Position numbers and translations under genes: made by a program | Part shown: in pieces, positions 1-60,279 of the stretch | Layout: every line of letters begins with the position of its first letter | Numbering within the stretch: position 1 is the first letter of the stretch | Notes under the pieces: generated by a model | What the model was told of the DNA's origin: nothing | What the model saw: the letters and a program-made list of their open reading frames with translations, nothing else | Databases searched by the model: none | Assembly (NCBI GenBank): GCA_016874035.1 | Contig: VGVM01000008.1 | Location: forward strand, 1-60,279 | DNA: 60,279 nt | Source: Gemmatimonadota bacterium | GTDB taxonomy: Bacteria > Gemmatimonadota > Gemmatimonadetes > Gemmatimonadales > Gemmatimonadaceae | Reading direction: 5' to 3'

Positions 1-1
1 C

Positions 2-142
2 ACCATCTGGGTGACCGTGCTGATCGGCATTGCCTACTTCGCGGCCGGCAAGGTCACTAAGGAGAAGGCGATCGCCGGCGCGTCGCTCGTGTGGCTGATC
101 GGCACACTGTGGGTGCTGTGGGGTGCGTCGCGGGTGGCGTAG
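2..142 (+). CDS. C-terminal end of an unidentified membrane protein (partial)
   Basis: The reading frame is open from the left edge of the window to a TAG at 140-142 and gives 46 residues. It reads as two hydrophobic stretches (WVTVLIGIAYFAA and VWLIGTLWVLWGA) joined by a short Lys/Glu-rich turn (KVTKEK), which is the pattern of a small helical-hairpin membrane protein or the end of a transporter. The start lies outside the window, so no family can be named. It is followed by tRNA-Lys on the opposite strand. Confidence 0.55.
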   Translation, partial: TIWVTVLIGIAYFAAGKVTKEKAIAGASLVWLIGTLWVLWGASRVA

Positions 143-167
143 CGATTGCCGTAGCGCGAAGGCGCAG

Positions 168-240
168 TGACCCGGGTGGGGATCGAACCCACGACCTACG
201 GCTTAAAAGGCCGCTGCTCTACCAACTGAGCTACCGGGTC
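168..240 (-). tRNA. tRNA-Lys (anticodon TTT)
   Basis: Read on the minus strand, a full 73-nt cloverleaf can be folded. The acceptor stem is GACCCGG with CCGGGTC plus discriminator A. The D-arm contains AGCTCAGTTGGTAGAGC. The anticodon stem GCGGC/GCCGT encloses the loop CTTTTAA, giving anticodon TTT (Lys). The T-arm is GTGGG-TTCGATC-CCCAC. No CCA is encoded after the discriminator base, so it must be added by the CCA enzyme. Confidence 0.96.
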
Positions 241-387
241 GTTCACTCGCACTCAACCAACCGGGGGAAAGTTATCGCCCCGGCCAAGCCGTTTCTGGAA
301 CCGCACGCCACGGCCGGCCATGGGTTCATCCATGCCTGCTCTCCCCTCTCGCCGGCCCAACTGGTGGCGCCCCTCGGTCCCGTGGCC

Positions 388-393
388 GATAAT
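388..393 (+). promoter_or_regulatory. Possible -10 element of the Ser/Thr kinase gene
   Basis: GATAAT lies 11 nt before the ATG at 405. A transcription start 6-8 nt downstream would give an almost leaderless mRNA. No good -35 box is visible 16-18 nt upstream, so this rests on the -10 hexamer alone. Confidence 0.3.
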
Positions 394-404
394 TCACCGC
401 TCCC

Positions 405-2264
405 ATGGCGCTCTCGGTCACGTGTTCCGGTTGTGGATCGGCGGTCCCCGCCGGTGACCGGTTTTGTGGATCCTGCGGAAACCCGATCACGGGCTCCGCG
501 ATCCTGAGCGGCGAGGGTGCGGCAGCGTTCGATCCATGGATCGAACTCCTGCAGAAGCTCCGCCAGGCGACCCTCGGCGAATACGAAATCAAGGGCGAGC
601 TCGGGCGCGGCGGCATGGCGGCCGTGTTCCTCGCGCACGACCTGCACCTGAATCGCAAGGTCGCCATCAAGGTCATGCTCCCGGGGCTCGTGTACAGCGA
701 ACGCATGTGGGAGCGCTTCCTGGCCGAGGCGCGGACGGCCGCGAAACTCGACCACCCGAACATCATCTATATCCATTCGGTGAAGGAGAAGGACCGCTTC
801 CTCTACTTCGTGATGAAGTACGTGGATGGCCGGCCGCTCGATGACCTCCTGAACCGCCCCGAGCCGATGCCCATCGCGGCGTCGCAGGTGATCCTTGTGG
901 AGATGGCGCGCGCACTCGACTACGCGCATCGCGAGGGAAGCGTCCACCGCGACATCAAGCCGGCGAACATCATGCTCGACCAGAAGGGCAACGCGATCGT
1001 GATGGATTTCGGTATCGCGCGCGTGCAGGACTCGGCGCATTTCACGCAGACCGGCGCGACGATCGGGACGCCCGCGTACATGAGCCCGGAGCAGTGCCAC
1101 GGGCACAACGTCACGGCCGCCAGCGACCAGTACTCGCTCGGCATCGTGGCCTATGAAATGCTGACCGGCAAGCCGCCGTTTTCGGGTTCACCGATCGAGC
1201 TCCAGCTCGCGCATATCCAGGACAAGCCCAAACCGATTCGCGAGATCCGCAAGGACGTCCCGCGCGAACTGGCGGACGCCGTGATGAAGGCGCTCGAGAA
1301 GGACGTGGCCAAGCGGCACGCGTCGCTCAGCGATCTCGTGCGCGCATTCTCCGTCGGTGCCGATACCAACGATCCGGCCATCCGCGATGTGATCATCGCG
1401 CGGGTGAAGAGCGGCCCGCCGCGAAGGCACTCGACCTCTCCCACGCCGGCAAGCCCGCCACCGGGGACACTCGCGGCCGCTCAACTCGCCAATGGCGCGA
1501 AGGCCTCGGGCAACGATACGGTTCACTCCGCCGAGACGGCCGCGGTTCCCTCGTACGGCGGCGACGACGTGCGTTCGCGGCCCACGGCGGCGGTCACGTC
1601 GGGCCCCCAGGAAGCCGCGACGCTCGTCGCGCCGGCCAGCGATGGGCACGCGGGAACCACACGAGAATCCGGCGCCGTACCCGAGGACTCCAACGGCCAA
1701 CGAAGCAAGTCGCGGCTCCCGCTCATTGCCGGCGGCGTGGCCGTGCTCGGGATCGCAGGGTTCCTGCTCACGCGCGATTCCAATCCGCCTCCGCCGACTG
1801 CACCGGCGCCGGACACGTCGGCCGCGGTCGCCCCTGCCCCGACGCTCGGCGACGCGCTGAGCGACTCCGTCGCCGTCGGCCACGGGCCCGATGCCGCAGT
1901 GCAGGTGCGGGGTCGCGCGCCGAAGACGGTTGCCGCTGACGCAGTCGCCATCCTGACGCCGGCGCTGAGCCGCGTGATGACGGTTGGCGACACGGTGCCC
2001 GCGCGCCTGGTCGCGCTCGATGATGCCGGCGAACGCGTGACATCGCCACAGATCGTATGGACCACGTCCAACGCGAGCGTCGTCAAGTTTGCCGGCCCCG
2101 GGCTACTCGTGGAAGTGAAGGAGGGTAGCGCGACAATCACGGTCACTGCGGGCGGCACCACCGGGACGCTCGCCGTCACGGTGGGCGCACGGCGCGCGGC
2201 GCGGAATTCCGGCGGCAGCGCCGCCGGAGGCGCTACAGGAGCCGGGCAACGCAAACGCCCGTAG
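405..2264 (+). CDS. Hanks-type Ser/Thr protein kinase with N-terminal zinc ribbon and C-terminal Ig-like (BIG2) domain
   Basis: The protein has 619 residues. It opens with a rubredoxin-like zinc ribbon (C7-x2-C10 and C21-x2-C24). A complete kinase domain follows at about residues 60-320, with glycine loop GRGGMAAV, ATP-binding Lys89 in VAIKVM, catalytic loop VHRDIKPANIML and metal-binding MDFGIAR. A Pro/Ala/Thr-rich linker leads to a single membrane segment at about 436-458 (LIAGGVAVLGIAGFLL). The last ~90 residues look like a bacterial Ig-like BIG2 fold, presumably outside the cytoplasmic membrane. All catalytic residues are present, so activity is expected. The Ig-like domain may sense or bind an envelope ligand, which is inference. 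The gene is monocistronic or leads into the downstream glycosyltransferase. Confidence 0.93.
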   Translation: MALSVTCSGCGSAVPAGDRFCGSCGNPITGSAILSGEGAAAFDPWIELLQKLRQATLGEYEIKGELGRGGMAAVFLAHDLHLNRKVAIKVMLPGLVYSERMWERFLAEARTAAKLDHPNIIYIHSVKEKDRFLYFVMKYVDGRPLDDLLNRPEPMPIAASQVILVEMARALDYAHREGSVHRDIKPANIMLDQKGNAIVMDFGIARVQDSAHFTQTGATIGTPAYMSPEQCHGHNVTAASDQYSLGIVAYEMLTGKPPFSGSPIELQLAHIQDKPKPIREIRKDVPRELADAVMKALEKDVAKRHASLSDLVRAFSVGADTNDPAIRDVIIARVKSGPPRRHSTSPTPASPPPGTLAAAQLANGAKASGNDTVHSAETAAVPSYGGDDVRSRPTAAVTSGPQEAATLVAPASDGHAGTTRESGAVPEDSNGQRSKSRLPLIAGGVAVLGIAGFLLTRDSNPPPPTAPAPDTSAAVAPAPTLGDALSDSVAVGHGPDAAVQVRGRAPKTVAADAVAILTPALSRVMTVGDTVPARLVALDDAGERVTSPQIVWTTSNASVVKFAGPGLLVEVKEGSATITVTAGGTTGTLAVTVGARRAARNSGGSAAGGATGAGQRKRP

Positions 2265-2323
2265 CGACCGGCGGGTGGGAACGTGAAGAGCGTCGCTGGC
2301 GCCTGGTCACGGGCGCGGCGCTG

Positions 2324-3760
2324 GTGCTCTTCGCCGCATTCCGGCTGCCTGAGCTCACCCGCTACGCCCTGTGGTACGACGAGGTCTTTTCGCTGACGCT
2401 GGCGCAGATGCCGCTCGGCGAACTGTTGAGCGCGGCGATTGAGGACCTGACGAATCCCCCGCTGTTCTACATCCTCCTGAAAGGGTGGATCGCGATCGGC
2501 GGAGAGTCGGTGGCCTGGATGCGGCTGCTGCCCTGCGTGCTGGGGATCATCGTGGCCGTACCGCTGGTTTCGCTCGCACGGCGCTGGATTGGCATCCGCG
2601 GCGCGGCTGTCGCCGCGGCGATCGGCGCAGCGAGCCCGCTGGCCGTCTTCCTGACGAACGAACTTCGCGGATACTCGCTGTTCCTCCTGGCCGGCGCCGC
2701 CGCGGTGGTAGCCCACACACGAGTCGTTGACACGCTGGGCTGGGAGGCGGAACTCGAGGAGGAGGGTGGTGCGCCGTCGCAGCTGGGCCGCGTACCGGAG
2801 GAGCGGCTCCGCCGGATCGTGCTCGCCGGAATCGCGATGACCCTGCTCGTGTATTCGCACTACTTCGGTTGGCTGCTCGTTGCGGCGCTGCTCGCCACAA
2901 CGGCGCTGTGGCATCGAGGGGCGCTGCCTTGGGTCGCAAAGTCCGTCGCGATTGCTGCGGTCGCCTTCGCCCCGTGGGCCATCGCCGTCGGCGTTCATGC
3001 CGCCGGGGCTGCCGCGCCCCTGCAAAACGTCGCCTGGATTGCCCAGGTCACCTGGAGTGACGTGCCGAGGTTCTTCGACGCGCTCGTCGCCCGGGTGATC
3101 ACTTTGCCACTCGCCCCGCTGGGCCTCGCCGTGCTGGGCGTTGCCGGCATCGGGGTGTACTCAGGACTGCGGCAGCGCACTCTTGGCGGCGACCAGGTCG
3201 GGCGGTTGATCACACTGGCGATGCTGCCGGTCGCCGTGGCCCTCGTGGTCAGCGTTGTCGGTGGACCGCAGCTGTTTGTGCCCCGGTACCTGCTCGTCGT
3301 CGCCGTCCCGTATTGGCTCCTCGTTGCGGCCGGCGCGGCCGCGTGGCGCCCGTTCGCCGCAGTGTTTGTGGTGTTCACGCTGGCCGCAGGCGCCGCACGG
3401 CAGGTGCGCGGCGGGGAAAAGGTCGCCTGGGATGCGCTCGTCGCTGCCGTGCGCGCGGACGCTGCAGCCACCGGTAAGACCGACGCCGTCATCTATTCGC
3501 TCGAGGCGTTTACAGGGCTGCCGGCGGCGTTTTACGCCGCACAGGCGCGTGCGGATGGCCCGGCGGTAAAGGTTCGCGTGAGCCCGGTGTCGCGCGTCGC
3601 CGACGCCGCCCCGGGCGGATGGCTCGTCCTGCGGTCGTCGCTCACTGACAGCGGGGAGGGGGCCCCATCGCCAATCATGGCACCGACCGGTGCCGTACCG
3701 ATCGCAGAGTCCGCGACACCGTCCCAACGGGTCGCGATGTTTCGGATTGCCCAGCCGTAG
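2324..3760 (+). CDS. Multi-pass membrane glycosyltransferase, GT39/ArnT-like
   Basis: About 478 residues with roughly ten hydrophobic segments. The first loop contains TRYALWYDEVFSL, the acidic-pair motif (here DE) typical of GT39/ArnT/PMT enzymes that use polyprenyl-phosphate sugars, followed by NPPLFYILLKGW, also typical of that group. It probably transfers a sugar from a lipid carrier to an envelope acceptor on the periplasmic side. The start is uncertain. GTG at 2324 truncates the first membrane helix, and the homologous-looking sequence extends upstream in frame (REERRWRLVTGAALVLFAAF), where only CTG at 2303 is available. It begins close behind the kinase gene and may share its transcript. 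Confidence 0.75.
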   Translation: MLFAAFRLPELTRYALWYDEVFSLTLAQMPLGELLSAAIEDLTNPPLFYILLKGWIAIGGESVAWMRLLPCVLGIIVAVPLVSLARRWIGIRGAAVAAAIGAASPLAVFLTNELRGYSLFLLAGAAAVVAHTRVVDTLGWEAELEEEGGAPSQLGRVPEERLRRIVLAGIAMTLLVYSHYFGWLLVAALLATTALWHRGALPWVAKSVAIAAVAFAPWAIAVGVHAAGAAAPLQNVAWIAQVTWSDVPRFFDALVARVITLPLAPLGLAVLGVAGIGVYSGLRQRTLGGDQVGRLITLAMLPVAVALVVSVVGGPQLFVPRYLLVVAVPYWLLVAAGAAAWRPFAAVFVVFTLAAGAARQVRGGEKVAWDALVAAVRADAAATGKTDAVIYSLEAFTGLPAAFYAAQARADGPAVKVRVSPVSRVADAAPGGWLVLRSSLTDSGEGAPSPIMAPTGAVPIAESATPSQRVAMFRIAQP

Positions 3761-3837
3761 GGGCCCCCGACGCGCGGCAGGCCGTCCGTCGCCAGCCATT
3801 CACACCCGAACCGAGGCCCAACGCCCCTGGCTGGGTG

Positions 3838-4599
3838 CTACGGCCAGCGCCTGACTAGCCGGGCGCTGTCGATCGAGTCGAGCTTGGGGAACTCCTTCTT
3901 GAGGTAGGCGTTCCCCTGGGTGGCGATCTTGGCCTGGAAGGGGCCATTCCCGCGCGGGTACACCTCGCCGTAGCCGGCATACAGCGAGTCCGCGGCGGCC
4001 ATCCCGTCCGTGATCTCGGCAACCGGTACGAACCCGATCGGGTCGAGGTTCGTGTTGTCGCTCAGGTTGATGAAGATCTGCGTAGTCCGCGTATGCGGGC
4101 CGGCGGTCGCAAACGTGATCGTGCCACGTTTGTTCGACTGGCCACGCGGGTCATCGCGAAGCCGCACTTCATCCCACGCTTCGCTGACAGCCGGCTCGCC
4201 GTGGAACCCCCACTGGGCGATATAGGCGCCCAGGACCCGGTAGAAGTAGGTCCGGTCGTAGTAGCGGGCCTGGACCGCGTGGAATAGCCGGGCAGACCCC
4301 AAAGGCGCCCACGAACGACGCGTACGGACCGTGATGGCCCCCCGGGTCGTGTAGAACACCACATCGGCGCTGTCTGGGCCTCGCTGGGCCAACTGGGCCC
4401 CGGTGGGGCGCCTGAGGCTTGGCACCGTGGCCGCCGCGCCTGGGCCCTGCGCGGTCGCCGCCGGGCCTGGCTGCTGCGCCTGACCGCCGCGGCCCTGCCG
4501 GGCGCCAGATGGCTGGGCGCTGGCCTCCAGGCCAAGGACGAGCAAGGCAAGGGCGGTGCTGCCGGCACGACCAGCCCGGATGATTCGTGAATCCAGCAT
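3838..4599 (-). CDS. Secreted cyclophilin-type peptidyl-prolyl cis-trans isomerase
   Basis: 253 residues. An N-terminal signal peptide is visible (SRIIRAGRAG, then STALALLVLGLEASA ending before QPSG), followed by a Pro/Gly/Gln-rich spacer. The cyclophilin fold begins near VVFYTTRGAITV. Family landmarks include FYRVLGAYIAQWG, RGTITFATAGP, TTQIFINLSDN and FVPVAEITDGM, which correspond to the F-x-R-V, Q-F-F-I and F-G-x-V motifs. It would catalyse prolyl isomerisation of proteins in the periplasm. A strong hairpin at 4618-4649 separates it from the upstream Ig-like lipoprotein gene, so it probably has its own promoter. Confidence 0.88.
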   Translation of the reverse strand: MLDSRIIRAGRAGSTALALLVLGLEASAQPSGARQGRGGQAQQPGPAATAQGPGAAATVPSLRRPTGAQLAQRGPDSADVVFYTTRGAITVRTRRSWAPLGSARLFHAVQARYYDRTYFYRVLGAYIAQWGFHGEPAVSEAWDEVRLRDDPRGQSNKRGTITFATAGPHTRTTQIFINLSDNTNLDPIGFVPVAEITDGMAAADSLYAGYGEVYPRGNGPFQAKIATQGNAYLKKEFPKLDSIDSARLVRRWP

Positions 4600-4617
4600 G
4601 CCGTGAACTTAACGCAC

Positions 4618-4649
4618 AACGGGGCCCGGTCTTTTGACCGGACCCCGTT
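4618..4649 (-). terminator. Hairpin terminator behind the Ig-like lipoprotein gene
   Basis: 14-bp arms (AACGGGGCCCGGTC and GACCGGACCCCGTT, one mismatch) enclose a TTTT loop. The hairpin sits 36 nt after the stop codon of the minus-strand gene ending at 4685 and just before the cyclophilin start. The T-tract on the minus strand is weak (GTTGTGCGTT), so it may be an imperfect intrinsic terminator. Confidence 0.65.
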
Positions 4650-4684
4650 GCTGACTACGTGTCTGTCAGCTCAACCGGCGGAGC

Positions 4685-7552
4685 TTACGGGCTGGTCGTG
4701 AGCGTGATGCCCTGACCAGCGATCCACTTGCCACCGGCGCCCTTCGCGAGGCCGATGAACACCAGCTGGTTCGCTGCAGCGGCGATGCCGCTGGTGATCG
4801 TGTACGGCACGGCGCTGAACGTCCAGATGCGCTGGCCGCCGTTGTCCGTCTGCTGCGTCAGGGTCGACGTGCCAACGAACGTGTACGCCGTCGCGGCGCC
4901 GTTGATACCGACGTAGATGTCGACCGAGCTGAACGGTGCGGCCATCGCGGTCGTGCCTTCGACGCGCGGCGTGATGTTGCGGGTGAAGACTGCACCGACC
5001 GTGGTAGAGCCCGACACGTTGATCGTCGTGCCGCTACGGGCGAGCAGGAACTTGCTGTACTCCGTGCCGATCGCGTACGCGGCCGGGACTGCCGGCGCGT
5101 TCTGGACCGTACCGGCCGCCGACGTCACCGTGTTGGCCGTAACCATGTCGTTCACAACCGCATTGATCGCGGTCGGATACGTGTTGGCCGATGCACCGAT
5201 CGTGATCGAGTCAGTCTGGTGCGACTGCAGGGCGAACAGGTTGGCGATCGTCGCCGTCAGCGTACCCGTCGTCACTGCCGGGGCAGTGTTGTACGTGTTG
5301 AACGCGTTCGGGCCCACGAGCGTCAGCGCGGTGGCCGTGCTCGGGTTGGCGATCACGGCGCCCGCCACGTTCAGGACGACCGGGAAGCTGGCCGCACCGA
5401 ACGTGGCCGTGAGCGACCCGTTGAGCAGGTCGAGGTTGTCCGAGACGTTCGACGTGTAGGTGATGGAACCACCCGCCGTCGGGTTCACGATGCCCTGTAC
5501 CGGCGCAAGCGCCGTCGGCACCGTCGCGTCACGCAAAACCGTACGAGTCAGGGCCGGGCCAGCGTTACCAGCCTGGTCAACCATGGTCGTGGTCAGCGTG
5601 TAGTACGCGTTCGTCGTGGTCATCGCGAAGTTATAGACCAGCGTGTCCGCGACCGGGCCGAGGCCCGAGCCGTCAACGCGCGTGAGGTTGATGTTCGCGT
5701 TGCTCGCCGCGCCAGCGCCGACCGTGACTGCAGTCGTCGAGGTCGCCGTGGCAGTACGGCGGGAGATGCTGCCGGTGATGCCGGCGATTGACGCGCCGCC
5801 AACGAAGCCGGAGTTACCCGTCAGGCCGGTGTCAGTTGCGATGGCGCGCATCTGCGTCAGCGCCGTCGCAGCGATGTTCGCGGCCATGTTGCCCGCAGCG
5901 ACCGACGTCGAGAATGCAGCCGTCGGCGGAGCGCGGTCAACGCCAAACGTCGCGCTGTTCGCTTCCGCAGCGCACGCCGTGCCCTGCTGGGCCGTGGTCA
6001 GCGTGGTGCGATTACCAAGTGCGTCCTGCGACAGAGCCACGGCGCAGTACGTCGCTCCGGTGGACGACACAGCGATCGCTGCGGCGCCGGTGGCGCCACC
6101 AGCCTGCGCGGCCGCGTAAGCGAGAGCCTTCGTCGTGCCAGTGCCAACCACGTTCACCGCTCCGCCCACACCAGCGTCGCGCGGCAGCGTGTCAAGAGCG
6201 GCGCACGCATTGAAGCCGGCCGCTGACGCGTTGCAGAGCCAGTTGTTCGACGTTGCGGAGGTCGCGCTACCGTTGAACACGACGCCGTCATTGATCCAGC
6301 CGCCGCCACGACCGTTCGGGTTCGTGTTGATGCGGAGGATGACGGCATTGCCGGCAGCTGCACCGGCGAACGTGGAACCAGTCACCGCGACGGGCGTGAC
6401 ATTGTCCCAACGGACACCAACCTGCGTATTCACGGTACCGTTCGTCGCGAGCGTGACGTTATCGCCGCCCGAGTTCGTGGCCGTGATCACCGGCATGTTC
6501 GGTGCCGTCGTCGCGCAGGTCGCGGCAGACTGCAGGCCGGCGAGTGCGAGCGTGATCGTGTAGACACCGGCCGTCGCCGTGGACGAGCTGCTCGCCGTCC
6601 CAAGCGCCGTGCAAGCGCCATTGGCGCCAAGCGCCGCGCTGACCGTACCGAGCGTCGTCGCCGTGTACATCACCGGGACGGCCGTGACGGTAAGCGAGCC
6701 ATTGCCGTTCCAGCGATAGCCGGCGGCGTCAACTGCCGTGTTGCCGCCCGAGAGCGTGACGTGGAAGCCGTTGGCGTTCGCGAACGTGAGGTTCTGCTGC
6801 GCCGTCGCGGTCGCGGCGGCGCTGGTCGATCCCGACACATACAGCTGAGCCGAGACACTCTGATTCGTGTTCGTCCAGCGCGGAACGCCCGTCGCCGTGT
6901 TGTACGCGGCCGTGTTCACGCTGAAGAGGATCTGCGGGAACGTCGCTTGCGTTTCAGCCGCTTCATCAGCCGCGGCGCGAAGCGCAGCAGCCTGGGCAGC
7001 GGTGAAGACCTGCGAGTCCTGACGGACGCCACCGACGATCAGCACGAGCCGCTGCGGCGTCTGCGTGCCAGGGTTGACGTTGAGGCGGACGTCGATGTTG
7101 CCGGCAACCGCCGCCGGGTTCACCGTCGTGTTGGTGTTGCCCGTGACCGTGATCGACGCGACCGAGACCTGCGCCGGCACAACCGTCGCGGCGGCCGTCA
7201 CGGCCACCGACGCGCAACCCTTCTTAGTCGCGTCAACCGTCGAGGTGGCGCAGATCGCCACGCCCGGGGTCGCAGCCACGGCAGTCGCGGTGCCGGTCGT
7301 GCTCACCGAAACCTTCGCGGCATCGCTCGACGACCACGTCACCGTGGTGCCGGCGTTGTTGGAAACGCCCACGACCGCCGTGAAGTTCACGGTCTGGCCG
7401 ATGGACATGGTCGCCGTAGCCGGCGACACGCTCACGCTGTTGACGGTCGGCGTCGCCGAAGCCGGTGCCGGCTGGACGATCTCGACCTTGTCACCGCACG
7501 CGGCGGCGAGAACCGCCACGGCTGCGACAAAAGTAGAACGAAGGACTTTCAT
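4685..7552 (-). CDS. Large Ig-like (BIG2) repeat lipoprotein
   Basis: 955 residues from the ATG at 7552, preceded by AGGAGG at 7557-7562. That start gives a clean lipoprotein signal: MKVLRS, a hydrophobic run and lipobox LAAAC with Cys19. Residues ~35-120 resemble a BIG2 domain (VSVSPATATMSIGQTVNF, VTWSSSDAAKVSV). The remainder is rich in Ala, Thr, Val, Asn and Gly with repeated beta-strand-like segments, some containing spaced Cys that may form disulfides. It looks like a long rod of Ig-like modules anchored in the outer membrane, perhaps an adhesin or surface-layer component. Function is not established. The gene is monocistronic, closed by the hairpin at 4618-4649. Confidence 0.82.
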   Translation of the reverse strand: MKVLRSTFVAAVAVLAAACGDKVEIVQPAPASATPTVNSVSVSPATATMSIGQTVNFTAVVGVSNNAGTTVTWSSSDAAKVSVSTTGTATAVAATPGVAICATSTVDATKKGCASVAVTAAATVVPAQVSVASITVTGNTNTTVNPAAVAGNIDVRLNVNPGTQTPQRLVLIVGGVRQDSQVFTAAQAAALRAAADEAAETQATFPQILFSVNTAAYNTATGVPRWTNTNQSVSAQLYVSGSTSAAATATAQQNLTFANANGFHVTLSGGNTAVDAAGYRWNGNGSLTVTAVPVMYTATTLGTVSAALGANGACTALGTASSSSTATAGVYTITLALAGLQSAATCATTAPNMPVITATNSGGDNVTLATNGTVNTQVGVRWDNVTPVAVTGSTFAGAAAGNAVILRINTNPNGRGGGWINDGVVFNGSATSATSNNWLCNASAAGFNACAALDTLPRDAGVGGAVNVVGTGTTKALAYAAAQAGGATGAAAIAVSSTGATYCAVALSQDALGNRTTLTTAQQGTACAAEANSATFGVDRAPPTAAFSTSVAAGNMAANIAATALTQMRAIATDTGLTGNSGFVGGASIAGITGSISRRTATATSTTAVTVGAGAASNANINLTRVDGSGLGPVADTLVYNFAMTTTNAYYTLTTTMVDQAGNAGPALTRTVLRDATVPTALAPVQGIVNPTAGGSITYTSNVSDNLDLLNGSLTATFGAASFPVVLNVAGAVIANPSTATALTLVGPNAFNTYNTAPAVTTGTLTATIANLFALQSHQTDSITIGASANTYPTAINAVVNDMVTANTVTSAAGTVQNAPAVPAAYAIGTEYSKFLLARSGTTINVSGSTTVGAVFTRNITPRVEGTTAMAAPFSSVDIYVGINGAATAYTFVGTSTLTQQTDNGGQRIWTFSAVPYTITSGIAAAANQLVFIGLAKGAGGKWIAGQGITLTTSP

Positions 7553-7632
7553 GCTTCCTCCTAAGGGTGAAAAAACGCACTGCGGGAATCCTGCGAAAGA
7601 TGACACATGCCGAGCCGGAGGGCAACCCCTCT

Positions 7633-7638
7633 GTTATA
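7633..7638 (-). promoter_or_regulatory. Possible -10 element of the Ig-like lipoprotein gene
   Basis: TATAAC on the minus strand lies about 80 nt before the ATG at 7552 and is one of few AT-rich hexamers in this spacer. A matching -35 is not evident. The 7553-7858 spacer otherwise holds two hairpins (7682-7699 and 7721-7748), a palindrome (7745-7756) and a short tandem repeat (7829-7849). Confidence 0.3.
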
Positions 7639-7681
7639 GTGGGGAGCCATCCCGCCCGACGCACGCCATCCCGTTCAGTTC

Positions 7682-7699
7682 GTGCCGGGAATCCGGCAC
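7682..7699 (-). terminator. Perfect 7-bp hairpin downstream of rnhB
   Basis: GTGCCGG-gaat-CCGGCAC forms a perfect stem with a 4-nt loop. It lies about 160 nt past the rnhB stop and upstream of the Ig-like lipoprotein promoter region. No U-tract follows, so a role in ending the ffh-rnhB block transcript is only a suggestion. Confidence 0.3.
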
Positions 7700-7720
7700 C
7701 CCGAAACGTACCGAAATCAG

Positions 7721-7756
7721 GGGGAACGGTCAACAACGGCAGTTCCCCTGCAGGGG
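7721..7756. repeat. Nested inverted repeat and 12-bp palindrome
   Basis: GGGGAAC at 7721-7727 pairs with GTTCCCC at 7742-7748, and the interior contains CAACAACGGCA. The right arm runs into the perfect palindrome CCCCTGCAGGGG at 7745-7756. The GGGGAAC/CAACAACGGCA/GTTCCCC combination recurs in a longer form at 12106-12250. Confidence 0.6.
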
Positions 7757-7828
7757 ATAAGACGCGCCGCCGCCTTGGGCGTCACGGTGGGGGACACCGA
7801 ATACCGAACAGCAACCGAAGTGCTGAGT

Positions 7829-7849
7829 GGTCGGTGGTCGGTGGTCGGT
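7829..7849. repeat. Tandem GGTCGGT x3
   Basis: Three exact head-to-tail copies of GGTCGGT at 7829-7849, immediately behind the rnhB stop codon. On the minus strand the stretch reads ACCGACCACCGACC..., matching the spacer repeat seen at 9003-9024 and resembling that at 18075-18112. Confidence 0.75.
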
Positions 7850-7858
7850 TTAGGTGAG

Positions 7859-8488
7859 TCAGAGGGCGGGAGGGGTGACAAGCGCTGCGCAAAAAGCGGC
7901 GCGGTGGTGGGGGGTGAGGCCGGCGGTCCGGATGGCCGCACAATGGGCGGCGGTGCCGTACCCGGCGTTGCGCTCCCAGGCGTACGCCGGGTAGCGCGCG
8001 GCCAGCCGCCGCATCAGCCCGTCGCGCGCCACCTTGGCGAGGATACTGGCCGCGGCGACGCAATAGCAGCTCACATCGGCGCCCACGACGGCGTGATGCG
8101 CCACGCCGAGTCCGCGGACGGGCTTTCCGTCCACGATGATCGCGCCCGGCGGCACCCGAAGGCGTGCGAGGGCGCGCCGCATCGCCAAAGTGGTCGCGCC
8201 GAGAATGTTCAGTTCCTCGATCTCCCGCACGCTCGCCGCTCCGAGCGCCCAGGCGACGGCGCGGGCCCGGATGAGCGGCGCGAGCCGCGTTCGTTCGCTC
8301 TGCGGCAGGGCCTTGGAGTCGGCCACGCCGCGGATCGCGCGAGCGCCGGCCGGCATGATCACCGCACAAGCAAAGACGGGACCCGCAAGCGGGCCCCGTC
8401 CGACTTCGTCAACTCCTGCAATGTGTTCGGCGCCCGCCTCGCGGAGATCGCGCTCGATGCTGCTCCAGCGCGCGCGCCGCTGCGCCAT
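7859..8488 (-). CDS. rnhB: Ribonuclease HII
   Basis: 209 residues, the usual size for RNase HII, which nicks the RNA strand of RNA-DNA hybrids and removes single ribonucleotides from DNA. The active-site signature GVDEVGRGPLAGPV supplies the first Asp/Glu pair, followed by DSKALPQSER, a further Asp in IIVDGKPV, and the conserved ASILAKVARD and GYGT segments. The ATG at 8488 is chosen because the family N-terminus (W-x-x-E-R-x-L) starts there. It lies 17 nt behind rplS, the standard arrangement in the rpsP-rimM-trmD-rplS-rnhB operon. Confidence 0.95.
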   Translation of the reverse strand: MAQRRARWSSIERDLREAGAEHIAGVDEVGRGPLAGPVFACAVIMPAGARAIRGVADSKALPQSERTRLAPLIRARAVAWALGAASVREIEELNILGATTLAMRRALARLRVPPGAIIVDGKPVRGLGVAHHAVVGADVSCYCVAAASILAKVARDGLMRRLAARYPAYAWERNAGYGTAAHCAAIRTAGLTPHHRAAFCAALVTPPAL

Positions 8489-8505
8489 CCGGCCTATTGC
8501 GGCGC

Positions 8506-8889
8506 TTACTCGCCGGCTTCGGCGGAACCCGTCTCGGGCACCGCAACACGGGCACGCTTCTCCTTGATGCGCGCCCCCTTGCCGGCCAGCCCGCGCAGGT
8601 AGAACAGCTTCGCGCGGCGCACACGGCCGCGGCGCACGACGCTGATGCTCTCGAGCATGGGCGAATGCACCGGGAAGATGCGCTCGACGCCGACGCCGTT
8701 GGAGATCTTGCGGACCGTGAACGTCTCGCTCACGCCCGAGCCGCGGCGGGCAATGCACACGCCCTCGAACGCCTGCAGGCGTTCCTTGTCGCCTTCGCGC
8801 ACGCGCACGTTGACGCGCACGGTGTCGCCGGAGCGGAACGGAGGGACCGCGCGGGTCCACTCCTTCTGGGTTTCGATAAAGGGATGCAT
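8506..8889 (-). CDS. rplS: 50S ribosomal protein L19
   Basis: 127 residues beginning [11 protein letters not shown]. The L19 core is evident: [53 protein letters not shown] and [18 protein letters not shown]19 sits at the 30S-50S interface. The C-terminus extends about ten acidic/Ala residues past the usual end. It follows trmD after a ~130-nt spacer that contains the ACCGATCAC-type repeat at 8951-9024, an unusually wide gap for this otherwise tight operon. Confidence 0.96.
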
Positions 8890-8950
8890 CGGATAAGTCG
8901 AGATAAATGAGAGCCGAGAAGGATACTCGAGAAACGACAGATAGACAAGA

Positions 8951-9024
8951 GCGAGGTGTGGGTGGTCAGTCATCAGTGATCGGTGGTGGTCACCTGCACC
9001 CACAACCGATCACCGACCACTCAT
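8951..9024. repeat. Spacer repeat with internal inverted repeat between trmD and rplS
   Basis: The spacer contains GTGATCGGTGGT (around 8977-8988) and the opposing ACAACCGATCAC (around 9002-9013), able to form a hairpin. The right part, ACCGATCACCGACCACTCA, is nearly the reverse complement of the sequence behind rnhB at 7829-7849. It begins directly at the trmD stop codon. Confidence 0.6.
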
Positions 9025-9662
9025 GTCTCGCCTTTGTAGTCCCGCCTCCACTTCGCGATCTCCGCATGGTTCCCCGACAACAGCACGTCCGGGACCTTGT
9101 GCCCGCGGAACTCCGGGGGCCGCGTGTACGACGGCGCGCTGATGCCGCGCCCGTCGTAGAATGAGTCGGTGCGGGCACTCTCCAGGTCGCTCATCGCGCC
9201 CGGCAGGAGCCGCACGACGGAGTCGATCACGGCGAGCGCCGCCGGCTCGCCGCCTGACAGCACGAAGTCGCCGAGCGACAGTTCCTCGGTGGCGAGGAAA
9301 TCCGCCACGCGCTGGTCCACGTCCTTGTAGTGGCCGCAGAGGAGCGTGAACTCGTTGAGCCCGCTGAGTCGCACGGCATCGTCGTGCGTGAAGCGGCGGC
9401 CGCGGGGCGACAGCAGGATGATCGGCGGCTTGGCGCCGATGCCCTCGACCGCCTCGAAGAACGGGTCGGGCTTCATCACCATGCCCGCCCCGCCACCGTA
9501 GGGCGCGTCGTCCACCGTGCGGTGCTTGTCGTGCGTGTAGTCGCGCAGGTCCACAAGCTGGTAATCCACCGCGCCGGCCGCTCGCGCCCGCGCCGGGATC
9601 GAAAGACCCAGGGGCCCCTCAAAGAACTGCGGAAAGATCGAGACCACGCGAATCGTCAGCAT
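9021..9662 (-). CDS. trmD: tRNA (guanine-N1)-methyltransferase
   Basis: 213 residues. TrmD makes m1G37 in tRNAs reading CNN codons, preventing +1 frameshifting. Visible signatures: RVVSIFPQFFEG at the N-terminus, DDAPYGGGAGMVM, the trefoil-knot SAM-binding segment LLCGHYKDVDQRV, GDFVLSGGEPAALAVIDSV and the C-terminal YTRPPEFRGHKVPDVLLSGNH. The ATG at 9662 overlaps the rimM stop by one base (TGATG), implying translational coupling. Confidence 0.96.
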   Translation of the reverse strand: MLTIRVVSIFPQFFEGPLGLSIPARARAAGAVDYQLVDLRDYTHDKHRTVDDAPYGGGAGMVMKPDPFFEAVEGIGAKPPIILLSPRGRRFTHDDAVRLSGLNEFTLLCGHYKDVDQRVADFLATEELSLGDFVLSGGEPAALAVIDSVVRLLPGAMSDLESARTDSFYDGRGISAPSYTRPPEFRGHKVPDVLLSGNHAEIAKWRRDYKGET

Positions 9663-10207
9663 CAACGCTCCGGCTTCGCGTTCACGGTACGCTCGGCGAG
9701 CCCCTCGGGCAACGCGACGACGATCGTGCGTGCGGCACGATCCACCTCGCGCACGAACGCTTCGTTGAACGGGATGTCCGCGCGCCACTCGGGCCCGCGC
9801 ACCTCGAGCACGAGACCCTGCGGGAGCGGATACCACGACTCGACGGCGCCGAGCGCGCCGAGCGAGGCCTCGCGCACCTGCATGCCGACCAGCTCGTGGA
9901 GGTACAGCTCGTTTTCCGCGGGCGCACGCAACTCGGCATCGGGCGCCGAGAGCTCGACGCCGCGCCAGAGGTCGGCGGCGTTCCGGTCATCCACGTGCTC
10001 GACCTTCACCAGCCACGCGTCCTTGAACGGCCGCGACCGCTGGATCACGTGCGGTTGCAGGTCATGCGTCCGGGCTGCGCCCGGGGCGACGCTGCGGGCA
10101 AAAACAACGCGGCCGGACGCGAAGACCGCGTCCGGCTCTGTCGTGACTGGATGCACCAGCAGTTCGCCCTTCAAGCCGAAGGCCTTCCGCACCCGGCCGA
10201 CGACCAT
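9662..10207 (-). CDS. rimM: Ribosome maturation factor RimM
   Basis: 181 residues from the ATG at 10207. RimM binds S19 and assists 30S head assembly. The N-terminal RimM barrel is recognisable from MVVGRVRKAFGLKGELLVHP, and the PRC-barrel half contains ELYLHELVGMQV, LGAVESWYPLPQGLVLEV and DIPFNEAFVREVD, equivalent to the usual IPF segment. It lies between rpsP and trmD as in most bacteria, and overlaps the trmD start by one base. A GTG a few codons upstream is an alternative start. Confidence 0.93.
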   Translation of the reverse strand: MVVGRVRKAFGLKGELLVHPVTTEPDAVFASGRVVFARSVAPGAARTHDLQPHVIQRSRPFKDAWLVKVEHVDDRNAADLWRGVELSAPDAELRAPAENELYLHELVGMQVREASLGALGAVESWYPLPQGLVLEVRGPEWRADIPFNEAFVREVDRAARTIVVALPEGLAERTVNAKPER

Positions 10208-10247
10208 GTGCGTGCCCGGCACGGGGCGCCGCTCCTCGCGCCGCCGA

Positions 10248-10565
10248 CTACTCGGCGGACTTGTCGGCGAGCGGGACGGCAGCGCCGGCGAGGCGCTTCG
10301 CCAAGCGCGCCTCGTGGCGGGACTTGAGCACGCCGGCACGGCGCAGGAGCGAGCGAACGGTGTCGCTGGGCTGCGCGCCATTGTCGAGCCAATAGGCCGC
10401 GCGATCGGCGATCATGTTCAGCGCGTTCTTGCCGCCACGCGGTGCATACTGGCCGATGGTCTCGAGATACTCGCCCTCGCGAGGGGCACGACCATCAACG
10501 ACGACGATACGGTAGGTAGGCGCGTTGCGGCGCCCGGTGCGGCGAAGACGAATACGAACAGCCAT
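10248..10565 (-). CDS. rpsP: 30S ribosomal protein S16
   Basis: 105 residues with the complete S16 core: MAVRIRLRRTGRRNAPTYRI, VVVDGRAPREGEYLETIGQY and the Asp/Ala-rich AAYWLDNGAQPSDTVRSLL. S16 is an early-binding assembly protein of the 30S body. A strong AGGAGC-type ribosome site precedes the ATG. It lies 122 nt downstream of ffh and about 40 nt ahead of rimM, the canonical gene order. Confidence 0.97.
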   Translation of the reverse strand: MAVRIRLRRTGRRNAPTYRIVVVDGRAPREGEYLETIGQYAPRGGKNALNMIADRAAYWLDNGAQPSDTVRSLLRRAGVLKSRHEARLAKRLAGAAVPLADKSAE

Positions 10566-10687
10566 TGGTGCTCCTCGAGAAGGTTCCTGACCGGCATCCC
10601 GGGTTCATCGCCTGTCGGCACGCTGCCGACGGCACCCGGGTTCGCCCTCCGGCCGCGACTGGTCGCGGCCCGGAAACTGGCGAGCCG

Positions 10688-12022
10688 TTAACGATAGCGA
10701 CCCAGCATCCCGGGTGGGAGTCGTCCGCCGCCGCCGGCTGAGGCCTTCTTCATCATCTTCTGCATCTCGCGGAACTGCTCGAGGAAGCGGTTCACGTCGC
10801 TGATCGGGCGGCCGGCGCCCTTGGCGATTCGCGCGCGACGGGAACCGTTGATGATCTCGGGCTTCTTGCGCTCCTCGGCGGTCATGGAGAGCACGATCGC
10901 CTCGGCGTGCTTGAGGCGCTTCGGGTCCGAGTTGACCTGACTCAGCATCTTCGCGTTGACACCGGGGAGCATCTTGAGGATGCCTTCGATCGGGCCGAGT
11001 CGCTGGATCTGCTTCATGGAGGCCAGGAAGTCCTGCAGGTCGAGGCCTTCCTTCCGGACCTTCTTCTCGAGGCGCTTCGCCTCGTCGGCATCGAGCGCGG
11101 ACTGCGCCTTCTCGACCAGCGACAGGACGTCACCCTGCTGCAGGATGCGTCCCGCCATGCGGTCCGGATGGAACTCTTCCAGCGCATCGGGCTTCTCGCC
11201 GGTGCCGATGTACTTGATCGGCTTCTTCGTGACGCCGTAGATCGAGAGCGCCGCACCACCGCGCGCATCGCCGTCGAGCTTGGTCAGGATGACGCCGGTG
11301 AGGCCAAGCGCTTCGTCGAAGCCCTGCGCGATCTTCACGGCTTCCTGGCCGGTCATGCCGTCGGCGACGAGGAGGATCTCGTCCGGTTTCGCGACTTCCT
11401 TGAGCCGCCGGAGCTCGTCCATCATCGGCTCATCCACCTGGATGCGGCCGGCGGTGTCGAGGAGGACGACGCGGTCGCGTTCGCGGCGCGCGACGTCGAG
11501 GCCGGCGCGCACGATGCGGTCAACGTCCTGGGTGTCGCGGTCGGCGAACACGGGGACGTTCAGGTCGCGGCCAAGCGTTTCCAGCTGGTCAATGGCCGCG
11601 GGGCGATACACGTCGAGCGCGATCAGTCGCACCTGACGGCCCTCGCCCTGCAGGCGCCGGGCGAGCTTCGCGGCGGTCGTGGTCTTGCCGGAGCCCTGCA
11701 AGCCGACGAGCATGACGACGGTCGGCGGGAGCGACGACATCCGCAGCCCTTCGCGCCGCTCGCCGAGCAGCACGACGAGTTCGTCGTACACGATCTTGAC
11801 GAGCTGCTGTGCGGGCGAGACGGTCTTGATCTGGAGGACGCCAACGGCGCGCTTCTCAACGCGTTCCAGGAACTCGCGGCTCAGCTGGAAGTTGACGTCG
11901 GCCTCAAGGAGGACGCGGCGCACTTCGCGCAGGCCTTCCTTGATATCCGATTCGGTGAGGACGCCCCTGCCCCGGAGGCGGGCAAACGTGGTGCTGAGTT
12001 TTTCCTGAAGGTCGGCAAACAT
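10688..12022 (-). CDS. ffh: Signal recognition particle protein Ffh (SRP54)
   Basis: 444 residues, the typical length. Ffh is the GTPase of the signal recognition particle that binds 4.5S RNA and signal sequences. The N-domain starts MFADLQEKLSTTFARLRGRG. The G-domain has P-loop GLQGSGKTTTAAKLA, DVYRPAAIDQL, LLDTAGR, and TKLDGDARGGAALS. The M-domain includes the RNA-binding stretch SRRARIAKGAG and a Met-rich tail (MQKMMKKASAGG). It is the first gene of the leftward translation block and diverges from lon. Confidence 0.97.
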   Translation of the reverse strand: MFADLQEKLSTTFARLRGRGVLTESDIKEGLREVRRVLLEADVNFQLSREFLERVEKRAVGVLQIKTVSPAQQLVKIVYDELVVLLGERREGLRMSSLPPTVVMLVGLQGSGKTTTAAKLARRLQGEGRQVRLIALDVYRPAAIDQLETLGRDLNVPVFADRDTQDVDRIVRAGLDVARRERDRVVLLDTAGRIQVDEPMMDELRRLKEVAKPDEILLVADGMTGQEAVKIAQGFDEALGLTGVILTKLDGDARGGAALSIYGVTKKPIKYIGTGEKPDALEEFHPDRMAGRILQQGDVLSLVEKAQSALDADEAKRLEKKVRKEGLDLQDFLASMKQIQRLGPIEGILKMLPGVNAKMLSQVNSDPKRLKHAEAIVLSMTAEERKKPEIINGSRRARIAKGAGRPISDVNRFLEQFREMQKMMKKASAGGGGRLPPGMLGRYR

Positions 12023-12105
12023 CTTGCACCAAAGATAGTTCTACTGCTTGGGCAGGGATTTGCTGGAAACGACGGATAACGACGGAGACAACAACGGCAA
12101 CGGCA

Positions 12106-12250
12106 ACTGCAACTTCTTGGGGGAACTGCAACTGCAACTACAACAGCAACAACAACAGCGACAACAACGGCAACAACGGCAACAACAACTACCCGTGCGG
12201 CCGGGGGCCACCACTCGCCCTCGGGGTTAGTTCCCCCAAGTACTTGCAGT
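12106..12250. repeat. Inverted-repeat-bounded, CAA-rich element between ffh and lon
   Basis: Arms at 12106-12127 and 12229-12250 are inverted copies: ACTGCAA, 3 unmatched bases, CTTGGGGGAACT on the left; AGTTCCCCCAAG, 3 unmatched bases, TTGCAGT on the right (19 of 22 pair). The ~100-bp interior from 12128 is a strongly strand-biased run of CAACAA/CAACGG/CAGCAA units up to about 12192, then GC-rich sequence. It occupies most of the 296-bp divergent spacer. It could be a miniature repeat element or a large mRNA hairpin; no coding sequence is supported here. Confidence 0.7.
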
Positions 12251-12318
12251 ATCCGCAGTGATCCGCCGTTTCCGCCGGTTCCCTGCTCAGGCAGTTCGCG
12301 GACTATCTTCACGGCACC

Positions 12319-14778
12319 GTGGCTGACTCAGGGAATCCAACGATCGCCCTCCCGCTGCTGGCTCTCCGCAGCACGATCGTGTTCCCCCGTGCCCGAATCG
12401 CCGTGCAGGTGGGGACGGCCGAGAACCTCGCGCTCCTGGATGGCCTGCCCGCTGAGGGCGCCCAAGTTGCCGCGGTCGTCGCGCCGAGTGCCACCGAATC
12501 GGCGGGCGCCAGTGCACTGATCGGCCGTATCGCGGTCGTCGCGCGCGTCGCCGACCGTCAAGCGGCAGGCGCGGGAACGATGCAGGTCACGCTGACCGGA
12601 GACCGTCGCGTCCGAATCGTCGGCATATCGGACGGCGCCGCGTTTCCGCTCGCGAGCATCGAGGAGCTTGGCGAGGCGCCGGTGGACTTGGCGGAGCACA
12701 CGGAAGCGGTCGCTCGCCTGATTCGCGCCGCGGAGCAGTTGGCCGAGGTGCGCGAGTCCTTCCCGGCGGAGGTGCCGGGGCTGCTCGCGCGTCACACGCG
12801 AGACCTCGCGGCGCTGACTGACGTCGCGGCGTCGTACGCGGGGCTGCGCGTGGGCGAACGCGACGAACTCGTGCAGTGCACGGACCCCGCGGTTCGCCTG
12901 TCGCGACTGGTCGCACGCTTCGAGCGCGAGGTGGCGCGGGCCGAGGTCGTCGAGGACGTCGAACGGCGCGCGGACGCCAGCGTACAGCAGCACCAACGTG
13001 AGTTCTTCCTGCGCCAGCAGCTGCAGGCGATTCGCGCCGAGCTGGGCGAGTCCGACGGCACCGCCGACGACGCCGACGACTTGGCGCGCAAGGTCGCCGC
13101 GGCAGGACTGCCTGAGCGCGTGGCACAAGAGGCGCGTCGCGAAACCGAGCGGCTTCGCTCGCTTCCAGCGGCCTCGAGCGAACACCAGGTGCTTCGGAAC
13201 TACCTCGATTGGCTGCTGGCACTGCCCTGGACCCGGACCAGCGGCACACCGCTGGCGATCGACCGCGTCGAACGCGCACTCGACGAGCGCCACTACGGAC
13301 TGGAAGAAGCGAAGGAGCGAATCCTCGAGTACCTGTCGGTGCGACAGCTGCTTGGCGAGAGCCGTCGCGACGTGCATGGGCCGATCCTGTGCTTCGTTGG
13401 CCCGCCGGGCACAGGGAAGACTTCGCTCGGTGAAGCGATCGCATCGAGCATCGGCCGCTCGTTCCATCGCATCTCGGTTGGCGGGGTGCGGGACGAGGCG
13501 GAAGTGCGCGGACATCGGCGCACGTACGTGGGTTCGATGCCGGGCCTCGTCGTGCAGGCGCTGCGCCGGGCGGGCGCGCGCGATGCCGTGCTGATGATCG
13601 ACGAGATCGACAAGATGTCAGGCGGCGGGCCGGGTGGCGATCCGCTCGCCGCCATGCTCGAAGTGCTGGACCCCGCGCAGAACGCCTCGTTCGTGGATCA
13701 CTACCTGAACGTGCCGTTCGATTTGTCGCAGGTGCTGTTCATCTGCACGGCGAACTCGTTGCTCGACATCCCGCCGGCGCTGCGCGACCGACTGGAAGTG
13801 ATCCGGATCGCGGGGTACACGGTCGAGGAAAAAGTGGAGATCGCCTGGCGGTACCTGCTGCCGCGACTCCTCGGCGAGCACGGGATCGCGGAACTCGACC
13901 TCCAGTTCACGGATGAGGCGCTCTCGACGATCTCGAGCCGCTACTCGCGCGAGGCGGGACTGCGCGGGTTCGAGCGCAACCTTGCGGCGATCATGCGTCG
14001 CCGTGCGCGACGGAAGGCGCAGGGTGAGACGGGCGCGTGGGTCGTGGACAGCGCGCGCATCGAGGACATCCTCGGCGCGCCCCGCTATGCCGCCGAGGAG
14101 CTCGAACTCGAGCCCGAGATCGGCACGGTGACCGGACTCGCCTGGACCGCGGCCGGCGGTGAGCTCATGACGATCGAGGCCCTGCGCATGCCGGGCACGG
14201 GCAAGCTCCACGTGACCGGCCAACTGGGCGACATCATGCGTGAATCCGTGGACGCGGCCTGCTCGTATGTGCGATCCATGGCGCGCGCACTCCAGATCGT
14301 GGATGCCGAACTCAAGTCCACGGACCTGCATATCCACTTTCCGGCCGGTTCGGTGCCGAAGGACGGTCCGAGCGCCGGCGTCGCCGTGACGCTGGCGATC
14401 GCCAGCGTCATGAGTCGTCGGCCGGTGCGCCGTGATGTCGCCGTCACGGGTGAGGTCACCCTGCGCGGCAGGGTGCTGGAGATCGGCGGCCTCAAGGAAA
14501 AAGTCCTTGCCGCGCATCGGGCGGGACTCCACGAAGTGGTCGTACCCGCGGCGAACGCGAAGGACTTGCGCGACGTTCCGGCGGGCATCCGCGACCGCGT
14601 GCGGATCACGCTGGCCCGCCGCATGGACGAAGTGTTCGCGGCGATGCTCCTCCCGCGCACGGAAGTCGCCCGGCGGGCGGACCTCCGCCTGGTGGATGAC
14701 AGCGGCGCCGGGCGTCCGTCGGCTGAACAACGGCGCGATCCGGCGGCGAGCGACGAAGAGGACGTGTGGCCGACCTGA
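12319..14778 (+). CDS. lon: ATP-dependent Lon protease
   Basis: 819 residues from a GTG start. The N-terminal substrate-binding LON domain spans ~1-200 (LPLLALRSTIVFPRARIAV). The AAA+ module follows, with Walker A GPPGTGKTSLGEAI at about residue 361, Walker B VLMIDEIDKM and sensor residues. The C-terminal S16 protease domain has catalytic Ser685 in DGPSAGVA and Lys728 in GGLKEKVLAAH, 43 residues apart as in E. coli Lon. It degrades misfolded and regulatory cytoplasmic proteins. Its last codons overlap the following DUF445 gene by 13 bp. Confidence 0.96.
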   Translation: MADSGNPTIALPLLALRSTIVFPRARIAVQVGTAENLALLDGLPAEGAQVAAVVAPSATESAGASALIGRIAVVARVADRQAAGAGTMQVTLTGDRRVRIVGISDGAAFPLASIEELGEAPVDLAEHTEAVARLIRAAEQLAEVRESFPAEVPGLLARHTRDLAALTDVAASYAGLRVGERDELVQCTDPAVRLSRLVARFEREVARAEVVEDVERRADASVQQHQREFFLRQQLQAIRAELGESDGTADDADDLARKVAAAGLPERVAQEARRETERLRSLPAASSEHQVLRNYLDWLLALPWTRTSGTPLAIDRVERALDERHYGLEEAKERILEYLSVRQLLGESRRDVHGPILCFVGPPGTGKTSLGEAIASSIGRSFHRISVGGVRDEAEVRGHRRTYVGSMPGLVVQALRRAGARDAVLMIDEIDKMSGGGPGGDPLAAMLEVLDPAQNASFVDHYLNVPFDLSQVLFICTANSLLDIPPALRDRLEVIRIAGYTVEEKVEIAWRYLLPRLLGEHGIAELDLQFTDEALSTISSRYSREAGLRGFERNLAAIMRRRARRKAQGETGAWVVDSARIEDILGAPRYAAEELELEPEIGTVTGLAWTAAGGELMTIEALRMPGTGKLHVTGQLGDIMRESVDAACSYVRSMARALQIVDAELKSTDLHIHFPAGSVPKDGPSAGVAVTLAIASVMSRRPVRRDVAVTGEVTLRGRVLEIGGLKEKVLAAHRAGLHEVVVPAANAKDLRDVPAGIRDRVRITLARRMDEVFAAMLLPRTEVARRADLRLVDDSGAGRPSAEQRRDPAASDEEDVWPT

Positions 14779-15890
14779 GCCCGGCCTGGGTTCAGTTCCT
14801 GCTGAACGTGGTGGTAGGCACGATCGCCGGCGGGGTCACGAACGCCGTCGCGGTCTGGATGCTCTTTCACCCGCACGAGAAGCGGTTCGGGTTCCACGGT
14901 GCGATCCCGAAGAACAAGGCGCGCCTCGCGAAGAGCGTGGGTCGCACGGTCGGGGAACGGTTGCTCACGGCCGACGACATCATTCGCGAGCTGCATGCGA
15001 CCGGACTGCGGGACACGATCGACGCGAAGCTGGAGACCTATTTCGCCCAGCTGATGGAGCGCGAGTGGGGTTCGCTGCGATCACTGCTGCCTGAAACCGT
15101 CGGCGCCGAGCTCGAACGAACGCTCGCCGGGCTTGGCCAGCCGGTTGCCGAGGCGTGGGCCCGGGAAGTGCATTCGCCCGCCTTCGAGCAACGCATGCGC
15201 GGCTTTGTCGAGCGCGTGCGCGGTGAGCTGGCGTTCCTCCCGGTTGGCGCCGTGCTGACGCCCGAGCGCCAGGCCGAGCTTGCTTCGCAGGCCGCGGAGA
15301 TCGCGTCGGCGGCGATCGCCGAAGCGAGAAAGGAGGAAGGTCGCTCGGCGCGTGCAAGGATCGGCGATATGGTGCTGCGGCTTGCCGGCGCGGACCGCAC
15401 GCGTGCGTTCGTGGAGAAGTCGGTCCACGAGGCGCTGGGCAAGGCCGGGTCACGCACGTGGGGCGAGCTGCTCGAGCCGGTCTCGGATGACGAGATGGTG
15501 CGCTGGCTGCTCGACGCCGCGCGTTCACCGCGCGCGGCCGAGCTCGCGGTTGGCGCGGCGGGAAGCCTGGCGCGAGGGATCCTCGAGCAGCCGATCGGCC
15601 GCGTCGGCCGCTTCCTGCCGGCCGATGCGGCGAGTCGCATGGCCGCTGTCTCGGCGCCGGCGCTCTGGGACTGGCTCGTCGGGCAGATCCCGGGATTCCT
15701 CGACACGCTCGACGTCCAAGGCATGGTCGAGCGGAAGGTCCTGGGGTTCAGCACGCAGCGACTCGAAGAGCTGGTGCGAGACGTCACCCAGAAGGAACTG
15801 GACGTGATCGTGAACCTCGGCTACGTGCTCGGCGCGATCATTGGCGCGCTGACCTTCGCGATCGGGCGGCTGGCCGGCTCAGGCCAGTAG
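14766..15890 (+). CDS. DUF445-family membrane protein
   Basis: 374 residues from GTG 14766, overlapping the end of lon. The N-terminus has one hydrophobic segment with the DUF445 hallmark GGVTNAVAVWMLFHPHEKRF and GAIPKNKARLAKSVG. The middle is a long, charged, mostly helical region, and a second membrane segment closes the protein (LGYVLGAIIGALTFAIG). The family's biochemical role is unknown. The translational overlap suggests co-expression with lon; any link to envelope proteolysis would be inference. Confidence 0.85.
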   Translation: MADLSPAWVQFLLNVVVGTIAGGVTNAVAVWMLFHPHEKRFGFHGAIPKNKARLAKSVGRTVGERLLTADDIIRELHATGLRDTIDAKLETYFAQLMEREWGSLRSLLPETVGAELERTLAGLGQPVAEAWAREVHSPAFEQRMRGFVERVRGELAFLPVGAVLTPERQAELASQAAEIASAAIAEARKEEGRSARARIGDMVLRLAGADRTRAFVEKSVHEALGKAGSRTWGELLEPVSDDEMVRWLLDAARSPRAAELAVGAAGSLARGILEQPIGRVGRFLPADAASRMAAVSAPALWDWLVGQIPGFLDTLDVQGMVERKVLGFSTQRLEELVRDVTQKELDVIVNLGYVLGAIIGALTFAIGRLAGSGQ

Positions 15891-15926
15891 GCTGCTGGGC
15901 GCCTGATACGTCAGCGTGTCGCGCGA

Positions 15927-16793
15927 CTAGTAGGTCGCCGTCGTGATCACGCGCCCGCTGCCTTGGCCGCCGCCATTACCGGACCCAGTGAAGAACCCGG
16001 TGTACACAACCGGCGGCTTCCCGCGCATGTTGACCGTCACAACGTAGTTCGTCTTGACCGCGGCGCATGCCGACCAGTAGTTCACGCGCACGAGGTACTC
16101 ACCGCGAGGCGCGATGAGGCCGCTGGACCAGAAGATGTTCTCCGCACGCGGACCATCGGCCCCGCAGCCCGCGTTCGAGTCGAGGTCGAGCTGGCCGCCC
16201 GATACGGCGATCTTGTGGCCGTAGAACAACTCCTCGCCGAGCGGATCCACGACATGCAGGTCCACATCTGCGGGTGTGTCCCACGTGATGTTCACCTGGA
16301 CATCGCCAGTCCCGACCGAGATGATGCTGACGTTCGAGCGCTGGTATGAGCCGAAACTCGAACCGACCCCCGAGCCGACACGGAGCTCGAACACCGGCGT
16401 CGGAATTGCCTGGCCGAACACGAGCAGGATGTCCACGCTCGTCGTTGGCGCGGGCAGCGTAAGCTCCCAGTAATCCTCGAGCCCCGGCACGACGACGTTG
16501 AGCTTGTTAAACGCCGCGGCCGAGGTCGCCTTCACCTGTACCGTGCCGCCGAGCAGCACCAGTTGCGGAATCGGGGCATTGATGACCGGACCTTAGCCTT
16601 CTGCGGGCGCGGTCCCCGCGCGCAATGCCGCCCGGGCATCGCCCGCGAGCGTTTCGACCGAGGAGATGTAGTTGGCGATGGTCGGCTCCTCGCTGGCGAG
16701 CGGCTGCTGCCACTCGATGCAGGAGACCGACGCGATCAGCAGCGCGAGTGCCGCCGTCACGCCACGCCTGTTCCGTTCGTTGTGCTGCGCCAT
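15927..16793 (-). pseudogene. DUF2135-type lipoprotein gene interrupted by an in-frame TAA
   Basis: Two segments lie in the same frame. The upstream one (16593-16793, ATG with a GGAGG site just ahead) encodes a lipoprotein signal ending in lipobox ASVSC, then ~45 residues of mature sequence to ...GTAPAEG. The TAA at 16593-16595 follows. After it the frame stays open (GPVINAPIPQLVLLGGTVQV...) to 15927. That body carries DUF2135-like features: TWDTPADVDLHVVDPLGEE, GGQLDLDSNAGC and ENIFW followed by GEYLVRVNYWSAC. Reinitiation at GTG 16559 would give a 210-residue protein with no export signal. Nonsense mutation, assembly error or readthrough are all possible. Confidence 0.75.
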
Positions 16794-16808
16794 CACGCCT
16801 CCTCCACT

Positions 16809-18089
16809 CTACGGTGCGCCGCCAAGCCGCACCCTCGCAAGGTCCACCAGTTTCGTGGGCGCGCCCGCCGGCGCATCCACGTACAACACCGCTGCCCGTC
16901 CCTGCACCGTCACCGCCGTCAACTCGTGCTGGCGACCCTTTCCGGTCAGGCGCAGCACGCGTCCTTCCCCGATCTCGTCGTCGTCCCGCTCGGCCTTCAC
17001 GGCCACCGCACGGGCGAGGAGGTCCCGGAACTCCGCTGCCTCGAACTGGGAATCCCAGACCGTAAGCCAGGCCAGTGCCGCACCGCCACCCACGCTCACG
17101 ACATAGAACCGATCGCCGGCCCAACCGTCCGCCCCACGCGCTGCGGACTCGGCATTCCGAAGGAACTGATGCAACACCAGCCTCGTCTCGAACTCGCCAA
17201 GCCCGCCTTCGTACACGATCGACCCGCTGGCCGGGCGTGGCAACGCGACCGATACCGGCAGCTCGAGCGAATCGAGCAACCGACCCGGGTGCAACACTTG
17301 CTCCGTTGACACCGGCAGCGCAGTGAGCGGCGACACACCCGGCCGACGCGCCTTGAACTGCCGTACGAACTCCGCTCCGCTCAGATACGGAAACAGCAGT
17401 GTTTCCTGGATGAACATGGGTGCCGTCGCAAAGACCGGCATCATGGCTTGCGCATCCCGGATTGTCTGCCGCACCCGATCCCAACCGCCGGGCATGCGCG
17501 CCGCAAGGCTCGCGCCGCCCAACATGACACTCAACTGCTCATAGGTGGCCCCTCCCTCGATGACCGCCTGGGCGGCCATCACCCGATCGTTGTCGTGCCT
17601 GAGCTTCGCGATCGAGTCCAGCGGGAGGTACTGATCCTGCAACGCATGAACCAACTCATGCGTGATGGTGACGTTCAGCACTTCAGGCGGCGGGGCTGCT
17701 CCGCCCTCGCCGCTGACCACATAGAGGACTTTCGTGGCAGGGTCGTAGTAACCGACCACCTGCTCCCCGAGGAGCTTGAGCAGGAACTCGCGAAGCTCGA
17801 GCGAGTCGGGAAGCACGCCAAACAGCTTGTACGCCCGCTCCTGGCCGGCCAGCTCGAGGGCAGGCTGGTCCTCATTGAACTTGGTCTCGAGGAAGGCCCG
17901 CAACTCGTCGCGGGTCCGGGTCTCGACCTTTGGCGGCGACTTGAACTTGAGTCCCGTAGCGCCCTCGACCATGGGGATCGCGCGCGCCACTTCGCGCGCG
18001 TAGGGACCGCTTCCCGCCGGCGGCGAGTCAGCGCACCCGAGGAGCGAGGCCGCGGAAGCCAACAACAACAACGAGTGGTGGGAGGTCAG
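16809..18089 (-). CDS. Lipoprotein with an HELVH zinc-metalloprotease-like motif, function unknown
   Basis: About 426 residues, ending at TAG 16809. The N-terminus carries a hydrophobic run and lipobox LLGC. The core has TITHELVHALQDQY (HExxH-type zinc site), preceded by VGYYDPATKVLYVVSG and followed by VIEGGATYEQL, where Glu could be the third ligand. The rest is an alpha/beta domain ending in a probable LRLTG...VLYVDAPAG module. The start is unclear. No ATG or GTG exists near the signal; candidates are CTG 18089 or one of four TTG codons at 18060-18071, within a CAA-repeat stretch. Substrate unknown. It follows the prepilin peptidase gene on the same strand. Confidence 0.75.
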   Translation of the reverse strand: MTSHHSLLLLASAASLLGCADSPPAGSGPYAREVARAIPMVEGATGLKFKSPPKVETRTRDELRAFLETKFNEDQPALELAGQERAYKLFGVLPDSLELREFLLKLLGEQVVGYYDPATKVLYVVSGEGGAAPPPEVLNVTITHELVHALQDQYLPLDSIAKLRHDNDRVMAAQAVIEGGATYEQLSVMLGGASLAARMPGGWDRVRQTIRDAQAMMPVFATAPMFIQETLLFPYLSGAEFVRQFKARRPGVSPLTALPVSTEQVLHPGRLLDSLELPVSVALPRPASGSIVYEGGLGEFETRLVLHQFLRNAESAARGADGWAGDRFYVVSVGGGAALAWLTVWDSQFEAAEFRDLLARAVAVKAERDDDEIGEGRVLRLTGKGRQHELTAVTVQGRAAVLYVDAPAGAPTKLVDLARVRLGGAP

Positions 18090-18112
18090 TGTTCGGTTTC
18101 CGGTGGAGGTGA
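18075..18112. repeat. ACCGAACACTGACC-type spacer repeat upstream of the metalloprotease lipoprotein
   Basis: On the minus strand the stretch reads ACCGGAAACCGAACACTGAC followed by CTCCCACCACTC, similar in composition and order to the spacers behind rnhB (7829-7849) and trmD (9003-9024). It lies just after the prepilin peptidase stop and covers the region in which the next start codon must fall. Confidence 0.45.
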
Positions 18113-18132
18113 CTTCAACCAGGCGGCCACGC

Positions 18133-18954
18133 TCAACCCGTGAGCCGGCCCACGTACCAGGACAGGATCGCATCGCCCCAGAACAGCGCCACCGCGCCCG
18201 CCGGGGCGAGGAACACGCCGAACGGGACGAGTGGCGTCTCAAAGGTCTCGCCCCGGCGCCTGGCGCGCCACGCACCGATCGGCATGACGATGAAGACAAA
18301 CGCCGCCGCGCCGATTGCCGCGCCGATCAGGATCGTCAGGAGCGCGCGCCCGGGCCCCACCGCGGCACCGATGACCGCCATCAGCGTGGAGTCGCCGAAG
18401 CCCATCGCCTCCTTCTTGAACGCGACCTCGCCGAGCCAGCCGACGATCGCAATCGCCCCGGCGCCGACACAGGCCCCGAAGAGCGCGTCCAGGGGGCCCG
18501 CAAACGGGAACTGTTCACCGGTGAACACGCCGGCGATGCTGCCCGCCGCGACGAACAACAGCCCTGGTACCGTGAACCCATCCGGGATCACATAGGAACG
18601 AAGGTCGGTGACCGCGATGCCCAGCAGCATCGTCGCGAAGATGGCGATGCGGAGGAAGAGCAGCGTCGGTCCGAAGGTGGCATAGGCGGCGGCCCAGATG
18701 ATCCCGGTCACGAGTTCGACCGCGGGGTACATCCACGCGATCGCCGTGCCACAGTGACGGCAGCGGCCGCGCAGCAGCACCCATGACGCGAACGGGATGT
18801 TGTCGTACCACGCGATGCCCGACCCGCAGCCCGGGCAGCGCGATCGCGGCGACACGACGGACTCACCGGCGGGCCAGCGCAGGATACACACGTTCAGGAA
18901 CGACCCGAAGCAGGCGCCGATCGCGAACGCAAAGGTGGTCAGCAAGAGACTCAT
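18133..18954 (-). CDS. Prepilin peptidase / N-methyltransferase (type IV pilus or type II secretion)
   Basis: 273 residues with about seven membrane segments. It cleaves type IV prepilins at the inner membrane and N-methylates the new N-terminus. The N-terminal methylase domain starts FAIGACFGSFLNVCILRWPAGE and has two zinc-binding CxxC pairs (CPGC, CRHC). The aspartyl protease half contains one catalytic Asp in AVTDLRSYVIPDG and the second in MGFGDSTLMAVIG. Its ATG overlaps the stop of the upstream RNA methyltransferase (ATGA). A PilB-type ATPase occurs 32 kb away at 50119-52530, so the pilus genes are dispersed. Confidence 0.93.
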   Translation of the reverse strand: MSLLLTTFAFAIGACFGSFLNVCILRWPAGESVVSPRSRCPGCGSGIAWYDNIPFASWVLLRGRCRHCGTAIAWMYPAVELVTGIIWAAAYATFGPTLLFLRIAIFATMLLGIAVTDLRSYVIPDGFTVPGLLFVAAGSIAGVFTGEQFPFAGPLDALFGACVGAGAIAIVGWLGEVAFKKEAMGFGDSTLMAVIGAAVGPGRALLTILIGAAIGAAAFVFIVMPIGAWRARRRGETFETPLVPFGVFLAPAGAVALFWGDAILSWYVGRLTG

Positions 18955-19739
18955 GAGCGCAGGGCGTAAAGAATAATCCCGGCCGCCACCGTGACGTTGA
19001 GGGACTCCGCGCCCGGAGTCATCGGCAACGACACCACGCCGGCCGCGCTCGCGCGGACGGCATCGCTCACGCCGGCACCCTCATTCCCCACGGCGAGCGC
19101 GATGCGCTTCGGTGCGCCCTTGCCCATGACGCCGATATCAGTGCCGGATGCATCCGATGCCCACAGCGGCATGCCGAGCTCGGCGAGGACTGTCGAAAGG
19201 TCCGCCAGCTCAGCCTGAACGACCGGCAAGCGGAAGTGGGCGCCCGCCCCGCTGCGCACGACCTTGGCGTTCCAGACGTCCGCCGTGCCGGGGAGCGCCA
19301 CGACGGCTGATGCCCCCAATGCGGCGGCCGTGCGAAGCAGGGTGCCGACATTTCCGGGGTCCTGGATCGCGTCGAGCACGAGCACGCTGCCGTGGCCGGC
19401 AGCGATCGCGGCGCGCAGGTCGACGGTCGGACACGCGCCGATCGCGAGTACGCCCTGCGGGTTCTCCGTATCGGCCGCCGATGCGAAATCCGCGTCGCTC
19501 ACCTCGACGACGTCCGTGCGGCCTTGCAGCGACCCCAAGAGCGCTCGCCCGCGTTCGGAACCCGACAGCGCGGATGTGACCAGGGCGCCGTCGAGCGTCA
19601 ACCCGGAGCGAACGAGTTCCTCGACGACCCGCACCCCTTCAGCGACGAACTGGCCGCGCCGCTCGCGCGCCTTCCGCCGCTGCAGGTCGCGGGCCGCCGT
19701 TAGAATTCGGTTCGGGGCCTGTCCCGTCTTCCCGGTCAT
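18951..19739 (-). CDS. TrmH/SpoU-family RNA 2'-O-methyltransferase
   Basis: 262 residues from the ATG at 19739. SPOUT-class enzymes methylate ribose 2'-OH in rRNA or tRNA. The N-terminal RNA-binding part contains RRKARERRGQFVAEGVRVVEE. The knot domain shows all three motifs: motif 1 LDAIQDPGNVGTLLRTA, motif 2 IALAVGNEGAGVSDAV and motif 3 SLNVTVAAGIILYAL. The exact target nucleotide cannot be read from sequence. It is divergent from the M48 protease gene with under 50 bp between start codons, and overlaps the prepilin peptidase start by four bases. Confidence 0.9.
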   Translation of the reverse strand: MTGKTGQAPNRILTAARDLQRRKARERRGQFVAEGVRVVEELVRSGLTLDGALVTSALSGSERGRALLGSLQGRTDVVEVSDADFASAADTENPQGVLAIGACPTVDLRAAIAAGHGSVLVLDAIQDPGNVGTLLRTAAALGASAVVALPGTADVWNAKVVRSGAGAHFRLPVVQAELADLSTVLAELGMPLWASDASGTDIGVMGKGAPKRIALAVGNEGAGVSDAVRASAAGVVSLPMTPGAESLNVTVAAGIILYALRS

Positions 19740-19787
19740 CGCCGACGACCCATGCTCGATAGTGTCCAGATGTTTCGCATCTCCGCA

Positions 19788-20645
19788 ATGACGCGCCGCC
19801 TTCCGCGCTCGTTTCGTGCTGCCGCCCTCGTCGCCATCGCGACCGCAGTGGCGACTTCGGGTTGTGCGATCAACCAGCAACGCGAAGTCGAGATCGGCAC
19901 GGACTACGCCAAGCAAGTCGAGCAGCAGCTGCCGATCATCCGTGACGCAGAAATCGTCCGATACATCAACCTACTCGGCGACTCGCTCGCGCGCGTGACG
20001 GACACGCGGGGCCTCGATTGGTCGTTCGCCGTGGTGGACGACATGACCCTGAACGCCTTCGCGATTCCGGGCGGGTTCATCTTCATCAATCGTGGACTCG
20101 TCGCAAAGGCCACGTCGCTCGCACAGGTCGCCGGCGTGCTGGGCCACGAGATCGGGCACGTGACGAAGCGCCACAGCGTGAAGCAAATGCAGCAGCGACA
20201 GGGGACGGCATTCGGCGTCGCGGCCGTGTGCGTGTTGACCGATGCGTGCAACAGCGGCGCAGCGCAATCCGCGATTGACCTTGCTGCGGGTGGAGTGTTC
20301 TCCAAGTTCAGCCGCGATGACGAAGCCGAGGCCGACCGCGAAGGCATCGAGACTGCGATTCGCGCCGGGATAGACCCGAACGGCGTCCCGGAGCTGTTCC
20401 AGCTCCTGCTCGATGAGCGGAAGTCGCGCCCGACCGGCGTCGAGACGTTCTTCATCTCGCATCCGCTCGAGGAATCGCGAATCTCCGCGACGCGTCAGCT
20501 CATCGCGACCGTACCCCCGGAGCGACTACGGGGGCTGGTCAGGGACAATCCTGCGTTCCAGGCCTTCAAGAGGCGACTGGCGGCGCTGCCGCCGAGTCCC
20601 GAGAAGAAACCCGCCGCGCCGGCTAAGCCGCCGGGAGCGCGCTGA
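19788..20645 (+). CDS. M48-family zinc metalloprotease lipoprotein (BepA/LoiP-like)
   Basis: About 285 residues from the ATG at 19788; an earlier in-frame ATG at 19752 is possible. The later start puts a twin-Arg signal (MTRRLPRSFR) and lipobox TSGC at the N-terminus, so it is probably outer-membrane anchored. Zinc motif HEIGHVTKRHS has the HExxH at about residue 120, and the third ligand lies in DDEAEADREG. The N-terminal IPGGFIFINRGLV segment is also characteristic. Related proteins degrade or chaperone outer-membrane proteins. Its stop overlaps the convergent purine nucleoside phosphorylase gene by 23 bp. Confidence 0.9.
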   Translation: MTRRLPRSFRAAALVAIATAVATSGCAINQQREVEIGTDYAKQVEQQLPIIRDAEIVRYINLLGDSLARVTDTRGLDWSFAVVDDMTLNAFAIPGGFIFINRGLVAKATSLAQVAGVLGHEIGHVTKRHSVKQMQQRQGTAFGVAAVCVLTDACNSGAAQSAIDLAAGGVFSKFSRDDEAEADREGIETAIRAGIDPNGVPELFQLLLDERKSRPTGVETFFISHPLEESRISATRQLIATVPPERLRGLVRDNPAFQAFKRRLAALPPSPEKKPAAPAKPPGAR

Positions 20646-21489
20646 CGAACGCCGTCACGAGCGCCGCGAACTGCGCTTCGGCCTTCGCGGCAGCGGTGAC
20701 GACATCATCGTGCAGGACGGGTGAATCGCTGAGCCCCGCCGCGGGGTTCGTCACGAGGCTCACCGCCGCAAAGTCGAGGCCGAGCGCCGCCGCGACGATC
20801 GCCTCAGGAACGGTGGACATCCCCGTGACGTCGGCACCGAGCGTGGCCAGCATCCGCACTTCCGACGGCGTCTCGTAGGTCGGACCGAGCAAGCCGGCGT
20901 ACACGCCCTCGTTCAGTACGGCGCCCGATTGCTCGGCGGCTTGCTTGAGCAGCGCTCCAAGGCGCGGCGAGTACGGACTGGACATGTCCGGGAAGCGATC
21001 GTCGCCGGGTTCCGCCGGCCCCGTCAGCGGATTCTGTCCGGAAAGGTTGATATGGTCCCTGATCAGGACCAGGTCACCGGGGGCGAGCGATCGCTTGAGC
21101 CCTCCGGTGGCGTTGGTGGCGAGGTAGGCCGGCGCGCCGAGCGCGTGCGCAACGCGCACGGGAAAGCCCGCAGCGCGAGCCGCATGGCCTTCATACATGT
21201 GGAACCGGCCCGAGAAGGCGAGCAGTTCCCGGCCCGCGACTTCGCCCACGACGACCTCGCCGGCGTGTCCGAGCACGGAGACCGGGAGGAAGCCCGGCAC
21301 CTGGTCGAACGGCACGCGGCGCGGGTTTTCAATCGCGCGCGCAAAGCCACCGAGCCCCGACCCGAGCGTCACGGCAAGCACCGGCCGACGGAGGCCGGTT
21401 CTCTGACGGATCAGGTCCGCCGCTGCCGCCGCGGCGGCGCGGCCCCACGGACGATCGTCGGCGGCTTGGCCCGCAGCCGTCGCATTCAT
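20623..21489 (-). CDS. Purine nucleoside phosphorylase
   Basis: 288 residues from the ATG at 21489. It phosphorolyses inosine/guanosine to hypoxanthine/guanine plus ribose-1-phosphate. Trimeric PNP signatures: LGSGLGGFA (phosphate loop), FSGRFHMYEGH, ATNATGGL, DHINLSGQNPLTGP, GLLGPTYETPSEVRML and the base-binding GMSTVPEAIVA with SLVTNPAAG. In most such proteins the residue after VTN marks 6-oxopurine preference. It starts 1 bp after the adenosine deaminase stop, so the two are co-transcribed and act in sequence. Confidence 0.93.
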   Translation of the reverse strand: MNATAAGQAADDRPWGRAAAAAAADLIRQRTGLRRPVLAVTLGSGLGGFARAIENPRRVPFDQVPGFLPVSVLGHAGEVVVGEVAGRELLAFSGRFHMYEGHAARAAGFPVRVAHALGAPAYLATNATGGLKRSLAPGDLVLIRDHINLSGQNPLTGPAEPGDDRFPDMSSPYSPRLGALLKQAAEQSGAVLNEGVYAGLLGPTYETPSEVRMLATLGADVTGMSTVPEAIVAAALGLDFAAVSLVTNPAAGLSDSPVLHDDVVTAAAKAEAQFAALVTAFVSALPAA

Positions 21490-21490
21490 G

Positions 21491-22585
21491 TCAGCGTGCA
21501 CCGCGCGCAGGCAGCCCTGCGCGCCAAGCCGCGATCGCCGCGTCGGCCTCGGCGAGGAGGGCCGTCTTCTCGGCAGGCGTAACGAATGCCGCCTCGAAGC
21601 CGGCGCGCGCGACCCTCGCAATGGTGTCCGCGTCGAACTCGAGCGCCGTGACCGCGTGAGCGTACTCATCGGTCAGCGTGGTGCGGCTCATGAGCCGGTT
21701 GTCCGTGCTGAGCGTGACTCTCAGGCCGTGGTCCACGTAGCGCCGCGCCGGGTGCGACGCATAGCTCGGCGTTGCGCGCGTCTGGACGTTGCTGGTCAGG
21801 CAGACTTCGATCGCGATCCCACGGGTGCCGAGCTCGTCCATCAGGGCCGGGTCCTCGTGCAAGCGAGTCCCGTGGCCGATGCGCTGCGCGCCGCAGACGT
21901 GCACCGCCTCGGCGATCGACTCAGCGCCGGCGCCTTCGCCCGCATGGCAGGTGCAGGCCAGCCCGTGATCGAGTGCGAGACGAAACGCCGCCGCATGAGG
22001 TGCCGCTGCGTGGTCGCGCTCACCGCCGGCGAGGTCGAAACCGACCACGCCTTTTCCTGAATACGCGACGGCCAGGCGCGCCAGTTCAAGCGACTTCGCC
22101 GGCGGCAGGTGGCGCAGCGAACAGACAATCAGGCCGGCGCGGATCCCGAACTCGCGGCGCGCGCGTTCGAGCGCGCGGCGAGGCGCCTCCACGCACTCCT
22201 CGAGCGACATCCCGCCGCGCACGTTCAGCTCCGGGCAATAGCGCACCTCGATGTAGCGAACGCCATCGGCATGCGCGTCTTCGAGGAGTTCGTAGGTCAC
22301 GCGTTCGAGGGCCGCGGCGTTCTGCAGCACGCCGAGCGTCACGTCGAAACGCAGGAGGTAGTCCTCCAGGTGCCGCGCGTCCTTGACCCACATGTGCTCG
22401 GCGAGCGCCGCAGGTGTCGCCGCGGGCATGGGCACGCCCTGTTCACGCCCGAGGTCGAGCAACGTCTCCGGCCGGATGGATCCGTCGAGGTGGCAATGCA
22501 GTTCGGCCTTGGGCAGGCGCCGGAGTGATTCCGTCGTCAACACGCCGCCGGTCACGTTGCCCAACTCCTGCAACTCAGCGTGCAT
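21491..22585 (-). CDS. add: Adenosine deaminase
   Basis: 364 residues from the ATG at 22585. It deaminates adenosine/deoxyadenosine to inosine. Zinc ligands and catalytic residues are visible: PKAELHCHLDGS (His-x-His), the third-ligand/active-site TCHAGEGAG, GTRLHED, the SN of CLTSNVQT, and the Asp of LSTDNRLMSRTTL. The start overlaps the end of the upstream small gene by 11 bp. It sits between a nucleotidase and a purine nucleoside phosphorylase, consistent with stepwise purine salvage. Confidence 0.94.
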   Translation of the reverse strand: MHAELQELGNVTGGVLTTESLRRLPKAELHCHLDGSIRPETLLDLGREQGVPMPAATPAALAEHMWVKDARHLEDYLLRFDVTLGVLQNAAALERVTYELLEDAHADGVRYIEVRYCPELNVRGGMSLEECVEAPRRALERARREFGIRAGLIVCSLRHLPPAKSLELARLAVAYSGKGVVGFDLAGGERDHAAAPHAAAFRLALDHGLACTCHAGEGAGAESIAEAVHVCGAQRIGHGTRLHEDPALMDELGTRGIAIEVCLTSNVQTRATPSYASHPARRYVDHGLRVTLSTDNRLMSRTTLTDEYAHAVTALEFDADTIARVARAGFEAAFVTPAEKTALLAEADAAIAAWRAGLPARGAR

Positions 22586-22832
22586 CCGCGCGCTTGGCGC
22601 GGGACGACACAAGGCGAAGCACGGCGCCGCCCGTCACGGGTGTGGTCGGCTCGATCACGAGTCCCCGGCTGTCCGCGATCGCGCGCGTGCCGGCGGCCAC
22701 CGCAGCCGCGGCGTCCGGATCCGCGACTCGCACGGCGTCGAGCACGGTCGCGCCACGCGCCACGCCAACCGCGTTCCCGTCCACGAACGCGCGCAACTCG
22801 TGAGGTTGCGGAGCCGTTGCCGGGCCGGTCAC
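22575..22832 (-). CDS. Small beta-grasp-like protein of unknown function
   Basis: 85 residues, GTG start overlapping the stop of the nucleotidase gene (GTGA). The pattern AFVDGNAVGVARGATVLDAV resembles the beta-hairpin plus helix that opens ubiquitin-like and ferredoxin-like beta-grasp domains, and a final strand VTGGAVLRLV fits the same fold. It has no cysteines, so it cannot hold a 2Fe-2S cluster, and it lacks a C-terminal Gly-Gly, arguing against a ThiS/MoaD sulfur carrier. Overlaps on both sides show it belongs to the salvage operon. Function unassigned; the fold is inference. Confidence 0.6.
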   Translation of the reverse strand: MTGPATAPQPHELRAFVDGNAVGVARGATVLDAVRVADPDAAAAVAAGTRAIADSRGLVIEPTTPVTGGAVLRLVSSRAKRADAR

Positions 22833-25800
22833 GGGCGGCTGACGTCCACGATGCGGACGGTCGCGTCGGCGCGCAGCACGCCTCCCGGCGCGGCGCGGGC
22901 GAAGGCGATCAGCGCGTCGAGGTCCACGATGTCGAGCGATTCCACTCGCAGTGCGCGGTCGGCGAAGCCGAGCCCGTCGCCTCCGGTGGCCATGAAGTCG
23001 TTCAGCGAGATGGTGTAGCTCTTCGCATCGTCGAGCGGCTCACCGGCGACACGCAGTTCCAGGATGCGCGACCCGCGTGGCCGGGAGCTGTCGTAGCGGA
23101 TCGTCGCGCCCGCAATGTGGGCGTTGACGGCGCGCGCGCCCACGACGCGTTCGAAGTACTCGCGAACGTCGCTGCCGCGCGCGGTCACCCGCACGAGGGT
23201 ATTGGCGAACGGCTGGATCTCGAAGAGCGCGCCGTAGTTGGCCTGGCCTGCGTTCAGCGCCGCGCGGATCCCGCCATTGTTCATCACGGCGATGTCGGCA
23301 CGAGCCGCGACGCGTTGTGCGTCGGCGATCAGGTTGCCGAGCGGATACTGCTCGCCGTCGCGCGCGAGCCGTTCCGCCACGTTCACGATCGGCTGCTGGA
23401 CCAGCGGCAACACGGGTTCGACGGCGGCGCGAACGAGCTCGAGGATCTGGGGATCCGGCGTGATCGAGTCGGTCTTCACGCGCGCGGCGCGCGGCGCGAG
23501 CGACGTGCGGTCCTCGCGCCGAACCGGGAGGTCCACCCACGCGACGGCGGTACCGCTCGATCGCGCCTGGATCACGGGGACGCCGCGCACGACGGTGGCG
23601 AGTTCACTGTGCGTGTGTCCGCTGACGATCGCGTCAATGTCCGTGTTGACCTGGCCGGCGAGGGTCAGGATCTCGCCCTCACACTCGCGATTGCAGAATC
23701 CGCCCTCGTGCGCGACGATGAAGACGAGCCTTGCGCCACGGTCCCGAAGCGACCGCGCCCGCTCGCGCACGACCGGCGCCGGCTCGAGGAACCGCAAGTC
23801 GCGCACGTTCACTGCGCGTGTGGTGCGCGGGGTCGCCGTGGTGGACAGGCCGATGATCCCGATGCGCACGCCACCGCGCTCCACGATCGTGTCGCGACGA
23901 ATCCAGGACGGGACGCGACCGGCCGTATCGCGGACATTCGCGGCCAGGATGGCGAACTTCGCGTCGCGCATGCGCGCGCGGAGCGTGTCCTGCCCCCAAT
24001 CGAACTCGTGGTTGCCGAGCGCCGCCGCCGCGTAGCCCATCGCGTTGAACAACGCGACGACCGGGCGACCGAACCCGAGGTTCGATGCGGGCGTGCCCTG
24101 GAACATGTCGCCGCCATCGAGCAGGATCGAGGCGCAGCCGCCCGTGCACTCCCGCTCGAGGCTTCGGATCATCGCCGCGAGGTGCGCCGCGCCGCCAAGC
24201 ATGCCGATGTTGCCGACCGAGCGTGGCTCGAGGGCACCGTGGAAGTCGTTCGTCGAGATGATCCGGATCGTCTCGGCGGCCTGACCGGGCCGCACGGGAC
24301 GCGCGGCCGGTCGTGAGTCGAAGTCGCCTTCAGCCGCGATCGCGCGCTGCGCACTGGTGCGCAGCGCCACGGGCAGCAGGCGCCAATTCGCGGTGAAGTA
24401 GTCGCCGGGCCGGATCGCGCCTTTCGCGGTCGCTTCGTCAATGAGCAACTGCCGTACTTCGCGCTGGTCGTCCTTCACGACCGGCGCAGCGGCGACCATC
24501 GAGTAGCCGCCGGCGCCGGTGGCGCGGTAGTTCGACACGGCCATCGTGAACGAGCCGCCGGCCGTGACCGGCTTTCCGCCGACCTTGAGTGCGCGCACGC
24601 GGTCGCCGATCGGCCGCGAGAGGTCGAGCGTGTAGCTGGCGCCCGTGACGACCTCGAAGTTGAAGCCGGGAATCGTGGGGTCGGGCTTCGCGGTCGCGGT
24701 CTTGCCGGCCCCGGCCACCGCGAAGTAGCGCGCCGAGTGCTCGAGGTAGGCTTTCAGGTCCGCGCCGCTGATACGCACGACCCGGATCGTATTGTCGTAG
24801 GGATACAGGCGTGCGATCTGCGCGACGGTGATCGGACCAGCCGGGATCTTCGCGCGCGTCGTGAACACCGCCGTTGAGGCGAGATCGGCGCCCGTGGCGC
24901 GCCGCATGGTCTCGCCGATGAAGTCCACCAGCGGCGAATCTTCGGTGCGAGCCGATCCGGTTGACCACGCGACGTCGGTGGTGGCGACGGTTCGGCTGGC
25001 CCAGGCTCGCGCGGTCGCGTGGGCAGCCGCCGACGCCTCGACGATCGCCGGGGATTCAGCGTGCCCGGCCGCTCGCACAATCTGCCCCCGGCGACGCACG
25101 ACCTTCGCGGTCGGCCGCTTGTTCCCGTTCGCGCTGCGCTCGACGGTGAGTTCCGCGACAGCTGCGCTCGTCGCCCAGTTGCGCGCCTGCGTGATCAGCA
25201 CGCCGTTGATCACGGTGTCGGCGAGTTCCCGGTGCGAGTGCCCCAACACGATGACATCAATGCCGCGCACCTCGCGAGCGACGGACGCCATCGGGTTCTC
25301 GCGACCCAACTCCTCCGGGAACCCGGGCGCGCCGTTCGAGGCGAGCCCGGCGTGCGCAACGACAACCACGAGATCGGCGCCTGAGCGCCGGGCCGAATCA
25401 ACCGCGGCGGCCACCGGCGCGGCGAGATCGGACACATGCACGCGCCCCTTGAGGTGGTCGCGGTCCCAGGCCATGGAACCGGGGTTCGTGGCGCCGATGA
25501 TCGCGATTGAAAGGCCGGCGCGATCGATGGTCGTCATCGCGGGAAACGGACGACCGTTATCGAGGCGACGAGCGTTGGCCGCGAGGATCGGGAAGGCCGC
25601 TTGCGTGCGCACCCGATCGAGGAACGGGACCCCGTAGTTGAACTCATGGTTCCCGAGTGCGACCGCGTCGTAGCGCATCGCGTTCATCGCGGCGATAACC
25701 GGGTGCGCGCCACGGGCGTCGGGTTTCGACGCGACGTACGCGAGGGCATTCCCCTGCATGAAGTCACCGGCGTCCACGAGCACCGTCCCATCGGGGTGCG

Positions 25801-26038
25801 CCGCGCGAACCGAATCCACGATCGTCGCAACCCGCGCCAGCCCGCGGGCGGTATCCGTCGAGTCGCCGAAGTAGTCCCACCCGCGGAGATAGCCGTGGAC
25901 GTCGGTGGTCGCGACGATCCGGAGCTCGACGGACTCCACAAGCGGTCGCGGCGCGGCCAGGGGCTTCGGCACCGCGAAACCGGCTGCGAGAACGGCAACG
26001 GACGCGATGCCCGGCAGGCGAACCCATCGAGATTGCAT
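22829..26038 (-). CDS. Secreted CpdB-UshA fusion: 2',3'-cyclic-nucleotide phosphodiesterase plus 5'-nucleotidase (YfkN-like)
   Basis: 1069 residues with an N-terminal signal peptide (IASVAVLAAGFAVPKPLA). Two full metallophosphoesterase modules lie in tandem. Module 1 (~35-570) has TTDVHGYL, DAGDFMQGN and GNHEFNYG, then a C-terminal domain with LYPYDNTIRVVRISG and VSNYRATGAGGY that resembles CpdB. Module 2 (~580-1069) has STNDFHGALE, LDGGDMFQGT, GNHEFDWG, HTHSE and the UshA-type NNGGIRAAL and PFANTLVRV segments. The architecture resembles Bacillus YfkN. It would hydrolyse cyclic and 5' nucleotides outside the cytoplasm, feeding nucleosides to the adenosine deaminase and phosphorylase downstream. 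Individual module specificity is inferred. Confidence 0.88.
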   Translation of the reverse strand: MQSRWVRLPGIASVAVLAAGFAVPKPLAAPRPLVESVELRIVATTDVHGYLRGWDYFGDSTDTARGLARVATIVDSVRAAHPDGTVLVDAGDFMQGNALAYVASKPDARGAHPVIAAMNAMRYDAVALGNHEFNYGVPFLDRVRTQAAFPILAANARRLDNGRPFPAMTTIDRAGLSIAIIGATNPGSMAWDRDHLKGRVHVSDLAAPVAAAVDSARRSGADLVVVVAHAGLASNGAPGFPEELGRENPMASVAREVRGIDVIVLGHSHRELADTVINGVLITQARNWATSAAVAELTVERSANGNKRPTAKVVRRRGQIVRAAGHAESPAIVEASAAAHATARAWASRTVATTDVAWSTGSARTEDSPLVDFIGETMRRATGADLASTAVFTTRAKIPAGPITVAQIARLYPYDNTIRVVRISGADLKAYLEHSARYFAVAGAGKTATAKPDPTIPGFNFEVVTGASYTLDLSRPIGDRVRALKVGGKPVTAGGSFTMAVSNYRATGAGGYSMVAAAPVVKDDQREVRQLLIDEATAKGAIRPGDYFTANWRLLPVALRTSAQRAIAAEGDFDSRPAARPVRPGQAAETIRIISTNDFHGALEPRSVGNIGMLGGAAHLAAMIRSLERECTGGCASILLDGGDMFQGTPASNLGFGRPVVALFNAMGYAAAALGNHEFDWGQDTLRARMRDAKFAILAANVRDTAGRVPSWIRRDTIVERGGVRIGIIGLSTTATPRTTRAVNVRDLRFLEPAPVVRERARSLRDRGARLVFIVAHEGGFCNRECEGEILTLAGQVNTDIDAIVSGHTHSELATVVRGVPVIQARSSGTAVAWVDLPVRREDRTSLAPRAARVKTDSITPDPQILELVRAAVEPVLPLVQQPIVNVAERLARDGEQYPLGNLIADAQRVAARADIAVMNNGGIRAALNAGQANYGALFEIQPFANTLVRVTARGSDVREYFERVVGARAVNAHIAGATIRYDSSRPRGSRILELRVAGEPLDDAKSYTISLNDFMATGGDGLGFADRALRVESLDIVDLDALIAFARAAPGGVLRADATVRIVDVSRP

Positions 26039-26067
26039 CCGGGAAAGCTATCCGGATCACTGGCAAC

Positions 26068-26104
26068 GGGCCCGCGGGCCCGGAACAGCGCCTGACCGGC
26101 GCTG
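26068..26104. repeat. 14-bp palindrome plus hairpin upstream of the nucleotidase gene
   Basis: GGGCCCGCGGGCCC at 26068-26081 is a perfect palindrome, and CAGCGCC/GGCGCTG at 26086-26092 and 26098-26104 form a second stem. Both lie 30-66 nt upstream of the CpdB-UshA start, in the 190-bp divergent spacer shared with udk. They could be an operator or leader structure; nothing else in the spacer is recognisable. Confidence 0.5.
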
Positions 26105-26228
26105 ATTACTTTTCACGCGAGCGCGTCGTGCGAGCGCGACGCCCCCGATACAGAATCGTGACGCCTTCTCCGCTTCAGCCCAGCGCTCGAACCGCGCACA
26201 CTATCTGCTGCATGACGGAAGCCCACGC

Positions 26229-26873
26229 ATGACGCGCCCCTTGTTCATCGGCGTCGCCGGAGGATCGGGTTCAGGAAAGTCCACCATCGCCCAGCGCATC
26301 GCGACGGGGCTCGCGCCCGCTCGCGTGGCAATGGTGGACATGGACGCGTACTACCGAAATCGCTCGGACCTGACGTTCGAGGAACGCAAGCGGGAAAACT
26401 GGGATCACCCGAACGCGCTGGAGATGGACCTCTTCCTCGAGCAGCTCGGCGCGCTTGCGCGCCGCGAGGCGATCCCGAAGCCCGTGTATGACTACGCGAC
26501 GCACCTCCGCCGGGCCGAGTCGGAGCGCGTGGAACCCGCTGACGCCGTCATTGTGGACGGCATCCTGCTGTTCACCGACGAACGCGTCCGGCAGCGCCTC
26601 GACGTGAAGGTGTTCGTGGACACCGAAGCCGACGAGCGGCTGATCCGGCGACTCGACCGTGACGTGGCCGAGCGGGGGCGCCCGCTCCGGGAAATCCTGG
26701 ACCAGTACCTCGCGACGGTCCGGCCGATGCACCTGCAGTTCGTCGAACCATCGAAGCGGTATGCCGACGTGATCGTCCCGCGCGGCGGCGAGAACGCGGT
26801 GGCGGTCGGCATGATCGTGTCGCTCGTTCGCGACCGGCTTGGGCGTGGCCCGGGAGCGGCGCCGCATGGCTGA
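26229..26873 (+). CDS. udk: Uridine kinase
   Basis: 214 residues. It phosphorylates uridine and cytidine in pyrimidine salvage. P-loop GVAGGSGSGKST at residues ~8-19, the substrate segment MVDMDAYYRNRSDLTFEER and NWDHPNALEMDLF, the YDYATHLR motif and IVDGILLFTD are all diagnostic. The lid-region RRLDRDVAERGR is present. The last 8 bp overlap the phoB start, an unusual pairing that may tie nucleoside salvage to the phosphate regulon. Confidence 0.94.
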   Translation: MTRPLFIGVAGGSGSGKSTIAQRIATGLAPARVAMVDMDAYYRNRSDLTFEERKRENWDHPNALEMDLFLEQLGALARREAIPKPVYDYATHLRRAESERVEPADAVIVDGILLFTDERVRQRLDVKVFVDTEADERLIRRLDRDVAERGRPLREILDQYLATVRPMHLQFVEPSKRYADVIVPRGGENAVAVGMIVSLVRDRLGRGPGAAPHG

Positions 26874-27579
26874 CCAGGCGGACGCCGCGCGGATCCTCGT
26901 CGTGGATGACGAGCCGGACATCGTGGCGCTGGTGGTGTACCACCTCGCGAAGGCGGGCTATCGCGTCTCCAGTGCGGCGAACGGGGCCGACGCCGTGGCC
27001 GTCGCCAAGCGGGAACGCCCCGCCCTGGTCGTACTCGACCTGATGCTCCCGGGCATGTCGGGATTCGACGTGCTGAGGGAGATCCGTGCGGATGCGGGCA
27101 CGCGGGAGATGGCCGTGATCATGCTGACGGCGCGCAAGGACGAACCGGACCGGATCCAGGGCCTGTCGCTCGGCGCGGACGATTACCTGACCAAGCCGTT
27201 CAGCCCGCAGGAGCTGATCCTTCGCGTGCAGGCCGTGCTGCGACGCACCGGCTCGACCCCGGCGGCACGGGACGTCGTGCAGGTCGGGTCGATCACGATT
27301 GACCGCGCGGCGCATCGCGTGGCGGTGGGCGACGAGTCCATTGACCTCACGGCGACCGAATACAAGCTGCTGGTGATCCTGGCCGAACGCGTCGGGCGGG
27401 TGCAGGCGCGGCCGCACTTGCTCGGAATGGTGTGGGAGGCGGCGCCGGACATCCAGACCCGCACGGTGGACATGCACGTGCAGCGCCTTCGCACCAAGCT
27501 CGGGCCGGCGGGTGACCTGATCGAGACGGTTCGCGGATTCGGGTACCGACTGACGCCACCGAAGGGCAAGCGCGCGTGA
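26866..27579 (+). CDS. phoB: Phosphate regulon response regulator PhoB (OmpR/PhoB family)
   Basis: 237 residues from the ATG at 26866. The receiver domain (~5-120) has the acidic pair in LVVDDEPD, the phospho-acceptor Asp in VVLDLMLPGMSG, and the conserved Thr and Lys in MLTARKDE and DDYLTKPFS. A winged-helix effector follows, with LTATEYKLLVILAE, RTVDMHVQRLRTKLG and the end ETVRGFGYRL. Phosphorylation by the adjacent kinase would activate pst and related genes under phosphate limitation. Assignment to PhoB rather than another OmpR-type regulator rests on context: phoR, ppx, pst and phoU are neighbours. Confidence 0.9.
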   Translation: MADQADAARILVVDDEPDIVALVVYHLAKAGYRVSSAANGADAVAVAKRERPALVVLDLMLPGMSGFDVLREIRADAGTREMAVIMLTARKDEPDRIQGLSLGADDYLTKPFSPQELILRVQAVLRRTGSTPAARDVVQVGSITIDRAAHRVAVGDESIDLTATEYKLLVILAERVGRVQARPHLLGMVWEAAPDIQTRTVDMHVQRLRTKLGPAGDLIETVRGFGYRLTPPKGKRA

Positions 27580-29294
27580 CACTCACCCGCCGGCTGCTCC
27601 TCGGCGTGTTCGGCGTCATGGGGTCGCTGGTGATCTTCCTGTCGTTCCTCGTGGACCGGCAGTTGTCGCGGCGGTTGCAGGATGACACGGCGGACGTCCT
27701 GACGCGCGAAGCGCGGTTCGTAGCCGCAAGCTGGGTCGTAACGACCGATCCCTTCGAACTCGCGCATCGCGCGGGCGACGCCACGGGACGGCGCATCACG
27801 TTGATCGATTCATCAGGCGCGGTTGTCGGCGACAGCGATTTTGATCGCGCCGGGATGTCGGGCCTCGAAAACCATGCGGCGAGGCCCGAAGTCGCCGCCG
27901 CAATGCGCGGCAGTGTCGGGTCTGCGCTCCGGGCGAGCGCCTCGCGTGGTGACCGCGAACTGTACGTCGCGGTGCCCGCAGGCAGCGGCGTCGCGCGCGT
28001 GTCGGTTCCGACCACGGCCCTCAACTCACTCGCCGCCAGCACGCGCCGCGGAATCGCATTCGCCGGCGGTGTGGCGCTCCTCGTCGCACTCGGGATGGCG
28101 TGGCTGTTCGCGCGAAACGTCTCGCGACCGATCGTGAGCCTTCGCGACCTCGCCACGACGTATGCGTCGGGCAACCTCACGGCGCGCCCCGACATCCGGG
28201 CCCCCGGCGAGGTCGGTGACCTCTCGCGCGCGCTGCACCAACTGGCGGAGCAGCTCTCGGCGCGGCTCGACGCGCTCGCCGCGGAGGAATCGCTGCTGCG
28301 GCAGCTCACGGAATCCGTGACCGAAGGCGTGGTCGCCGTGGATGCGCAACGCATGGTCGTGCGAATCAACGCCCACGCGCGGGCGATACTCGGCGCCGCC
28401 GGCGCACTGCCGTTCCCGGCAAATCAGTTGCCTCGCGAGGTGGCGTTTCGCGCGGCGCTCGACGGTGCGCTGGCCGGCGATTCCACGGACGACCTGGAGA
28501 TGAACATCTCTGGGCGCACCGTGAGTGTGACCGCGCTGCCGTTGCCGGGGCGCGGCGCCGTGCTGGCCCTCTACGACCTCACGCGGCTGCGAAGACTGGA
28601 GGCGGTGCGGCGCACGTTCGTGGCCAACGTGTCGCACGAACTGCGGACGCCGTTGACCGTGATCGGCGGCTTTGCGGAAACCATCGCCGGTGACGACCTC
28701 CCGGACGTCGAGCGGCGCCAGTTCGCGCACAAGATCCTGTCGAATACGAAACGCCTGCAGCGCATCGTGGATGACCTGCTCGACCTTTCGCGGATCGAGC
28801 AAGGCGGATGGACGCCGAATCCAGCGCGGACGGACCTCGCGAGCGCGGTGGCCGACTCGCTGGCCGCCGTTCGCGAGACCGCCACCCGGAAGGGCATCGC
28901 GCTCGAGACGGCGGTCGCTGCGGATGCTCGCGAGGCCTGGGCGGACCCCACGGCGCTGCGCCAGGTGCTTTCGAACCTGGTGGACAATGCGGTGCGGCAC
29001 ACGAATACCGGCTCGATCGTCGTCTTCAGCCAGGCGCGAACAGGCGGTGCCGTGGTCATCGGCGTTCGCGATACGGGCGTGGGGATCGGCAGCGAGCACC
29101 TGCCGCGGATCTTCGAGCGGTTCTATCGCGTGGACGCGGCACGGTCACGCGCCGAAGGCGGTACCGGACTCGGACTGGCGATCGTGAAGCATCTCGTCGA
29201 GGCGCACGGTGGCCGCGTGGCCGCGGAGAGCGTACTCGGCGTTGGCACAACCGTGCACGCTGAGTTTCCGGGGCCCCCGGGCGAAGAACGGTAG
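27576..29294 (+). CDS. phoR: Phosphate-responsive sensor histidine kinase PhoR
   Basis: 572 residues from a GTG that overlaps the phoB stop. A first membrane helix (LLLGVFGVMGSLVIFLSFL) and a second at about residues 160-178 flank a ~130-residue periplasmic domain. A HAMP domain, a PAS-like segment (~250-350), HisKA with phospho-acceptor His in VSHELRTPL, and HATPase (DNAVRH, DTGVGIG, GGTGLGLAIVKHLVEAHGG) follow. In Pho systems, PhoR responds to PstSCAB-PhoU status rather than phosphate directly. The large periplasmic domain is longer than that of E. coli PhoR and is closer to the Gram-positive PhoR/PnpS layout. Confidence 0.92.
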   Translation: MTLTRRLLLGVFGVMGSLVIFLSFLVDRQLSRRLQDDTADVLTREARFVAASWVVTTDPFELAHRAGDATGRRITLIDSSGAVVGDSDFDRAGMSGLENHAARPEVAAAMRGSVGSALRASASRGDRELYVAVPAGSGVARVSVPTTALNSLAASTRRGIAFAGGVALLVALGMAWLFARNVSRPIVSLRDLATTYASGNLTARPDIRAPGEVGDLSRALHQLAEQLSARLDALAAEESLLRQLTESVTEGVVAVDAQRMVVRINAHARAILGAAGALPFPANQLPREVAFRAALDGALAGDSTDDLEMNISGRTVSVTALPLPGRGAVLALYDLTRLRRLEAVRRTFVANVSHELRTPLTVIGGFAETIAGDDLPDVERRQFAHKILSNTKRLQRIVDDLLDLSRIEQGGWTPNPARTDLASAVADSLAAVRETATRKGIALETAVAADAREAWADPTALRQVLSNLVDNAVRHTNTGSIVVFSQARTGGAVVIGVRDTGVGIGSEHLPRIFERFYRVDAARSRAEGGTGLGLAIVKHLVEAHGGRVAAESVLGVGTTVHAEFPGPPGEER

Positions 29295-29308
29295 CGGAGG
29301 TCGCCGCG

Positions 29309-29338
29309 TTGTAGTTGGGTCGGGTCCTGTGCTACGAT
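29309..29338 (+). promoter_or_regulatory. Putative promoter for ppx giving a leaderless transcript
   Basis: TTGTAG at 29309-29314 and TACGAT at 29333-29338 are separated by 18 bp. The GTG start at 29345 is the 7th base after the -10, where transcription would begin, so the mRNA could be leaderless. It lies right behind the phoR stop codon. Hexamer matches are partial. Confidence 0.35.
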
Positions 29339-29344
29339 TCGGCC

Positions 29345-30982
29345 GTGCCGGCGACAAACCTTCGGATCGCCACGGGTGACCCGTCCGCGGGGGCCACGCG
29401 CGCCCCGCGCGATGAGCGTGTGCAGCGCATCGCCGCCATCGACATCGGCTCGAATTCCATCCGGCAGATCGTGGCCGACGTCGCCGACAACGGCGCGATC
29501 CGTGTCATTGATGAAATGAAGGCGGTGCCGCGCCTTGGCGCGGCGATGGGCAAGAAGGGCCTGATGTCGGACGCGGCGATTGAACACGCCACGCAGTCGC
29601 TGGTCCGCATGGCGACGCTGGCGCGCCAGCTCGGTGCGCGGCGCATTGACGCTGTCGCGACGAGCGCGGTTCGCGACGCCCGGAACCGCCAGCAGTTCCT
29701 TGCGCGTGTTCGCGATGAGGCGGGCCTGCGCGTTCGCGTGCTCGTGGGCCAGGAAGAGGCACGACTCGCGTGGCGTTCCGCGATCGCCCACTTCGAGCTC
29801 GGCCGCGGCCGCGCGGTGGTGGTGGACATCGGCGGCGGCTCAGTGGAGCTCGCGCTTGGAGCCGAGGGCCTGCTCGAGCGCCTGATCACGCTCCCCTACG
29901 GCGCGATCCGGCTCACGGAGCAGTACCTCGAAGGCGTCGCGGTACCGAAAGGCGTGAAACGCCTGCGCAAGCGGATCCGCGACGACATCGAACGTGCGCT
30001 GCCGGTGCGCGACTGGCGAGGCGCGGAACTGATCGGGTCCGGCGGCACGTTCACCAACCTCGCCGGGATGTACCTCGCGAGCCAGGGCGTCCGTGTGGCG
30101 CGGTCCGTGCACGGGACCCGCGTGCCGGCGGACGAGGTCGAACAGCTCCTCGAGCGGCTGGCGTCACTCCCGGTGGACGAGCGAACCACAGTCAGCGGGC
30201 TGAATGCCGGGCGGGCCGACATCATCGTGGCGGGGCTGGCCGTCGTCGCCGAGATCGTGCGGCGTGTGGAACCGCGCGAAGTGGCCGCCTCGGCGTTCGG
30301 CATTCGCGAGGGGCTGCTCCTCGAAACCGCGCGCGTCGCGCCGAAGATTGCCGACCCCGGCGAGGCGCGGGCGCGTTCCTGCCGCGAGTTCGCGGAACGC
30401 TGCCATTACGAGGAACCGCACGCCCGGCAAGTGCAGCGGCTGGCGCTGCAGCTGTTCGACTCGATCGGGGCGCGCCTGAAGCTCACCGCCGCGGACCGGG
30501 CGATCCTCGCTGACGCGGCGCTGCTCCACGATGTCGGCTACCACATCAACTATCAGGGCCACCACAAGCACTCGTACCACCTGATCCTGCACGCGGACCT
30601 GCTGGGGATCTCGCCCGAGGAGCAGGGGCTCGTCGCGCACGTCGCCCGCTACCACCGCGGTGCCGCGCCGGACCGCGAGCGCCACCGCGACTTTGCCAAG
30701 CTGGAGCCGGCGGCACAGCGCAGGGTGCGCCGACTCGCCGGCATCCTGCGCGTGGCCGATGGGCTCGACCGCGGACATTCGAGCGCCGTCGACCTCGTTC
30801 GCGTGCGCTGGCTCGAGCGCGCCCTCCGGATCACGCCGGTCGCGGCCCGTGGAGCGCGAACATTGCGACTCGAGGCCTGGGGCGCTGCGCGAAAGTCCCA
30901 GCTGCTCGAACGCGTGGCCAAGGTTCCCGTCGAGATCGTGTGGGGAGGCGAAGTCGCCGGTGACGATGTAACCGGGCCATAA
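29345..30982 (+). CDS. ppx: Exopolyphosphatase / guanosine pentaphosphate phosphohydrolase (Ppx/GppA)
   Basis: 545 residues from GTG 29345. The N-terminal ASKHA fold shows IAAIDIGSNSIRQIV (phosphate 1), VVVDIGGGSVELAL (phosphate 2) and LIGSGGTFTNLAG. The C-terminal half is an HD-type domain with LLHDVGYHINYQGHHKHS. The enzyme removes terminal phosphate from polyphosphate and may also hydrolyse pppGpp. It follows phoBR and faces ppk across a convergent junction, so synthesis and breakdown of polyphosphate are encoded side by side. The N-terminal ~25 residues before the fold are poorly conserved in type and the start could be slightly different. Confidence 0.92.
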   Translation: MPATNLRIATGDPSAGATRAPRDERVQRIAAIDIGSNSIRQIVADVADNGAIRVIDEMKAVPRLGAAMGKKGLMSDAAIEHATQSLVRMATLARQLGARRIDAVATSAVRDARNRQQFLARVRDEAGLRVRVLVGQEEARLAWRSAIAHFELGRGRAVVVDIGGGSVELALGAEGLLERLITLPYGAIRLTEQYLEGVAVPKGVKRLRKRIRDDIERALPVRDWRGAELIGSGGTFTNLAGMYLASQGVRVARSVHGTRVPADEVEQLLERLASLPVDERTTVSGLNAGRADIIVAGLAVVAEIVRRVEPREVAASAFGIREGLLLETARVAPKIADPGEARARSCREFAERCHYEEPHARQVQRLALQLFDSIGARLKLTAADRAILADAALLHDVGYHINYQGHHKHSYHLILHADLLGISPEEQGLVAHVARYHRGAAPDRERHRDFAKLEPAAQRRVRRLAGILRVADGLDRGHSSAVDLVRVRWLERALRITPVAARGARTLRLEAWGAARKSQLLERVAKVPVEIVWGGEVAGDDVTGP

Positions 30983-31059
30983 CCCGGGACTGGCGGCCCA
31001 GCTGGCGTCAACGAACAATTAACCTGCGCCTGTAAACTGACCCTTCAACTCGCTACGCC

Positions 31060-31431
31060 ATGAAGCGCACTCTCTCCGTCGTTCTCGCCATCCTGCTCAC
31101 CGCGTCGGCTTCGCAGGCCCAGTACGTGGATATCACGCTCAACGAGTGGAAGATCCTCTCGAAGAAGGACACGGTGAAGGCGGGACGCGTGACCTTCCAG
31201 ATCAAGAACACCGGATCCATGGCGCACGCGCTTCGCATCACGGGCGAGGGCGTGGACAAGGCGACGGTGGACATCGCCAGGAATGGCGGCGGGTCGCTGG
31301 TCGTCACGCTCAAACCCGGCACGTACGAGCTGTGGTGCCCGCTGTCCGACGACACGCACAAGGTGGCCGGCATGACGCGGAAGTTCCACGTGGTCGCCGC
31401 CACGGAAACGAAGGCGCCGGGCAAGCCGTAG
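31060..31431 (+). CDS. Small secreted cupredoxin (type I copper protein)
   Basis: 123 residues: signal peptide MKRTLSVVLAILLTASASQA, then a compact beta-sandwich. The copper ligands can be read: His in SMAHALRI, and the C-terminal loop WCPLSDDTHKVAGM supplying Cys, His and Met in a C-x6-H-x4-M spacing. GGSLVVTLKPGTYELWC is the usual preceding strand. It should be a periplasmic electron carrier or copper-binding protein. Its partner is not in the window. It sits between ppx and ppk, and a link to phosphate metabolism is not obvious. Confidence 0.85.
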   Translation: MKRTLSVVLAILLTASASQAQYVDITLNEWKILSKKDTVKAGRVTFQIKNTGSMAHALRITGEGVDKATVDIARNGGGSLVVTLKPGTYELWCPLSDDTHKVAGMTRKFHVVAATETKAPGKP

Positions 31432-31458
31432 CGAGCCGCGGTCGCAAGCCGCGCTAGC

Positions 31459-31476
31459 GGGCTGCGGAATCAGCCC
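31459..31476. terminator. Small hairpin between convergent cupredoxin and ppk genes
   Basis: GGGCTG and CAGCCC (6 bp, loop CGGAAT) lie in the 57-bp spacer between two gene ends. It is the right place for a bidirectional terminator, but the stem is short and no U-tract follows. Confidence 0.3.
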
Positions 31477-31488
31477 GTCGTCGCGGAA

Positions 31489-33624
31489 TCAGCCGAAGAC
31501 GTCTGCCGGTCGCGAGCGGGGCTGGCCGGAGGCCAGCCCCCACGAATCGCGCAGGAACACGGACTGCGACGCGCGCGCGTCGGATTCCGCATTGCCCGCA
31601 GGCCGCCGTTGCGTGTACGTGCCGTCGGGCGCGAGGTCCCAGGCCTGCCGATCGTCCTGCAGCGCCGTCTCGAGGACGCCGAGGAGCCGCGCGCGAAGCG
31701 CCGCATCCCGCACGGGCACCGCGATCTCGACCCGGCGGTTGAAGTTCCGCGGCATCCAGTCCGCCGAGGCGATGAAGCACTCGGGCTCGCCGCCGTTGGC
31801 GAAGTGCCACACCCGCGAGTGTTCGAGGAACCGCCCGATCACGCTGACCACGCGGATGCGGTCCGAGAGCCCCGGGACACCCGGCCTCAGGCAGCAGATC
31901 CCGCGCACCAGGAGATCCACCTCGACCCCGGCCTGCGACGCGTCGTACAGCGCATCAATGGTCTCGCGATCCACGAGCGCGTTCATCTTGGCCGCGATCC
32001 GCGCGGGCTTCCCTTCCCGTGAGAAGCGGGCCTCGCGCGCAATCAACTCGATCACCCGCTCGCGCATGCCGGTCGGAGCCACGATGATCTCATGGTACGC
32101 TTTCTGGCGCGAGAAGCCCGTCAGCATGTTGAACACATCACTGACGTCCGCGCCGAGTGCCTCGGAGCAGGTAAAAAGCCCGATGTCGGTGTACACGCGC
32201 GCCGTCTTCGCGTTGTAGTTCCCCGTCGAGACATGCACGTAGCGTCGGATCCCGTCGGCCTCGCGCCGGACCACGAGCGCCATCTTCGCGTGCGTCTTGA
32301 GTCCGGGCAGTCCGTACGAGACCTGCACTCCCGACGACTCCATGGTGCGCGCCCACGTGATGTTGTTCACTTCCTCGAAGCGCGCCTGGAGCTCGACGAC
32401 CGCCGCGACCTGGACGCCGCGCTCCGCAGCCTCCGTGAGCGCACGCACGATCGCCCCGTCGCCCGAAATCCGGTACAACGTCATCTTGATCGCCAGGACC
32501 TGCTCGTCGCGACTGGCTTCGCCGATGAACTCCTCGACGGTCGCCCCGAAGGCGTCGTACGGATGATGCACCAGCAGGTCGCCGCCCCGGATCACGTCGA
32601 AGATCGAGTGTTCGGCATCGCGGAGCTCCGGCGGGATCGCCGGGACGAACGGCGGATCGCGAAGCGCCGGGACATCGAGCGTCGCGATCGCCATGAGGTC
32701 GCCCAGGTCGAGCAGTGAGCTGAACTCGTCCACGTCGCCCTCGGCCAGGGCGAGCGCCGACTCGGCCTCGTCCGTGACACGCAGTTCATCGAGCAGGAGC
32801 CGCCGGGTCTCGGCCGGCATCGCCTGCTCGACCTCGAGTCGGACGACTTCGCCGAAGCGGCGGCGAAACACCTGCTCCTCGATCAAGGCGAGCAGGTCGT
32901 CCGTTTCCTCGGCGTCGGCGAGGTCGAGGTCGGAGTACCGGGTGATCCGGAACGCGTGCCAACCGATCACCTGCATGCCCGGGAAGAGCGAATCGAGGCG
33001 CGCGCCGATCAGCTGCTCGAGCGGCACGAACGCGTGCGGTCGTCCAGCGAGGGGAACCCAGCGAGGAAGCGACTTCGGGACCTTCACCCGCGCGAGCCGG
33101 GCTTGCCCGCTCTCGGGTTCACGAAGCTGGACGGCGAGCGAGAGCGAAAGGTTTGAGATGTACGGGAACGGATGCTCCGGATCCACGGCCAACGGCGTGA
33201 GCACCGGATACAACTGTGCGTCGAAATACGAGTCCAGCGCTGCGCGCTCGGCGGGAGACGCATCGGCAACGCTCACGATCGTGATGCCGTGTGTCGCGAG
33301 TTGCGGGAGCAACTCTACGTGCAGGCAATGCTGCACACGTGCGAGCAGCTCGCGGACGCGGGCCTCGATCAGGTCCAATTGCTGCCGCGCGCTGAGGCCG
33401 TCCCGGCTCGGTGTCGCGGATTGCGCAGCGGCCTGGCGCCGCAGCCCGGCTACGCGCACCATGTAGAACTCGTCGAGGTTCGTCCCGAAGATCGCCAGAA
33501 ACTTGAGGCGTTCGAGCAGCGGAACCCGCGGGTCCGACGCCTCGGCGAGCACCCGGGCGTTGAACTCCAGCCAAGATAGTTCGCGATTGATCAGGGTCGG
33601 GCCCTGCGGGGGAGTGTCAGGCAT
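31489..33624 (-). CDS. ppk: Polyphosphate kinase 1
   Basis: 711 residues, the usual Ppk1 size. It polymerises the gamma-phosphate of ATP into polyphosphate. The N-domain begins INRELSWLEFNARVLAEA, the head domain contains KFLAIFGTNLDEFYMVRV, and the catalytic C-domain has the autophosphorylated His region YVHVSTGNYNAKTARVYTD, YGLPGLKTHAKMALVVR and IRVVSVIGRFLEHSRVWHF. It is encoded opposite to ppx and in line with phoU and pstBACS, 40 nt behind phoU. Confidence 0.95.
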   Translation of the reverse strand: MPDTPPQGPTLINRELSWLEFNARVLAEASDPRVPLLERLKFLAIFGTNLDEFYMVRVAGLRRQAAAQSATPSRDGLSARQQLDLIEARVRELLARVQHCLHVELLPQLATHGITIVSVADASPAERAALDSYFDAQLYPVLTPLAVDPEHPFPYISNLSLSLAVQLREPESGQARLARVKVPKSLPRWVPLAGRPHAFVPLEQLIGARLDSLFPGMQVIGWHAFRITRYSDLDLADAEETDDLLALIEEQVFRRRFGEVVRLEVEQAMPAETRRLLLDELRVTDEAESALALAEGDVDEFSSLLDLGDLMAIATLDVPALRDPPFVPAIPPELRDAEHSIFDVIRGGDLLVHHPYDAFGATVEEFIGEASRDEQVLAIKMTLYRISGDGAIVRALTEAAERGVQVAAVVELQARFEEVNNITWARTMESSGVQVSYGLPGLKTHAKMALVVRREADGIRRYVHVSTGNYNAKTARVYTDIGLFTCSEALGADVSDVFNMLTGFSRQKAYHEIIVAPTGMRERVIELIAREARFSREGKPARIAAKMNALVDRETIDALYDASQAGVEVDLLVRGICCLRPGVPGLSDRIRVVSVIGRFLEHSRVWHFANGGEPECFIASADWMPRNFNRRVEIAVPVRDAALRARLLGVLETALQDDRQAWDLAPDGTYTQRRPAGNAESDARASQSVFLRDSWGLASGQPRSRPADVFG

Positions 33625-33664
33625 GGTGGCGGTGCGGGCCGCCCGGCTCGGGGCCGGGCGAAGC

Positions 33665-34375
33665 TCACGTCGCCGAATGATGCTTGATGCTCACGCCTTC
33701 CGCGAGGTACACGGCGTCTTCGGCCACGTTGGTCGCGAGGTCCGCCACGCGCTCGAGGTTCCGGCCGATCAGCAGCAGCTCCAACGCCGGGCTGATCATC
33801 CGCGGCTGTTCCATCATATGGGTCAGGAGGCTGCGGAACAACGCATCGTGCAGGGCGTCCACCGCGTCGTCGCGCCGGCAAACCGCGCGACCCGCGGCGC
33901 CGTCCATCCGCACCAGCGCGTCGAGCGCATCGTTGAGCATGGAGCGCGACGACCGGCCCATTTCCTCGATGATCGGCGGCAGCGGCAGCTGGCGGTCCAA
34001 CCTGCGCATGCGCAGCATGGAGGAGGCGATGTTCACCGCGTGATCCCCGACTCGCTCCAGGTCGCTCGTCACCTTGATGGCAGAGATGATGAACCGCAGG
34101 TCGCGGGCCATCGGCTGCTGCAGCGCCAGGAGCGCGATCGCGTCGGCTTCGAGCTGCATTTCGAGGCGATCAATGGCCTGGTCATCCGTGATCACGCGCT
34201 CGGCGGCGGCGACATCCCCCGTGCGCAGCGTATCGAGCGAGCGGGCGAGCAGGGCCTCGGCCATCTGCGAGAGGGTGACAAGCCCGGCCTTCAGGGCATC
34301 GAGTTTCTGGTGAAACGTCGTGTGCCCATGGGCCACATCCGCCGCTGGGGAATTGCGCTTCTCTTGGTCGCTCAT
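33665..34375 (-). CDS. phoU: Phosphate transport regulator PhoU
   Basis: 236 residues from the ATG at 34375. It has two repeated three-helix bundles with PhoU E/D-rich motifs: [41 protein letters not shown] and [21 protein letters not shown]. PhoU links Pst transporter activity to PhoR inhibition and controls phosphate uptake. The ATG overlaps the pstB stop (ATGA), the standard arrangement at the end of a pst operon. Confidence 0.95.
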
Positions 34376-35136
34376 CCGAATCGTCCCGTGATGTAGTCCT
34401 CGGTCTCGCGATGCGCCGGGTTCTGGAAGATCTTCTCCGTGCGGTCGAACTCGACGAGCCGCCCCATCAGGAAGAAGCCCGTGTAGTCCGACACGCGCGC
34501 CGCCTGCTGCATGTTGTGCGTTACGATGACGATCGTGCAGCTGTCGGCGATGTCGAGCAGCAGTTCCTCGATCTTGGCGGTCGCAATCGGGTCCAGCGCC
34601 GAGCACGGCTCATCGAGCAACAAGACCTCAGGTTCAACCGCCAGGGCGCGCGCGATGCAGAGGCGCTGCTGCTGGCCGCCGGACAACCCGAGCGCGGACT
34701 GGTGGAGCTTGTGCTTGACCTCGTCCCACAGGGCCGCACGGCGCAGGCTCCGCTCCACCTGGTCGGCGATGTCCGCGCGCGACCCGCCGCCGTTGATGCG
34801 CGGTCCGTACGCCACGTTGTCGAAGATCGATTTTGGGAACGGGTTCGACTTCTGGAACACCATCCCCACACGGCGGCGCAGTGTCGTCACATCGAGGTCG
34901 CGGATCTCATGGTTATCGAGCTGGATGCTCCCGCTCGCCCGGGTGCCCGGCACGGTGTCGTTCATGCGGTTGAGCGTGCGGAGGAACGTGGACTTGCCGC
35001 ACCCGGACGGGCCGATGCAGGCCGTTATGTGGTTGGTGCGAACGCCGAGGGACACACCGAACAGCGCCTGCGAAGCGCCGTAGTGGAAATCCAGGCCCTC
35101 GACGCGGATCTTCTCCTGGCTTTCGGCCTGGCTCAT
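34372..35136 (-). CDS. pstB: Phosphate ABC transporter ATP-binding protein
   Basis: 254 residues from the ATG at 35136. All ABC elements are present: Walker [14 protein letters not shown]-loop [13 protein letters not shown] (PstB-typical), signature [15 protein letters not shown], Walker [14 protein letters not shown] and switch [13 protein letters not shown]. PstB energises high-affinity phosphate import through PstAC. ATGA-type overlaps with pstA and phoU indicate coupled translation. Confidence 0.97.
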
Positions 35137-35987
35137 CGCGCGCCTCGGAGCGGTGAACGCGCCATCAGCATGCGCGCGGCGATGTTCATCGTGACCACCA
35201 GCATGAGCAGCACGAAGCCGGCCGCCCACGCCTGCCGGTGCCAGTCATCGTACGGCGAGATCGCATAAGTGTAGATCATCACGGGGAGTGTGGCCGTCGG
35301 CTCATTGAGCCCTTCGCTCCAGAATCGGTTGCTGAACGCCGTGAACAACAGTGGCGCCGTCTCGCCAGCCACGCGCGCAAGGTTGAGGATAATGCCGGTA
35401 ATGATTCCATCCCGCGCCGCCGGCACGACCACGGTGACGAGCACCTTCCACTTCGGCGCGCCGAGCGCGAGGGCGGCTTCCCGCAGCCCGCGTGGCACGG
35501 CGCGCAGGAACTCCTCGGTGCTGCGCACGGCGATCGGGATCATCATCATGCCGAGTGCCACGCCGCCGGCGTATGCGGAGAACTGCTTCGCCGGCAGCAC
35601 GACGAGGGCGTAGGCGAAGATCCCGATCACGATGGACGGCACGCCGTTGAGCAGGTCCGTGACATACCGGACCACGAACTGCCCGGTCGCTCCCGCGTAC
35701 TCGGCGAGATACACGCCGCCGAGGAACCCCAGTGGGACGCCCACGACGACGGCCATACCGAGGATCTTGGCGCTGCCGACGATGGCATTCGCCATGCCGC
35801 CGCCCGTTTCGCCAACCGGCTTGGGCAACTGCGTGAAGAAGTCCAGCGAGAGACTGCCGATCCCGTTCAGGAACAGGTACCCCAGGATGCCGAGCAGCAC
35901 GGCGGCGATGCCGATCGCGCATGCCCCGGTGGTCCTGAGCATCACGGCGTTGACCAGCTTCCGGCGACGCAGACGCGCAGCGCTCAT
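35133..35987 (-). CDS. pstA: Phosphate ABC transporter permease PstA
   Basis: 284 residues with six membrane helices. The permease EAA loop is visible ([24 protein letters not shown], split here as [12 protein letters not shown] and VVVPAA), as are the PstA-type GVYLAEYAG and [18 protein letters not shown]. It forms the inner-membrane channel with PstC. It overlaps pstB at its end and pstC at its start by 4 bp each. Confidence 0.95.
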
Positions 35988-36958
35988 TGGACGGCCGTGG
36001 CCCGCGTCGAGGTGCTCGCCACGAGCAACCGGGCGAGCCCGTTGATCACCACGGTCAGGCCGAACAGCACCAGCCCAAGGGCGATCAGCGCGCTCACATA
36101 GAGGTCGCCGGTCGCCTCGGTGAACTCGTTGGCAACCACAGCCGCGATCGAGTATCCCGGTGCCAGCAGCGACGCCTGCAGCTGCGGCGAGTTACCGATC
36201 ACCATGGTCACCGCCATAGTCTCGCCCAGCGCGCGCGCCAGGGCGAGGAATGCCGACCCGTAGATCCCGCGCTTCGCATACGGCAGCACGACGTTCCAGG
36301 TGGTCTCCCAACGCGTCGCGCCGAGCGCGAGCGCCGCTTCGCGCTGTTCCGTCGGCACCGACAACAGTACCTGACGCGACACCGACACGATGAACGGCAA
36401 CACCATGAGGGCAAGCAGTACGCCCGCTGTCAGCGTGCTCACGCCGTAGAACGGTCCGGAGAAGATCGGCAGCCAGCCCAACGCCGCCTTGAGCGGCCCG
36501 TCCACGAGGACCTTCATCACCGGCACGAGGATGAACACGCCCAGCAGCCCGTAGATCACACTCGGCACGGCCGCGAGCAGCTCGATGCAGAATGCGAGGA
36601 AGTCGCTGACGCGCCGCGGGGCGAGCTCGGCGAGGAAGATCGCCGCGCCCACGCCGGCGGGCACCGCAATCAGGAGGGCAATCGCCGAGGTCACGGTCGT
36701 TCCGACGACGAACGGCCACGCACCGAACTCACCTGCGTTCGGATCCCAGGTGCGGCCCGTGATGAACGACCAGCCGAACTCGTGTCGCGCCGCGCCTGAA
36801 CTCACCCAGAGCTCGTACACGAGGAGCCCGCACGCGATCAGGATGCCGGCCGCCGCCGCCGTCACGATGAACCGCGCGATCTCGTCGCCCCCGAGGAGGC
36901 GACGACGCAGGCTGGTCGTCGGTGCGTGCTCGGGACTCGTTGAACCCGCCACGCGCAC
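35984..36958 (-). CDS. pstC: Phosphate ABC transporter permease PstC
   Basis: 324 residues from GTG 36958, six membrane helices after a short polar N-terminus. Typical PstC motifs include GRTWDPNAGEFGAWPFVVGT, AVPSVIYGLLGVFILVP, the EAA-loop [19 protein letters not shown] and GETMAVTMVIGNSP. Starts 3 nt after the pstS stop. Confidence 0.95.
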   Translation of the reverse strand: MRVAGSTSPEHAPTTSLRRRLLGGDEIARFIVTAAAAGILIACGLLVYELWVSSGAARHEFGWSFITGRTWDPNAGEFGAWPFVVGTTVTSAIALLIAVPAGVGAAIFLAELAPRRVSDFLAFCIELLAAVPSVIYGLLGVFILVPVMKVLVDGPLKAALGWLPIFSGPFYGVSTLTAGVLLALMVLPFIVSVSRQVLLSVPTEQREAALALGATRWETTWNVVLPYAKRGIYGSAFLALARALGETMAVTMVIGNSPQLQASLLAPGYSIAAVVANEFTEATGDLYVSALIALGLVLFGLTVVINGLARLLVASTSTRATAVQ

Positions 36959-36961
36959 AGC

Positions 36962-37996
36962 TTACTTCAGCTTCGACAGTTGCTGCAACTCCTTGGTAAC
37001 CACGGCCTTCGGCAGCGGCGCGTACCCCAGGGGCTCTGCCAGTTTCTGCCCGTCAGCGAGCATCCACTTGAGGAAGTCCGTGATCGCGCGCTGCTTCGCC
37101 GGCTCGGCCTGCTGCGTCGGGATCAGCAGCCACGTGAAGCTCGCGATCGGATACGCCGCCTTGCCCGGGGCATTGGTGATCGACACCCGGAAATCCGCGG
37201 GCATGTTGGCCGCTGCGCCTGACGCGGCCGCAGTGACACTGGACAGCGATGCCGCGACGAACTCTCCTGCGGGATTCTGCACGCGGCCGAACGCCATCTT
37301 GTTTTGCAGTGCATACACCAACTCGATGTATCCGATGCTGCCGGCGGTCTGCTTTACGAGCCCCGCCACGCCTTCGTTCCCCTTGCCTCCGAGGCCGACG
37401 GGCCAGTTCACCGCGGTGTTTGCACCGACCTTCGCCTTCCAATCCGCCGAGACCTTGGACAGGTAGTCCGTCCAGACGAACGATGTGCCGCTGCCGTCCG
37501 AGCGGCGGACAACGACGATGTCACTCGCCGGCAGCTTTGCCCCCGGGTTCGCCGACGCGATCGCCGGATCATTCCACTTTGTGATCGTGCCGAGGTAGAT
37601 CCCAGCAAGCGCCGCCGAAGTGAACCGGAGTTGTGCCGTCACGGCCGGCAGGTTGTACACCGGCACGACCGCGCCCAGAACCGTCGGAAAATGCATCACA
37701 GCGCCGCCACGCTTGGTCGCGAACTGGGACAACTGCTCTTCGGTCATCGGGCCATCGGTGGCACCGAAATCCACCGTGCCCTCGGTCACCTGGCGAATGC
37801 CACCGCCGGAACCGATGGACTGGTAGTTGATCTGGACGTCGGCGCGAACCTTTCGGTATTCGTCAAACCACTTCGAGTAGATCGGGTACGGGAATGTTGC
37901 GCCGGCACCGGTCAGGCGAACCTGCGCTTCGCTGGCTGCGGGGAATGCGAGCGCCGCCGCGAGGGCGAGCAGGAAGACGTTGCGTGTCGATGGCAT
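36962..37996 (-). CDS. pstS: Periplasmic phosphate-binding protein PstS
   Basis: 344 residues from the ATG at 37996, chosen because it gives a proper signal peptide (MPSTRNVFLLALAAALAF, cleavage near SEAQ). Phosphate-contact loops are recognisable: LTGAGATFPYPIYSKW, SIGSGGGIRQV, FGATDGPM and RSDGSGTSFVW. PstS captures phosphate for the PstCAB permease. As the first gene of the leftward pstSCAB-phoU-ppk unit it should carry the main regulated promoter; the 120-bp upstream spacer has Pho-box-like repeats near 38047-38075. Confidence 0.95.
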   Translation of the reverse strand: MPSTRNVFLLALAAALAFPAASEAQVRLTGAGATFPYPIYSKWFDEYRKVRADVQINYQSIGSGGGIRQVTEGTVDFGATDGPMTEEQLSQFATKRGGAVMHFPTVLGAVVPVYNLPAVTAQLRFTSAALAGIYLGTITKWNDPAIASANPGAKLPASDIVVVRRSDGSGTSFVWTDYLSKVSADWKAKVGANTAVNWPVGLGGKGNEGVAGLVKQTAGSIGYIELVYALQNKMAFGRVQNPAGEFVAASLSSVTAAASGAAANMPADFRVSITNAPGKAAYPIASFTWLLIPTQQAEPAKQRAITDFLKWMLADGQKLAEPLGYAPLPKAVVTKELQQLSKLK

Positions 37997-38046
37997 TGGT
38001 CTGGGTTCCGAGGGCGTTCCGTCGTGCACCCAGAAGTTCCCAATGC

Positions 38047-38075
38047 CATGTCACGGGCACGGGACCCCAATGTCT
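38047..38075 (-). promoter_or_regulatory. Pho-box-like direct repeats upstream of pstS
   Basis: On the minus strand GAGACATTGG and GTGACATGGC are direct repeats whose common GACAT cores are 22 bp apart, two turns of the 11-bp spacing used by PhoB half-sites. They lie about 50-80 nt before the pstS ATG, a plausible PhoB site. The match to the enterobacterial CTGTCAT consensus is poor. Confidence 0.25.
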
Positions 38076-38119
38076 CGGTTGTGTAACGGGCTCTGCGGCC
38101 GGTTCGGGCCGCCCGAGGC

Positions 38120-39157
38120 TTAAGGCGCGACGAGCCGGGCGAGCACGAGGTAGGAAACCCCGGCGATCGTGGCGGACGCCGGGATCGTGAAGACCCAGGC
38201 CCACACGATGCGACCCGCAAGCCCCCAGCGAACGCCGGAAAGCCGATTGGTCGCGCCGACACCGACGATGGAACCCGTGATCGTGTGCGTCGTGCTGACC
38301 GGGATCCCGAGCTTGGACGCCGACAGGATCACGATGGCGCCGGCGGTCTCGGCTGCGAACCCGCTGACTGGCTTCAGGCGCGTGATCCGCGAGCCCATCG
38401 TGTGGACAATACGCCAACCGCCAAACAGCGTGCCCAGTGAGATGCAGAAGTACGCGCCGAACGCAACCCAGGCCGGGATGTGGCCTGTGTCGGCGACGTA
38501 CAGATGGCGCGCCCAGCCGGTCGAGTCCGCGAACTGGTCGCGCACCGAGTACAGCAGGCCGACAATGATGCCCATCGTCTTCTGCGCATCGTTGCTGCCG
38601 TGCGCCACCGACATCGCCGCTGAGCTCACGAGCTGGCCACGGCGGAAGATCCGGTCCACGACGGCCGGGGCGGCACGCCGAAAGATGTTGAACAGCCCCA
38701 CCATGAGCAGGAACCCGATGAACGCGCCCAGCGCCGGCGACAGTGCGATCGCGCTCAGCGTCTCCACCCATTTCTTGCCCCAGACCAGCGCCTCGAATCC
38801 GGCCTTCGCCAGCGCCGCGCCCGCGAACCCGCCGATCAGCGCATGCGACGAGCTAGACGGGATGCCGAAGTACCACGTGATGATGTTCCACGTGATGGCC
38901 CCGACCAGCGCGCCACAGATCACGCTGGGCGTGACGATGCTCGGCACGACAAAACCGCTGCTGACGGCCTTGGCGACGGCTGTCCCGACCAGGAGCGCGG
39001 CGGCGAAGTTGAACATCGCCGCCCACACCACCGCGGCGAACGGCGACAGCACGCGCGTGCCGACAATTGTCGCGATCGAGTTTGCGGAGTCGTGAAACCC
39101 GTTGATGAAGTCGAACGCAAACGCGAGGAAGACGATGATCAGGATGTACGTGAGCAC
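38120..39157 (-). CDS. pit: Low-affinity inorganic phosphate transporter, Pit family
   Basis: About 345 residues, ten or more membrane helices, GTG start at 39157 directly ahead of the first helix. Duplicated Pit signature: FINGFHDSANSIATIVGTRV in the first half and MSVAHGSNDAQKTMG in the second, plus GIPSSSSHALIGG and GIPVSTTHTITGSIVG. It imports metal-phosphate with protons. It lies behind a DUF47 gene, its usual partner, 17 nt apart. Confidence 0.93.
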   Translation of the reverse strand: MLTYILIIVFLAFAFDFINGFHDSANSIATIVGTRVLSPFAAVVWAAMFNFAAALLVGTAVAKAVSSGFVVPSIVTPSVICGALVGAITWNIITWYFGIPSSSSHALIGGFAGAALAKAGFEALVWGKKWVETLSAIALSPALGAFIGFLLMVGLFNIFRRAAPAVVDRIFRRGQLVSSAAMSVAHGSNDAQKTMGIIVGLLYSVRDQFADSTGWARHLYVADTGHIPAWVAFGAYFCISLGTLFGGWRIVHTMGSRITRLKPVSGFAAETAGAIVILSASKLGIPVSTTHTITGSIVGVGATNRLSGVRWGLAGRIVWAWVFTIPASATIAGVSYLVLARLVAP

Positions 39158-39174
39158 GAAGCCGCCGGAATGCG

Positions 39175-39786
39175 TCAGCTGTTCTTGATGGAGACGCTTT
39201 CCAGCACGTTCAGCACGTCGTCGCACACGTCAATCGCGTGCTCGAGGTTGTCGTACAGTTCCTTCCACTTGATGACCTCGAGCGGGTCCGGCGAACCCTT
39301 GAACAGGTCGCCGACGGCGCTGGTGTAGATCGCGTCGCCTTCTTCCTCGAGTTGCTTGAGCAGGCGGCCGATCCGCGCAACCTCGGTTGGCTGACGGACC
39401 TTGTGCACAGCTTCCTTGATGGACTCGGACGCCTTGACCAGCACGCCGGCGAGTTGCTTGGCCGGCTCACGCCGGTCCGTCACATGGAACATCGCGGCCC
39501 GCCGCGCTGTGCCGTCAATGAGGTCCACCACGTTGTCCAGGTGGGTGGCCAGCGAGTGGATGTCCTCGCGGTCGAGAGGCGTCACGAAGCTACGGTCCAG
39601 CCGAAGCATGATCTCGTGCGTGAGCTCGTCGGCCTCGTGCTCGAGTTCCTTGATCTTGCCCACAAAGAAGTCGAGTCGCGTGGGCTCGTTGAACAGCTCG
39701 CTCAGGACCGTGGACGACTTCACCATTCGGTCGGCGAGGCCGTCAAACAGGTCGAAGAATCCTTCGTCTTTGGGAATCAGGCGCAC
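39175..39786 (-). CDS. DUF47 / PhoU-like Pit accessory protein
   Basis: 203 residues from a GTG at 39786. All-helical, with PhoU-related features: KIKELEHEADELTHEI, DREDIHSLATHLDNVVDLIDG and YDNLEHAIDVCDDVLNVLESV. DUF47 proteins are regularly encoded next to Pit transporters and are thought to regulate them. A much longer frame runs on upstream, antisense to dnaK, but the conserved domain begins at VRLIPKDEGFF, so the short form is chosen. It diverges from dnaK. Confidence 0.9.
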   Translation of the reverse strand: MRLIPKDEGFFDLFDGLADRMVKSSTVLSELFNEPTRLDFFVGKIKELEHEADELTHEIMLRLDRSFVTPLDREDIHSLATHLDNVVDLIDGTARRAAMFHVTDRREPAKQLAGVLVKASESIKEAVHKVRQPTEVARIGRLLKQLEEEGDAIYTSAVGDLFKGSPDPLEVIKWKELYDNLEHAIDVCDDVLNVLESVSIKNS

Positions 39787-40083
39787 GGGGTGGGGACTCG
39801 TCGGTGGGGCGGCCTGGCTCGACCGCGCGGGAAAGCTAGCCCTGAGCCAACACATCGGCATCCCTGCTTCACCCGACGCCCCGGACGGCCGAAACCGCAA
39901 TTCGGGGCGCGACGGCTGCCAAAGTGTCAGTTGCAACCCGGAGCGGAATCGAGCCGTAGTGAGCCGAAATGACGCAGTTTCGTGGCCCGGCTCTTGCCCA
40001 AGTACGCGCGCGTTGGTTGCGCCGCGCCGGCAAGCCGGTGCCAGGCCACAAGAAAACGACTTCTGACCCGCTTTGAGGAACAC
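39787..40083. other. 297-bp divergent spacer between the DUF47 gene and dnaK
   Basis: This must contain the promoters for pit-DUF47 (leftward) and dnaK (rightward). I see no CIRCE inverted repeat (TTAGCACTC-N9-GAGTGCTAA type) and no convincing sigma-32 promoter. GAGG at 40075-40078 is a probable ribosome site for dnaK. No gene is supported here. Confidence 0.5.
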
Positions 40084-42024
<1,941 letters not shown>

Positions 42025-42083
42025 GTTGGTCTTGTCCCCCGGCGCCGGGAAACTTTTCCCCGGCGCCGGGGGACAAAACCAAC
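42025..42083 (+). terminator. Very strong hairpin terminator of dnaK
   Basis: A 25-bp stem with one mismatch starts right after the stop codon: left arm 42025-42049 (GTTGGTCTTGTCCCC... to ...GCGCCGGG), right arm 42059-42083. The 9-nt loop is AAACTTTTC. The right arm ends in ACAAAACCAAC and is followed by a TAGGTA/TAGTAGG-rich stretch, not a U-tract, so it could act as a transcript-end stabiliser as much as a terminator. Confidence 0.75.
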
Positions 42084-42146
42084 AGGTAATAGGTATTAGA
42101 TAGTAGGTAGTAGGTGGTGGTACATTCTCGAGATCACCGCACACCC

Positions 42147-43748
42147 ATGAACACAACTCGACCCAAAGTCCTCGCGATTGCCGCGCTCGCCTTTTTCGGC
42201 GGCGTGATCTTCGCCTCGTCCATGGATTGGACGAACCTCCTCGTCGCCCAGCAGGGTCGCGTGGGGAGCGCCCCTGAAGTACGCATGGCCCCCCCGGGCG
42301 CCGCCGAGCTTCAGGGCGGGTTCGCCGCGGTCGCCGAGAAGGTGACGCCCGCGGTTGTGTCCATCCAGGCTGCGCGCGACCCACGTCCCGCGTCGCGCCA
42401 GAACAACAACCAGAACCAGCGGCAGCAGCCCCGCATGCAGCTCCCCCCGGGCTTCGAGCAGTTCTTCGGGCCTGACTTTGACCCCGGCGAGCGCGGGCAG
42501 GCGCCGCAGCAGGCGTCGGGCACCGGGTTCATTGTGAGCAAGGACGGCTACATCCTCACGAACAACCATGTCGTGGCCGACATGGACCGGATTCGCGTGC
42601 TGCTGACGGACAAGCGCGAGTTCCCGGCGCGGGTGATCGGACGCGACCCGCAGACGGACGTCGCCGTCATCAAGGTGGACGGCGCGAACCTGCCCACGGT
42701 GATCATCGGCAACGACGTCGGTACGCGGGTGGGCGAGTGGGTGCTCGCGATCGGCACGCCGCTCGGACTCGACTTCACGGTGACCGCGGGCATCGTCAGC
42801 GCGAAAGGGCGGTCGACGCAGCTGAACGGGCTCCGCCAGAGCCTGTATGCGATCATGGACTTCATCCAGACCGACGCGGCGATCAACCCTGGCAACTCCG
42901 GCGGCCCGCTCGTGAATACGCGCGGCGAAGTCATCGGCATCAACTCGGCGATCGCCAGCCCGACCGGCACCTACACCGGCTACGGATTCGCGATCCCGAT
43001 CACGCTCGCCAAGACCGTGATGGACGACATCGTCGCGCACGGGCGCGTCCGCCGCGCGGTGATGGGCGCCTCGATGAACGAAGTCACCGCGGAGGACGCG
43101 GCGGTCAACAAGCTCAGCGAGATCGCCGGCGCGAAGATCAGCGACTTCGGGATTCGCGACAACCAGCAGAACCTCGTGGCGGAAAGCCCCGCCGAGAAGG
43201 CGGGAGTCGAGCGCGGCGACATCGTGGTCTCGGCCAACGGCAAGCCGGTGGACCGCGTCAGCACGCTGCAGCGGATCCTTCGCACCCACCAACCGGGCGA
43301 CGTGGTGTCGCTCGATATCGTCCGCTACGGCGAAAAGAAGAACTTCAAGGTGAAGTTGGTCGAGGCGCCGGCGGATGAGCCGCGCGCAGTGGCCTCGACC
43401 GCGCGGCGGGACAGCGAACCCAACAGCGCGGCGGCAACCTTCTCCTCGCTCGGCATCACCGTCGAACCGATCACCAAGGACGCGATCGAGCAGGGAGTGT
43501 CGGACAAGCTGAAGGGTGTGCTCGTAACGCGCGTTGCGCCCGGCTCGACCGGCGAGGGCAAGCTGTTCCCCGGCGACGTGATCGGCGAGGTTCGGTTCCC
43601 CACGCGCGCACCTGTGACCACGGTGGCAGAACTCCAGCGGGAACTTGGCAAGCTGAAGGCGGGCCAGTTCGTCGGCCTGGTCGTGTACAGCTCCGGGCGC
43701 GATGGCGCGACCGCGTCGCGCGTCGTGAACCTACGACTAGCGCAGTAA
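42147..43748 (+). CDS. HtrA/DegP-family periplasmic serine protease
   Basis: 533 residues from the ATG at 42147. An N-terminal hydrophobic segment (AIAALAFFGGVIFASSM) acts as signal or anchor. The protease triad is His141 in LTNNHVVADM, Asp171 in DPQTDVAVIKV and Ser251 in NPGNSGGPLVN. Two PDZ domains follow (around residues 330-420 and 435-530), with AESPAEKAGVERGDIVVSANG and APGSTGEGKLFPGDVIGEV marking the ligand loops. It degrades or refolds damaged envelope proteins. A Gln/Asn/Arg-rich stretch (residues ~85-98) lies between the N-terminal segment and the protease core. A GNRA-loop terminator closes the gene. Confidence 0.95.
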   Translation: MNTTRPKVLAIAALAFFGGVIFASSMDWTNLLVAQQGRVGSAPEVRMAPPGAAELQGGFAAVAEKVTPAVVSIQAARDPRPASRQNNNQNQRQQPRMQLPPGFEQFFGPDFDPGERGQAPQQASGTGFIVSKDGYILTNNHVVADMDRIRVLLTDKREFPARVIGRDPQTDVAVIKVDGANLPTVIIGNDVGTRVGEWVLAIGTPLGLDFTVTAGIVSAKGRSTQLNGLRQSLYAIMDFIQTDAAINPGNSGGPLVNTRGEVIGINSAIASPTGTYTGYGFAIPITLAKTVMDDIVAHGRVRRAVMGASMNEVTAEDAAVNKLSEIAGAKISDFGIRDNQQNLVAESPAEKAGVERGDIVVSANGKPVDRVSTLQRILRTHQPGDVVSLDIVRYGEKKNFKVKLVEAPADEPRAVASTARRDSEPNSAAATFSSLGITVEPITKDAIEQGVSDKLKGVLVTRVAPGSTGEGKLFPGDVIGEVRFPTRAPVTTVAELQRELGKLKAGQFVGLVVYSSGRDGATASRVVNLRLAQ

Positions 43749-43771
43749 CCGGGACTTTCCGTTGCTGTTTC

Positions 43772-43807
43772 GCGGGGAGTCCGGCAACGGGCTCCCCGCT
43801 GTGTTTT
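43772..43807 (+). terminator. Intrinsic terminator of htrA
   Basis: GCGGGGAGTCCG at 43772-43783 pairs with CGGGCTCCCCGC at 43788-43799 (one T-G wobble) around a GCAA tetraloop, followed by TGTGTTTT. It is the best textbook terminator in the window and lies between htrA and tRNA-Leu. Confidence 0.88.
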
Positions 43808-43826
43808 GATGCTGAAGCAGTGGTAC

Positions 43827-43908
43827 GCGAGCGTGGCGAAACTGGCAGACGCGCAGGACTTAGGATCCTGTCCCGCAAGGGGTCCGGGTTCAACTCCCGG
43901 CGCTCGCA
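43827..43908 (+). tRNA. tRNA-Leu (anticodon TAG)
   Basis: 82-nt class II tRNA. Acceptor GCGAGCG/CGCTCGC plus discriminator A, anticodon stem CAGGA/TCCTG with loop CTTAGGA (anticodon TAG), a long variable arm (GTCCCGCAAGGGGT region), and T-arm CCGGG-TTCAACT-CCCGG. No CCA is encoded. It lies 75 bp upstream of trigger factor. Confidence 0.96.
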
Positions 43909-43983
43909 TGCAGGGCCAACATCGGCCGGCCTGGCGGTAGAGGCCGGGACCGCGGCATGTCGTAACCGTTAGCTTTCTTCCCT

Positions 43984-45228
43984 ATGGAATTCGAAGTCAC
44001 CGATCGCAAGTCGTCCGGCGCTGAGCGCCGGATCAGGATCCGAATCAGCGCCGCCTCCGTGAGCGAGGCGCGGGAAAAGACCACGGCCTCCGTCGCCAAG
44101 CAGGCCCGGCTGCCGGGCTTCCGTCCGGGCAAGGTGCCACGGCATGTCGTGCAGAAGCAGTTCGCGGACGTCATCAAGCAGGACGTCCTCGAAAAGCTCA
44201 TGCGCGAGGCCTACATCAAGGTCCTCGAGGCCGAGAAGATCGAGCCGGTCACGCAGCCTCACGCGCACGATGTCTCGTTCGTGGACGGCGAGCCGCTCAC
44301 GTTCGAGCTGCACTGCGAAGTCCGGCCCACGCTGGAGCTCGCCCGCATTGAGGGTTTTCGCGTCACGCGCCCGGCGGTGCAGGTCACCGACGAGCATGTG
44401 AGCGCGCAAATCGAGCAGATGCGCGAACAGAAGGGCACCTGGGCACCGCTGGCCGATCGCCCGAAAGAGGGCGACATGGTGACCGTGGAGCTGGCCATCA
44501 CGAGCGGCGAGGGCGTGACCCCGGAAGGCAAGGAGTACCGCCTGATCCTCGGCGGCGGGCAGGTGATCCCGGCGATCGAAGAGTTGGTCATGGAACTTGC
44601 CCCCGAGGGCTCGGTCGAGCGCGCGGTACGGTGGCCGGATGACTTCCCTGATGAGGCCCAGCGCGGGGCAACCAAGACGGTTCGCGTCCTCCTCAAGGAA
44701 GCGAAGCGCAAGTCCCTGCCCATACTCGACGACTCCTTCGCCCGCGAGTCCGGCGATTTCGAGACGCTCGACGCGCTCCGCAACGCGGTGCGCAAGGACA
44801 TGACGACACATGCCGAGCGCGATGCCGATGCTGAAGTACGCGGCAAGCTGATGGACGAGGTTATCGCCGCGAACGGCTTCGATGTGCCGCCAAGTTGGGT
44901 CAAGCAGCTGATCGCCGGGTACGCCAAGGCGTACAGCGTTCCGGAAGCGGAGATCGAGAAGTTCGCGGGTGAGTTCCAGCCGATGGCCGAGCGCCAGGTA
45001 CGCCGTGACCTGGTGATCGAGACGCTGGCCGAACGTGAGAAGCTGGCCGCCAGCGAGAAGGACGTGGACGACCGCGTCGCGCAGCTCGCCGAACAGCGCG
45101 GGGTCAAGCCCGGCGAGCTGTATGCAACGCTGCAGAAGGCGAACCGGATCAAAGAGCTCGAGCGTGCCCTTACCGAAGAACGCGTGTTCGGTTGGCTGAT
45201 CGGGCGCAACACCGTCGAGCAGGCGTAG
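43984..45228 (+). CDS. tig: Trigger factor, ribosome-associated chaperone and prolyl isomerase
   Basis: 414 residues, slightly shorter than usual. The ribosome-binding domain has the signature [18 protein letters not shown] (GFRxGKxP). A middle PPIase domain follows ([34 protein letters not shown]), then the helical C-terminal arms with [16 protein letters not shown]. It meets nascent chains at the ribosome exit. It heads the tig-clpP-clpX block; a hairpin lies directly at its stop codon. Confidence 0.95.
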
Positions 45229-45245
45229 CCGGGGGCTCCCCGGCT
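45227..45245 (+). other. Intercistronic hairpin between tig and clpP
   Basis: AGCCGGGG-GCT-CCCCGGCT is a perfect 8-bp stem that begins inside the tig stop codon and ends 17 nt before the clpP ATG. It lacks a U-tract, so partial termination, RNA processing or 3' protection are more likely than full termination. Confidence 0.6.
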
Positions 45246-45262
45246 CAACCAGGACACCACAC

Positions 45263-45874
45263 ATGGCCATCATCCCGAATCCGTACGTCATCGAACGTTC
45301 CAGCCGCGGCGAGAAGAGCTACGACGTGTATTCGCGGCTCCTCATGGACCGGATCATCTTCCTCGGCACGCCGGTGAACGATGACGTCGCCAACATCATC
45401 ATCGCGCAGCTGCTGTTCCTGGACTCCGACAATCCGGGGCGCGACATCTACCTGTACATCAACTCGCCGGGCGGCGTGGTGTCGAGCGGCATGGCGATCT
45501 ACGACACGATGCAGTTCCTGCGGTCGCCGGTCTCGACCATTTGCATGGGCATGGCGGCATCCATGGGCTCCTTCCTGCTCGCGGCCGGCAAGCCCGGACG
45601 CCGGTCAGCCCTTCCCCACTCGCGCATCATGATCCACCAGCCGTCGGGCGGCGCCCAGGGGACGGCCGCGGACATCGAGATCCAGGCGAAGGAGATCCTG
45701 TACCTGCGATCGCAGATGAACGGGCTGTACGCCAAGCACACGGGTCGGCCGGTGGAGCAGATCGAGCGTGACATGGAACGCGACTTCTTCATGTCGGCTG
45801 AAGAAGCCAAAGCCTACGGTATCATCGACACGGTCATCACCCAGGCGCCGGAGCCGGTGAAGGCGCTGCCGTAA
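45263..45874 (+). CDS. clpP: ATP-dependent Clp protease proteolytic subunit
   Basis: 203 residues, standard length. Serine protease that forms the double heptameric chamber of Clp. Catalytic Ser100 in [11 protein letters not shown], His125 in [13 protein letters not shown], and Asp in the [18 protein letters not shown] segment. The N-terminus [21 protein letters not shown] is typical. It follows tig and precedes clpX. Confidence 0.97.
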
Positions 45875-45891
45875 CGCCCCAGTATCGGCTC

Positions 45892-46030
45892 GTATGTGAA
45901 GGATTTCACAATCAGGCCGGGGCCGTTGTAGCCGGGTGGGCCCCGGGGTAGTGTTACAAAGCGGAAATCCCGGGCGTCGATTGGGACATGCCCTACGTTT
46001 GTGTCCCTCCGGCGCAAGTTCTTGTGCCGG
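45892..46030 (+). other. Structured 200-bp spacer between clpP and clpX
   Basis: Three inverted repeats are visible: CCGGGGCC/GGCCCCGG (around 45919-45949), GGGACA/TGTCCC (around 45984-46007) and CCGGCGCAAG/CTTGTGCCGG (46009-46018 and 46021-46030). The first could end tig-clpP transcripts; the others would lie in the clpX leader. No gene is supported in 45875-46076. Confidence 0.45.
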
Positions 46031-46076
46031 GCGTCCGTCACTAGAAGGACTGGCCTGAGAAAGCCCGACTCGCCCA

Positions 46077-47330
<1,254 letters not shown>

Positions 47331-47373
47331 CATCCCCCCGCTGGTCATCCGGCGGCTCGAGTTCCTCGGCGGG

Positions 47374-47946
47374 ATGGCGGATCCGACCGGATGGCGGCCG
47401 CCCTCAACGCTTCCCGAGATTGCCTTCGCCGGGCGTTCGAACGTCGGCAAGTCGTCCCTGCTGAACCGACTGGTCGGGCACGGAAAGCTCGCCCGCGTGA
47501 GTTCGACTCCGGGTCGTACGCGCGAGGTCAACTTCTTCCGCATCAACGACGCGTTCGTGATCGCGGACTTGCCGGGCTACGGCTACGCGCGCGTGGCGAA
47601 GTCCCAGCGCGCGGCGTGGCGACCGCTGATCGAAGGATACCTCGAGCGGAGCCCGACGCTCCGTGGTGTGGTACTATTGATTGATGCGCGCCGCGAACCA
47701 ACGGACGATGACCTGGCGATGACCGGCTACCTCGCGGAGCTGGGCGCGCCCACGCTGGTGGCGATCACGAAGGCCGACAAGCTGAAGCCCCGCGAAGCGG
47801 CGGCCCGCGGCGTCGCGATCGCACGGGCGCTGCGGATCGATGAGGAGCAGGTGGTGACGACCAGCGCCAACACCGGAAGCGGGCGCGACGAACTGGCGGA
47901 GGCGATCGAGGCATTGCTCTCCGCGGAACCGTGGCGGGTCGGGTGA
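47374..47946 (+). CDS. engB: Ribosome biogenesis GTP-binding protein EngB/YsxC
   Basis: 190 residues from the ATG at 47374. GTPase needed for 50S assembly. G1 GRSNVGKSSLLNRL, G2 region SSTPGRTREVNFF, G3 DLPGYGYA, G4 TKADKL and G5 TSANTG are all present. The family normally begins about ten residues earlier, and the upstream in-frame sequence [11 protein letters not shown] fits, so the true start may be CTG 47341. It begins close behind clpX and overlaps the next gene. Confidence 0.95.
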   Translation: MADPTGWRPPSTLPEIAFAGRSNVGKSSLLNRLVGHGKLARVSSTPGRTREVNFFRINDAFVIADLPGYGYARVAKSQRAAWRPLIEGYLERSPTLRGVVLLIDARREPTDDDLAMTGYLAELGAPTLVAITKADKLKPREAAARGVAIARALRIDEEQVVTTSANTGSGRDELAEAIEALLSAEPWRVG

Positions 47947-48635
47947 AAGCGGCGCTGGTGGCGGTGTTGGGAGCGCTGTCCCTTGCCTCCCCCGCCGCGC
48001 GGGCTCAGCGAGCGGACTCCGGCGCGGCCAAGGGCGAAGCCACACCACCCGCAAGCTTCGGGACACTGAAGCGCGACGATGTCAGCCTGACCGTGCAGTC
48101 GCAGGGACTGACGATTCGCGCGCTGCCGCTGACCGACGACGTACTCCAGACGCTGGCGCCGGACTCGTACCGGGCGACCAAGGCAATCCTGGACTCGAAG
48201 GCGCGGGAGATCGAGGCCATCAGACGGCGACTGGCACTCCCGGCCGTGCAACCCTGGTTGGTGTCGTACTTCAACATCCAGCCGGGCGAGGCGCGGTTCG
48301 ACGCGCGCGGGGTCCAGATCACCAGCGTGGGACGCGACTTCCGCGCGCGTGAAGTGATTGCCGTCTCAGGCGCGATCACCGATGGGCGGCTGGCCCAGGG
48401 CCGGCGCGCGGACGCGATCTTGATCTTCCACCCCGACGTGGCGCTCGCCCAGCCGCTGACGTTCACCGCCGAAGGTCAGAGTGCCGGCGACTGGGGCCGG
48501 ATTGCGGCGTTGCTCGAACGCGAGCGAGCGGCAATCCGCTCTCGCGCGGGCGCCGCACGCGTGCCGCCGCGCGAGGGAAGCGTCCCGCTGCGCCCCGCCC
48601 CGCGGAGTGCAAACTTCCAGGCAGGAGGTCACTGA
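47943..48635 (+). CDS. Secreted protein of unknown function
   Basis: 230 residues from GTG 47943, overlapping the engB stop (GTGA). Signal peptide VKAALVAVLGALSLASPAARAQ, so it is exported. The mature part has a beta-rich core (VSLTVQSQGLTIRALPLTDDVL, WLVSYFNIQPGEARFDARGVQI as short segments) and a recurring pattern for a DUF-type fold that I do not recognise; the C-terminus is Arg/Pro-rich. Tight coupling with engB is a positional fact only. It is followed by the acyltransferase gene 1 bp later. Confidence 0.75.
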   Translation: MKAALVAVLGALSLASPAARAQRADSGAAKGEATPPASFGTLKRDDVSLTVQSQGLTIRALPLTDDVLQTLAPDSYRATKAILDSKAREIEAIRRRLALPAVQPWLVSYFNIQPGEARFDARGVQITSVGRDFRAREVIAVSGAITDGRLAQGRRADAILIFHPDVALAQPLTFTAEGQSAGDWGRIAALLERERAAIRSRAGAARVPPREGSVPLRPAPRSANFQAGGH

Positions 48636-48636
48636 C

Positions 48637-49479
48637 ATGCCGATTCGTCAACTGCGGAAACTCGCACCCGCCCCGGCCGCCGCCATCGCGGACGCGTGGC
48701 TGGAACGCACCACCGCGCCGCTCGCCGACCCGAAGCTGGACCGCCCACGCTGGTGCCGAGAGGTGCTCTGCGAACTCGCGTTTCCGCAGTACGCCGGCAA
48801 CTGGGAAACCGCCGTGGCGGACGCCAGCCTCCCCGCCGGCCTGCGGCTGTCGCTCGCCGCGCTCGATCCGCGCAACGTGACGCTCGAGCCCGAGTACTAC
48901 GCGGAGTGCGATGACGCCGCGTTCCAGCGCGTGAAGCCGCTCCTCTGGCTCTGGTATTCGTTCGATCGCCTGCCGGTCGGCGGCCAGAACGTGGATCTCG
49001 GCGTGCGACTCCGACGGCTGCTCGCACCGCACATCTTCAAGCGCTGCGGTGAGCGGTTCAAGGCGTTCCAGCACGTCGAGTTCTCGTTCGGCTACAACAT
49101 CGAGTGCGGCGACGACGTGGTCGTGCACCGGCACGTGCTGCTCGACGATCGCGGCGGGATCGTGATGGGCAACAAGGTCTCCATCAGCGACTACGCGAAC
49201 ATCTACAGCCACACGCACAGCATCGTCGAACAGGCCGATGTCACCAACGCCCCCACGATCCTCGAGGACGGGGTGCGCATCACGTACCACGCCACCGTGC
49301 TCGCTGGCGTGCGTGTGGCCACCCAGGGCATGGTCGGGGCCGTCGCCGTGGCGACCAAGGACGTGCGGCCGTACCACGTGAACGTGGGCATCCCGGCGAA
49401 GTCGGTGCGGGTGAAGCCGAATGCGCCCACCGACAGCTGGGAAGCGACGAGGACGAGCAACACGCGCAAGGACGGGTGA
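48637..49479 (+). CDS. Hexapeptide-repeat (LbetaH) acyltransferase
   Basis: 280 residues, ATG at 48637 with a perfect AGGAGGT site at 48623-48629. The N-terminal ~150 residues are a family-specific helical/beta region. The left-handed beta-helix follows (GYNIECGDDVVVHRHVLLDD, IVMGNKVSISDYANIYSHTH, ITYHATVLAGVRVATQGMVG) with isoleucine-patch hexapeptide spacing and a putative catalytic His in SHTHSI. It is related to serine/galactoside-type O-acetyltransferases. Acceptor unknown. The preceding secreted gene ends 1 bp before. Confidence 0.8.
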   Translation: MPIRQLRKLAPAPAAAIADAWLERTTAPLADPKLDRPRWCREVLCELAFPQYAGNWETAVADASLPAGLRLSLAALDPRNVTLEPEYYAECDDAAFQRVKPLLWLWYSFDRLPVGGQNVDLGVRLRRLLAPHIFKRCGERFKAFQHVEFSFGYNIECGDDVVVHRHVLLDDRGGIVMGNKVSISDYANIYSHTHSIVEQADVTNAPTILEDGVRITYHATVLAGVRVATQGMVGAVAVATKDVRPYHVNVGIPAKSVRVKPNAPTDSWEATRTSNTRKDG

Positions 49480-49497
49480 ACGACAACGGCGAGTAAT

Positions 49498-49520
49498 GGG
49501 TGACGCGCTGCGCGTCGCCC
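49498..49520. terminator. Bidirectional hairpin between convergent genes
   Basis: GGGTGACGCG and CGCGTCGCCC pair over 10 bp (one wobble) around a CTG loop, followed on the plus strand by GTTTGA. It lies between the acyltransferase stop and the convergent NUDIX gene, so it could serve both. Confidence 0.5.
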
Positions 49521-49562
49521 GTTTGAGTTCACGCGAACGGGGCACGCGACACGCGCGGCGCG

Positions 49563-50111
49563 CTACTCGCGGTTGTTCCCCACCCTCAGCACGTCGTCCA
49601 CCGCTCCCGCGTCGCCGGCCCTGAGCAGCCAGGCGATGTGATCCAGCAGTTCATGCGTGCGCGGCCACGCGAGGCGACGCTTCGCGACCGCGACGGTCAC
49701 CCACTCGGCACGCACGTGCTCAGGGCCGAGTTGCACCGTGCCCGCCGACACCACGGCGGCGAACGCGATCGCCATCTGCACGGTGTCGTTCGTCGCGAGA
49801 TAGAACGGGTTGACGGTTATGCTGAACAGCGTCTCGGCGCGGAGACCCGTTTCCTCCAGCAACTCGCGCCGGGCGGCGTCGGTGGGACGTTCGCGACGCT
49901 CGACGCTGCCATGCACGATCTCCCAGGCGCCCGCGCGGCGATGCCCCGGTGCCCGCTGCAGGACCAGCACGCGCCAGCCCGCGCCGACCCGGCGAATCGC
50001 CGCCACATCCACGACGCCGGGCGCAATGCCCGTCGTGTGGTTGCCCTGCCGAAGCGGTCGCGTCAGCGACGGCCGACGCGGCTGCGATCGCGGCCGTTTG
50101 CGTGGCGTCAC
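49563..50111 (-). CDS. NUDIX-family hydrolase
   Basis: 182 residues from GTG 50111. The Nudix box is complete (G in GSVERRE, then RPTDAARRELLEETGL; pattern Gx5Ex7RELxEETGL), so it should hydrolyse a nucleoside-diphosphate derivative. The N-terminus is basic and unstructured (MTPRKRPRSQPRRPS), and the substrate cannot be read. It lies 7 nt after the PilB-receiver gene on the same strand and may be co-transcribed. Confidence 0.85.
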   Translation of the reverse strand: MTPRKRPRSQPRRPSLTRPLRQGNHTTGIAPGVVDVAAIRRVGAGWRVLVLQRAPGHRRAGAWEIVHGSVERRERPTDAARRELLEETGLRAETLFSITVNPFYLATNDTVQMAIAFAAVVSAGTVQLGPEHVRAEWVTVAVAKRRLAWPRTHELLDHIAWLLRAGDAGAVDDVLRVGNNRE

Positions 50112-50118
50112 GGCCGCG

Positions 50119-52530
50119 CTACTTGGCGCGACCGAGCAGTGAGTGCAATCGCGCCGAGAGTGCGCGCGGGCGGAACGGCTTGGTCAGGTAGTCGCTCGCG
50201 CCGTACTCGAAGACCCGCACCTCGCTGTCCTCGTCGCCCTTCGCCGTGAGGACGATGACGGGGAGGTTCGCCGTGGCGGGCCGCGACCGGAGGTGGCTCA
50301 ACACACCGTAGCCGTCGAGCCGCGGCAGGTTGAGATCCAGCACGACGATGTCGGGTCCGGCGCGGTCAATCTCGTCGAGCGCCTTTACACCGTCGGGCGC
50401 CTCGAACACCACGAATCCTTCCCGCTCGAGCAGGTCTTTCATCACGCAACGAAGCGCGTCCTCGTCCTCGACGAGCAGCACCTTCTTCGCCGCGCCGGTC
50501 ACACCGGAGGATTCCTCCAGCAGCTGGAAACCCGCGCTGTCGAAAGACCCGGGCGTGGAATGCAGCGTTCGCACGCCGGGCGCCGGTGGTGCGACGAGGT
50601 CCGCGCGGATGTCAGCCGGGTCGGCAACCGCCGGTGAGGCCTGATTGGCAACCGGCGCCGCCGGTACCGCGCCGGGAGGAGTCGAGCCGGGGCCGCCGCG
50701 AACCTGGGTGGCCGGCACGCCGGTTCCCGGTGTCGAATCCTGTGCCGCGGCAGCAGCCCGCATTGCTGCCTCGACGTCGGCCGCGGGGACATCTCCCGTG
50801 GTCTGGCGCCGGATTGCCTGCGATGCGCGGTCCGTCTGTTCACCCGGCGCCTCGAGCACGCGCAGGAGCTCCTCGACGCTCGTCGTCCCGTTGCGGACAT
50901 GCTGCACGCCGGACTCCCAGAGCCCGCGCATGCCGCCCTCGCGCGCGGCCTCCGCGATGCGATCCGCGGCCTCGTTGGAGGCGATGCGACGCTCGAGTTC
51001 CGGCGTCATCATGAGCACTTCCTCGAGCGCGAGACGGCCCCGATATCCCGTCTGCGAGCACTCGCCGCAGCCCACGGCGCGATACAACGTGACGCCCTGC
51101 GGGAACCACTTGCGCAACTTCTCCGGCAACGACTCCACCTGCAGCTCGCGGCAATGCGGGCAGAGGCGGCGCACCAGGCGCTGCGCGACGACACCCTTGA
51201 GCGCGGCCGCGATCTTGTACGGTTCGACCCCGATATCCACGAGACGCGTCACCGAGCTGGCGGCGTCAATCGTGTGGAGCGTCGAGAGCACCAAGTGACC
51301 CGTCAGCGACGCCTGCACGGTGATGCCGGCCGTCTCCTTGTCGCGCACCTCACCGACGAGGATGACGTCGGGGTCCTGTCGCAGGATGGAACGGAGCGCC
51401 GCCGGGAACGTGAGGCCGGCCTTCTCGTTGACCTGCACCTGCACGATGCCCGCGAGGCGATACTCGACGGGGTCCTCGACGGTGACGATGTTCACGCCGC
51501 GCTGCTGGATCGAGCGCAGCATGGAGTACAGCGTGGTCGTCTTGCCGGAGCCGGTCGGACCCGTCACGAGGATGATGCCCTCGCGCATCTGCAGGAGTTC
51601 CTTGATGCGCTCGAGTTCGTCGGTGTTCAGGCCGAGGTTCTCGAGCGAGAGCACCGTGGAGCGCTGGTCGAGGATTCGGATGACGACCTTCTCGCCCTGC
51701 GACGCCGGCAGCGTGGAGACACGGAGGTCCACGCGATTGCCGCTGAACGCGACGCGCGCGCGACCGTCCTGCGGCCGGAGGCGGTCGGCAATGTCGAGCT
51801 GCGCCATGATCTTCACGCGCGACACCAGCGGGATTCCTGCGGCCTTCGGCAGCACCATCACCTGGCGGAGCACGCCGTCAATGCGGTACCGCACGGCGAC
51901 GCCGGCTTCCTCGGGCTCGAGGTGGATGTCCGACGCGCGCGACTGGATGCCCTCGGCCACAATGCGGTCCACCAGCTGGATGACCGGCCGTGCCTGGGCA
52001 TGGGAGGCCCCGAGCTCGAGCTCGTTCTCGTCAACCGTTTCCTCGATCGCCTCGATGTCGTAGTTGCCGGCGACGTTCTCGAGGATCTTCTCCAGCACGT
52101 CCTGCGGCCGATACACCTCGTCGAGCCGCGCGGTGATCTGCGACGGCGACGCCAGCTGCATGCGCACCGTGCGGCCGAGCGCGAAGGCCAGCGTGCGTTC
52201 GCAATCGAGGTCGTGCGGGTCAGCCGTGGCGATGTCCAGGATGGAATCCGAGATCGCCAGCGGAAGCACGTGGTACTTCCGGACGAGCTGCTCCGGGACC
52301 AGTTCCTTGGCTTCCTTCGACACCGCCTGCACGTTGGCGATCTTCATCCGGAAGCGCTTGGCCAGCGCCGTCAGGATCTGCTCGTCGGTCGCAAAGTTCC
52401 GGCGGACGGTGGTCGCCCAGAAGCTCTCCTCACGCGAGGCCTGCAATTGCGCCATCTGCTCGGGGGAAATGATGCCCTCGAGCGTGGCGAGCAACCACTC
52501 ATCGCGCGACGTACGGCCGGACTCTCCCAT
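50119..52530 (-). CDS. PilB/GspE-type assembly ATPase fused to a C-terminal response-regulator receiver domain
   Basis: 803 residues. An N-terminal MshEN/GSPII_E domain spans ~1-140. The ATPase core (~190-560) has Walker A GPTGSGKTTTLYSML, the Asp box, Walker B ILVGEVRDKETA, the His box STLHTIDAASSVTR and a zinc-binding CPHC...CGEC. An Ala/Pro/Gly linker (~590-680) leads to a receiver domain (~680-803) with acidic pair LVEDEDALR, phospho-acceptor Asp in VVLDLNLPRLDGYG, Thr in VLTAKGD and Lys in DYLTKPFRPR. No DNA-binding output follows, so phosphorylation probably modulates the ATPase itself. It is the motor for pilus extension or secretion. The fusion is atypical. Confidence 0.93.
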   Translation of the reverse strand: MGESGRTSRDEWLLATLEGIISPEQMAQLQASREESFWATTVRRNFATDEQILTALAKRFRMKIANVQAVSKEAKELVPEQLVRKYHVLPLAISDSILDIATADPHDLDCERTLAFALGRTVRMQLASPSQITARLDEVYRPQDVLEKILENVAGNYDIEAIEETVDENELELGASHAQARPVIQLVDRIVAEGIQSRASDIHLEPEEAGVAVRYRIDGVLRQVMVLPKAAGIPLVSRVKIMAQLDIADRLRPQDGRARVAFSGNRVDLRVSTLPASQGEKVVIRILDQRSTVLSLENLGLNTDELERIKELLQMREGIILVTGPTGSGKTTTLYSMLRSIQQRGVNIVTVEDPVEYRLAGIVQVQVNEKAGLTFPAALRSILRQDPDVILVGEVRDKETAGITVQASLTGHLVLSTLHTIDAASSVTRLVDIGVEPYKIAAALKGVVAQRLVRRLCPHCRELQVESLPEKLRKWFPQGVTLYRAVGCGECSQTGYRGRLALEEVLMMTPELERRIASNEAADRIAEAAREGGMRGLWESGVQHVRNGTTSVEELLRVLEAPGEQTDRASQAIRRQTTGDVPAADVEAAMRAAAAAQDSTPGTGVPATQVRGGPGSTPPGAVPAAPVANQASPAVADPADIRADLVAPPAPGVRTLHSTPGSFDSAGFQLLEESSGVTGAAKKVLLVEDEDALRCVMKDLLEREGFVVFEAPDGVKALDEIDRAGPDIVVLDLNLPRLDGYGVLSHLRSRPATANLPVIVLTAKGDEDSEVRVFEYGASDYLTKPFRPRALSARLHSLLGRAK

Positions 52531-52709
52531 TCCCCTCAGCGACGTAGAAGCGCCCGACCGGACCTGCGGCCGGGCGGACGGACGGTTTCGTGGGTTTCCC
52601 TAATACTAACGCGCATCATTAGCTGGGCGGCGATGGCCAAGGGGGCTGCGCCGAAGGCGATCCTGTTGCCATGCAACGAGTTACGCTCTCAGGCGGGGCC
52701 AGATAACGG

Positions 52710-54887
52710 CTAGAGGATAGGCCATAATGCCCGACCGGCGTCAACCCAGACTGCCCAACGGCCGTGGCGGCCAACCGACCTCGCGATGTCCACGCGAAAC
52801 GTGTCGCCGAACGCGAGCAAGCCTGCGCCCCATGCTGCGCTGACGGCACCGGCGGGTTGGACACGACCGTCGGAACCCAGCGCGACTATGGTGCCAAACG
52901 GCGCGAGTTCGAGAGGAATTCGGATCGCGCCGAACCGGCCAAGACGCACCGGAATGCCGGCGAGCGGTAGCGCCCACTCTGCACGAATGCCCGCGCCCGC
53001 GTTCGCGGCTAGGGCGTGCGTGCCGAATCCCGGCGCCGTTCGCGGCCCTCCAAACCGGGCCTTGTCCTGTGCCGGGACCGCGTCTCCCGTGGCCACCGTC
53101 GCCTGGGCGCGAAATAACGCGCGCCCTCCGCCGAGGCCCCGCGAAGCCGTCACGGCGAGGCCTGCGCCCAGCAATGGGCGCCACGCGGCCCCATCGCCTT
53201 CCGGAGCGCCAGGCCCGGCGGTCAGGCCATGCTCGCTGCGCCACGCGGACACGCGCGCCGTTCCTTCGGCCTTTGCCGTCCAGCCCGCGTCATCGGATTG
53301 CCGGGTTGTCGTGAACCGCACGTCCGCCGCGACCCGGTCGCCGGGCGATGCGGCGAACGGCGCCCGGAAGTCGCCCGATTGCGGCTTGGCGCGGCCAATC
53401 AATGGCCGTTCACGAACCGCTTCGATCCCGAACTCCCAGCGGCGCTGCGCCTTGGCCGCCGCCGAGAAGCGAAGCCCCCGGATGCCGTAGTCGTCGGTGT
53501 GGTCGTAACCCGCCTCCTGCGCGGCGAAGGAGTTCGCAACGCGCGAAACCTCGGGCTCTCCCGCTTCGCGGAACTCGTCGAACGCCCGCAACGACACCAG
53601 TGGGCCGCCGCGTGTTGGCCAGGACGAACCGAATCGCCATTTGGCGCGCGCATCGGCGAATCCATACCGTGCGCGGAGATCCACGACGGTCGTCGAGAAT
53701 CGCCGCGATGCGCCTGCACCGAGGGCGAGCCCTTCGACGCGGTTGAACTGCGCGAAATCGCTCAGGCGTGACACGCGGACGCCGGTGACGGCCGGCCGGA
53801 GCACGGCGGCTGGGGTCAGGAGTCCGCGGAGCCGCGTTTCGATCGAGCCCGCCACGCCTGCGGCGCCCGCCGCCGCGAGGCGCGGCGACACGGAATCCAT
53901 GATGGCGCCAGCGAACGGATACTCCCGGAGCCGCTGCGGTGGGAGCGAAATGATCTCGGGGCCGGCGAACCACTCCGCCGCGAGGCGTGTGTTGGCCTCG
54001 ACGCAACACAGGTCCCACTCGCCGCGGATGATCCCGCGGGCGGGAAACTCGAGCCACGTGCCGGTGCGCCGAATCTCGATCTGCTGTCGTCGGGGGAGCC
54101 AGAACCGACCGTCCACGAGCGAGTTGTCGAGGACGATGGAGACGTCCTCAAGAGCGGGATCCCTCAGCGCAGCGCGAGTGAACCCCGCCGCAATCCGCAC
54201 AACGGACGCCGTTTCGCGATCGAGATAGAACGCGCCGGCGATCCGTGCGGCGCGTTCATCCTTCGGCCGGACCTCCAGCTCAATGACATCCCAGCTGCGC
54301 GAGCCGACGCGGAGCCGGATCGAGTCGGCCACGGAGAAGTCGTACTCGCGCTGCCCCGTCGGGGACAACGGATGCGGCACGTCTCGAACTTCATCGCCGT
54401 CGCCGAGGCGGATGATGGCCGGGAAGTTGTTCTGCACGATCGCCAGGTGATCGCGATGGTACACGATGTCGGTGGGAAGCAGCAGCGTGTCGCGCCGCCC
54501 GATGATCCGCTGCTTGCTCTGGTTCGGCGCGCGCCAATACACCTCAACGGCGAGTTCATCGGCGCGCACGACTTCGGGCGGGTCCGCGAATCCCTCGCCA
54601 AGTTGTGCGAGGAACGTCAGGTAGCCGCGCGCGACCGCACGGTAGTCCACCAGTCCCGAGTCGGCGAGCTGCGCAGTGCGGCGGGCGACCGCGCGGTCGA
54701 CCAACGCCAGGGTAGCGGAGTCGTTCCAGATCCTGTCATCGCGTCCTTGCGCGCGGAGCCCGCCGACGTCCACCGCCGGCCGAAGTGCCGAAACGGCCAC
54801 GAGCGCGAGCGCGCCTGCTACCCCGCTCGCAACGGCACTGCAGGTTACGCGATGACGCGCGCGCGGCGGGCGGGCTGTGGTTACCAT
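52710..54887 (-). CDS. Probable outer-membrane beta-barrel protein of unknown function
   Basis: 725 residues from the ATG at 54887, with a hydrophobic export signal (VTCSAVASGVAGALALVAVSAL). The first ~340 residues are a periplasmic-type domain with alternating hydrophobic strands (AVEVYWRAPNQSKQRIIG, SWDVIELEVRPKDE). The last ~350 residues show repeated amphipathic beta-strands (VSLRAFDEF, ALGSDGRVQPAG, TFRVDIARSVG) ending in ...WVDAGRALWPIL, as in surface-antigen barrels. No enzymatic motif is visible. Divergent from trpE, with 22 bp between starts. Confidence 0.7.
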   Translation of the reverse strand: MVTTARPPRARHRVTCSAVASGVAGALALVAVSALRPAVDVGGLRAQGRDDRIWNDSATLALVDRAVARRTAQLADSGLVDYRAVARGYLTFLAQLGEGFADPPEVVRADELAVEVYWRAPNQSKQRIIGRRDTLLLPTDIVYHRDHLAIVQNNFPAIIRLGDGDEVRDVPHPLSPTGQREYDFSVADSIRLRVGSRSWDVIELEVRPKDERAARIAGAFYLDRETASVVRIAAGFTRAALRDPALEDVSIVLDNSLVDGRFWLPRRQQIEIRRTGTWLEFPARGIIRGEWDLCCVEANTRLAAEWFAGPEIISLPPQRLREYPFAGAIMDSVSPRLAAAGAAGVAGSIETRLRGLLTPAAVLRPAVTGVRVSRLSDFAQFNRVEGLALGAGASRRFSTTVVDLRARYGFADARAKWRFGSSWPTRGGPLVSLRAFDEFREAGEPEVSRVANSFAAQEAGYDHTDDYGIRGLRFSAAAKAQRRWEFGIEAVRERPLIGRAKPQSGDFRAPFAASPGDRVAADVRFTTTRQSDDAGWTAKAEGTARVSAWRSEHGLTAGPGAPEGDGAAWRPLLGAGLAVTASRGLGGGRALFRAQATVATGDAVPAQDKARFGGPRTAPGFGTHALAANAGAGIRAEWALPLAGIPVRLGRFGAIRIPLELAPFGTIVALGSDGRVQPAGAVSAAWGAGLLAFGDTFRVDIARSVGRHGRWAVWVDAGRALWPIL

Positions 54888-54909
54888 GAGGGCAGTATTG
54901 CCAGAGGCC

Positions 54910-56550
54910 ATGGGGATGAGCAACGGGACCGACCAGCCGGACAAGCAGCCAGACAAGCAGCCAGGCACGCAGCCCGGGTACGAAGCGTTTGCCGCGCGTG
55001 CGCGCGCCGGCACAATCGTGCCCGTGTGGCGCGATGTGCTGCTCGACCTCGAAACGCCGGTCACGGCGTTCTGGAGGCTGCGTCAGGCCGGTAGCCCGGC
55101 GGAATCGCCATTTGCCTTCCTGCTCGAAAGCGCGCCCGCCGGCAGCGAGGCCTGGGCCCGCTACACGTTTCTCGGCGCAGACGCCTGCGGGGCCTGGCGA
55201 CTGCGGGGTGGCGTGGTCGAGGACTGGAAGCCGGGCGACGGCTGGAGCGGCGCACGGAGGCCTTCGGATCCGATCGCAGACCTTCGCGCCAAGCTGACGG
55301 CGCCCGCGGTGGACGCCGATGCTGAAGCGGGCCCCTTCTGGGGAGGCGCCGTCGGGTACTTCGGCTATGACGTCGTCCGGCACATCGAGCGACTCCCGAA
55401 CGCACCGGCGAGCGGGGCTGACATCAGCGATGCGCTGTTCATGTTCACCCGCACGGTCGTCATGCTGGACAACCTGCGCGGCCGGGCGCGGATCACCTGT
55501 TCCGTGCCGATCACCGACGATGTGTCCCCGGGTGCCCTGCGTGCCGCGTGGAGCGCCGCGCAGCGCGACATTGACGAGGCCGAAGGACGGCTCGGCGGAC
55601 CGGGCGCACCGCCCCCGATGCGGCTCGACCCTGTCGGCGAACCGGCGACGGGAACGAGCTCGCTTTCGCGCGAGGCGTTCGAAGCCGGGGTGCGCCGAAT
55701 CAAGGACTACATCCTCGCGGGCGACTGCTTCCAGGCGCTGCTGGCGCGCCGCATCCGGATGCCGCACGATTTTTCCGCGACCGCACTGTATCGCGCGATC
55801 CGCGTACTCAATCCGTCGCCATACATGTTCCACTTGGCGCTCGATGGCGTTGAAGTCGTCGGCAGTTCGCCGGAACTGCAGGTTCGGGTCATGGACGGCG
55901 AGGCGGTGGTACGGCCGATCGCCGGCACCTGCCCGCGCGGGGCCACGGCCGCCGAGGACACCGCGCTTGGCGAACGCCTGCTCGCGGACGAGAAGGAACG
56001 CGCTGAGCATGTCATGCTCGTGGACCTGGGCCGGAACGACATCGGCCGAGTGGCCGAGTACGGGAGCGTGAAGGTGTCGCAGTTCATGCAGGTGGAACGC
56101 TTCTCGCATGTCCAGCACTTGGTGAGCGAAGTGCGCGGCCGTGTGGGGCGCGATCGCTCTGCGCTGGACGTGTTCCGGGCCACGTTTCCGGCCGGGACGA
56201 TGACCGGGGCGCCCAAGGTCCGGGCGATGGAGATCATTGACGAACTGGAATCAGAGCGGCGCGGCCCGTACAGTGGCGCGCTCGGCTACATCGCATACGG
56301 AGACCGGCGCGCGGACCTGGCCATCACCATCCGCACCTGCGTGATGGCAAACGGCGAGGCGAGCGTCGCCGCGGGCGCCGGCATCGTCGCCGACTCGGAC
56401 CCCGGTCGCGAGTGGGCCGAGACCGAGGTGAAGGCCCGGGCGATGTTGACGGCTGTCGCGCATGCGCGGGCCGCCGAGGACCGCGACGCGGCTGCAGCGG
56501 GTGCCAAGCGGCGGACCAGCGGACCTCGCTACCCTGCCCCCGCCCCCTGA
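54910..56550 (+). CDS. trpE: Anthranilate synthase component I
   Basis: 546 residues from the ATG at 54910; the ATG six bases later is equally good. It converts chorismate to anthranilate using ammonia from a TrpG subunit not found here. The N-terminal tryptophan-binding motif LLES is present in FAFLLESAPAGSEAW. The catalytic domain has NPSPYMFHL, SSPELQVRV, PIAGT (the TrpE rather than PabB form, which has PIKGT), DEKERAEHVMLVDLGRNDIG and FPAGTMTGAPKVRAMEII. The usual Arg of PIAGTRPRG is Cys here. The N-terminus has a DQPDKQPDKQPGTQP repeat. Likely first gene of a transcript with the cyclase gene. Confidence 0.9.
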   Translation: MGMSNGTDQPDKQPDKQPGTQPGYEAFAARARAGTIVPVWRDVLLDLETPVTAFWRLRQAGSPAESPFAFLLESAPAGSEAWARYTFLGADACGAWRLRGGVVEDWKPGDGWSGARRPSDPIADLRAKLTAPAVDADAEAGPFWGGAVGYFGYDVVRHIERLPNAPASGADISDALFMFTRTVVMLDNLRGRARITCSVPITDDVSPGALRAAWSAAQRDIDEAEGRLGGPGAPPPMRLDPVGEPATGTSSLSREAFEAGVRRIKDYILAGDCFQALLARRIRMPHDFSATALYRAIRVLNPSPYMFHLALDGVEVVGSSPELQVRVMDGEAVVRPIAGTCPRGATAAEDTALGERLLADEKERAEHVMLVDLGRNDIGRVAEYGSVKVSQFMQVERFSHVQHLVSEVRGRVGRDRSALDVFRATFPAGTMTGAPKVRAMEIIDELESERRGPYSGALGYIAYGDRRADLAITIRTCVMANGEASVAAGAGIVADSDPGREWAETEVKARAMLTAVAHARAAEDRDAAAAGAKRRTSGPRYPAPAP

Positions 56551-56565
56551 GGGCATATTCCGACC

Positions 56566-58164
56566 GTGACGCTGAAGCTCGCCGGCATCGAGAACGAGTA
56601 CAACTTCGAGTTGCGGCCGCGCACCATGGCAGTGGTTGGGCGGGCGGTGAACTCGGATTGCGCGGTCGTAGACGCCACGGTGTCCCGCCGGCACGCCGAA
56701 CTCGAGGTCCGTGACGACGGAATCCAGCTCAAGGACCTCGGCTCGAGCAACGGTACGTTCGTGAACGGCGTGAAGGTGGACAGCTATTTCGTCGCGCCGG
56801 GCGATACGGTCACGTTCGGGAAGGTCGCGTTCAAGCTGATGCAGCTGGCCCCGCCCGCTGCTGCCCCGCCCCCACCGCCGCCGGCCGCGGCACCGGCCAA
56901 GCCGGGTGCGACGATCGTGCGGCCCGTTGCGGCGCCGTCGGCGGACCTGATCTCCGGAATCGGCCGCCACAGCGGCAGCATCAAGGCCGTGATGGCCGGC
57001 GCCGCCGACCCAGCGGAGAAGGACCGGCAGAAGCTGGCGATCCTGCTCGAGGTGTCGAAGGGCCTCACGCGCGCCACGGACGTGGACGTGCTGCTCAAGA
57101 AGGTCGCCGATTTCGCGTTCGAGATCCTCGAAGCGGACCGCTGCGCAATCCTCCTGCTCGACGACAACCAGCACCTGCTGACGAAGATCGCGCGTGACAA
57201 GCGCGGCGTGGATGCCATGCAGGCGGTGCCGCAGTCCATCGCCCGCATGGCGATTGACGAGAAGTCCGCGATCGTCTCGGAGAATGCCGGTGAGGACACG
57301 CGATTTACCGGCCAGTCAATCCTGATGCAGCGGGTACGATCGGCGATGTGCGTGCCGTTGATCGGCAGCGAGAACAAGGTGCTCGGCGTGCTCTACGTGG
57401 ACAACTTCATGAGCACGCACCAGTTCGGCGAGGCCGACGTGGACTTCGCGATCGCCTTCGGCGGCATCGCGGCGGTCGCGATCGAGAACGGCCAGTTCTC
57501 GGAGCGCATCCGGCAGCAGGCGCTCGTGCGCAGCAACTTCGAGCGGTTCTTCACGCCGCACCTCGCGGCGCGGATCGCCAACAGCGCGGATGCCGTGGAG
57601 CTCGGCGGCGACAAGCGGCGCATCGCGGTGCTGTTCAGCGACATCCGCGGGTTCACGGCGCTCTCGGAGACGATGAACCCGGATGCGATGGCCAAGCTGC
57701 TGACCGAGTACTTCAGCGAGATGGTGGAGTGCGTGTTCCGCCACGGCGGGACGCTCGACAAGTTCATCGGCGACGCGGTGATGGCGCAGTGGGGCGCGCC
57801 GCTCGGCGAGGATGACGACGCCGACCGCGCGATGGCGAGCGCGATGGACATGATGGAAGCGCTCGACAAGCTGAACGAGCACTGGCGGAACCAGGGCCGG
57901 CCGACGCTGGAAATCGGGATCGGCCTGAACATCGGCGATGCGTTCGCGGGCAATATCGGCAGCGAACGGCGGCTTGAGTACACGGTGATCGGCGACACGG
58001 TGAACACGGCGAGCCGCCTGTGCGGTGTGGCGGGGCCCGGTGAGGTCCTGCTCAGCGAAGCGTTCAAGTCGTCGCTGAAGCTGCCGCCGCGCCTCGCGGC
58101 GGTTCCGCCGCTCGAACTCAAGGGCAAGAGCCAGCCGGTGCCCGTGTTCAAGGTGGTGCGCTGA
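56566..58164 (+). CDS. FHA-GAF-class III nucleotide cyclase
   Basis: 532 residues from GTG 56566. An FHA domain (~15-90) carries VGRAVNSDCAVVDATVSRRHAEL and LGSSNGTFVNG, the phosphothreonine-binding motifs. A GAF domain (~165-310) follows. The cyclase homology domain (~340-530) has metal-binding Asp in AVLFSDIRGFTAL, FIGDAVMAQWG and the LEYTVIGDTVNTASRLC segment. It should make cAMP (or cGMP) in response to ligand on GAF and to phosphorylated partner proteins via FHA. A Ser/Thr kinase suitable to modify such a partner is encoded at 405-2264. It starts 15 nt after trpE. Confidence 0.93.
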   Translation: MTLKLAGIENEYNFELRPRTMAVVGRAVNSDCAVVDATVSRRHAELEVRDDGIQLKDLGSSNGTFVNGVKVDSYFVAPGDTVTFGKVAFKLMQLAPPAAAPPPPPPAAAPAKPGATIVRPVAAPSADLISGIGRHSGSIKAVMAGAADPAEKDRQKLAILLEVSKGLTRATDVDVLLKKVADFAFEILEADRCAILLLDDNQHLLTKIARDKRGVDAMQAVPQSIARMAIDEKSAIVSENAGEDTRFTGQSILMQRVRSAMCVPLIGSENKVLGVLYVDNFMSTHQFGEADVDFAIAFGGIAAVAIENGQFSERIRQQALVRSNFERFFTPHLAARIANSADAVELGGDKRRIAVLFSDIRGFTALSETMNPDAMAKLLTEYFSEMVECVFRHGGTLDKFIGDAVMAQWGAPLGEDDDADRAMASAMDMMEALDKLNEHWRNQGRPTLEIGIGLNIGDAFAGNIGSERRLEYTVIGDTVNTASRLCGVAGPGEVLLSEAFKSSLKLPPRLAAVPPLELKGKSQPVPVFKVVR

Positions 58165-58172
58165 GCGCACCA

Positions 58173-58928
58173 GTGGGGCCGCGCGTGCCGCGCGGATACC
58201 GCGAGAGCACGCATCGCGGCACACGGCTCGTCGCGCGTGAGGACGCCCACGACGTGCTCCGCGGGATCCTCGACACTTCGACATTGCACGACTGGGCCGG
58301 ACGGCAGCCGGATGCCAAGGCGATGCGCGGGCGCGGCACGACTTGGGCGACCGCGCTGCCGAGCGGCCTGCGGGTCGCCGTGCGGCATTCGATGCGCGGC
58401 GGGCTGATGGCGCGGCTGAGCCGAGACCTGTTCCTGGGTGGGACGCGCGCGCCGCGCGAGCTGGCGAATGCGCTGCGGTTGGCTGAGGTGGGCGTTCGGA
58501 CGGCGGCGGTGATCGGGTACGCGGAGTATTCGGTGGGAGGCGCGTTCTTTCGGGCCGATGTCGTGACGGAGTTTGTTGAAGGAGTGGACCTGGTGACGGC
58601 GCTGAATGCGCCGGATGCCGCGGTGAAGTCGATCGCGACTGGCGTGGAGGATCTGCTGAGACGACTGGGCCACGCACATGCGGTGCACCCCGACCTGAAC
58701 GCGCGAAACGTGCTGGTGAATCGCAACGAAACTGTCGTCCTCGACGTGGACCGGATCGCGTTTGGAGAACCGAACCAGGCCCGCGCGCAAGCCCTATGCG
58801 CCATGCGCCTGGCGCACTCGCTCCGAAAGCTCCGCGCATCACGTGCGCTGCAGATCAGCGACGGCGCGCTGGCGGAGTTCCTTGCCGTGCAGGGCATCAG
58901 CTCCAGCGACCTGCGTCGCTCCGATTGA
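58173..58928 (+). CDS. KdkA-like sugar (Kdo) kinase
   Basis: 251 residues from GTG 58173, 9 nt after the cyclase stop. The C-terminal half has the Rio/LPS-kinase signature HPDLNARNVLVN (catalytic Asp) and VVLDVDRIAFGE (metal Asp), matching 3-deoxy-D-manno-octulosonic acid kinases, which phosphorylate Kdo in lipid A-core. The Lys that binds ATP would lie in the LRVAVRHSMRG region. Its stop overlaps the glycosyltransferase start (TGATG). This pairing supports an LPS role. Confidence 0.8.
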   Translation: MGPRVPRGYRESTHRGTRLVAREDAHDVLRGILDTSTLHDWAGRQPDAKAMRGRGTTWATALPSGLRVAVRHSMRGGLMARLSRDLFLGGTRAPRELANALRLAEVGVRTAAVIGYAEYSVGGAFFRADVVTEFVEGVDLVTALNAPDAAVKSIATGVEDLLRRLGHAHAVHPDLNARNVLVNRNETVVLDVDRIAFGEPNQARAQALCAMRLAHSLRKLRASRALQISDGALAEFLAVQGISSSDLRRSD

Positions 58929-59992
58929 TGACCACCCGCAACCCAGCCGCCCCCGGCGCCGCCGTCCCGCTCGACCGCGTGCTCGTCGTCATGATGAGCG
59001 CGGTCGGCGACGCGGTCCATGTGCTGCCCGTGCTCGACGCGATCAAGCGCGTGTCGCCGAGGACCCGTGTCACATGGGTGCTGCAGCCCGGCCCGGGGAC
59101 GCTCGTACGCGGCCACCGGCACGTGGACGAGATCGTCGAGTTTGACCGCCGCGCGGGACTGCGGGGATTCCTCGACGTGCGCCGCGTGCTCGCCGCACAC
59201 CCCGCGGATGTCGTGCTGAACCTCCAGGTGTACTTCAAGGCGGGGATCATCACGACGTTCACGCAGGCGCCGGTGAAGCTCGGCTTCGATCGAGCCCGCG
59301 CCCGCGACTTCAACTGGCTGTTCACCACGCATCGCGTGCCGCCACACGCCATGCAGCACGTGCAGGATCAATACTTCGAGTTCGCCCACTGGCTCGGTGT
59401 GCCCACCGACGGCGCCGCATGGCATCTCGGCCCGTGGAATGACGAAGAACGCGCGTGGCAGCGCGAGTTTGCGGCGCGTTTTGACCGCCCGATTGCGCCG
59501 ATCGTGATCGCGACGAGCAAGCCGGAAAAGGACTGGCCCGCTGAGCGCTGGGCGGAGGTGTGTGACGCGCTGTGGCACGACTTCGGGCTGCAGCCGGTGC
59601 TCGTGGGCGGGCGGAGCGACCGCGAACTCGCAGCTGAGGCGATCATCCTCGATCGGGCCACGGTGAAGCCGGCGACCGCGCTCGGCAGCGGACTGCGGCG
59701 GCTCGCGGCGATCCTCGAATCCGGTGCGCTGGTACTCTCGCCGGACACGGGGCCGCTGCACATGACCGTGGCGCTCAGGCGACCCGTGATCTCGCTGATC
59801 GGGTACTCGAATCCCAAGCGTGTGGGCCCGTACCGCTGGTGCGAAGACCTGGTGATTGACGCGTACGGCGAGCCCGGCGAGGACTATCCGATCTCGATGG
59901 AGAACCGGACGGGCCGGATGCCGCGGATCTCGGTTCGTGACGTACTTGAACGCGTGCAGCGCTGGCGCGATCGGTATCGCGCCAGCGCCTGA
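58928..59992 (+). CDS. GT9-family glycosyltransferase (heptosyltransferase-like)
   Basis: 354 residues from the ATG at 58928. N-terminal Rossmann half: VLVVMMSAVGDAVHVLPVLDAIKR, the acceptor-side loop of LPS heptosyltransferases. C-terminal half: PIVIATSKPEKDWPAERWAEV, PVLVGGRSDREL and the nucleotide-sugar motif SPDTGPLHMTVALRRPVISLIG. It probably adds heptose or another sugar to the LPS core. It overlaps the Kdo kinase-like gene, and both imply an LPS-type outer membrane. Confidence 0.9.
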   Translation: MTTRNPAAPGAAVPLDRVLVVMMSAVGDAVHVLPVLDAIKRVSPRTRVTWVLQPGPGTLVRGHRHVDEIVEFDRRAGLRGFLDVRRVLAAHPADVVLNLQVYFKAGIITTFTQAPVKLGFDRARARDFNWLFTTHRVPPHAMQHVQDQYFEFAHWLGVPTDGAAWHLGPWNDEERAWQREFAARFDRPIAPIVIATSKPEKDWPAERWAEVCDALWHDFGLQPVLVGGRSDRELAAEAIILDRATVKPATALGSGLRRLAAILESGALVLSPDTGPLHMTVALRRPVISLIGYSNPKRVGPYRWCEDLVIDAYGEPGEDYPISMENRTGRMPRISVRDVLERVQRWRDRYRASA

Positions 59993-60020
59993 GCACTAGC
60001 CGGTCCTGCCGGCTGGCCCC

Positions 60021-60279
60021 CTACGGGTGACTCAGCTTGTACACATACGCCGCCACCGCCCGGTGCTTCTCCGGCGTCAGCGGCGCGCCGCCGAACGGCG
60101 GCATCATGCTCGAAAACTGCTTGGGCGCCATGACGCCGGTCTCGATCTGCTTGTAGATCGCCGGGAAGCTGCCGTCGCTGTGCAGCCACGTCGTGTCGGT
60201 GAGGTCGGGTGCGGCTGCGCCGGACTTGCCCTTGGGCCCGTGGCAGGCCTGGCACGACGTCGCGCCGATCAACCCGTGG
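60021..60279 (-). CDS. Cytochrome c (partial, N-terminus outside the window)
   Basis: Open from the right edge to TAG at 60021. The heme-binding CxxCH is CQACHG near the visible start, with KQFSSMMPPFGG supplying the distal Met ligand and LTPEKHRAVAAYVYKL as the closing helix. This is a class I monoheme cytochrome c, periplasmic or fused to an oxidase. Convergent with the GT9 gene. Confidence 0.85.
   Translation of the reverse strand, partial: HGLIGATSCQACHGPKGKSGAAAPDLTDTTWLHSDGSFPAIYKQIETGVMAPKQFSSMMPPFGGAPLTPEKHRAVAAYVYKLSHP

Follow-up and report, generated by a model that had tools for sequence, protein, structure and literature searches.

Belinky et al. (2021, PMC7918605) report that in-frame stop codons occur widely among conserved bacterial genes and that most of them do not persist for long, and the stop described here, in a lipoprotein gene within the window (the whole 60,279-nt stretch of Gemmatimonadota DNA that we analysed), fits this class. 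Like the genes of that study, the window gene carries a single stop and has a dN/dS well below 1; unlike them, it acquired stops separately in three lineages and suffered deletions in others, suggesting that the gene is dispensable. The second described system to which this locus compares is TerD, whose calcium-binding fold (3ibz and 2kxt) aligns with residues 95–221 of the body of the protein, where many Asp and Asn residues are invariant. In contrast to TerD, the protein is predicted to be lipid-anchored at the surface and to have an extra N-terminal beta domain. We think that the gene is probably a young nonsense allele (an incipient pseudogene) of a dispensable and often-lost Gemmatimonadota lipoprotein, the premature stop being most likely the mark of a young broken gene rather than a recoding signal. 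The features of the locus are as follows.

14766 to 15890, plus strand: DUF445 gene, convergent with the body and lying downstream of it (PF04286, 94.1 bits).
15927 to 16592, minus strand: body, 221 codons and a terminal TAG, predicted to form two beta domains, of which the C-terminal is TerD-like/DUF2135-like (from homologues, alignment, structure model and comparison, and a Pfam match below cut-off).
16593 to 16595, minus strand: in-frame TAA in a variable linker, where relatives have sense codons.
16596 to 16796, minus strand: signal peptide leader, lipobox Cys and stalk (from the translation, and from the invariant Cys and CIEW motif common to homologues).
16809 to 18110, minus strand: upstream metallopeptidase-like gene, a conserved same-strand neighbour in 17 of the 18 genomes of the genus; its conserved C-terminal part was used.

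The minus-strand frame opens at ATG 16793 or GTG 16796, with a Shine–Dalgarno-like GGAGG directly upstream, and the leader and stalk occupy 66–67 codons, depending on the start chosen, ahead of the TAA at 16593–16595. The conserved body begins right after this stop, and the same frame remains open for 221 codons (15930–16592) to a TAG at 15927–15929. An earlier note on this DNA had described a signal/lipobox segment and a body segment that share a frame and are separated by a single TAA, and both its coordinates and its stop are correct; the body length of 210 residues that it gave holds when counted from the first GTG past the stop (16559), but not from the stop itself, where the open stretch is 221 codons. 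Judged by eye, the N-terminus has the hallmarks of a lipoprotein, i.e. a basic n-region, a hydrophobic h-region, and a lipobox whose last residue is an invariant Cys (window sequence, NERNRRGVTAALALLIASVSC). The window lipobox reads SVSC-IEW, with an atypical Ser at −3; its Cys recurs in homologues, and a CIEW-type motif is found in the window's own genus and the sister genus. The G+C content by codon position is of the coding type in both halves, at 0.67/0.56/0.88 for the leader and stalk and 0.62/0.48/0.84 for the body. The upstream metallopeptidase-like protein matches NF038145 (Hvo_1808 family surface protein) below threshold, scoring 105.9 bits where the cut-off is 200, and no Pfam family at E ≤ 0.01.

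With the body alone as query, 14 of the 61 genomes in the relatives set gave a match, as did 22 of the 179 in the family set; the window's own genome is included in both figures and contains no paralogue at E ≤ 0.001 that could compensate for the broken copy. The named relatives are Gemmatimonadota metagenome-assembled genomes. Leader, lipobox, stalk and body lie in one open frame in eight own-genus genomes (G003, G005, G006, G007, G010, G012, G016, and G017), and eight of the nine homologue-bearing genomes of the sister genus read straight through, including G029, in which a contig end falls inside the body. The distant homologues from the order and class, a few of which are cut by contig ends, have no premature stop in the stretches read, and most carry a leader with a Cys. 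In the homologue alignment the window stop falls in a variable linker; the window gene has a disabling TAA where its orthologues are open, as is expected of a pseudogene. Since the same-genus homologues align across the stop as a single ORF and both halves have coding-type G+C, the arrangement is not due to chance, and on this comparison of sequences the two ORFs are one broken lipoprotein gene. Two separate genes were ruled out, because relatives read through and no Shine–Dalgarno sequence precedes the first GTG of the body in the window, and so was a frameshift, because the halves are in the same frame and no shift is needed to align them to homologues. The split of one lipoprotein gene by one in-frame stop, as the earlier note proposed, is therefore supported by homologues open across the stop in both genera; the intact full-length copies that it suggested looking for are present (eight in each genus), and they form one ORF rather than always two genes, each with its own signal.

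In the window's own genus, we counted eight intact genes, two with nonsense codons (the TAA in the window and a TGA in G004), one diverged (G013), one with an in-frame deletion, five truncated, and one absent. The TGA of G004 lies at the Trp of the CIEW motif, and in the sister genus G149 carries a TAG in the same motif region, two codons past the site of the TGA. In G149 (L024, upstream of 818), an in-frame GTG beyond the TAG is immediately preceded by GGAGGA, and internal initiation is conceivable there. For the genomes with no detected body, we examined the slot beside the conserved upstream gene. In four of them (G001, G009, G011, and G014), the leader and lipobox are retained and the reading frame then passes into the convergent DUF445 gene, rejoining at its 3′ end; this shared truncation is probably a single event. 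The short ORFs left by this deletion (L099, L094, L092, and L098, respectively) lie just downstream of the metallopeptidase-like gene, encode a signal and a lipobox with LGAC followed by WDP, and overlap the 3′ end of the DUF445 gene. In G008, only part of the stalk and ~10 residues of the body are left and the leader is lost, while in G015 (L014, C7) ~86 residues covering the DUF2135-like half are deleted in frame and the frame is still open. Neither the upstream gene nor the lipoprotein was found in G002 by these searches. The tree of the upstream gene calls for a minimum of five transitions between the intact and broken states, with the diverged G013 counted as broken. All three nonsense codons (TAA, TGA, and TAG) fall within the 43-codon stalk between lipobox and body, a segment that accounts for 18.5% of the single substitutions that would create a stop in intact genes (p about 0.006 for three of three, a post hoc value with n = 3).

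The base rate of internal stops was drawn from the neighbouring regions of the relatives. Among 179 instances of twelve neighbouring genes in the same genomes there was one clear internal in-frame stop, compared with three in 19 lipoprotein genes (Fisher p 0.003, post hoc and with gene lengths unmatched). The remaining stops reported in neighbouring genes were at termini or in over-extended starts. The sole clear case is a purine nucleoside phosphorylase homologue in G013 (L059, C79:1001-21000, about position 15104, minus strand), with a single in-frame TAG in an otherwise intact frame. An all-against-all stop scan was set aside in favour of these counts, as it was too noisy and its queries included antisense shadow ORFs. 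The same gene has thus been broken repeatedly and independently in relatives, which favours a recent nonsense mutation, one of the three readings offered by the earlier note.

The body following the stop is still conserved, with a slight rise in rate. Its dN/dS is 0.16 between the window and its nearest relative, G010, and 0.22 between the window and G004, and it ranges from 0.12 to 0.21 in the other comparisons within the clade. The window differs at one of 76 deeply invariant body positions. The ratio of the body branch to the upstream-gene branch is 0.90 in the window (0.32/0.36), 0.57 in G010 and G003, and 0.41 in G004. Purifying selection has acted on the window body through most of its history, which means either that the stop is recent or that the body is still in use. 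The young nonsense allele has points against it in these data: the body shows little decay, which fits residual use equally well; compared with the neighbouring gene, its branch is lengthened only modestly; and the stops cluster in the stalk, which is unexpected under plain loss of function.

A body with no decay and a normal coding composition, as in an intact gene, would also be seen if the stop were a sequencing, assembly or consensus error and the organism had a sense codon at 16593–16595. The assembly is in 191 contigs and the named relatives are metagenome-assembled genomes; yet stops interrupt the same segment of the gene in two separately assembled genomes, internal stops almost never occur in neighbouring genes, and the frame shows no further lesion, so we regard an error as unlikely. 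It is highly improbable, in our view, that the body continues to be made by stop readthrough or internal initiation, with the stop lowering expression rather than abolishing it. Constraint on the body in all three stop-bearing genes is what this explanation would predict, and in-frame stops with low dN/dS have been reported in bacteria (Belinky et al. 2021, PMC7918605). However, the codon and the site of the stop differ among the three genes and most relatives lack one, none of the 43 tRNA genes detected in the genome has a suppressor anticodon, the RNA at the stop shows no unusual fold (z-score 0.45), and a body started at the first GTG past the stop, besides having no Shine–Dalgarno sequence ahead of it, would have no signal peptide. 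Programmed readthrough, also raised by the earlier note, finds no support in these results. It calls for a stop and context conserved among orthologues, and here codon and position vary by lineage; TAA also ends other predicted genes of the window, e.g. the SRP54 gene at 10688–12022.

Another explanation is that the leader, lipobox and stalk are maintained as a small lipoprotein, truncation after the lipobox being tolerated or selected in several lineages. With three of three nonsense codons in the stalk, and with leader and lipobox retained in four body-less genomes at a leader dN/dS of 0.15–0.33, the data are partly consistent with such a product; if it exists, it would illustrate the reduction of a large lipoprotein to a short lipidated peptide. 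But the leader dN/dS rests on about 40 codons and is equally low in intact genes (0.16–0.48), G004 would have just a three-residue tail after the Cys position, G008 has lost the leader, and the bodies of the stop-bearing genes are still conserved, which a small lipoprotein does not need. We therefore consider a maintained fragment quite unlikely, and a young nonsense allele remains the reading that we prefer.

We modelled the body with AlphaFold2 from the window sequence and 16 relatives, which gave two beta domains (mean pLDDT 74.7, pTM 0.70). With VIA-align, the alignment of residues 95–221 with TerD has a Z of 9.2 to 3ibz and 7.4 to 2kxt, with an rmsd of 3.3–3.6 over 107–110 residues and an identity of 14% or less. 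Foldseek returned no match to the model at E ≤ 0.001, and sequence search gave no meaningful solved homologue. The acidic and Asn residues D109, D111, D136, D138, N140, D146, and E151 are invariant in the body alignment. The lipoprotein is possibly a calcium-binding, TerD-like/DUF2135-like protein, with a putative calcium-binding domain at the surface. The earlier description of the body as DUF2135-like stands as to likeness, through a weak match to PF09906 that spans 15 of its 48 positions and lies in the body's C-terminal part, but the score (16.4 bits, E 0.0098) falls short of the 22 bits that the curated cut-off sets for DUF2135 proper. Three of 17 members of the lipoprotein family match PF09906 at E ≤ 1, and a DUF2135 search of the whole genome gave no match at E ≤ 0.001. 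Our literature search found no paper naming DUF2135 and none combining any two of YfaP, TerD, and DUF2135.

The normal protein would be held on the membrane through its lipid anchor, with the TerD-like, possibly calcium-binding domain exposed. In the window, translation would halt after the stalk and yield at most a short lipidated fragment of 66–67 residues with no exported body, and the downstream half of the gene would be expected to decay. The recurrent loss may reflect dispensability, or selection against a surface protein, e.g. by phage. The family itself, with two predicted beta domains and a TerD-like C-terminal part, has no name above cut-off in Pfam or NCBIfam. In summary, the locus offers a worked example of how an uncultured lineage repeatedly loses a surface lipoprotein: a single syntenic slot shows the gene intact, interrupted by nonsense codons, partly deleted, or reduced to a remnant.
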